In this document: in pieces, positions 1 through 64,000 of the stretch | Position numbering within the stretch: the first letter of the stretch is position 1 | Layout of the letters: every line of letters starts with the position of its first letter | DNA from: Scatophagus argus | Taxonomy: Eukaryota; Chordata; Actinopteri; Scatophagidae | DNA: 64,000 bases | Reading direction: 5' to 3' | Assembly: GCF_020382885.2 (NCBI RefSeq) | Contig: NC_058495.1 | Span: 7,309,627 to 7,373,626 of the forward strand | Translations under genes and position numbers: made by a program | The notes under the pieces: model-generated | What the model saw: only the letters and a program-made list of their open reading frames with translations | Told to the model about the DNA's origin: nothing | Databases searched by the model: none

Positions 1-913
1 CTGACTTTCAATACAACTCTGAGTCACGTCACCAGCAAAAGTTTGTAGAGTGGTCTGAATAGAATCACCCGAGACTAATGTCAACAAGACCAAAGAGATG
101 GTGATCGACTTCAGGAGGAAGAGGACGCCTTCACAGCCACTACGGATCGGGGGGAAGTGGTGGAGGAGGTGGAGGACTACAGGTACCTGGGAGTGGTGAT
201 CGGCAACAGACTGGACCGGACATCTAACACCGAGGTTGTGTACAAGAAGGGGATGAGCAGACTCTATTTCCTGTGGAGGCTGAGATCCTTCAACGTGTGC
301 AGCAAGATGTTGGAGATCTTCTACCAGTCTGTTGTTGCCAACGCCATTTTCTTTGCTGTTGTGTTTTGGGGCAGCAGCATCAGAGCCAGCGACACTAACA
401 GACTTGATAAGATAATCAAGAAGGCTGGTTCTGTACTCGATCTCAGGCTGGAATCTTTTGAGACCGTGGTGGAGAGGAGGTCGCTGAACAAACTGTCATG
501 AACAATGAACAGCACCCTCTCCACCACACAGTAGACAGACAGCGGAGCACCTTCTCCCGCAGGCTGCTACAGCTCCGCTGTAGAAGGGACAGATACAGGA
601 AATCTTTCCTGCCACATGCCATCACACTGTACAATAACAGCTAAACTCTGGTCATAACATACAGTCACTACGCATTTTATATGTTTTACTCACTCGGTTC
701 ACCGCACCTTACATTCTAATGGCACCCTATATTCTACTGTATTTTGCACAACATTACACTGTTCATTTGTTGTATATACACTTTTTTGTATTGCCTTGTA
801 TATATATTTTATATTGCCACTTTTTTATATTGCTATTTCTAACATTTTGTATAGCTTACTGTGTGTATTGCTGCTGCTGCACTGTAATTTCCCAGCCTGG
901 GATATCAATAAAG
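1..913 (+). mobile_element. LINE (non-LTR retrotransposon) 3' end, decayed
   Basis: This is the C-terminal end of a LINE reverse-transcriptase ORF followed by its 3' UTR. Peptides of the fish LINE C-terminal region are readable: NKTKEMVIDFRRK around 91-123, DYRYLGVVIGNRLD around 175-216, and KKGMSRLYFLWRLRSF around 244-291. The sequence continues to the family's usual end near 644 (HTVDRQRSTF, then FLPHAITLYNNS). Frame changes and stops near 60, 100 and 500 show it is dead. The 3' UTR ends in CAATAAAG followed by (TCTA)n. The clade is probably L2/CR1-like, but I cannot name the family. The element may extend left of the window. Confidence 0.85.
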
Positions 914-956
<43 letters not shown>

Positions 957-957
957 C
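914..957. repeat. (TCTA)n microsatellite at LINE tail
   Basis: About ten TCTA units directly follow the LINE 3' end. This tail type recurs at other LINE ends in the window (44.5 kb, 51.0 kb, and inverted at 30.1 kb), so the microsatellite was seeded by retrotransposition. Confidence 0.95.
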
Positions 958-1398
958 TTATCTGAGCAACACAAGTAGCTAATCACCTTCACTTTCAAGA
1001 CAACCAAAGTCATACACACTGACTGTACAAGATAAAAAAGCCTCTGAAGATTGGTTTTTAACTGCAAAGGTGCACTTACAGAGCTGCTCTCTGCTTTGGA
1101 CAAGAGTTACATTGTCCCTAACGCTGGTAATAAGGCCTGATGTGAGCACATGATGATACAGAAGTGTTACACGTTAAAGAGGAAAGAACAATTTCAACAT
1201 AACATGCAGGGGTTTAGTAATGAGAACAAAAAGAAACCTGCAGCATAGGACCAATCTCATACTTCACTGCAGCAATCAAAACATAATGGAAACAAAATGG
1301 ATTCCAGTGGCTGACTCAGCTATTCCATGTGTGAATCCCCCCTGTGCCACTGTAGCGATAACTGTGAGACAGACACAGGTGGACAGGTGAGAGGTGGA

Positions 1399-1460
<62 letters not shown>
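1399..1460. repeat. (TC)n(CA)n compound microsatellite
   Basis: A CT run of about 18 bases passes directly into a CA run of about 44 bases. It ends some 35 bp upstream of the elastase TATA box, so length variation here would change promoter-proximal spacing. 958-1398 holds nothing I recognise. Confidence 0.95.
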
Positions 1461-1466
<6 letters not shown>

Positions 1467-1495
1467 TACACTTATCATTTAAGGGGCCCTTAGGA

Positions 1496-1503
1496 TATAA
1501 AAG
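1496..1503 (+). promoter_or_regulatory. TATA box of the elastase gene
   Basis: TATAAAAG lies 57 bp upstream of the ATG at 1553. This fits a transcription start near 1525 and a very short 5' leader, typical of highly expressed pancreatic zymogen genes. The position is seen directly; use in acinar cells is inferred from the gene family. Confidence 0.8.
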
Positions 1504-1552
1504 AGTAGTGGGCAGAAGTCCCCAGTGCAGAAAGTTTCAGGAGAGTGCAGAC

Positions 1553-4500
1553 ATGTTCAGGTTTCTTGTGTTGACCTCTCTGGCAGCCCTCGGTAAGAAC
1601 TGCCTGATTCTTCCTCTCTTTTGACATTCTGAACACAAACAAACACACACTCGAAAACTTAATGTCAGACTGTAATGCCTTCTGTTTCTCTGCTTTGCTC
1701 AGTGCTGGCTGAGCTGGAGCACCAGCCCAGGTACATAGAGGATGACATCGTTGAGGGGAGAGTTGTGGGAGGTGAGGTGGCCAGACCAAACTCCTGGCCC
1801 TGGCAGGTACAGTAAGCTTTATCTGACTCTACAAAAGCAGCACAATGTTTACTAAAGTAAAAGTATCAATACCACACAAGTTAGTATATGTAAATAGAGT
1901 ACTTGGATAAATGTAATTTTTTTCATCAATTCTATACATAGATATCATTTGTTGAAACATATATCAGACATATATTCTGCATACACACAACCACAAAGTT
2001 CAAAAGATTACGTTTGATGCCTTTAAGAGTCTGTCAGTGTCAGGAATTCTGCCAAGTAGCATTTGGCAAAACAGTGAAATCTTCAGTTTCTTCTAGTTGT
2101 AATGCTCTTTGTTGTCGTTTCATTAGATCTCTCTTCAGTATCTGTCTGGCTCCAGCTACTACCACACCTGTGGAGGAACCCTGATCAGAAGAGGATGGGT
2201 CATGACCGCTGCTCACTGTGTGGACAGGTGGGAGTTTCGTTAATCACAGAATAGCTCCTGAATCTAAAATGAATAGAAATATGGATGAAGTAGCAGGATA
2301 TGCTTTCTCAAAGTGCATAGCCAAGATATTTTACATTTATTAACCATTAAATAAAACCTATGATTCTAGTTTCCAAATAAAGTTTCCATGTTAAATATTG
2401 ATTTTTAACAGATATCCTCAAGTTACTAGAGAGTACTAACTGCCAAACAGGTTAAGTATGAGTGGAAGAATAAAAAATGTCATGTCACGTGTCATCTTTT
2501 GTTCGTCCACAGTGCCAGGACTTGGCGTGTTGTTCTTGGAGATCATAACATCAACACCAATGAAGGCCGGGAACAGTACATGGGTGTGAGCCAGGTCTAC
2601 ATCCACCCTGGATGGAATAGCAACAACGTTGCTGGAGGGTTAGTAGTTCCTGGTTCCTTTGGTTTTGACCTGCAAACAACAGGCCACCTTCAAACAAAGC
2701 CACTACATAACAGTGAGCTGTCATGAGTACAAGGGAAAGATTTATTAGTCACTGACTTGAGGACATGTTGGTCTGACCCTCAGGTATGACATTGCTCTTC
2801 TGCGTCTGTCCTCTGATGCCACTCTCAACAACTACGTCCAGCTTGGCACCCTGCCCCCCTCTGGCCAGATCCTGCCCCACAACAACCCCTGCTACATCAC
2901 TGGATGGGGTCGCACCCAGAGTGAGTTTTACATAGTAACACATTTGCTGGATAAAACTCAGTGTTCAGTTCAGCATTTCAGGACTTCTCTTGTTGTCCCC
3001 AGCTGGAGGTCAGCTGTCTGCCCAGCTGAAGCAGGCCTCCTTGCCTGTTGTTGACTACAACACCTGCACCAGCTATGGATGGTGGGGCAGCACCGTGAAG
3101 AACACCATGATCTGTGCTGGTGGTGGCAGCGACTCTGGTTGCCAGGTGAGCCTCTGAGGTCTTAGAAAGGACTGTGTATGCCCTCACATTTAGGGTGTCT
3201 TTTTACTTAAAAGAGTGCCCAACCAATTTAGTATTGTGCTCCCATAATAGTGTCAAAATCATGATGGACAGTTTTATATGCTTTTTATTGTCAAACCTTG
3301 TGCCTAGATTAACTGTTAATAAATGATTAACCAAAGCTTTATAAAGAGGTTATGAGCCACTAATAAGAAAACCTTTTGGGCTGTTAGGATGTGATTAATC
3401 CTGTTGACTGAATAGACTGTATGGCCTCTTACTTTGTTGAAAGGGGCTGCAGAAGATTTGTATGATTATTAATTTATTTTTTAAAACAGCATATTGTAAT
3501 GATTAATACATATATTCAGCTATTTCAAAATGTTAAGGATAAGCACTAGGAAGGTTTCCTCAACCTGGCAACCTAAAATTTGGGCTTGTTAATGGCTTAT
3601 AACAGTTCTGTCAAGTGTTAGAAACTATTTTTGAAACATTTCTAAAACCATTAGTCACAGCTTATGAACACTTTATATGGGGAACCTGTTTCAGCAGCAG
3701 ATTCTTCCACAGCTGACACTTTGAACCCAATTCCTCCAGCTCTCCCCAAACCACAGTGTCACCCTGCAATTAGGACAGCAGGAATAATGTTTGGGTACAA
3801 GCAGGCTGGAGGAAATACTGAAAAGAACTAGTCAGAATGGAGTCCAACTTCACCATGACAAAGTGAGATTGAACGTCTCCCACTGAGCACAGGGCTGACC
3901 CCTTCCTGTCAAGGAAGAAATTTTGTAGGACACATGCAGGATTACTTGCTGCATCAGCAGGGGCATAAGTCAGTTACAATGATCCAGGCTAGTGCTTAAG
4001 CTGCATAAAGTGTCAAAATCTTGCAAGTTCATGTTCTGCACAAACTTGCTAGAGGCTATCTGAGATTAGATGGGCATATGGGAAGCAGTTGGGAATGATT
4101 AAACTGCATTGTGAAATGGGACATTTGCTCTCAACTCTGCTGAAAGATTATAAACTTTTAGCTCTGAGTTTTTTCTGTGATGTGTTTCCTCTGTATCCAG
4201 GGTGACTCCGGCGGCCCTCTGAACTGCAGTGTCAGTGGCCGGTGGGTTGTCCACGGTGTGACCAGCTTTGTGTCTGCCTCAGGCTGCAACACCTACAAGA
4301 AGCCTACCGTCTTCACCCGTGTCTCTGCCTACATCGGCTGGATGAACGGCGTCAGTATTAATACCTAACCCATGCGACTGAAAGAGCTAAAATGTTTATA
4401 AACATCCAAATATAATACAGTTCAAACTAGGTCACACATGATTTGAGTTACAGTTTAGCTGTGCACCTATAAATCACACTACATGCAGTAACTGGAGGAT

Positions 4501-4633
4501 TTCAGAAACGTCTTCATACATTCATTCATCATTGCCAATACAAATTTGTTATGCTGAGTTTTGTTCCTTTTGTATCCTTGAGGATAATCACACAATGATT
4601 CATTTGTCCTTCCTTTGCCAGATCATGGGCTGA
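1553..4633 (+). CDS. cela1: chymotrypsin-like elastase (CELA1/elastase-1 type) preproenzyme
   Basis: A secreted pancreatic serine endopeptidase that cleaves after small aliphatic residues in the gut. Coding exons: 1553-1592, 1703-1806, 2127-2227, 2513-2638, 2784-2920, 3003-3145, 4201-4350, 4622-4633. All have GT-AG junctions with matching phases, giving 270 aa (usual length about 266-270). Residues 1-16 form a hydrophobic signal peptide. The activation site is R33/V34 ([15 protein letters not shown]). The S1 triad is His78 (TAAHC), Asp126 (YDIALLR) and Ser220 (GDSGGP), all intact. The final exon is only four codons (Ile-Met-Gly-stop). If the weak donor GGC|GTCAGT at 4350 is not used, the frame reads on to a stop at 4368 with a different C-terminus. 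I prefer the spliced form because fish elastases usually end in ...IMG. Intron 6 (3146-4200) holds nothing recognisable. The neighbouring genes match human 12q13, where CELA1 lies. Confidence 0.93.
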
Positions 4634-4695
4634 GAAGGACGATCTCCATGGAGACAACAACAGTCTGGATTCATCTTTATGTTCAACTCCTCCAG

Positions 4696-4701
4696 AATAA
4701 A
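4696..4701 (+). terminator. polyadenylation signal of the elastase gene
   Basis: AATAAA lies 63 bp after the TGA at 4631-4633, giving a short 3' UTR as usual for zymogen mRNAs. Confidence 0.85.
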
Positions 4702-4739
4702 ATGTCCTGCTTTTGACTTGCTTCAGTTTTTGTGTTGTA

Positions 4740-7639
4740 TCTTGTGGGGGAGACAGCAGGCACTGGTCATCTTAGAAAAGCTTTGAGCAACTGGAGGTGA
4801 CGTGATTTAGGTGTGAGAGTACAAAAAGTACAAAGTACAGTACATCTATTCAGACAGTTGCATTAATGAGTAATTTGTCATATGAGGGACTTTATGTGAG
4901 AAGATCTTTGAATATTAAATTGATTTTAATGTAAAATGCTTTCACAGATTGGAATAATTCAATCCTGCTTTCAGTGAAATAGCAGATATTCAGTAAAATT
5001 GCTTTTTATTGCAAAGGCTTAACAAAAAGATGTGATTAGACCATTATAAATTTAGAGTTCCCAGGCCTTTGAAATGAGAAAGAACCTAACAATTAAGTTA
5101 AAAAAAGGCTTGAAAGCAAGTATAACATTAACTGTCAATCCAACTGAAAAACAAAACTTAAGATGATTTTGTATTGTGGGAAAAAATCTTAGACAATAAA
5201 CTTAAAACTCTAGAATGCCCTTTTATAAGTAATTCGTAATTAACAAATGACCAAATTAAAGAACAATGAGCTTCAGTATCTGCATACCCAGGTGCAGTAG
5301 TGTACTGTGGGGGTCCAGTCAGGGTCTTTGATGCTGCACCCCAGGTCTCATCTAGACTCCTGAGTTCTGACATGAAATGTTTGAATTGTGCGAACAGCTG
5401 TGATTTCAGCAATACAACAAACAGCAGCCTTTTGTGCTTTTCGAAACAGTTCAGTTCTCTGCACTTCGTACGAGGGTCTGGCCTTCCTCTGGCTGCACTT
5501 GGCTGTTCTATATCAAATGTCTTCTCTGCAGAGAAGATGCCAATAGATTTTTCCCGCCTACTTTCAAGGCTCTTGCAAAAATATGCAGTTCTAGCCAGAC
5601 AGGACTGCATATTTATTTCTGAAGAGTACATCAGCAGAGTGAAAAAAAAAAAAAAAATCTAAAGAAAGCCACAAAAAAAAAAGGAACAAAAAATTGAAGT
5701 TGAAAATTCTCAAATGTAATAAGTGTGAAATGTGCCTTCACACAGTCAAAGGATACGCAGGAAAAGCTCAACAAGCTCAAATCTTTTGTCAGGGATCGTG
5801 CACAACAACCTAGAGTTGAAGTTTCACCTCACTTTAGAGCTCAGAGCAGGGTTGTCTCATAAAATTCATCCAGTAATATTTCCAGTAGCATACCGAACAA
5901 GTAATTCAATTGAGACATGTTTCACATGCTTCAATTCAGATTCTTTTTTTAAAAAAATATAACTACTAAACTAATTTAAAAAAAAAAACATGATTCTGAT
6001 TTTAACGAAACCAGTAGAGTATGCCCTGATGGCCCTGACAGCCAAGCCCTGTCCAGGTATTGTATGGATACAAACAATAATCAGGGTTAATTCAGTTATG
6101 TCAGGATGAATTGAAATTAAATCAAATTAGAAGACTGAAAAGCAGAAAGCCAGTCAGCCTTCATTTTCCTTGAACATTTTGTACCTGCTGGAAGACAGAA
6201 TTGCATAGCAAGGAGTGAAGTTTATTGGGAACCAAAGTAAACATAGATGGTGTGATTATTCTTTCACCATTAAGTTGTCCAATAAACTTCTTAATAATGA
6301 GTTAAAGCAAAAAAAAAAAACAAACAAAAAAAAAAAAACAAAAAAACTTGTCTATTGCCAGTTGAATACTAAGGCATGCAAATACTCTACACATAACATT
6401 TCCTCTGAGTGTCATAAAGCTAAAACAAATTCACATTCACATGTTTAACTTCCAGGCATTATGTTTTTATGACCATGCTCCACTATATGCTTGTTCCTGT
6501 TGTCGTGGGAACTCGAGTCCATCCTTCTATCACTGGACTGGAGAAGATCAGGGTCCCAACAGGAAACCCAAGAAAATGCAAACATGCAGACATTCTGCTG
6601 TTATTCAGACCTGTACAAATACAGAATATTATTCATAACAAAAATATACAATAACTAACTGTGTGGGAAAGGTTGTCAAACCATCTCCAAATCAAAACCT
6701 AGAAAATCTCCAGGCGTGCAGAAAAAAATGTGAAACCCAAAACCTGCATGTCCAATAAGTGCGAGGAAAACCCAACCTTACTTTATCCTAAGAGGGAAAT
6801 ATGTTGAGAAAAACTGTCAAAATGTTAGGTGCTTAGGTGTAATATTATTGGATCATTATTTATTATTATTATTATTATTATTGATGTGATGCAATAACAT
6901 CTAAGACATTTTCAACTTTTAGCTGCTTTGGGTGAAGGTATTTTTAAGTACTTAACATACTATTGGGTACTTTCGTGACTAAAAGTATAAAGCAGCAAGA
7001 AAGTCTAAGCATGTACAACTGGCTTCAATAATAAAACTGCGAGCTTTTCAAGTGAACTACTGATTCTTCATATTGAAAACTTCACTTCATATAATGTGTA
7101 CTTGGAAGGAAGGGATCAACAACACAATGGCTCTTTAAATATTTATTAATCTCAGCATATCACTTTGAGATACCCAGACAAGATGGTGAAACTAATCACT
7201 GATTATTATGTGAGCTAATCAGCACAAAATTAATGGCAAAAAAAAATTTGTCAGCTGATGGAACAAAATCAAAATGTTAATGTATCTGTCATAATTTCTG
7301 TTGTCCTCTACATAATGAGAAACAGTTTCCCTGTAGGACTCATTACAACTCATTCACTTGATTAATCATATTCTTGTGATGAGAAATTTTCTTCTCTCAA
7401 TTTAACACACTGTCAGGGGTAAGCAGAGAGTGGCTATTCTGTGTGATATATTCTCAGAAGTTCCCTTACACACACTGTATTGGGTCTCCACTGAAGCAAT
7501 CCTCGAGCTCCTACGAGATGGCCTCCCAGCCAACTGATCACATCTTGTCCCACAACAACCTCCACTAGATCATGAATGTGCCAGTTGATTACCTGCTGTT
7601 TTTGTAAGTGAAAAGTCAAACAACTTCATTACAACACCA
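4740..7639. other. intergenic DNA, low-complexity patches only
   Basis: No gene recognised. It holds A-rich runs (5641-5656, 6308-6347) and a (TTA)n run near 6860-6885. Open frames near 5158-5631 (-) and 5300-5662 (+) overlap each other and resemble no family I know. They also lack splice or promoter context. Confidence 0.6.
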
Positions 7640-8165
7640 AAGAGTACCTTCTACTCAGACAAACTGGTAATTTAAGCTAAAGTCAGCATGTGGAAATGCT
7701 CAGAATGTTAATGCTGATGTTTAGCATGTACGTTCATTATTTTAAATTTTGGATATTAACATACTAATATTTGCTTATTAGCACTAAAAATAAAGTATAG
7801 CTGAGGCTGATGGGAATGCTCTTAAATTTTTGGCCTGATGATGGCTTGGGATGAAAACCCAGTGCACCATTTATGACATCACAGTTCATCGATGGGAGGA
7901 CATTCTGCATTTCATGGGAATCCTTCCAACACTTTACAAGAAATTTTATCCAAAACCAAATAATGCAAAGCTTGTGGTGCTGCCAGAGGAAAGGTGAGGA
8001 AATTGTCAAAATAATTGAGATTCATGCTCTGAGGACCACACATCTGCCCAAAATTTCATGGAAATCTATCACATAGTAAATATGTTTCAGTCTTCTCTAA
8101 AGTGACTGACCAACCACCCAACAGACTGACATCCCCGGAGCCTCATTGCAAGCATGGACAAAAAC
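7640..8165. repeat. old interspersed repeat common in teleost genomes
   Basis: The text is a diverged copy of a dispersed fish repeat. Landmarks: repeated ATGCT/GTTTAGCATGT near 7695-7730; TTAGCACTAAA...TATAGCTGAGGCTGATGGGAATG at 7778-7818; GCCTGATGATGG near 7832; TTTCATGGAAATCTATC at 8055-8071; and a GACTGACC...GCATGGAC tail to about 8160. I recognise the order of these phrases from many fish introns but cannot give a family name. Likely non-coding and long dead. Confidence 0.65.
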
Positions 8166-9284
8166 ATCAATACCAATCTTGCTGCCTTGCAGCTCTTGCT
8201 AGAACCAATTACATTCTAAAGCATGATGAAAACAACAACAAATTTCACTCAATTTATACCTATTCTCTCAGAGTTCAGTCTTTTTTTTTTTTTTTACCCT
8301 CTCTCCTCAGCAAGAAAATCTGGTAAAAAGCTTGAGTAGCTCGTTTTCATTCTAATTCCAGCACATTAACGTTGTCTTTATCCACAAACAATTTAGTTCA
8401 TACAGAAAGGGTATTTGGTCCAAGACTGTCATTATTTTGGAAAGCAAAACACAACAGCAAAGAGCCAATTGTATTCACTAAAGAAGGTACAGACTGATAC
8501 CTCAGCTGCTGTGTTCCTTGAGGCAGAAAGCTGCTTCCACAGGGTTGTGATTGCTTACTAATGGTTGATTTTATTGAATGCTTTTTAAAAAGCAGTGATC
8601 TCTTTGGATGTCAGACCACTGTTATATAATCCCTCATCATAATGTTCTTAAACTGCAGGGAACTACAGCTTCTACCGCTGATGCAGAGTTTACCAGCTGA
8701 GATCAGAGAAATTTCTTTGACGGAGGCACAGTGCCGTCTGGTGGAGGCTAGGAAAAGTGAAGCACACGTGTACTGTGGCAGGAACCAGTGTTCGCCTTCA
8801 TCTCAGCCTCTATCAGCTCCATAAAGGAGACCACTACAAGGACAGTCTGCCAGCACCGATTTACTCTAATATCTACAAGTAAAGTACAGGGCTGTTAAAA
8901 GTGATTAACTAGTAATATATAAAAGGAGAGAAGGTCTGTTAAAATGAGCTAGTTATGACTCAGCACACATTAGTTTTATCCTTTCTAACCAGAATTGTTT
9001 TGTTTAGAAACTCTTACATTTACAACATTTAAAGCTAAACCAAACACCTTCTCATAACACCAGACTTCTCCTCCTGCTGCTTCATCATGTATTCCCACAT
9101 TCAGCTGATTTAGTACATGCTGTTTAACATTTAACAAACAAAACAAATTTATGACTGCATGATGCATTGACTACCCGGACAAAATCAAAACAAAATCAAA
9201 TGGTGGGTGGCAGATTAATAAAAAGTGTTTAATGGATGTCATCAATCACAGTATTTCATGTAATAAATTACTCTCTGAAAGTTT

Positions 9285-9317
9285 ACCTAATGTGCATTAG
9301 GTAAATGCACATTAGGT
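9285..9317. repeat. perfect 14-bp inverted repeat abutting a SINE
   Basis: ACCTAATGTGCATT at 9285-9298 is repeated in reverse complement at 9304-9317 with a 5-base loop. It directly touches the end of the SINE that begins at 9318, suggesting a template-switch or insertion scar. Confidence 0.9.
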
Positions 9318-9463
9318 GGGAGGAAGCCGGAGTACCCGGAGAAAACCCACGCATGCACAGGGAGAACATGCAAACTCCACATAGAAGGGCCCAGACCGGG
9401 ATTCAAACCTGGAACCCTCTTGCTATGAGGCGACAGTGCTAACCACTGCACCACTGTGCCGCC
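9318..9463 (-). mobile_element. tRNA-derived SINE (fish type)
   Basis: On the minus strand it begins GGGCGGCACAGTGGTGCAGT and contains a Pol III B-box-like GGTTTGAATCCCGG in the tRNA-like head. It ends with the TCTCCGGGTACTCCGGCTTC stretch typical of a very abundant fish SINE. The B box is slightly mutated and the copy appears near full length for the head and body. It is not a functional tRNA gene. Confidence 0.85.
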
Positions 9464-12400
9464 CATAATAAAAACAGATAACAGTAAAAATGTACTTCTG
9501 TAAGTAATGAAAAGCAGTCTAAATCCATCTTTTATCAGACGTGCTCCACCAACCTCAGCTCAGTGCAGCCTCTTATGAATCTTATGACGACATGAGCATT
9601 GTGTCCAAATTGATGATGTATTCCAGCAGTACTGATTTAAAGATAGATAGAGTTTGTATGCATCATATTATTATTCACACAAAACTGCACTGTATTCTCT
9701 TGGCTTGTTGTGTTATTGTTTTTGTTTCCATTGTACTTTCTTACTTACTTTATATTCTGTTCACATGCTCCTATCATTTTCCTTGTCACTGATACATATC
9801 TTCCTTTACTGCAGTTTGCATATTTCATTCATGTTTATATGGTCATATTCTAATCTATATTTGGCACTTATCTGATGTGCTACAAATAAATATGATAAAT
9901 GTGAACATAATATTTAGATTGTAAATCTTGACAGATTGCACGAATGCCCAAACATGTTGAGGACTCTGCTTACAGGCATCACACCATGCCCTGTGGTGTC
10001 CAGCTTCAGGGAATGTTCAGCCTCAGTGTGCTGTGTTTCCTGCTGACTGCAGACCTGCTGGTAGTCGTTCAGCAGATTCACAAAGGCATCATCAGCTGGT
10101 ATATCCTCCCTCCTGCACAGCAGTGAGTAAAGATAAAGAAGGAGAGAGAAATCAGCATTGCACACTTCACAAGGCAATTATCAATTCATGATATGTAGAA
10201 TGCATCACATGTCAAGAGTAGATCTATTATTTATGGAAAATTCAGAAAGTTCTCTGGGTCCAACACAAGTAAACACATAAAAGTAACTCACTTGATTGGC
10301 CATTATGGTTAACTGCATATAGATTTAAGTTTGGATCAACTCTTGTACCATTTACTTACATGTGTGAGGCTGTGTGTGCATACATAAGTAGGGGCAAACG
10401 AGATAAAATGGTTCATTGTACCAAGGCAGTAAGAATAACATGAGAAGATACATGACCCCGGATGAAAGTGATAATAGCCACATGCATGAGAAATATAAAA
10501 CATTAAAATATACTAACATTACTAAGTTACATCAAGTACCTACTCTTTGTGGTTGTGGTTATGCTTGTACATCTAATGTACATTTTCAATTAATGGTAAA
10601 AACTTACTTTAAACATGGTAGTTCCACTATGATTAGAACATCCTCAGGAGACAGATGGGAAAAAAGACAGAACATCTCAATAAGGATTATTCTGAGCAAA
10701 ATTAGTTTTCTCCATCAGGGACAATTGGAAAGTACCAGCCTAACTAACAAACTGTTCACAATTTATGAGTTTATCGAAGCACACGCTGTATTGTGGGGGC
10801 AGAAAATATAAATACAGCCTGTACTACACAGAAAAAAAAAGAAAAACTGTTGTATGATTAATCCTTCCAGAGTGCAAAGCTCTGCCTATTTCATTTGGAT
10901 GAAAACAGTTATTACTCCCAAGGCTTCTGTAGAAAACTGTTACTGTTAAAGACGCTGCATTAAATCTGTGGTGTGAGTAAACACCACAACAGAAGACAAA
11001 TAATTGACCATATGGTGCTCTTTAAAGGTCTGTGAGCTGATTCATTAGTGATTTCGTATAATGTGATCCAGGCATACTGTGATTCAGTTAATCACAAAAA
11101 CAAATGAAGTGCAAACTAACTTAGCACTAATTACTGCTGTGAGTGTCGAAACACATAATTTAACAAGTGTAAGTGTGACACATTGAGAAATACTGAGGGG
11201 TGAACAGTGTGCACATGGAGAACAGCAACATATGTAAAAGTCAATGCACAATGTATGTAAAATACAATTATCATTTCAACTAGATTTATAGAAGGTTGTG
11301 AGTGTGTGATGAAGGTGCTCTTCAGTCACTGTGGAAAACCAGTTCTCATTACAAAAATCGAGTATTTTGAAGCTGAAATCTGTAACTCTTCACTCTGTCG
11401 GTTTAGAAAGACACTGGAGCATGTAGTGATGGACTTGCTATGTGGTCTCTCATTTCACTGTTAATATGCAGCAGTCTGGCAGAATGAAATGTAATGGTTA
11501 TCATATCTGTTCTACCAGACAGGACATGATGGGACAGGTGTGACATGCACTTTCTCCCTGCAAAGATTAATGTGTCTTCAACCAAAAGAAATTTAGCGTC
11601 TTATCATACTCCACCACTCAAGATGTAGTTTACATTAAACGTTACACATTTCGGTTCTCCATTTTAAAATGCCCATGTAAAGACTCCACACAGGTATTTT
11701 TTTCCTTTTTGATTTACACTCTAAATCTCTTCTAAGGATAAAGTTAGGTGGGACTTTACTGAAGAAATAATTTAAGAATTTGTAAGTCAATAAGAATGAA
11801 GGTGAAACTTATCCCATATTAACAGGTACAGCTAAACTAAAAGGATGCTCACACTCATTGTCTCATGTTTTATTTTGTTTCATGTTTTTTAGCTGTCTTC
11901 TTTCAACTTTAAGATCTGAGGATGTGTTACAGAGTTTATTTTTTTCCAAGTGGTCATGCAGATTTGCTGCCTGTTTGCTTTACAGTTTGCTTGTGGAACT
12001 GATTTACTGTTGCTCATTCAATAAATATCACCACACCACAGATGAACAGATCATGTGGGGTTCAGCCTCTACTGCAGTGATATGTAGTGCTGTTTGGGAA
12101 TCATCTTCCAGGTCCATATCCATGGAGGAAAGAGCAAATCTAAAGAAATAAATGACAGTCAAACTATTGTAATTTTCAGTACTAGAAACATTTTTTATGC
12201 TCATGAGAAATAAAATACAGAAATTAAATTTACAGTTTAAACAATAAATAATTTTTAATAACACACATATAGATAATCAATGCTGTGCAACATCTGTATT
12301 TGCTATATTTTGACAGCATTGTGAATAGCTCAATCCCAGAGATGTGAAAAATAAAAGGACAAACTTAATGAATGTAGATGCTTCCATGCAGTTAAAAAGA

Positions 12401-14269
12401 GTCACTAAGTGGTTTGATGAGAGAACTGAAGTGCTTGACAGTGCTGTTAATTATTATCATCAAGACACAAAGTGAAAGAACAACTATTGGAAAAATGGTA
12501 TTCACCCCCACAATAGGATTGCAGAGACTTCTATCAGTCGATGCAGAGCAGTATTTAACATCCTGAAGGCCACGTGCTATATTAGAAAAATAACCAGGTT
12601 TGCTGGTAATGTACGCTCTCAGTGCAGACACATCTCCACTGAACATCTAATTGATCACAGACTTTGCACTTCCTGATTCAAAGGTCATCTCACTGGGGCA
12701 AAACTGTGACCAAAAGGGGATTGATTCATTTTCAAAGCCACCGAAACCACTTTCACTACAGCTTAAGCAATATCGGACTACACAAGAACAACAAAGGGTT
12801 GATTAATGATTCTTCATGAAAAGCTCCATTTATGCCAGAGCGGTTTACCTGGAAGTAGAAGTCCAGGGCACCAATCATATCTGCTCCCATCGGATAACAC
12901 TGGTGAATGAAATATGATTATCATGACTACCTGACTGACTGAAGGGCTCGGCCTACAGTGGTTCTGATATACTCAACCAGATGATTTCAGAACCACAAAG
13001 TCAAGAGGACCCTGGCCAATGCATAAGGTTCTCTCTCTTAGTTTGGCCAGATTGGGGATTTTTGCTCTCCGCAAACAGCTCCCAGGTTCAAGAGGTCATG
13101 TGGATCCCCCCTAACATGATAATGTGGAAATGCACAAAGGGGTGTGGGCACTCACAAGGCATTGCTGAATCCCACATACTCTTGGCCTGCCATCTTTTTC
13201 ACAAACCCCATAATTTCGGTAAACAAAGACAAAATCATATGCGTACTGCAGCTCACTAATCACGTCACAGTTTCACATTCATGGTCTTAACAGGCAAGGA
13301 ACAGATAAGGGACTGCTTCTACTTACATAGTCAAACTTCTCTGCCTTGTTTGAATGAGACTGGAAACAAAATGTGGGTCACTTATTTCTGTAAATACATG
13401 ATGATTGTGGGACAGCACAAGGAAAGAACAGGATGTCAGATAACTGCAAAAACATAAAACTGTTGATTCTGAATATGTGAATATGTATGAAAATCTTTGA
13501 ATGTCACCAGGAAAAGCAGTCATGTTGTGTCAGTAAGACAAGATTTATTAAAAGGTTTCATAAATTAGGATGTTTTTGCTGCTGCTGCTGCTGTATTACA
13601 TTTCTCCCCCTTGGCTTTTTGTCATAGAGATCATCAACACATCAACAGACACGCTCAACGAGCTGCAGGCGCTTAACTAGAACATATTGCACTCCATATG
13701 GGGCTGGTGGGACTTGTTCATTACCCAAAACAAGCCAGTGATTTTCAATTAAACAAAAACAAGATGGATGTTTTTTCAGAATCAATTTGAACAATTTTCT
13801 AATTAAAGAAATGCTTCAATGTAATGAGAAATTGGTATATACAAATTAAAAATAATGACATTAACAGACTCATTTGTTCAAGAAATGTGTATGCAGCAAT
13901 CAGAAGAAGACATTTCACTTTGTTCAAATGAACTTTTATAATCAGAAAGTTGCTGACTCTCATCAGAAGAATGTAATCATACTCCACAAACTCCATGAAC
14001 AGAGGGATTTCTGTTGTCTTCTGGACGTAAAAATATAAAAAGGACTGAAACATTTGTACAGTTCAAGTTTGTAAAATTTTCTGTGTCACTGACTGACACC
14101 ATCATATCCTTGTGTTTACTTTGCGTTCATACTAAACTACAGCTTTATTAAAACCAAACACGAGTTCAATCAAAAAGCTAATGCTAATGAATAGAAAGAA
14201 CATTATGCATTGATTATTTGCTTCAGCACCAGTATGTTGCATCTGTTTAGCCAAGGACATGTTGTGCAG

Positions 14270-14450
14270 TGGTCATCAGTCTGTTAAGGTACACCATAGA
14301 CAGTCTAGACTAACACACAGAGACAGACAATCATTCACACTCACCTACAGAAAATTTACCGATTTACCTGCATGTCTTTGGACTGCGGGAGGAAACCAGA
14401 GCATCTTAAGAAAACCCAGGCACAGGGAGAACATGCAAACCCTGAAACGT
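14270..14450. mobile_element. diverged SINE fragment, same body type as at 9.3 kb
   Basis: Contains ACATTCACACTCACCTAC-like text followed by CCTGCATGTCTTTGGACTG at about 14368-14386, GGGAGGAAACC and GGGAGAACATGCAAAC near 14427. This is the conserved body of the SINE seen intact at 9318-9463, lacking a recognisable tRNA head. It sits in an intron of the glutaminase relic. Confidence 0.7.
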
Positions 14451-15624
14451 CCGATACCAGAATCATGTAACTGACAAATCTGTTGAGACTGAGTGTTAAT
14501 TCATGGTCTTGGAACAGTGAATTTCATCAAAGGTCAATTCAACAGTTGTAGCTATAGTTGGAACTTTCAATCATAACACACAGTCATGTCAAATCAGTGT
14601 CAATTTTTAAGGCAACAAGGATGAGATGTCTTAAAAGAGTTCTGGAAAATGTTTTATTTAAACATCTAGAATTCAGTGACTGCTGTAATAACTCCATCTG
14701 CTTAGTAAGTTTGTGTGATTCAGCTGAAAGCTCCTGAACAGCTACTAAGTGGACCTTGCACTGAGATTGGTTTGTCAGGTACAAATTTGCTTTTCTTACC
14801 TCTGGTCATCCACAGTCACACCCACAGCTGTGGGCTAAACTGGGGAATGTAGTCTGCAACCTAAAGCCAAGATACAAAAGAGACTCACAGTAACAGGCGA
14901 CTAAACCACACCAACTGGTGGAGCCGTGGTTGAGTAGTTGTGATAGAGTTCCCACGTATGACTACCTGACCAAGCGCTCAGCTGTCAATCATGTTGTTTC
15001 ACCCACTATTTGCAGCATGAGACATTACATTTGCTGCAAAGTGGTATAAAGTGGGCAGCATACGTAAAAGAAAGCCCATTTTTAAGTGTCCTCGACTACC
15101 TTAGCAGAGAGCATATATTCCAACAACAATGTTATGCTTTATGTTGTCACACTATGTCACTGGGACCTCTACAGATTACACAATTAACAATTCATTTGAT
15201 AATATCAGGAACAAGTAAACAATACATGTTTACTTTTCCATCACTTTGGTTTTACACTGTGTTGGAGATTTCATTTATCCTCTGTGCAACCACATCAAAT
15301 TTGTGTCTGAAGGCCTGGATCAGCAGGATGATGTTTTCACTAACACACCTGAAAAAAAGGAAAAAGCATAATGCAAAGGCACTCAGAGGCTCTTACTAGG
15401 AATGAAATACTTTGATTTCACTATTATGTACTCTGCTATATACTTTGTGTGTGTAATGGTTTTAACTATTACAGTGGCTGCATGCAGTTGTTGATGGTTT
15501 GTTAGAACACTCCATCAATGTATTTTTTTTTTCATACATTTGAATACATCTTTTTCTTATTTAATATTTATTCCTACTTATAATTATCTCCAATATCAGT
15601 GTTGTGATGCAAGATGTGATTTTG

Positions 15625-15940
15625 CCAACATCTTGTCAACTATTGTGAGAAGCTTGTGGAAGGATATCTAAAATGTTTGACCCAAGTCATACAGTTTAAA
15701 GGCAATGGAACCAAATACTTTTGAAACGTATATAAGCTTCTGACTTTGAAGAAAGTAATAAAAAACTGTCTAAAAAATTATCTCTCTCATTATTCTGGCA
15801 TTTAGCAAATAGAAATAATTTTGGGAATCCTAACTGACCTAAAACAGGAAAAATTTCATCTGATTTAATGTCAGACAGTGAAAAAAAAAAAGATTATGTG
15901 TCTTTTTATACAGTGCATGTAAACTTCTGGTTCAACTGTA
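15625..15940 (-). mobile_element. truncated Tc1-like DNA transposon end
   Basis: Read on the minus strand from 15938 it starts CAGTTGAACCAGAAGTTTAC, a Tc1-family terminal inverted repeat flanked by the TA target at 15939-15940. A second internal direct copy (TCAGAAGCTTATATACGTTT) lies near 15750-15725, giving the IR-DR layout. The element breaks off near 15625 with no transposase. Its outer end lies only 17 bp from the first glutaminase exon relic (15956), so it probably landed in or next to that exon. Confidence 0.85.
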
Positions 15941-17658
15941 GATAGATAGATAGTATGAAATGGGCACCTGCTCTTTTCCTCCTGTGATGCTGTAGAAAAG
16001 CATGTCTCCTACTCCAGAACTGGGGGACTTTGAATGGACTTGTTCAAGTGAACAGTAAACTCTTGTAAACAGCAGTCATTCTTGTGTTTCATTCACTTAA
16101 AATGACTGCTATCAAAAATTGACCACATTTCTAACACTAATTGTTAACTGCTGTTCCTTACGTGTTTACATTATTTACCCTGTACGCTGGTCTGTTCCCA
16201 TAATATTGGTGACAAGCTGGTGATTGATTTGGTTTGGAATGCAATGCAGCAACGCAACAAATAAAATTTACTCAAGTACTGTGCTTATGTACACAGCTGA
16301 GTTACTTTTACCTGAGCAATTTCTTTTCGTGCCACTGTTAAGCATTATACTTGAAATGTATTACAGAGCTTTAATTGATCATGCTAGTAATGACAAAATA
16401 AAAAATGCATGTGAAATTCATGAATAGCTATAGATCAGAGGTTTTCAGAATCAGAGACTGTGGGTCTTAGTCTTGTTCAGTTCCTTGATGCCCATGGGAT
16501 CGTGATGATGTTATTTGATTCTATACATACTAAACAAGTTAGCCAAGAAAGCCTGGTATTGCTGTTTGTTTGTCATAACATCAGCTACACCAAATACATC
16601 AGAAAACACTCTGTCCTAAGAAAGTTATTAGTTTTTGACCCTGGGAAAGATTGAAAAACAAAGTAAAATCCACCAAAACTGCTGTATCTCTAACCAAATC
16701 ACACACATCTCGGCTATTCTACCTGCGACTGATAAGTAAAGTAATAACAAATGTAATGATTTTTCCCTCTCATTCACTGAGCCTCCCCTGAAACTGTTGG
16801 AGTTCCCTGAGGCTTGCAAAAAAATACCAATACTTTTCCAAAGCACCTGAAAACTTCCTTCCTTCACACGCAGGTAACACTCGTGTGTGTAGCCAACTCC
16901 TGTGTGTGAATTCACACCTGCAGGAAGTTATTGACACACAGCTGTTCATCACAACACAAATGTTCACATTAAAATCATGTGAAAAAGACTTGAAAATGCT
17001 CATGATTTTCAGGAGCTGTGGAAAACGTTTGTTGAACCACTTTGAGATTTTGAATTTAACAAAAAAGTGCCTCGTCCCAATGTGGAGCAACACTTGAACT
17101 TAAATCAAAACATGAAAATCACAAACACAGTTTTTCATATATCTTCATAGATGTTCACATTCAAAAAGGCAGTTGAGAAACCATCATGATGTAGCTCCAC
17201 TTCACTGAGTGAAAGACATTTTTTCATGGTATTTCTGTTGTGTTCACAATAAGCTGTTGTTAACATTCTGAGAAATACAGCTTCTTGATAGTAAAATCCT
17301 GTGTGTTTTGCTTATAATGTTTAATATATTAAGGATCCATATCAAGGAACTTAAATAACAGTGTCAAAAGGCACAGCACAGTGTTAATAAACAAAACAAT
17401 AATTCCATTGTGAATTATACAATACATTTTCATTGTTTTTTTTATATATTGTCTAACTATTTAATACTTTTACATGGCAGATTATGCTCATATAAATGGA
17501 ATAATGGCAATGTCAGATCACTCCATGGCCAATGTAGATAAGGTGTTAGATATGGGTATTTTAAAAGGCAAAATATTAATTTCTTTAAGCTAAACTTTGT
17601 ACTGCATTAAAATGACACAGAAAGACTGATAACTTCAAGTCTTTTAAGTTAACATGAG

Positions 17659-20199
17659 TTACACACTCTTTGAAGGACGAGGGAGCACCAGTTTTAGCCC
17701 AATATCAACCACACAGGAAGGCATGTAGGACAGGGGGATCCAGAGAAGCTTGGCATCCCAGCCTGCACTGTATCTGGTGCGTGGGTAGGCAGCAGTCAGA
17801 GCGTGCTCCATGCAGTTTGTCACCTTGGTAAGGTCAGAGTCGCAAACAGCATTCATGATCAAACGCTGGACCTTGATGTCTGAAAATCAGAATAAAACTT
17901 AACTGCATCACCGACAAATGTATGCATTACATAGTAAGCAAAGCAACTTAATTTGAGGAAATAAATGCGATGTATCAAAATACAGACAAATATGAATGTT
18001 TTCCAAAATTTGGAAAACTGCTAAATAGAGAAATTTGTTATGAAAAACTAGCAAAGACTCACATTTTATTATAATTTCAAAAAAGCTTAAAGACATACTA
18101 CGCAGGACTTGTCAGTTACTGGTTGTAAACACACCATTCAAAGGTGCAGTTAGCTAGAAAAATGGTTGATTGGTGAGTCTCATGAATGACACACAACAGT
18201 CAGTCTCTCTCCAGAGTAGCTGACTCCAAGAAATGTCATGTATGCAGCAAAATAGAAGAGAGGAACATAGGAATATAAAGCCAGACAGCAGGGTCTCTGT
18301 AGATACAGACACCACCATATACCTCTGGTGTTTCACAAGTGATGATTGAGAGAGATTCTTTTTGTAAGAACCTACTCATTGAATTTAACTGAAACTCCTG
18401 CATAGTATAACTTTAATTTCCAATTTAAGAATGATATTTATTGGACACTTTTGATTATTTCTGAGGGACAAATGTAAAACAGAAGTGATTTGTATTCATA
18501 GTTTGCATTATCCAGTCCAAATAAATATTAGCAATCTACTTACACTTATCAAGGTACTTGTCTCCATAGCTGGCTTGCACTTCAGGGCTGAGCTGGTTCC
18601 ACAGGCGATGCAGCTCCCTCTCAAGGGGATCGAGGCTTGTCACTGCAGTTTTGAAAAACCCTGGCTCAATGATGCACACATTGACTCCAAAGTAGTTTAT
18701 ATCTCTCCTGAAAACAGAGATTTGATGTAGAATACACACATGCCAGTTTATTCCTTTATATATATATATATATATATATCATAGATATAGATATAGATAC
18801 AGCAGAGCAGATTTGTACCACTGGTTGCAGCCTTTTATGTTAACCTCTAAAAATTAGCAGAAGCTTGAGTGTAAGAAATGAAAACACAATAGTATAGCCA
18901 GACAGTATAGTAAACCAAACTGAGAGGCCAGAATGGCTACAGCTTTGGCAGTCATTGAAGCAAAAACCTGGCTATGGGAGGGGGTGGGGGGGTGCTATGG
19001 AGAAGGCTGACCTCAAGGAAGTTGTGAAAATTGATTCAGAAAGGAAAAGCAGGGCTTGGCCCAGGCTGTCTTCAGTCAGAGATGAGAACTGCAGAGCCAG
19101 ACTGGGGATATTGTTGAGCAGAAGAAAGAACACTTTGTGGAGATCCTGAACCTGACTAACATGTTCTCTGTGAAGCAGGCAGAGTCTGCAGCGTGCAGCT
19201 GAGGTGGTGTGGGCGTCAGATTAGGATACCTGCTCAGTGGGTCCCTTTGCAAATTTTCTGAGTATGTCCAACTGAGAGAAGACCATGTGCTAGGCCCAGA
19301 ATTCTCTGGAAGCATTGTATATCAGTGGGAGCTGGAAAACATTGGTGGCTGGATGCTGGATGGATGGATGCTGTGTAAATCTTACCTGAGACAGTCAGAG
19401 AAAGACTCCACTGCAAACTTGGAGATGCAATATCCACCACCGTTTGCAGCCACCCTGCCCAGCACTGATGCTACATTTACAATACGTCCACGAGCCTTTT
19501 TGATGAGAGGCAGGAAAGTCATTGTCATGGCAATCACTCCATTCATGTTGACCTTCAGTGTGCTGTGAAAATCCTCAACTTTCATCCACTCAGAGGGGCC
19601 CATGGGTAATGAGCGTCCAGCATTATTCACAAGACCCCAAAGTCCTGAACCCCAAAGAAATGAACACAAAAGGCGGAAGAGCATACTTCATGTTGGAGAT
19701 CTACCTTATGAAATTTGATTGAATCACTTTATATTCAAATAATGCAACATCATCTCTCACCCTTATCGCCAACCTCCTTCTTGGACCACTCCATGGCTTT
19801 CTGGATGCTGTCCTGATTGGTCACATCCAGCAAGACAGTCTTCAAATAAGGCCCCGCCACCCTCTTTAGGTCATCAGCCCCTTTTTCTGTGAGACAGCCA
19901 GCTAGCACACGGAAACCTTTGCGATCGAGCTTCTTACACAGCAGGTTTCCAAACCCTGAGTCGCAGCCAGTCACAAAGACATACTTGTCAGTGATGTCCT
20001 CAATCTCCAGGCTGTCTCTGTACAGCCACACTATAGTCCACAGCACCACCAAGGTAACGCTGATGTACAACCAAGCATTTTCCCTGAAAGAGAATATAGA
20101 GATTTGAGAGGAAGGCAGGGATTTTACCTTTACAAAATATTTTAGATGAGTAAGGTTGGACACTTACCCTAAAAGGTCGTACATAAATTGCATATCCAT
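17659..20199 (-). CDS. rdh5: retinol dehydrogenase 5 (11-cis RDH, short-chain dehydrogenase/reductase)
   Basis: An ER-membrane SDR that oxidises 11-cis-retinol in the retinal pigment epithelium (family knowledge). Coding exons on the minus strand: 20199-20168, 20083-19761, 19644-19386, 18707-18544, 17879-17659. Phases match, giving 332 aa. Residues 14-31 are a hydrophobic membrane anchor. The cofactor motif TGCDSGFG is at 49-56, NNAG at 125-128, catalytic Ser178, and YCISK with Tyr190 and Lys194. The blocks [34 protein letters not shown] and [11 protein letters not shown] fit RDH5 better than DHRS9, RDH16 or HSD17B6. The start ATG is in a 32-nt first coding exon; the ATG inside the second exon is out of frame. 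bloc1s1 lies upstream on the same strand, as in mammals. A 5' UTR exon may lie further upstream but I could not place it. Confidence 0.9.
18758..18802. repeat. (TA)n with (GATATA)n, in rdh5 intron 3
   Basis: A TA run of about 20 bases followed by ATAGATATAGATATAGATA. Simple-sequence DNA with no further feature seen. Confidence 0.9.
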
Positions 20200-23013
20200 A
20201 CTGGTATAGGAAGTGGGTTTCTTGTCACGTGAAAGACTGTGCTCACTGAAAAACACGCTGACATTATTGCCATGGTAGACTGAAAAATCAGATTTTTCAG
20301 GAATGGAATGGATATTAGAAACACACTGACTTGTTTCAGAAATCCCTATACCCAAATCCTCACTTGATTTCACAACATTTAGGTGTTGTTGAAGAATTGT
20401 CCTAGTTTATTGAACTTTTTACTAACTTATGGGATACAATGAGTTAGTTCACAGAGGGCCTTAGTAGAGTTGCTTGCAAGACAGAACTGCTTTGGGCACG
20501 TGAGAAATATTTGGATAATACTCTTATGGAATAAGGAAAGGCATTTGTGGGGGAGGGAGATCTGAGGTGGGAGGGGTGCATTGTTTTGAAGCATAAATTT
20601 AATGCCCGTGACAGAGCTGCCTAAGCTCCTCATTGCTGAAAACAAGTTAGTTTTTTGGATTATTAGTGAGAAAAACTAAAGAAAAAAACATTTATGAGTC
20701 ATGTTATCCATGTTATCAGAATTATCTGCAGACCTAAACTGATTACAAATCTAACACTGTCGATATTATCGTGAGTAGATAGAACAAATAGAAAATTATA
20801 TATCAGTTTAAGAGTTTCATAGCACTATTTAATATACACTATGAAATAGACCAGCATTCCTCGATTATCTTATGAATCAGTATGATTTTATCAGGGGAAA
20901 CTAGTCAGATTTCAAACCTCAAATCCTGTTCGTTTTAAACATTTTGACTAATTTGTTTGTGGATTAAATTGTATATTTTTCTCTCACAAGAGGAAATTGT
21001 AATAAGAAAAAAAAAGAAAAAAAAACAGGTCCAGAGCACAAAAGACAGATAATGTATTTGGTGTAATTCAAAGGTGAGAGAAGTAATGATAGAAAAACTA
21101 TATTATCCTACCTTTACTTATTTTTGAATAGTGATGGATGTCCACAAGTTACCCGTCCTCTTCCTTTTCCCTTTCTGGTTTTTCTTCTGTCTTAACTCAA
21201 AGAGACTGGTCAGAGAGAGCCTTTATCCCGGTGGTTTATCCCTTAAGACAAGTCCGCAATTGGTAATCCCCAATCTGCAACCACTTGGTGCATGTGTGTG
21301 AGTGTGTGTGTGTGTGTGTTCAAGTAAAAATAAAGTGGTGAGAATTACAGAATACACAGAATTTTCTGTACACAGCGTGAAATTGGATGTAAAACAACTT
21401 TCTTTTTAGATATTCCAGTTTTTCAGAGTACATGACCTACTTTCAAATCACATCACTTATTTTTTTTTTTGTTTTGAACCTGACAGTCCTCAGGCTATGC
21501 AGGCATAATAAGCACTTTATGTTTTAAGAGTGTTAAAACAAACTTATAATAATCCCACGTTACAGCTTTGTGCAGCCTCAGAAACATGTATAATCTCACA
21601 TGCTCATTCAGTTCACTGACCTATTATATCAGTTTTTAAGCATACACAATATATGCAGTATATTCTGTAACTGGTTGTCTTTATTTGTGACGTGCATCTT
21701 GAGATTAGTGAGCTCATACTGATGTTGACAGTAAATAAGAAGTAGCCATTGTAACGTACACTGGCTTATTTTAACAGAATGTCTATAAATGTGACCTGCT
21801 TCACAATTACACCTACATAAAAAACTTTAATAGTGTCATTAGGATAATTCTGCCAGAATATTAAAATGGTAAGCACACATTTCTCCATTGAGACTATGAG
21901 TTTGAAGAAAGACTCCTTTTTTAAAAAAAAAAAAGCAGGCATATTTCTTAGCCATGTGAAGTGTAAACTGAAGGAAGTGTGCTACCAACTGCTACTTTCT
22001 ACCATAATAGTACACAGCCAACTGAAAGTGTAATAGGTTACTAAACACGCCTGCAATTACATGGCTGCTCTCAACAGCCTCGTGCATTGTGACCTAAGTC
22101 TCCTTCGCGTCACACATTCCATGAATTATCCGATCACCAAAGCGAGGCAAATACTTTACCGGTTATTGTATTCAGTGATTTACCAGTAGTTTAGTTGCAA
22201 AACCTTGTTACCAAATAAAAGATGTTAAATAACTGTTAATTTGTCATCTGGCCCTCTGCCTTTTATGATGGCTATAATTACACCATCAGCCCAAAAACAA
22301 CCTTGACCTTGTCCTATTTGAGTTCTTTTCAGAAAACAGCTGTTGTGAAGCCTTATGTACATGTACACTTTTTATTTAGCCTTGGTTCATATGAAAACAC
22401 CAGTGCATTTGTAACTTTATTAAAAATAATGTTCCATCACTTAATGGTAACAAAATTTTAAGTCAAGTTGTCTGGAAAAAAACTGTACAGTTATCAATGT
22501 ACACAGACATTACAATGTATAAACATAGACATATATGACAATTCAGATATCAGGTGCTCAAAAGCTGCTTTCAGGAGAAACTACAGACATGGAGACAGGT
22601 GGCAATTTGCCTGAGGCCCCTCAGTACTGTTACATTAAAACATTAAAAATAAAACACAAACATACTGACTTTTATTTTTTACCCAAATTATTCAATTACC
22701 AATTGCCAAAAGTTATTTGCTGACTGAAGTAACAACTAAATAGATGTTAGACTTATTTCATTTTAAACCCAAGCTTTATGTCTAAACTCCAGTATCATTG
22801 TGGACTTGTGCTGATTAACATGGGAGCTCACACAAGAACTTAAATAGTAATGCAGACGTGCAGTTAAAGAGTTTCACTGTAACCACTGACATTAGGTCTC
22901 TTCAAAGGGCATGCAGAGGCACCGCTGCTTGCATGTTTGCTGATAGGAGTCAACTGGATTTCTGTTTCATATCAGTGGATGAGGTTTCAGCTGTAAACAT
23001 CCCATCACGAAAT
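20200..23013. other. spacer between rdh5 and bloc1s1 (includes bloc1s1 3' UTR)
   Basis: No further coding exon seen. A TG run lies near 21298-21320 and a poly-T near 21461. On the minus strand a possible bloc1s1 polyadenylation signal AATAAA (TTTATT on plus) lies at 22672-22677, about 340 bp after the stop; a second is near 22417. Any rdh5 5' exon or promoter must lie here but shows no clear TATA box. Confidence 0.5.
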
Positions 23014-24889
23014 TTACGAGGAAACAGACTGAAGATGGCCCTTGTGTACGTACTCCAGTGCTGTGGCAATGGTCCTCATGTCCATCTCAATACTGCGGGC
23101 CCAGTTCTCTACATCACCAATTTCCTGTTCAAAAGAATAGAGAAACAGAATTATTGTCATCACATCTATCAAACTAACCTATCAGGACCAGCAACAGGCA
23201 AGCTTTAAATGTTTCCTGGCATCTTTTCACCTTAAAGATGATATAAGCTGAATAACTGGAGTAAGTAGAAACTCATTCATGGATTACTTTTACCACCTGT
23301 AAAATCTGCTCAGAACTGAATCACACTACTGAGAATGGTTCAAGACATAACATATATCATATATATGGCTGGACCCACTCATAATACGTCTACCATTCAA
23401 CTGCTGCTACTAAATATTGTGTACGATATTTGGGAACTCGTGTTGCTATAAAAAGGCTTATAAAAACTGAACAAAGCTGATATTGTATAGAAGCAGATTA
23501 CACAACTGAAAGCCTTGTTTTAAGATGAATTTCTTAATGATAGAGTGTATCCCACCTTAAGAGCCTGATTGAAACCCTCCACCATACTGATCCACTGAGC
23601 AGTTTGTTTGGAAAACTGGCTCGCCTGCACTTGAAGAGTCTTCACCTCATGGTCGAGTTTGCGCTGGTTTACGTATGCCTGGGCAACTCTATAGCAAAAC
23701 AAGTCAACAACAATGAGGAGAGCTACAGTATTGTTAATACATGAAAATCTAGCATAATGTATATCTACTGAGGTATGTGAGAGTGAATTTGGATTTAATC
23801 AGCAAAAGTCTGAGTCAGTAATTTGTGTATTTATATTGAAAACATCATAAAATTTTCACACGAGAATAAGTATTAACAAGACTTAATCCCTTCTATAAAG
23901 AAACACCGCAACAATTGTGTTTGCTTCCCAGTCTTGTTCTTTAAGCTCATTGTCTTGGTTTCATCACAGCTTTTACATTGTTAATAATCTTAATGTATTA
24001 TTTGTGATTGTGTCACACATTGGGCTGATTCTAGCCTGCAAAGAATGGACTGATTTATTCTAATGGTGCAGACAGAGACCCTGGTGATGGGAAATGCTTA
24101 TTTTCACAATTAATCATTTGGTCTGTAAAATGCCAAAAGGTTGTGAAATATTCTCGTCACTATTTCCCAGAGCCCAAAACAAAAACAAATTCATCATTCA
24201 CTCATCAAAAAGAACAAAAACAACAACAACAACAAAACAGCAAATCCTTACAGTTCAGAAGCTGGAACAAGCAAATGCTTGACATTTTTTATTAAAAAAA
24301 CACTTCAATGAATTACCAAATTCCAATTCTTCGATTATATTGATTAGACCTGTAATCAAAATTTAACTAACAGATGAATCAGTAACAGAAATGATCCTAG
24401 TAACATTGGAAGCAAACATACCAAATACACTACTGTTTCAACTCAAATAATTTGCTGCTTTTTCCGGGTTCATAGAACTGAAAGCTTAATATCTCCGTGT
24501 TTTTGACTGTTTGAATAACAGAATTTTGTGGAGTTTATCTTTTACTGAGGCATAACTCTCCACTTAGTGAAGATAACAGGATGTCAACAGCTCTCATGTC
24601 CAAATCGTCAGCTGTGCTCAACAGTTTTCATACCCAACATTGAGGTGGTCCACCAGGGCTTCTGTCAGACAGGTGGCTGCGGAAATAGCTTCACGCCTGC
24701 GCTTCTCTGTGCAAGTTACAACATCAACACAACAACAAACAGACAAACCATCAGTACCCTCTAACAACAAGATAGCTTTGTTTTTAGCTTCTGTTAGCAT
24801 GATAGCTAAGCATGTATCTTCTCACCCTGCAGCTCCTTTCGCTCATTTTGCTTTGCCTGGTGCTCCTTTAGTAGACGAGACAACATCAT
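23014..24889 (-). CDS. bloc1s1: BLOC-1/BORC subunit 1 (BLOS1, GCN5L1)
   Basis: A small coiled-coil subunit of BLOC-1 (lysosome-related organelle biogenesis) and BORC (lysosome positioning); it is also linked to mitochondrial protein acetylation. Minus-strand exons: 24889-24826, 24706-24634, 23688-23556, 23124-23014. All are GT-AG with matching phases, giving 126 aa (human short form 125). It reads MMLSRLLKEHQAKQNERKEL, then EALVDHLNVG, then VAQAYVNQRKLDHEVKTL, then EIGDVENWARSIEMDMRTIA, nearly identical to mammals along its length. An in-frame TAG lies four codons above the Met-Met start, so there is no long N-terminal form from this exon. It is head-to-head with itch and in tandem with rdh5. 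Confidence 0.96.
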
Positions 24890-25600
24890 TAACGGTCTCT
24901 AAGAAGTTCACAAATGCTTTTATTTTCTTCTAGCTAGCCGGATGACATGACTTTTATAAACCGAAACGTTTGCAGACTAAAAACTGACTACCGTAGCCTC
25001 TATCACGAGACCAAACTCGAGAACAACAGAAGTGGGCGTGCCCAAAATGGCGACTCTCATAGCGCCATTTATCATCATCAGTTATTACAGTTGTGTTATT
25101 AATTAACGATACACACGGTGTAGGAATCAGACCAGCTTGTACATTACAGTTTAAAAGCACGGTAGTACTCTTTATTTTGTAATTGCAATGGTGTTTTGTT
25201 GATGTCAATATCACTAACGTCATCCTTTTTAGCCTTCAAAATAAAAGTGCGAAAATGATTACAAGTAATCGTGTGAAAAATAAGACCCTGTGATTTTCAC
25301 GAAAACCCCAGAAAAAAGCTTCTTTAAATTCGCAATGTTTTGTCAAAGTGCTAATGAACTCTCGGTTCTAAGTTGTGCAGAATGCACGGCTTGTTCAAAA
25401 CGATTTTTTTTCTTTAGGACTGTAGACACGGTGTCCTTTTTATTATGAAAAACTCGTGCCGGAATAGCTGGTCTTGTGGCTAGCGGAACACAGGTCTGTT
25501 CTGATGGTAGACAGCTATCTGTCAACAATCTAGGCATACCTGAGATTGAAGTCTGAGTGGCCGTTTATCGTCTGCTTCTTCCAGGTATGGGCATCTAGTC
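24890..25600. promoter_or_regulatory. divergent promoter region between bloc1s1 and itch
   Basis: About 1.4 kb separates the two start codons. The segment is richer in CG dinucleotides than its surroundings and lacks a TATA box. A GC-box-like GTGGGCGTGCC is at 25032-25042. YY1-like AAATGGCG is at 25045-25052, with a second inverted copy CGCCATTT at 25063-25070. A possible itch 5' UTR exon ends at the donor-like CAG|GTATGG near 25584. Use by both genes is inferred. Confidence 0.55.
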
Positions 25601-26308
25601 TTTCACTGAAAGGCATATATGAGATTTCCTAGACTGAACGATCAAAGCTGCTCAGTGAGCCGGGTGGTATTAGCATTACTCCCGTTAGTTAATGCATGGT
25701 TAGCTAAGCCTCGGTGTTCAGGACGTCGGCGAACAAAGTTACTCCCGACGGTCGAACTTCCAAGTTTCCATTAATGATTTGCACAACGTAATAGCCAGTT
25801 ATGCATCTTAGTCATGTCACCGTCGAAACCGTTAACCTACGAAAGGCTAGTGTTTGAAGTTGTCTTGACGACAAATCCCCTGTTGGCTAACCCTCTGCTA
25901 ACTTGACAGATGAAGCTATGAAGCTACAGTTGTACAGCCTTCATATTGTAGATGGCAGGGAGCACGTCGACTCGTTATGTTAAACTGTGTTGCTGTCCTG
26001 AACACTCAACACCTTTATGTTATATTAACATATCTCCACTGTCTAACATGTAAACTAACGTTACCTCTTGCCCTACAAAGATTAGCGAGTTGGGTTTAGC
26101 GAGACTTAATTTAGTTAAAAATAAAGTTGAAGATGGGATTTTCTGTTACGAGAGGTAACGGTTACATGGTGGTTTCTTGAAATAGCTAGGATCAATCGTA
26201 GTCACTGTTAGTATTTTAGGTAATGTTAGCCTAATTTTTTTAAGTACTGTAGGTTACCTACAGTGCTTATGTGTTTACATCTGATGTCGTCTGTTGCAAT
26301 TGCTGTAG

Positions 26309-26354
26309 GTCCTTTTGTTGAAGCCAAGAAAGGCTGCAGTGTTATGGATGAAAC

Positions 26355-26358
<4 letters not shown>
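26309..26358 (+). promoter_or_regulatory. itch 5' leader with overlapping upstream start codons
   Basis: An acceptor (TGCTGTAG) ends at 26308. Within 14 bases lie three ATGs in three frames: 26344 (MDET-stop, its TGA at 26356-26358 overlapping the main ATG as ATGA), 26348, and the real start 26355. An in-frame TGA at 26349-26351 rules out an upstream extension of the main frame. Confidence 0.7.
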
Positions 26359-38181
<11,823 letters not shown>

Positions 38182-39729
38182 AGTAACAAGAGCAAGAGCT
38201 GCAGGATGAGATGGAGGAGTGTGGGATAGCAGGAGCCATATCCCTTTCAGACAAGAGCACTTTTCAGCAGATTCTACTTGCAGCCAGGAGCTGCTTATAA
38301 ACTGCTAGTTGAACATAAAAATCTTTATTTTCTCTCACATTATCTTATGCAGTAATAACTGTTTGTAGGCAGTTTCTCGTCGTAAATTCATTCATCCCAC
38401 AGTCTGTTTCACTTTGGATCCATAAGATCAGTTCCAACCTAATCTACCTGATCTCATTAAGCCCTGTTCAGCCCACTAACATGTGATGGAGGCTCACCCT
38501 GTCATGTCTGCACTTGTTATAAGTTACGCAAGTGCAGTTTCAATACGTAAATCTGTGAATCTGGCAGTAGTAACTTGCTAAGAGTCGCCTTGTTGAGTCT
38601 ATGCACTCGAACTGATCATTTCAGAGCAAAGAGTCTTATTTGTGCATTTCGACTTAAACTAAAAAAAGTTCATATCGCAGAGCAACATCAAAGGCACGTG
38701 CTGTGTGGCTTTGGGTCTTTCAGGCTCAACTTGTATTCTTTTTAGTGAAAGAGTGGATGAATGGATGGACTTTTTCTCACAGCTGACGGGACTGACTTCT
38801 GTAGCACATATGCATTTTCTTTCAGAACTTTGATAAATGTGATCATGCTAATTGAAATAGTAATTTCTCTTATTTTGGCAGGTTGATTTCTTAACTTTAT
38901 AATAAGTTGAAACTTTGAATTAGTTTGCACATAATTATGTGAGCAGTAAGAGGGTTGTGGTTGTTTTTAAGCGAGGTTGTATTTTTATGTGCAATAGTTT
39001 TGTAGAAAACATTTTTGCCAATAATAGAGCCAAACAGTGATTGGTTTGATCATTTTATAACACTTTGATAAGTTTCAGCATTTACTATTGATTTGAGAAC
39101 ACTTGCAGGGTTGGTTGTGATTTGATCTGACTAACATTACCTTCCCTAAATTGTCTGTGCTGTACATAATATCAGCCTAACTGACTATGGATGGTCTCGT
39201 CCTTGACCAGTCAGGGATACTGACAAGACTTTTCTTAATTATTATGAGCTGTTACTAATGAAGTGGGACCATTAGGAGGTATTGCATAACAGAGAACAAT
39301 GATTTGTTGAATAATCACTTATTCCCACTGAATGGTAACTGATGCTTTGGTAGATGTCCAGATTTAAGTATTATTCTAGATAAATAATGAAGATTACTGA
39401 ATCCTAACTGTTGAGTGTTGAATGACTAATGCAGTTTATGTAAATACACTAACAAAGTAAAAAATCACTTTAATATCTTAATACATTTAGTTCACCCAAG
39501 CAATGGACTCTTTTGAGTTGCAGGCAGAAGCTGATAAGTTAATTTTTAAAAAAGATTTGAAATAAGGTAGTAGAAAGTGGCCCTAGTTTTATAGGGTGTG
39601 ATGGTGTTCAGATTTGTACATTTTTAGGGTATTTCATGACCTTTCCACAAATAGTTCTGCTTAAGTCAAATTTAAAGTTCCCTTTTAGTATCAGAAATGA
39701 TTATTGAACCAATTTACCAAAGGATTATG

Positions 39730-39761
<32 letters not shown>

Positions 39762-41030
39762 GAAACTGACTGAAAAGTCAACCAGCATAATTAGAAAAAA
39801 GGTTTGAACAAAATTCAATCTATAGTGTGATATTTTTAAAATGAATAGTAACTGTCCAATCATCAAGGTTTGGAGTGTCAGTTTAGGCAATGTGGTAAAT
39901 TACGTGGTGTAATCTCACTGTGCATCCCAGATTACTGAAAATTTAATTTACAATTTACAAATTAATTTACAGTATATTCCTTTTAATTTTTCAGCAAAGT
40001 GTAAAACGGAGTATCCAAAATGGATGTATGTGGTATCAACAAATGTTGCCCATGTATTTGCCCTTTATGAACCATGTGGCTTTATGTCATTATTGCATCA
40101 TCATTTCAGTGCTTGTACGAATGAAAAAAACTGCTGGTGGTTCTCAATGGCCTGAACTCTCCATCACTGACCTGACGTGTGTATTGACCCTCAGGCAGTA
40201 CCATTTACTGTTCACTTGATACTTATTGTGTCAGATTTTTCACATTTTCTCACATTTTATCCATTGCTGGTAGTAATTTAGTTAACGCACATAAACATAC
40301 AAAACTACTGGTGTGCAAATTTGTGAATAGATTGTTGTAAAAAAAAAAAAATTAAATAAATAAAATAAAAACCTTGATTAAAAAAGGTTTTGTCATTAAA
40401 ATGTTGACTGTTGAATATTTTAACAGATTACAACTTACATTATAGCACCTTGACACTCCAAACTGGTTGAATTAACCGGTTAATTGTTCAGTCCCTGCTG
40501 TGTTCCCGATTTTGGGGCAGTTAAACATACAGAAAAATGCAAAGTAGTGTTTTAGTTGTGCTGATTGCAAATCACGTTGATAGTGAAATCACTGTTTTTT
40601 GAGGCTTTGACTGAAAATCGATGGTTGAATATTATTTATTTGGAGGATGGGTATCATGTAGCAATGGACTGGATTGATTGAGAAAAAATAAAATGATTAA
40701 AACGCTGGGCTCCTTCAGGACGCTTGTGAAGTGTTAATTATTATCACCACAATATTTTTCACATCTGCTTACAGTATCCTGCACACAAGTCTTTACTTTT
40801 GTTTCTATGTTGTAGGAAACAAGTCTTTTGCACATATAATGCTTTAAATGGGAAAAATACATTAGGAAAGAAAATAGTGCAAGTTCTGTGTTCCCCTGAA
40901 AAAACGTTGTTGTGGCTCCATCCTTAGTAGTAAGTATACTAATTAATATATAATAAATTTTATGATTGCAAGCATATGTTGTTTGATCAATATTTGTGAA
41001 CGAAATACTGATTTTTAAATTTTATTTAGA
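38182..41030 (+). other. itch 3' UTR and downstream DNA
   Basis: No coding exon seen. Several AATAAA-type signals occur (for example AAATAAATAAAATAAAA near 40350-40370 and AATAAAATG near 40687), so the true end of the itch 3' UTR cannot be decided from sequence. A poly-T run of about 27 lies near 39735-39761. The 40.64-40.70 kb text (GGAGGATGGG...CAATGGACTGGATTG) resembles 41.83-41.87 kb, hinting that the following tandem array starts here. Confidence 0.5.
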
Positions 41031-43224
41031 ATACAATTTATCAGTGGAATTCAGGGATATTCTAAAGACAGTTTTGTGGGAAATATTGTGATTTTTACTG
41101 CACCAAATTAATTGGACATGATGCAGTTCTCTTAAACAACCCTGCAGTAAATATTACATTTAGCTCCACTTCAATAAGCTGCAACAATAGAATACTGCTT
41201 ACACAATAATGAAACAGTAATAATCAGTAATTAATATCTAATTAATGTCTCTATCTTCTGATATTTTGGGTATATTTTGCTGATAATACTTTTGTATTTT
41301 TACTTAAATAAATTTTGAATGCATGACTTCTGTGGTATTGCTACTTTTTTTTTTTTTTTTTTTTTTTAAATCTTTTTACTTTTTTGAGCACTTCTGATGA
41401 TGTGATCACAATCTGATTCAATATACTTACTGATGGCGTGTCCCTTGAAGAAGAAGAAACACAACTAATGGTACAAAGCACAAAGAGTACAGTTCTGATT
41501 CGCTATGTTACTCAGTTGTCTTATAATGAGCATGGGTGACTTGGAGAATGGTCTATGTGTGTACTGCCATAAACTTCAGCCTTTCTTTGGCTCTACATTT
41601 TAAAAATCCTAAACTTTGTTCCTTGCATTGCAGGATATGACTAAAGACTGATCTTGAATTTATTTGTATTTCTTCTGAAATGTGTCTGCAGTGTTTTTTT
41701 GAGACATCAACTCTTACATTATGTAATGTGCAACAGCCAAATGACTAATGCAGTTACCAAAGTTACACACCAAAGTTTGGAATGCAACTTAATCCCAAAA
41801 CAGACAGCAAATCAGCTGAATCTGTGGAGGATGGGCTTCATCTTACAATGGACTGGACTGAATGAGAAATGCATTAATTATTAGACACCACTAGACCACA
41901 TTTTTATGGCAAAGTACATTAACACAATACAGAAGTAGAGACATTAGAGCAAAAATCAATAATGAGAACCAAACATACAACAAACTCCTGAAAACAAACA
42001 AGAGTATTACAAAACCACTGCCGTACTGAAAACAAAACAATATTCTAATAATACCTGGCAGTTACCACTGGTAGCGTTATTTGTACTGGTGTGTGTGAGT
42101 GTGTGTGTGCACGCATTCATCTGTAACAAAAGGGTAAAGGACAGAACCAAGAAGGATTAAGGATGATGTTACAGGAGAAAAGTAAGAGTACTCAAGGGAA
42201 TAGGAGATAAGAAAAGAAATAAATAAAAAGAGTTAAAATTACAATAAATAAAATAACTAACGATGCAATTTTCTTGAACAGCCCTGCACTAAAGAATACA
42301 TGTAGCTCCAACAACTAACTACAACTTACACATTAGTGAAACAGAAGTAATAGCCTAATATAATACCGAAAGGGTGCGATGAGCTTCGGTAATGATGATA
42401 TTTTAAGCACATTTTACTTGTAATTGTGTATTGTTACTAAAATTTTAAATGCATGACTTTATGTTATTTCTACCTTACTTTAAAAAAGGATGTGAGCATA
42501 TCTTTAACTGAAGGTCATTGTACTTAGTGAAGCTTTCTCATATGAAGAACAAAGAGAGGTGAATTATGGTGCAAAGCAAAAAAAAAAAAAAAAAAAAAAA
42601 AATGCTATTTTGTATTGATTACTTAATCATAGGTCTTACAGTGAACATGGGTATTGACTTTCTTTGGCTCTTCTTTTAAAAATTCTAAAATTTGCTCCCC
42701 CTGCAGGATGTGACTAAAGACTCTCAAAGTCTTGAATTTATCTAGATTTCTTCGGAAATCTGTGTGCACTGTTTAAATGAGGCATCAGCTCTTACATTAT
42801 ATAACACACAACAGCCAAATGACTAATACAATTACTTAAGCTACACACCAAAGTTTGGTATGTAGCTTTATCCCAAAACAGGCACAGCTAATACCTTACA
42901 GGTCACTGCAGTAACAAACTAGTTTTGCAGGCACATATTGCCTGCATTTTCAACACATTTACATTCAAATGAAGAGACACGTTAAAGTTTATATACAATT
43001 TTTTATTTTTGTTCTCTCTCAAAATGTTTTTTTGTCTTTTTGTCTAATATTTGTTTATGTATTATTATTTATTTATTTAATCTTTACCAAAAACACTACA
43101 ATAATCCAATGTACTTAGAGTACACTGGATTATTGGGCTAAATGAGTTGAAAGATTTTATTGTGTGAGTGCAAAATCTTTCTCTATCGAAACTTGTGTTT
43201 CGTTAAAGTTAATCACAAAATCCT

Positions 43225-43850
43225 ACTCTAAAAATCGTCCATGTGGGTAGATGAACTCCACTCCTACATCATGGAGAGAACTCAGATTGTTGCTGATGGT
43301 ATTAAAGCTCCTATACAATGAGAAATAGGTTACTAGAAGGGTCTATCCATGGGCCACTGCTATTTAGGTTATACAGAAATAACATCATTCTTCCTAATCA
43401 GTACTCAGACATCTATTTCTTTGCTGATGACACGATTTTATGTGCTTCAGGCTCCACTTCAGGCAAAGCCCTGACCCGTCTTCAGTCTGCCTTTGATGAA
43501 TTTCAGTTATCACCCCCTATATCACAGACGAGTTTTAAATCCAAAAAAGACCCCAACCTCCACTACTGACTCTGATGGCACTCATATTGCTCTTGCAGAG
43601 TTGAATAAATATTTAAGAATTTGGCTTGACAGCAGGCTATCATTCAAAATTCATATTCAACAATTGCCAAAAACAAGATAAAAATTAAACTTGGCTTTTG
43701 TATAGAATTAAAGGTTGTCTGAGTTCTTTCAACCACGAAACTACTGTGCAATCAACCTTCAAGTCTGTCCTTGACCATGGTAATACTCTGTACTGTGACG
43801 CTGCTCTGCCAACACTTCAACTGTGTATCACAGTGCATTACACTCTGGGT
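43225..43850 (+). mobile_element. LINE reverse-transcriptase fragment, decayed
   Basis: Encodes pieces of a LINE RT: GPLLFRLYRNNI (43352-43387), the RT catalytic box as FADDTILCASGS (43423-43458), LTRLQSAFDEF, then after frame changes DGTHIALAELNKYLRIWLDS and SRLSFKIHIQ (43574-43660), and further pieces to about 43830. Both ends are truncated. It lies between units B and C of the local repeat array, so it inserted after the duplication. Confidence 0.85.
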
Positions 43851-43866
43851 GTGTGAGTGTGAGTGA

Positions 43867-43867
<1 letters not shown>

Positions 43868-43908
<41 letters not shown>
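43868..43908. repeat. (TG)n microsatellite
   Basis: A TG run of about 40 bases, paralogous in position to the shorter TG run near 42090-42110 in unit B of the local array. Confidence 0.9.
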
Positions 43909-43911
<3 letters not shown>

Positions 43912-44469
43912 CACGCATTCACCTGTAACAAAAGGATAAAGGACATAACCAAGAAGGATTAAGGATGATGTTACAGGAGAAAAGTAAGAGTACTCAGAGG
44001 AATAGCAGAGAGGAAAACAAATAAATAAAAGACTTGAATTATAATAAACAAAAAAATTAATTTGAAAATTCAGGATATTAGCAGTTTGAGTAACCATCTT
44101 TGGAAACTGTGGCTTCTACAGGATGTTTTCTTTAAAAAAAATATCCTATATATATCCTATAATATAAGGGAGCAATTGTTTTTCATTTTGAGAAAAATCT
44201 AAAAAATGCATACATTTTCTCAGCACTGAGTCAAGGGAAATAAAAACACTACTATGCACCTCATAGTAGCTTCCATTTCTGGGCCCCCCTTGAGTGAAAA
44301 TTGTTGTGGGTTCCCCATTCCCATTCACTGCAATTAATTATTCCATTGCTCATACCAATCATTAATGCTTATAATTAGAATGTAGTATGCATATTAATTA
44401 TAATCAGGTTTGCTGTGTGTTCACACTAAAAAAAAATTCTCACAGTACACACAATAACAATACTCAAGA

Positions 44470-44499
44470 TGTATGGAATTTCCCTCGGGATCAATAAAA

Positions 44500-44530
<31 letters not shown>

Positions 44531-44532
44531 AT
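44470..44532 (+). mobile_element. LINE 3' tail with (TCTA)n
   Basis: GGAATTTCCCTCGGGATCAA then TAAAATATC and about seven TCTA units. It marks the 3' end of an insertion of roughly 0.47 kb into unit C of the repeat array. Confidence 0.8.
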
Positions 44533-45411
44533 CTATATCTAATAAAACTCATCAGTGGAATTCAAAGACTGCTGACTGCAGGATATGTTATTATAGAGTT
44601 ATAGAGTATAGAGTATGATGCAATTTTCTTTTACTGCCCCTCAGTAAAAACTGCATTTAGCAACAACAATTGACTACAACTTACATATTTATGAAAACGT
44701 AATAGTATAAAACCAAAAAGGGATATTGTGCTTCAGTAATAATGATATTTGGAGTACAGTTTTGCTTACAATTGTGTAAATAAAATTTTAAATGCATGGC
44801 TTTTATTTTGTGGTATTTTTATGTGTACTTGAAAAATAGATGTGAGCATATCTTTAACTGAAGGTCGTTGTATTATAAGCTTTCTCAGAGGAAAAGAAAG
44901 AAAGATGATTTATGGTGCAAAGGAAAAAAAAAGCTCCTGAACTAAAGACCCCTGATCTTGATTATTTTGTGTATCTCCTGAAAGATGTGACAAAATGTCG
45001 CTGTGCTCTTATGCTTCATATGAAGCATCCATTCTCATATTATGTACATAACATGACAATAGCTGAATGACTGATGCAGTTACCAAAGTTACACACCAAA
45101 GTTTGGCATGTGGCTTCATAATAGAGAGCAAATTGCTGTATGGGTTACTACGATAACAATTCAATTTTGCAGTCACATCTTGCCTGCTGGTTGCATATTG
45201 TGGTGAATATTTTTTCCAGAGTGTGAAAACTTAATCTACGCTTTTTTTCGTACACATTTTTCGGTACCAAAAACACCACATTAAAAACTACTCTTAATTT
45301 AGCTAGGAACCTAATGTATAATGCTGTACTAGGGGGAATTTTCACTGTAACACATCATTGTACATTGTGTGTGCAACATCTATATATGTCCTATCGGCTC
45401 TGTTGAAAGTC

Positions 45412-46517
45412 ATGGCAGGTCCTGATCCGGTAAAAACTCTTCTGTATACCGTCAATACCCTCCTGCAACAAGAAAAATATAAAGCTGCATTGGCAGTTTT
45501 GAAAGGCTTCAGAAACGGCGCCGTGTGAGTGAAAACATTCAATTAACTAGCTAGCTAGCTAAGCTACGACAGTTTATTTCTTTACCCCACAGCTGGCGGC
45601 CAGGAGTTCCGTTGCTAATCAGCTGTAGTTTCTGGTCGCTGGCTTTAGCTGCTTGGTGGTAATTCCGGGGCAACAATGGATTTTGTTGACTAAACTAAAA
45701 GCACTGGGAATGTTTGACCTTGCTTTGAAGATAGTTGCGTTCCCCGATAGCACTGTTGTGATGTGTTTTTTCAGATATGGGGCCAAGATCAGAGCACCGC
45801 ATGCTTTGGTAATGACTTTTCTGTTCAGAAGTGGCAGGTAAGAACTTGAACTGTAATGTTAATTAAATTGAAATTCCTTGCTATTGAATTCTCCCCATGT
45901 CTCTTAAATCTGATCATGTTTTTCTTTCTTCTGATAGTTTGAAGGACAAGCTCAAAGCTATTTTGAAGGCCACATACACCCACTCTCGCAACCTGGCATG
46001 CTTTGTGTTCACATACAAAGGACTGCAAGCATTGCAGGAGAGCATACAGGGAAAGAGTTTGCAGTCTCACTCCTTTCTGGCTGCCTGTGTCGGAGGATGG
46101 CTAGTGTTTGGAGATAACAACAACATCAACAGTCAGGTATGATCAGCCTGTAGTTTCCTGTCACTCTCACGTGTGTTCTTTATTAGGATATCATTATAAA
46201 GTTAAGTAATTGTGTTCATTCCATTAAATTTTTTTGCTCTTCTCTAGATCAATATGTACTTGCTGTCCAGGATCCTGTTCGCGCTGTCTCGGCTGGCTGT
46301 AGAGAAAGGTTTTATCCCCCAGCCTAAACACGACCCTTTCCCGTTCTTCGCCACATTGGTGTGGGGTATTGTCTTGTGGCTGTTTGAATATCACCCACAC
46401 ACCCTTCAGCCATCCCTGCAGTCCTCAATGAACTACCTCTACCATGACAGCAATGTGTGGCATGACATCTCAGACTTCCTTGTTTATAATAAGCCAAGGA
46501 CTTCTGCTCAGGAATGA
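45412..46517 (+). CDS. pxmp4: peroxisomal membrane protein 4 (PMP24)
   Basis: A multi-pass membrane protein of peroxisomes in the Tim17/Tim22/PMP24 superfamily; its biochemical role is poorly known. Exons: 45412-45524, 45775-45837, 45938-46136, 46248-46517, phases matching, giving 214 aa (human 212). Diagnostic blocks: AALAVLKGFRNGAV, YGAKIRAPHALVMTFLFR, FGDNNNINSQINMYLLSR, WGIVLWLFEYH, SNVWHDISDFLVYNK. Hydrophobic segments lie near residues 98-115 and 165-180. ATTAAA at 46704-46709 or AATAAA at 47585-47590 may end the mRNA. The gene follows itch in the same direction, as expected for the 20q11-like block. Confidence 0.96.
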
Positions 46518-49273
46518 GGCAATAATTTCTTTCAGTATGAACTCTTTAAATAATACAATAATTTTTTTTAATTACTTACTCATGTTCCAAATATTATTGA
46601 ATGTTTTGTTTGTTTTTTAATTATTGTAAGATTATATTTTCTATCTATGATTGATTGATTGAATTTTAATGTGCAGGAGTGTGTCACTAAATACATCTGC
46701 TGAATTAAAGTGACTAATTTTAAAGAATCTAAGACACAGAGCTCTTTTCTGCAGGATCTGCCTAAGAAATAATGGATGCACATCTTGAGGTTTTTGTTAA
46801 TCTACTAATGTCTACGGTTGCTGAAAAGCAGTAATCAAATTCAGAATAAGAATATATATTTACAAAAATCAGTTGAAGTTGATAATATAAAATTTAAAAT
46901 ATATTGTCTTTGTACTGTTGTAAATTCAGTATGTGTCAAAAAGGGTGATCAGATTTTGTTTAATTTGTTTTAACACAGCATCTCATGTCCTGAATATCTG
47001 TACCAAACTTCATGGCTCCAACAAATCTGAAATATTCTTTATTCTGGCAGTCTTGTGGGCTATAACCAAAGACTGATCTTAAATTTATTTAAATGTAGTT
47101 TTTAAAAGGTGCTATGAAGTATTGTATTTATCTCTGTGACAGGGAGACACCAGATAGATAGATAGTTCATGTTGTGAGTCAGTATCCGATCTCCAGAAAT
47201 GTATCCCACCCAAATGGCCTATAGCCTACATAACTGTCATTATTAACAGAGGAGTCATAGGCCAGTTGAACACGATTTTTTAATAAAGCTATTTTTCTCT
47301 CAGAGGCAAGTCTAAACATCAACAGAAACACTAATTAGCGCTAAGTGAACACCAACACCTCTATTCTGGGAAAGAGATACCTGTGTCGAGAATTTAAGTA
47401 TGTGCTGCAAATGGGTGTGTGTATGTTTGTAGTTTTTGAACTCTGATCGGTAGTTTATTATGTAATATGTTTAATTCTTTATGTTGGAAGCCTTTCTCTG
47501 CTTTCTCTAATACTGGTGTATTATATCACTTTTTGCTTTTTGGACTCAATGGAGATCAATTTTGTACCAAACCAATACCTGTTCAATAAAATCTGCTGTT
47601 AGTTTAGCTTTTGACAATGTGGATGATATTCTAATCTAAATTATGCCTTCATTAAAACTACTTCACTGCATTTCACAGTACAGTCATTTAAGACAAAGAA
47701 ATTAAAAATTTTAAAAATATATATTATGTATTATTATAACACATAATGTTATTATTACGTAATATTCTACTTATTTTTGTAAATATATGCTTAAGCTGAA
47801 TTTGATGTCAGCAACATATTTCAAACCAGTTGAGAAAGGGATTCAGGTTCCAGGTTCATTGGAAACAGGTGATCACATCTTGATGGGTGTGAAAGCAGCA
47901 TCCTTGAAAGGCTCAGTCGTCAAAAGTCTGGGAGGAGGTGAGGTTCATGACTACAGAATATTACTACATGGGCTCAGGAAAGCTACATAAAACTGATGTT
48001 AGTCAACACAGTTCATTGGCAAATAATCACATGCTGTCTTTATTTACTTTTCCCACAGTTTCCCAGGTTTTTTGAATCGAGGTTATAAAAGTATTCATTA
48101 AGAGAAGACCTTATTAAAGTGTTAAATTAGTATGTGTGTTACCTGATTAATGATTACTGCTTTTTATTATTACTGAACGATGGTATTACTGTTTCGCAGA
48201 CCAGTAAATCAAAGTGACAAAGTGGTGAACCTCTCTTCACCCTTGCCTGTGAACTACTGTCTTGTCCAATCATATTACTATTACCTGTTACCAATGAACC
48301 TGTTTACCTGTGGAACGTTCCAGACAGGTGTTTTCGGAGCAGTACGCAACTTTCTCAGTCTTTTGCTGCTCCTGTCACAATTGTTTGAAATGTGTTGCTG
48401 ACATCATATTCAGAGTGAGTATAATTCACCATCAGTGAAGCTGATGAAGTGAAACAAAATCTGCATTGTCTTTAAACAGTTTTCAATTGAGTAAATGTGA
48501 AAAAGGAAAGGAAAATTTAATCAATGTTTTACTCGTTTTTCTCGTTTATAATGATCATAATAGTAATAATGATAATCATTATCATCACCATCATCATCAT
48601 CAAGTGTGCAGGAGAACAAAATTTTAACGTGTGAATGAGTATAATTGATTATTTAAAACAAAAATAAGTTGATGAATTGTTTGATCAATTAAGCAAACAA
48701 CCACGATCTTAATTAGTCATTTTATATGGAATCGAACACAATGACGACAGTCTGTCACGGTTGACTGGTTGCAATGACTTAAGAGATGAGTGTTGAGGTG
48801 TGGAGTTCCTCGGTATCACCTCTGTCAGATAAACAGTAAAAATCTTTTCAAAACCACATTATATCATACAAAACAGATAGCGTGTGGCATGATACCAACG
48901 GTATGAAATAATACTACAATAAAAGTGAGCTGAATGAATGGATATTAGCCAGTAAAGGAAATTAGGTTGCTGTGGCCCTCCTGCTTCTGCTGCAGGTCTC
49001 ATATCTGTGTTGCAAAATGTTGCAGAAAGTTTTGACACCCACAAACATTATTTTTTCTACGTCTTTGCTCTTTGGTCGAGCCGGGTGGGTCGGCTTACTC
49101 ATGTACAAAGCTTCCACAAAAAGGTAAGCTTCACCTGCAGCATTATTAGAAAGGAGGAGTGTGGTGCGTGTTTTGTGACTCATGACTTCAGGGCCTTAGT
49201 AACTATTGAGAGAAAACCAGTTGGCTTCACTTTTCCACTTAGTGAAATGCTTTCAGGGGGTGGGGCAAAGCTT
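46518..49273. other. intergenic DNA between pxmp4 and the transglutaminase gene
   Basis: No gene recognised. A short GATA run lies near 47153, and an AT-rich (ATAATGATA/TCATCA) patch near 48540-48602. An open frame at 47787-47990 has no homology that I know. Confidence 0.5.
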
Positions 49274-49280
49274 TATATAA
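49274..49280 (+). promoter_or_regulatory. TATA box of the transglutaminase gene
   Basis: TATATAA within GCTTTATATAACTG lies 58-64 bp upstream of the ATG at 49338, placing the start of transcription near 49305 and making the first exon very short. Confidence 0.65.
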
Positions 49281-49337
49281 CTGTAGAGAAGGACAGCAGG
49301 GACATTAAGCACCCTAGTGGAAAAGAGACACTAACAA

Positions 49338-52300
49338 ATGGAAGGTGAGGTTTCTAGAAATGCAAATTCTATTTCCTTGCTCATTTCGTTGTTTTACCGT
49401 TTAGCCTGCTTTTTTGTTCTTGATCTGTAGAAGTTTCTTCATTTTTTTTTTCAATTGTAGACTTCAGTGTACAATATGTCAACCTGGAAATATCTGAAAA
49501 CCTGGAGAGACACAGGACAGAGGACTTCAGCAGCTCCAAAGCCCTGGTGGTGCGAAGAGGAGCCCCATTCAAAGTCAGTGTGCAACTGGAGGGCCGACCC
49601 CTCAACCCCAAGACCGACTCTCTGAGGATCAAAGTCATGCTAGGTAGTCTTGACTTAGTCGAGATTTAATCTGGATTTTTTTTTTGACTGTATGGATGTT
49701 TTGGAGCAGACGTGCATGCATCTAATCTCAGTCACAATTTAAAATTCCTTCACTTAACTGTGTTTCTGTCTTCTCTCCACAGGCCGCCTCTTTGTGGTAA
49801 TGCCTGTCACTTTCTCCAGGAATGCCTCCTCCTCCCATTGGAAGGCCTGTATTGACCCAACGAACCTGGACTTCCAGAGCCCATCCATATTCATTTCTTC
49901 TCCTGCCTCCGCCTCAGTGGGCTGCTACAGATTTCAGCTGTGTGTGCTCGCTCAGAACAGCTGGAAGACCTGTGCTTTCGGCAAATTTATTCTGCTCTGC
50001 AATCCCTGGTGTCGTGGTGAGTTTAAGTCAACCTGCTAAATTGATAAGGAGTGTTTATGAAGCATTCATGCAAACTCAGGAGGTATTGGCTCACAAAATT
50101 ACAACAATTGTGAGCTAACCAGACCAGAAATGTACAGATTCAAGTGACTGAATGAGTTTTTTGGTGATGCATTACATTCATTTATCATCTTTAATCACTT
50201 ATCAGTTACGTTTATGGGAGTCTGATTGCCACAGTGTAGTGGTGATGTGCTGTGTGACTGGCTTTGTGAATCACACCTCAGAAGTAAGGATTCATCACAG
50301 CAAATGATAGGCAGCAGCTTTATATAACTGAGGAAAAATGAGTGCAGTGGCAGAAGTCTTAAACTATTTATGGTCTGTACGGTAATTTGTCTAATTATTT
50401 AAATGCACTAGAATGTACTAAATGTAAGGTTTGTTTCTTGCAGAGGACGCAGTGTATATTCCCTTTGAGGACCAGAGAGAGGAGTATGTCCAGAATGACT
50501 CTGGGCTGCTTTTTATGGGGACACCTATGAACATTGTGCCAAGACCATGGTCCTATGATCAGGTATGATAAGGAAAAATCTGTTAATCAGTATTTGTGTG
50601 AATGTTCATCATGTCATCAGGTTATTTACACAAGAGGTGCTGACTCAACTAAAACTCTTTTGAGTTAAGCCTCATAAAGATTGCTACTTGTGTTCACTTG
50701 CAGTGTTTACTTTTAATCTCTGAGTTGGATTAAATCCTTCTGTCAAACAGTAACTGAAACAAATTCAGAGAAAAATAGTTGGAAATAGAGGGAATTAATG
50801 GGAAAACATTTGCTGACAGATGCTTTAGTCAGGATAAAACAGCAAACAGTAACTGCATATTCAAATGTTAAGAGGTGTCAGAATCCTAAACCTGACCTCA
50901 AATATCCCATACATTAACATTTTTTGTATAGATTATTCTTTTTCTTTCACAGTATTGTGAAGTATTGTGTGTAATGCTGCTGCTGCACTGTAATTTCCCG
51001 GCCTGGGATCAATAAAGTATATCGATCTATCTATCTGTCTATCTATCTATCCCGGTCACCTGAAAGCAAGTTATACATGTATTTATTATAATATGTTTCA
51101 AAATGTAAGTGTTTATTATTTTTTTTTGGTTTATTCTGTCATTTTGTGCTCTCTACCTGTGAAGTATGAGCCTGGTGTTCTGGAGGCGTGCTTGAATCTG
51201 CTCCAAGTCAGCCCTCAGCACCAGAAGAACGCAAGAATTGACTACCTGAACCGAAACAACCCCGTCTACATTGGCCGGATCGTGTCTGCCATGGTGAGAG
51301 CAAAAAGACTGAAACACACCTTAAACACACCTACATAGGAGTAAATCACTTGCTGCCACTGTTCTGTGTCACCAGTGTTTTTGTTTGCTTTGGCTGACAA
51401 AGTGAGTTTCACTGTTGCCTATTAAAACGTGTTGTGACTCGAACTGGGACGCACACACCTCCTGCAAAGTTCTGGTTGCATGCAGAAACATTGTAATTAC
51501 TGCAGTAAAAAAAAGTTGTAGTTATTAATGTGCCACTGTGAATCATGCCCAAATTTTCATTTTGATCTCTGGAAATATTCATCTTCTCTTCTATGTTTAG
51601 ATCAACAGTGAAGATGACCGTGGCGTACTGAAAGGGAACTGGTCAGGCGACTTTAAAGAAGGAGTTAATCCCTCCATGTGGACTGGGAGTGGGGACATCC
51701 TGAGACAGTGGGCTCAGTCTGGTTACAGCCCAGTCAAGTATGGGCAGTGCTGGGTGTTTGCAGCTGTCATGTGCACAGGTGATTATATCATGATAATTCA
51801 AAATTTTTAAAATGAAATACAGAACATGCTCTTTACTCTTCTTCACATCACACCTTGTACAGTCATCAATAACCAATACTCAACCTCTAAAATATGACTG
51901 GTATCTTATCAGTCATTTCCATGACGCAATATAAAGATATTTCCATCAGCATGTAAACGTCTGTGTGTGTCTGTTGTCATTACACCTTACAGTCATGAGG
52001 GTTCTTGGCATTCCTTGCCGCGTCATCACAAATTTCAACTCTGCACATGACACCAATGGCAACCTGGTGATTGAGGAGTACTACACTGAAACAGGACAGA
52101 AGCTAAACCGCAGCAAGGACAGCATATGGTTAGTGCTGACCTCACTTTTGAGTCTTTTTACAGAAATGATCAACAGTTTTGGTAACAGTGTTTGAAAAGC
52201 CTGTTGACACTTTGCGACGTCTTCTTATATCAGGAACTTCCATGTCTGGGTGGAGTGCTGGATGACTCGCCAGGATCTGGGATCTGGAATGGATGGCTGG

Positions 52301-54499
52301 CAGGTCCTGGACCCAACCCCGCAGGAGAGGAGCGGAGGTGTGTGAGAAATGCTGTTGTTCCTCTTATGATAAATTTCTCACTCCTTTGGTCAACCCTGAA
52401 CATGACCTACTAACCTTCTTTTCCTCCTTCTTTTGTTCTAGGAGTGTACTGCTGCGGCCCAGCACCAGTCAAAGCAATCAAGGATCGCTGCATTGACCTG
52501 TTTTACGACATCCCCTTTGTGTACGCTGAAGTGAACGCCGACGTCCACACAATCATAGTGAATGAGGGTCAGGTGCTCAGCTACAGCAAAGACACCGAGA
52601 GAGTGGGATCCCTCATCTGCACCAAAGCTGTCGGCTTCCCCAGATACCAGAACATCACAGGAGACTACAAATACATCAAAAGTATGAGTCAAAAACAGAA
52701 AATACATTCATGAAGTGGTTTCATGTTCACCCTAAGGCATAAGGAGTTACTCATGCTTTTCTTTCAATCTTTACGTTGCAGGCCCAACTTCAACACTGAC
52801 ATCAAGAAGTTCCACATTGTCAGAGGATTCAACATTAAGAATAGGTCATTTTTGAATTTTGAATACACTGGTCAGATTGGTCGTCTGTTGAAACACACAA
52901 ATCATCTCATGCACCGGCTTTCGTCATGTTTATTCCGCAGGCTCATCCAAGGGATTGGCAGTCTTCCTGTCCTTGGATAAAGCTCCTGTTGCCGGGGAGC
53001 CTATCTGCTTCATAGTGAAAGTCATCAACAAGCAGAGCATTGCCAAGATGATGAAAGTGCATCTCAACGCCCAGGCTAAAGAGTACAACAGCAGCCCCTC
53101 AGATGCCTTCTGGGAAAACCACGGTGTCATACAACTGGCACCCAAGGAAGGTAAATTCACTTGTCACCAGTCTGCGGTTTTAGATTTTCACTTCTCAAGG
53201 AGTATGGTTCTAATGTTTGCCTGTCACTCTTTCTGTCTCTGCAGCCAAAGTTATTCACCAGCAGATCCTCCCAACCCAGTTTGAGCATGTGCTGGAAGAA
53301 AACCTGATCAACCTTGCAGTAGTCCTGGAGGACATTGCCAGTCATGAGCGGGTCCTGGCCTCGGAGGAGTTCAATATCGCCAGCCCACAGCTCACCATAC
53401 AGGTACTTAAGAAACACATTCTGAGCGTTGTTCACCAATAGTTTAGATGGCAAAGTCACATCTGTTGAGTGATTAACGAAATAAAAGCTTGGCATTAAAC
53501 TTTTGTAAAATGTGTGATACTAAGATTCAAGAGTTGATCTCTCCCAGCCAGCTGGGCTCACTGCTGCATGCATGTCAAACATGTAATCTTCAGTGGATAA
53601 TGTTTAAAATGACTCCTGAGAAATCCAGAATATTTACTAGATTATTATTTAGGTAATGCTTCTACATTATAAAAAAATGCAGCTTTGGTTCACTCATTTG
53701 AAGCAACTTCTTTGAGCTGTAGGAAACGTGATGCACTGACATTGCTTCACTTTGAAGGTTTTTGAAGGAGTCTTCAGGGTGCACTAACATAAATTTCTTC
53801 TTCAGGTTGCAGATGAAGACTCCATTGTGCTTTACAAAGAGCAAATTGCCACAGTGACCTTCACCAACCCATTTTCATACCCAGTTAGTGGTGTCCTGAC
53901 TATAGCTGGGGCCGGGTTGATCCAGGACAAGGTTCGCTTCAGGTATGAAAGATTATCTTCACTGTTTATTTAAGTGTTTCATATTGCAGACACCTGAGTG
54001 ATTTATGAACATCAAGAATGGCTGCAAATGCATGAGAAATATTCAAACATAGGTGTGTCACTGTGCCACACACAATGGAACAGTGTGTATTTGTAGAAGG
54101 AATGCAGACTTGTTACATGTGTATTGTTCTGCTTTCGTTTGAGTTCAGTATTCAGTCAGGTGTGGCCTGGACAATCAACCGAATGTTCCACTGCTGTGGC
54201 AGATCAGTGCCAGTATTATTTTGTGAACACGTAAAGATAATTTTAGTTTAGCAAAATTGAAGGAGTCAACTCCAATGATGAAAGTAGGACACAGATTACT
54301 GCAGTAGTGGTCATACATTTTGTGAATTCTTTTATCATCCTGCAGGATGCTCCCACTGCGTCCAGGAGGAAGAGTGAAGCAGAACATCACCTTCGTCCCC
54401 AGTATGATGGGAACAAAGATGCTGCAGGCCAGCCTGGCACTTGCGGACATCAACTCGACTGTCAGAGGCTTCAAGATGGTGTTTGTCAACAGAGCTTAG
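49338..54499 (+). CDS. protein-glutamine gamma-glutamyltransferase (transglutaminase, TGM5/TGM2-like)
   Basis: A Ca2+-dependent enzyme forming isopeptide crosslinks between Gln and Lys side chains. Coding exons: 49338-49344, 49461-49643, 49783-50016, 50444-50562, 51165-51293, 51601-51778, 51993-52128, 52234-52337, 52442-52681, 52782-52844, 52941-53150, 53245-53402, 53806-53942, 54346-54499. Phases agree, giving 683 aa (TGM2 687). An N-terminal beta-sandwich is followed by the core with catalytic Cys274 (KYGQCWVFA), His332 (NFHVWVE) and Asp355 ([10 protein letters not shown]), then two C-terminal beta-barrels (from about 480). All catalytic residues are intact. The 63-nt exon 10 encodes a Ser/Thr-rich linker ([19 protein letters not shown]) comparable to the linker of TGM5. 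[13 protein letters not shown] also favours TGM5, whereas synteny favours a TGM2-region paralogue. No signal peptide. The first coding exon holds only seven coding bases, so the start rests on splice phase and the TATA box. Confidence 0.92.
50945..51052 (+). mobile_element. LINE 3' tail in transglutaminase intron
   Basis: GTAATGCTGCTGCTGCACTG then TAATTTCCCGGCCTGGGATC, AATAAAG and TCTA repeats closely match 859-950, the tail of the LINE at the left edge. This is a severely 5'-truncated copy of the same family. Confidence 0.85.
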
Positions 54500-54878
54500 G
54501 TCCCATCTTTGACTTGGCTCAGGGCACAATACTGACATTTCTGAAGTCGCTGTTGTTTTGCATCAGAAAAAACACTTTATCTTTATGTTATTTAAACCAA
54601 GTGAATTGAGAACATGGCAACCAGGTGGCAGCATCACTCAGTCAGATTACTGCCATCAGGCCCTTGTATTTTTCTATTGCTGTGTATGACATAAATGTGA
54701 ATATAAATATTATTTATTTATTTCGCTATTTATTTTGCTATTTATATGTTTGAGCCGTGAAAGTTAACATTGCAACTTGAAAATCCTGCTTGAAAATCGT
54801 TTTTACTTGAAATGTTGCAGCAAATGATTTCAACTGATTTTTGTGTTTTTTGTTTGTTTTTTTTTAATTGAAAAATTA

Positions 54879-54884
54879 AATAAA
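54879..54884 (+). terminator. polyadenylation signal of the transglutaminase gene
   Basis: AATAAA, 380 bp after the stop at 54497-54499, in the expected 3' UTR and before the convergent eya2 3' end. Confidence 0.7.
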
Positions 54885-54959
54885 GAATATGTGACTGTAG
54901 ATATGTGGATTTAAGTTATTTTAGTTCCTTTTCAGCCCTGAAGGGGGAGACCTTTCCTC

Positions 54960-56263
54960 AAAAAATCTTTCTTTAATTCGGTAGGCACCAAACACTCAAC
55001 AACAACAAAGAGCATTTATCATTTATTTGTCATTCAGTCCATCTTGTTTCATACACCTCTGGACTGAGTAACTCTGAGGAAAAAAAATGAAACTCAACTC
55101 ACTTTTCCCCACACTGCAATTAATTTATTTTTATTTATCTATTTTAACTGTCTGTCAAAACAAATCGACAATAAAGCTTTATATACAAATCATAGCTAAG
55201 CTGACAGGCAGTGTAATCGGCACATGCACAACCATACCAGTTCATCTATATTACAAACAGGATATGTGGAAACCAGAACAGAAAAGAGTTAAAACAGGAC
55301 AACATATACAACCCAGAATCAAAAGTAGGGATTCAAGCACCAGCCTATAATACAGTATCTTCAAGACATCTTCTTATCAAAACATTTTTTACAAAAGCAT
55401 GTTTTTGGTCTTTCAAGGGAAGATTTACTATAGTGAAGTCCCAAACTGTTTATACCTCATTGTGTGATGAATTTAACCAATAATAAATAGCTCACATTTT
55501 AATGGTAAAACAAAATAAGACTATTTTCAATAGCCTCTACCTATAAGGAGAATATTATCTAACATTTATCTAGCCGACATGTGAATAAAACAATTCTAAA
55601 ATCATTATGAAGGCAAAATCAGTCCCACGTAACATTATATTTTCTTCAAAATTTTGTCTTGAAAATAGTATTGGTCAGTGGAAAACGAGTTTAGTGTCAC
55701 AACAAATAAAAAAGACATGGTAGGACAAACAATCTAACAAACAATCATGCCAGTTTAATAACAATCTGATCTTTTCATTCATGCAAACGCACTCACTGGG
55801 TTCAATGAACAGGACGTAAAAGCATTCAGTGCATCACTTTTGTTGCGTGCAAAAGTGGGACACCTTTCATCAAGTTGAGATGAACTAAAATTTAAGAAAA
55901 TGAATAAGGCTTTTAAAAAAGTATTTGCAGTATTATCCATAGTTCCCTGGGGTTAGTTATGAAGCTTTGGTCCCTTATGTTACTTTGGTCTTTTGTTTTG
56001 GTCCAGCACTTTTGGCTTCACGTTGATGTGTCATTTAGACACTGCAGCCTCACCGTAAAAATCCTCACCGTTCCTTTAGCTTTGGCTTGAAGTTGTCTGC
56101 CTCGGTGCTAATTAGGATCCAACGCCTTTCGCCAAACCTTGAAATAGCAATACTGATTCTGAATCAGTCTCTAGGGTGCACCTTCACCGTTTAGCCGCAC
56201 TCAGGAGTTCAGGAGCTTCTCATGATTTGGATGGAAGAGCAGAAGTTTGCCAGCTGGCGCCCT
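54960..56263 (-). other. eya2 3' UTR and convergent intergenic DNA
   Basis: No coding frame recognised. On the minus strand AATAAA-type signals (TTTATT on plus) occur near 55020 and 55125-55137, about 1.1-1.2 kb after the eya2 stop. eya2 and the transglutaminase gene therefore converge with little or no spacer. Confidence 0.5.
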
Positions 56264-59200
56264 CTAGAGGTAGTCCAGCTCCAGTGCATGGCTCAGGGCC
56301 TCCAGATCAGCCCGACAGGACACCCTCCAGAAAGGCATGTTTTTCTGAGACAACAAAAATAAAACAGAATTCAGATTTAATGTGAAACATGCAAAGTTAA
56401 AGGAGATATGCTCGCATTGCTCCTGCATATGCAGTGCAGATGTGAAATACAGACTGTGGTTTGGGGGATTAATTAATATAATAATAAAAAATACTAAAAA
56501 GTCACATGCCACTCAGTTGAGTTCACTTCAAAAAGAGTTCAGGTGGGCGGGATTACATTAAAAAGTAAGGTACATTAAAGTAAAGTGAAAAAGTACTTAA
56601 ACCACTTGAATCAAATGTATCCAATTAAATAACAATACAGTTAAACTACCCACAAGGTACTGCAAAATATAGCTGAACTACTAGTTTAGTTACATGTAGT
56701 TCACTATTACCCAACACTGGTGAAAGAGTATGTGGATAACTTGCTGGCCCATAATGTGGAAAAGCATAACAAAAAATAAAATTTGCAGAAATGCCAAACT
56801 CAATGCAGAGATTGTCCCAAAAGGACAAGGACAGACACAGAAGCTGTAGAAATCGAGTGTCTTTAGGTTAACCGATTAGTTGAGGCCCATTTTTCAGCAG
56901 TCACAGTCATAAAAAAAACAGACTGTTTTATACCTTCTTGGCTACGGCCTCTTCTTCAGCTCCGTCTCCTACCACCACATACACTGCTCTCCGACCAAAC
57001 CTCTGAGAGACACGCTCAAAACAGCTCTCCTTGCCTTTGAAAAGAGGGGGAAGAGAAGAATCAGATTAAAATATAAATAGTAAAAAACAGTACCTTTAAA
57101 GAAAGGTTTTAGAATGGGAAATGTGTTTAATTTACTGGTACAAGAAATTAAAAGGATGGTAGGAGACTAATGTTGGTTGCATTTCTCCTTCTTCCTGAAA
57201 TTTTCCTCACCTGTCTTTGTGGCACTATATATGTTCTCTATAGGGAAAGCTGAGCCCAGACCGTACAGTAACACCTTAGAGAGGGCTGGGATGAGCTGGG
57301 TGGTGGTTACCAATACATTCACACAGTTAGGCCTGGAACAGGACAGGACAGGACAGACACATTTATACTACAACTAAGTCATGACACCTTAAATGATGCT
57401 GCTATATCAGGAACTGATAAGAGATTATGGAGAAAATTTGTAATTAAAAAAAACAAAAAAACAAGCTAATGTTAAATGACCTGTTGGTTAAACCACGGTG
57501 GCATGAACTGACCTGGAGTTGATGAGAGCCAGGGCTTTGAGTGCTTGAGTCAGCCACAGGTCAGTCAGGACCTCCATCTCTCTCCTCAGTTGTAACCACT
57601 CCTCTCGCTTGGGGCTGCCCAGCAAACCTGCCCACCAGGGAGAAGCATAAGCTTGATGATGAGTCTTTATAACACAACAGCAAGGACATGAACCCTTATA
57701 GCTCTCATTTAATGAGATAGTTTGACAACAGGTCTGTCTGCAGTCCTTGGCCGGACACAAAACTTCATACACATTCCAGCAGAGGTAAAGCAGCTAGCTG
57801 TAATCAGCAGTGCACAAGGGTCCACACTGAACAAAAACTTGTGACTTTTATCTTGCAAAGAGCAGACCTTTATCATTTATGCTCACTGCATTTTCATCTC
57901 TGACAGAAATTTGACTAATGCAGAAACTAAAGCTTCAAATATTCGGGTTTATTTTCCTGAAGAAGCCTGTAAAGCTTGATTAGAGCAAGAACAACGACAC
58001 TCAGACAGATCACTGTGGTCTATCTTGGTTTTCTGTTCACAGCAGTGCAAAATAAAATTGGATGAAACTTACCTCCAACATTATTCTTGTATGTGTTGTA
58101 TATCTCCTTGACTCTACGGTATCGGAAAGCCAGTTTCCTCATCCAGTCCACCCCTCCGTGGACCCCTGACCCCAGGCACAGAGAGCCAGCCCCCGCTGGG
58201 CTCTGGAAGCCGTCCGACCCAAAGTTGTAAGTGCTGCAGGATCACAATACAGGAAACTGTCAGGGTTTAGATCATAAAAATACAAACTGCATTGTTCCAG
58301 AGCATCTTAGCACTGCTGTCTGTGTTTCAGAGGGGATGCCTGAAGAATTAGCACAATTATAATTATGGATATTCATAAATGTCTTTTCTAGCTCCAGAAA
58401 TTGATTCAAAGTATTCTGGTTATGGACAAGAAGGCAGCACTTAAACCATTCATCAAATTTAGGGAGGTGTGCCAGTACAACCACAAAAATTTCAGGGACA
58501 AGAAACACTTAAAATTGAGCATAGTAGACACTGACTTTTACCCATGAAAGAAGCTTTGTCAGTAAAAAATCATGATGTATATACATTCAGCACAGCTAGG
58601 ATAAATATAAAAACATCTTTGAGAATGAAAAGGGCCAAGTTCAATAAAATAAATACTTCTGGCTCTTTCTCAAATCACCCCTAAAAGTATCCTAAAGTGC
58701 TTCAACAAGTTTATGCAATAAAATGTCTGGACTGAGGGAGACAGCAGGAATGATAAAGAGATATTTTGATGAGAAATGAAAGCGTTGGATAATCCTGTGA
58801 CATACTATATGGCTGTGGAAGTCGGGAAAATAAAAGACATGCACATGCTTGCATGCATGAACACACACAGACACACACTCTTCATCTCCCTGCTTTTTTC
58901 CTCCTGTGCACTAAAACCCAGAGGGCAAGTCTGGTTCACAAGCCACGGCACAACTGTTGGATTTTCAGTAACTCAGTAAGCAAGTCCAGTAACACGGTAG
59001 AAGCTTTACCTTAGGTCCTGTCCATTGTCGTCTGAAGCCACGTCATCAATATGAACCTGGTCACATTCCTGGGAAATGAAAAGGAGATCGGATATATCAA
59101 GAGATCTATTTCAGAGTGGAGCCCTGCACAGGCAGGTCTGTCCTCTTTAGGGGAGCCTGCAGGAATGACAGCAGCTGCAGAAATAAAAAAAAGCTAAAAT

Positions 59201-61165
59201 AAAAGACAAAGAAAGAGGAAATAAGGTGTCAGGACACGGCACAGTGAGGCGCCGGAGATACAGGACAGTCAAGTTGGCTGTGCAATTCTATTGTAACCAT
59301 GTAGTAAGTTCAAGTAAATCTGTGTTTTTTATAATGTGTCCAACATTTTGGTTAAATAAAAAAATAAAGAAAGGGCCATTGTTTATGACAAACACAATAG
59401 CGTGCATGTTGTTTCTCTCTATTGAGCGTTAATGCAACCAACCAAACCGCAGGATTTAAAAACTCCACTGTAGCTTAAAAGTGTGGCTGCAGCCAAAACA
59501 CCCTCAGCAATATGCAGTGAAATAAGAAACTTGAAAACAGTTATTAAGATTGGATGTGTAGGACGAACAAAAACAAGAAGCATAAATCCATCATCACAGG
59601 CCAGGAGAAAATACACAAATGTGTCTAGCAATAAGCGTCTGCTGAAAAAGATCTCTCTTTTTTCTTTGTCTTTATCCAGAGTCCAGCTTCAAGCCTCTAA
59701 GTCTCACAGCCTTCTTTCTGTCACATAAACATAATACACATGCAGTAATACACCCACACAGCCATGCACATATATGTGCAAAAAGAAAGTCGCAGTATAA
59801 CTTCTAGTTGTCACACTCTGACCCAGGACAGACAGGGTCCCCTATCACCTTACAGCCATCTTGAGCCAGATGGAGACGCTACCTCATCTTCCCTTCATCG
59901 CCACATAACTCAATTCCCAGGGGCTGTAACTCATCTCCCACTCAGGTGCCATCCACCCCTGCATGGCCGCTTCTGCTGACCATGAAATACAAATTATAGC
60001 ACTGAAAGTCAGAGCCTGCAGAGCATTCTCATTTTAATTGAGCTTTAAGAGCTGGAAATGAAGTGGAATATAGCCATAGAAATCTGCATTTTTAATAAAG
60101 GAAATTTCAACTGCAAACTGATTAATCTGACAGACAGGCATGCCAGGCTGGTGGTATTACAGTTACGACACCAGGGACACCACTCGTAGCCGTGATGTAG
60201 CTTCTAAAGTGGCAAGGACAAGACAATTGTACCTGGAGATCTAACAGCAGTCGGCAGCCCGCTGTGACCTGCTGCTTTAGAGATTTACTGAGCCCTGACA
60301 ACAAAAGAGGGGCTAAGAACCGGGTTTGCAAATGGCTTTGTTGGCTCCTTTCCCTCCTCTTGACTGTTCCTCCTCCCATTTGACTAATTTTCCCCTCAGA
60401 TAGTCAGACACACACCTATAATTACAGCACAAAGTGTACTTGTTCTGCCCCTACGTAAAACTCTAATCTTTTTCTTTGTCAGAACAAGGCTGAGGAATGC
60501 AGGTTGAAAAACATATGACCTTTTCAGTCACTAACAGGTAGTAAACTGCATTTTAATGACTACTTGAGTTTTGTTGTTTTTTTTGAGGAGTCATCTTTTT
60601 TAGAGGTTGCACGATTTCCATGTTAACTGCAGTGGATTTTTAGACAGCAGATTAAGTCTAACCGTCAGGGCACCTATGCCAGATGTTAACAACCCCTCCT
60701 TTTAATATTGCTCAACTGAGGAGGGCAAATTGTTTGGAAAATGCTGTAGTAAGAATTAATACAGGAAAAATGTGTGTGAGGGGATTTCTACAATGACTGC
60801 CACTGTGCTGTATTCCAGGTAAGAAAATAGCGCCCAAATGTCAAACCTCTTGCTAGGCTGTTGCAAATGTTTCTGGTCAGCAGTATGCCAAGTCATAATG
60901 TTGGATATATTCTCACTTCTCTTATTTTCCAGCTTACTAAAAATAATTCACAGTCTCACAATTATTCAAAAAGAGCTGCAGAGTGCTACAAAAGTTAGTA
61001 AGTTTGTACAAAATTTAATCCTGCACACACACACACATACTTTTGTCAGTTTATTGCTCAAAAGTGAAAACTTGCCTCCAAGTCATTGAAGAAGAGTCTC
61101 GAGTCTGCCAGGTTGAAGATCATCTCCTCCATCCACAAACCAAGGGACACTGCCTTTGAAGAGTC
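56264..61165 (-). CDS. eya2: eyes absent homolog 2, C-terminal part (gene continues beyond window)
   Basis: EYA proteins are transcriptional coactivators of SIX factors and HAD-type tyrosine phosphatases. Seven terminal exons (minus): 61165-61076, 59068-59010, 58233-58073, 57627-57513, 57332-57211, 57034-56934, 56344-56264, phases matching. They give 242 residues, most of the EYA domain. The upstream exon with the catalytic DLDET motif is not in the window. Seen: [57 protein letters not shown], the acidic HAD motif GDGAEEE, and C-terminal [24 protein letters not shown] and FWRVSC distinguish EYA2 from EYA1 and EYA4. The exon ending at 61076 has a GC donor (GAG|GCAAGT) rather than GT. The gene opposes the transglutaminase gene, and human EYA2 lies in 20q13. 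Confidence 0.95.
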
Positions 61166-62079
61166 CTGATGCCCGCAAACACGCACAAACACACACACAC
61201 ACACACACACACAGACCTTAGATTAATAACATTTTGAAAAGGTTGTTAAAAGTTGCTGTGTACTCTTCCACATCTGTTATTTGAACACAAATCACAAATT
61301 ACTTTAATTCTCTTTGGCTCCAAGAACCAAAACTATAATCCATTAATCATCGAAAGTATTTCCCATCAATCAAATGTCAATTAGGGTAGATGTACTGCAT
61401 ATATGCATTCATGTCTGTCATCTGAAGTGTATTATACTGACAACAAATTTCTCCTCAGGCACAGTAAAGATCCCTATCAACCAGAAGCACACACACTTCA
61501 ACACATCTAAATGAAAGAAAATTGCTCCGTAAACTACAGCTTTTGGTTTGACCTGGTTAATAAGAATGCTGTCAGAACAACAGCTCTTTCACTTCAGGAG
61601 CTGCACTCTTATCAGTTAGTTAATAATTAATACAATCATGAGCCCAGGCTGAAATTGATGGCCTAAGATGTTTGGTATTTGGAGAATAATAAGTTAATTA
61701 TATTCATCTTGTCAGAGCAGCTGCCTGCTTGTCCCTCTGAAGAGCTTTCCTTTCACCTCTCAAAAACTCAACTGGACTGACATGAACAGGTTTCAAGGAG
61801 AGGCAACTGTGAATATTTATCTGTCAATCAAACTTGATGATTAATGATTCTTATCTCTTTAAACCCACCTACAGTTTTGCTGAAATCTCTCCACTAAATC
61901 TTTTTCCTGGCATACTACAGTACATTATGCATGACATCATTAAATGAGACAAATTTAATTCAAAAAAAAAAAAAAAAATTATCACAATCACATTATATTG
62001 TGAAAGGTTTGTTAATAAGGTATATTCTCATGTCATTACAACTTAAAACTTATCACTATTATAAGAAGAAAATTGTTTT

Positions 62080-62570
62080 GTTATGTATGTCCTAAAAACA
62101 TAACATTGCATTCTAAATACACAGACAGCACCGCAGCTATAACAGCTTCCACTCTTCTGGGAAGACTTTTCACAACATTTTGTGGGAATTTTTGCCCCTT
62201 CATGCAGTAGAGAATTTGTGACGTCACACACTGATGTTGGACCAAAAGGCCTGGCTCACAATCTCCATTCCAGTTCACCTCAAAGGTGCTGGGGTTGAAG
62301 TCATTTCTCTGTGTGGGCCAGTCAAGTTCTTCCTCACCAAACTGCTCCAACCATGTCTTTATGGACTTTGCTTTGTGCACTGGGGCACAGTCAGGCTGGA
62401 ATAGAAAAGAGCCTTCACCAAACTGTTGCCACTAAGTTGGAAGCACAGCATCGTCCAAAATGTCTCTGAAGCACTAAGATTTCCCTTCACTGGAAGTAAG
62501 GGCCCAAACCAAAAAAAAAAAAACAGCCCCATAAAGAGGTGTGTCCGAATACTTTCATCTATAAAGTGTG
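62080..62570 (-). mobile_element. Tc1-like DNA transposon remnant with transposase C-terminus
   Basis: The minus-strand frame at 62380-62081 reads HKAKSIKTWLEQFGEEELDW and ends with SLPRRVEAVIAA, the C-terminal part of a Tc1-type (DD34E) transposase. The catalytic block is degraded (PTQRNDFNPS for PAQSPDLNP). Upstream (62380-62500) more coding text is readable. A terminal-repeat-like stretch at 62541-62570 (AAAGTATTCGGACACAC on the minus strand) sits far too close, so most of the 5' half is deleted. The family differs from the element at 15.6-15.9 kb. Confidence 0.85.
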
Positions 62571-63452
62571 TCTCTGTGTCCCTTTTTACTATTCTGGCAT
62601 CGCAGTAGGTTTAATAGTTCAAAAACAATAAGGCACTGCAGGTTTCACCTTATCAGTCGTATTAGTAAAAAAGGGCAGGTATCTCTGATACAGTATATTG
62701 TGCTGTTTGTTTACTGTCAGTCTTTCACCTTACGTTCTTTCAGCATTTCTCTTTCTATCAATACCACCTCTCTTCTCCTGTTCTTTTTCTCTCATGGGAG
62801 ACAGAATAAATATGCAGGTGTTGCATTACACCAACTTTGGCTTTGTTTCTAAACAAGCAATTACAGATCATCAGCTGCAGAAACACCAAATCATAATGTG
62901 CGGGCAGTCAGGCTGACAAACAGCATGGCATGTCGTCGTTCAGGACTACAAAAGCAGGTGTGTGAATGTATGTGTGTTGCATTGTTTTGATGGCAGCGTT
63001 GGCTCGTCTTTGGCAGCGAGACAAGAGAAACAGACGGGAGTCAGCCAAAGGTGAATGTTAGATTAGTGCATCTGAAATGACAAGAGGAACTGGCTCAAAA
63101 TTGTAGAATTGGGCTTGACGACAAAAGTGGGTTAAATAATGACAATTCCAATATGCCCCACTCTAAAATAGGGTGTAAGGTAACTGAGGTCAAAGGGTGG
63201 AAAGAGTTCAGAAGGAGGAGAAGGAAGAAGATGACAAGGAGAAAATAATGTGGGGGAGGACTGAGAAACACTGGCGAGAAGAGGAAGAGATGAATGGAAA
63301 GGATGAAGAGGGTGGGGTTAAAGGCTTAAGAAAGGATTGTGCTTATCTAATAATTAAAATAATTATCTGTAATCACCTTCCTCTACACAGAAGAAAAAAA
63401 TGAAAGCCTCTCTCATAATCTAAGAGAATAAGCGAGTCAAAAAAAGGAGGAA

Positions 63453-63458
<6 letters not shown>

Positions 63459-63508
<50 letters not shown>
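63459..63508. repeat. (CA)n microsatellite
   Basis: An uninterrupted CA run of about 50 bases in the eya2 intron; likely length-polymorphic. Confidence 0.95.
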
Positions 63509-63512
<4 letters not shown>

Positions 63513-64000
63513 CAAAGCACCCAAAGCATTCGCTTCCCACCTTTACTCTTATGCCAGAGTAGTTTGATATAAAAGACAGAGCGGGGAAAAGAACTGACAC
63601 ACTTTAGGACAGAGAGGGGTGCTGCATGATAGATGAGATAATGGAAGAGCTGTTAGAGGGGAGGGAATAAACTCCTCATGTGGATCTGCATTCACCTCTG
63701 GCTCACCAAGCTGGTGAAAACAACTGTCTTTCAACACACCCATTAGTCTTTCCTGCACGCTGGGCCTAGACTTGCCTTTACGTATAGGTCTAAACTTTGT
63801 AAGATTTTAATAGGCTGACTCTAATGGGAAGATCCAGGGCTCTTAAAAGTAGACAGAAAGCTGGACACAAAGTGGTGAAGTGGAGAAAAGAAATAAGCAG
63901 CATTATGGTGGTCAGAGGAGGATGTGTTAACTGCAAATTTGGGAGGGAGACAAGAAAAAAAAGAAAGAAAAAAGCATTGCTCGCTTGTAAGCTGTCTTGA

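Follow-up and report, generated by a model that had tools for sequence, protein, structure and literature searches.

Zebrafish is described as having two gls2 genes, gls2a and gls2b (PMC6130883, PMC6197330), both of which are reported to be expressed (PMC6197330). Elsewhere among vertebrates, GLS2 has been reported absent from Neoaves (PMC10722388), so that some vertebrates live without it. Loss of gls2 in fish finds no mention in the titles and abstract openings of the literature searched, a body of text with most subscription journals outside its scope. Here, we describe the decayed remains of a glutaminase gene in Scatophagus argus and compare them with the glutaminase genes found elsewhere in the same genome.

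Glutaminase remains and other glutaminase genes

The window analysed here is a 64 kb stretch, bases 7309627-7373626 of contig C3; the genome totals 570.7 Mb and is divided into 48 contigs. On its minus strand, from window position 16042 to 10007, human GLS2 and GLS align as a series of ordered blocks, hereafter the relic. The relic adjoins bloc1s1, a neighbour already named in the initial annotation and borne out by a Pfam GCN5L1 domain match, and a short-chain dehydrogenase gene, putatively the rdh5 of that annotation, also lies beside it. A tblastn search of the window with human GLS and GLS2 yielded ordered matches with a lowest E-value of 1.3e-5, and the eight glutaminase peptides previously noticed on the minus strand were found in the order given. 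The protein-to-genome alignment that had been proposed as a check was performed with human GLS and GLS2 as a protein-to-DNA chain tolerating frameshifts, introns, and lost exons, and the relic region scored 553.75 with its blocks in order. By comparison, 100 first-order Markov shuffles reached a mean of 241 (s.d. 13, maximum 278), 12 other slices of the window (taken on each strand at six positions in the 17-58 kb range) scored 220-276, the plus strand of the relic region 236, and a reversed profile on the relic region 227. Since the chain program applies a mild intron cost, about 241 of the score is background and several blocks printed in the gaps are chance; the glutaminase alignment is nevertheless far above chance given these controls, which confirms that the glutaminase remains are real.

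A six-frame genome search with Pfam PF04960 returned 11 matches at four places, on contigs C24, C8, C11, and C7, corresponding to two gls genes, one gls2, and one divergent gene besides the relic. The relic was not among these matches, which means that other copies in a comparable state of decay could have been missed. Summed bit scores were higher against human GLS than GLS2 for both C24 (956 vs. 815) and C11 (1026 vs. 900), and slightly so for C8 (840 vs. 810), hence similarity alone does not settle the class of the C8 gene. In trees, a GLS group composed of C24, C11, and human GLS excluded C8 with a support of 96 when C7 was included and 100 when it was not (full alignment); on the columns covered by the relic, the support was 90 without C7 and 45 with it, as C7 then falls inside the group. 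Two points led to the assignment of the C8 gene to GLS2, namely this exclusion and an adjoining gene with a SPRY domain, taken to be spryd4; Mip, Spryd4, and Gls2 have been listed as neighbouring genes of the opossum (PMC3141428). Open exons on C8 cover most of human GLS2 residues 66-602, the first coding exon not being among them, and the search for an intact gls2 elsewhere suggested by the initial annotation thus leads to an apparently complete copy on C8. The C7 gene is a divergent glutaminase-like gene.

Exon content and disablement of the relic

Relic exons, all on the minus strand, were numbered following the order of the exons found in the C8 gls2, a series in which the first coding exon of C8 is not included. 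Exons 2, 4, 5, 8, 9, 11, the start of 12, 15, 16, and 18 (the last) are recognisable, and seven of these match the C8 gls2 DNA in order and across shared exon edges, the weakest being exon 5 (E 0.17). Exon 2 (15959..16042; GDMLFYSITGGKEQVPI) corresponds to about residues 59-89 of human GLS2, with a DNA match to C8 at 16006-15957 (74%, E 2.4e-4). Exon 4 (15234..15348; GLS2 about 135-178) retains an AG acceptor and a GT donor at the C8 positions and is interrupted by an in-frame TAA (15254-15252) and a 5-codon deletion, while exon 5 (14800..14860; GLS2 about 179-205), with its AG and GT also present, carries a frameshift, a TGA (14818-14816), and a 3-codon deletion, and provides the weakest match cited above (14863-14840). 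Exon 8 (13327..13359; SHSNKAEKFDY) is open, has both splice sites, and is 82% identical to C8 over 13371-13315 (E 1.5e-10); this exon and the last one are additions to the blocks first noticed. Exon 9 (13156..13211; MGFVKKMAGQEYVGFSNA) has lost its acceptor AG and kept its donor GT, with 78% identity to C8 over 13211-13147, and exon 11 (12849..12899; CYPMGADMIGALDFYFQ), also 78% identical to C8 (12902-12845), is open with both splice sites.

Further along, the first 12 codons of exon 12 (12703-12668; FCPSEMTFESGS) directly abut exon 15 (KSVIN*MF..SGDVSALR, with a TAG at 12649-12647), which ends at 12617. This direct junction indicates that a deletion removed the intervening DNA, and the intron expected between the FESGS and SGDVSALR blocks is accordingly gone. 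The fused segment (12617..12703) retains the acceptor AG of exon 12 and lacks a GT at the exon 15 donor, a position at which the C8 gls2 itself has a GC donor. Exon 16 (12067..12139, the right edge being approximate; FALSSMDMDLEDDSQTALHITAVE) has kept its acceptor AG and lost its donor GT. The last exon (10007..10112; REDIPADDAF..VNLLNDYQ..ETQHTEAEHSL) encodes a GLS2-like C-terminus, with its acceptor AG kept and a 7-codon deletion. Neither exon 16, nor exon 18, nor exon 15 beyond its join to exon 12 has a significant DNA match of its own to C8.

For the remaining exons (3, 6, 7, 10, 13, 14, 17, and the rest of 12), nothing rose above shuffles of the expected intervals, with 90, 97, 99, 62, 75, 93, 74, and 11 of 100 shuffles, respectively, reaching the observed score; as a control, four surviving exons each scored above all 100 shuffles. 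The absence of exon 6, which carries the serine motif PFCLQSCVKP whose serine we take to be catalytic, points to a pseudogene rather than a working gene. The relic also includes the three in-frame stops and the frameshift located above, as well as small coding deletions in exons 4, 5, 15, 16, and 18 (from a hand alignment). When compared with C8 and leaving out exon 2, acceptor AGs are kept at seven of eight sites (lost at exon 9) and donor GTs at five of seven (absent at exons 15 and 16), and 76 of the 99 covered positions that are identical across five intact glutaminases are retained. The death of the gene proposed in the initial annotation is upheld by the stops, lost splice sites, coding deletions, and missing exons, and so is its unprocessed, intron-bearing nature, with introns and splice sites persisting at the C8 positions. 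Origin as a processed retrocopy was considered and is excluded by the same introns and splice sites. Judged by its sequence, the relic is an unprocessed pseudogene, and the stretch presumably has no function today.

Class and origin of the lost gene

The initial annotation had called the relic GLS2-type, and tree tests back this call by placing it outside the GLS clade. The best tree joins the relic and C8 with modest support (59-73) on both the full alignment and the relic columns, and the same pairing was best in an earlier tree (support 56 and 45); in these trees, the C8, C11, C24, and C7 rows are tblastn pieces whose ends may include a few residues of intronic origin, and column 333 of C11 and C24 was set by hand from the tblastn residue. 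Descent from a kidney-type gls gene, or from the divergent glutaminase-like gene, was initially left open by the 44 sites distinguishing human GLS from GLS2, at which the relic is level (14 GLS2-like vs. 15 GLS-like), and was then disfavoured by the tree tests. Specifically, the AU test rejected all four such placements on two alignments (p 0.0037-0.027): the relic joined to the two teleost gls genes (p 0.0103 on the full alignment, 0.0037 on the relic columns), joined to human GLS (0.015 and 0.0144), and either joined to C7 or set next to the GLS clade as a whole (0.0043-0.027). For the last two, rejection does not extend to the KH and SH tests. A position as sister of human GLS2 was not rejected (AU p 0.21-0.22). 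Individual exons likewise argue against a gls or divergent source: the last exon is GLS2-like at 11 and GLS-like at 6 of 18 sites, and exon 8 (SHSNKAEKFDY) resembles PHSNKAERFDY of C8, as opposed to SASNAEKFDY of C24 and GVNNAEKFDY of human GLS (C11 and C7 were not recovered there). We consider such a source extremely unlikely, and a gls2 origin best accounts for the relic.

Comparison of the surroundings of the relic and of the C8 gls2 bears on how the two copies arose. An exon encoding an ASC channel family domain, presumably of asic1, occupies the plus strand of C8 at 7263617-7263925, 6.7 kb downstream of gls2. Of its 10 matches in all, the best apart from this one falls on the minus strand of C3 at 7288657-7288965; it is 77% identical at the protein level and lies 31 kb downstream of the relic, so that asic1 follows gls2 in matching order and orientation on both contigs. 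The window also contains a gene with WW and HECT domains, which we take to be itch, with a copy on C8 at 20.6 Mb, 13 Mb from gls2, that is 85% identical at the protein level over the piece searched (24 matches in all). In genome searches, a bloc1s1 piece matched only in the window, and the only close match of a spryd4 piece was on C8, all others being at most 41% identical save for one short piece at 46%. When window ORFs of at least 30 aa were compared with the 30 kb around the C8 gls2 (E 1e-4), only the glutaminase exons and a transposase remnant matched. Given this ORF comparison and the spryd4 match on C8 alone, sharing of a near neighbour between the two loci is established for asic1 only. 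This single shared neighbour, together with a tree that does not date the split between relic and C8, would be compatible with a segmental duplication of gls2, which we nonetheless hold to be very unlikely because both asic1 and itch are duplicated on C3 and C8, and because DNA matches to the C8 stretch with E 0.002 or better are confined to exons and their edges. Four other matches fall outside exons or break the exon order; their E-values are 0.17-0.52, and we attribute them to chance. The C3/C8 pattern is consistent with duplication of a chromosome followed by independent gene losses from the two copies, and the event was most likely the teleost whole-genome duplication.

Of the two origins offered by the initial annotation, the lost duplicate is thus favoured by DNA similarity, tree tests, and double-conserved synteny. 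The other, a unitary loss in which the relic was the sole gls2 of this fish and liver-type glutaminase is gone, would agree with a locus that is clearly dead and with the precedent of Neoaves, yet it is contradicted by the apparently complete gene on C8, which stands outside the GLS clade, has open exons over most of GLS2 residues 66-602, and sits beside a SPRY-domain gene; we regard it as highly improbable. Taken together, these results indicate, with a probability of about 0.92, that the relic is the pseudogene of a second gls2, an ohnolog of the C8 gene derived from a whole-genome duplication (most likely that of teleosts) and inactivated later in the lineage. Under this whole-genome duplication origin, the event would have produced two gls2 copies, one on C3 and one on C8, and the C3 copy would have been inactivated later in the lineage of this fish, a loss probably tolerated because the other gls2 remained.

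Differences between the relic and C8 number 20, 16, and 43 at codon positions 1, 2, and 3, respectively, across 107 codons, and this third-position excess, typical of a formerly coding sequence, indicates that coding constraint acted on the relic during a large part of the time since the duplication. Branch lengths are 0.45-0.49 substitutions per site for the relic and 0.23-0.30 for C8. From these sequences, the gene loss looks younger than the duplication, as gauged on the best-preserved exons, the only ones visible. It is conceivable, if very unlikely, that the dead gene is still transcribed and that its surviving splice sites yield a spliced non-coding RNA with a role, e.g., on the C8 gls2 messenger.

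The relic in the context of known gls2 genes

The pseudogenised ohnolog proposed here offers a readable case of slow loss in a duplicated pair whose partner survives in the same genome. It leaves knowledge of glutamine metabolism unchanged, and this locus should be left out of the gene count when fish glutaminases are annotated. The nearest comparison is with the C8 gls2, which has its exons in the same order and with the same edges as the relic, similar DNA in seven of them, and an asic1 downstream in like orientation. It differs in being open in the exons found and in lying beside spryd4, while the relic lacks any trace of seven exons and of most of an eighth. A second parallel is the reported absence of GLS2 from Neoaves (PMC10722388), likewise a loss of this gene in a vertebrate lineage, except that another gls2 survives in Scatophagus argus. 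Finally, the zebrafish gls2a and gls2b, as reported, correspond to the state expected before the loss, with two teleost gls2 copies, both expressed in zebrafish, whereas one of the two is dead in Scatophagus argus. Since zebrafish retains both, loss of one copy would be an ordinary fate, and the relic is best viewed as the ordinary loss of one duplicated gene.

Repeat-like stretches, a transposase-like remnant and protease-like open frames in the window

Two stretches of the window, at 9300-9475 and 14225-14470, resemble each other when compared by eye, and to the eye probably also resemble a common fish interspersed repeat; the second sits inside the gap left by missing exons 6 and 7 of the decayed gls2-type relic. 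A transposase-like remnant, presumably of Tc1 type, lies at 62046-62610 (-) and resembles another at about C8:7267282-7267685, on the contig carrying the apparently complete gls2. Trypsin-like serine protease open frames were observed at 2430-3157 (+), where a Pfam Trypsin match covers 2430-2726 and the remainder was assigned by eye.

A divergent glutaminase-like gene

Another contig of the same genome encodes a divergent glutaminase-like gene (G000:C7:863865-868477, minus strand). It may correspond to Glsl, a gene predicted in zebrafish that, according to PMC6197330, clusters with neither gls nor gls2.

Exon 15 donor sites

Because the donor 3' of exon 15 in the apparently complete gls2 on C8 reads GC (GAG|GCAAGT, G000:C8:7255378-7255396), its sequence suggests a GC-AG intron after this exon. 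The relic likewise has GC at its exon 15 donor (AGA|GCGTAC).
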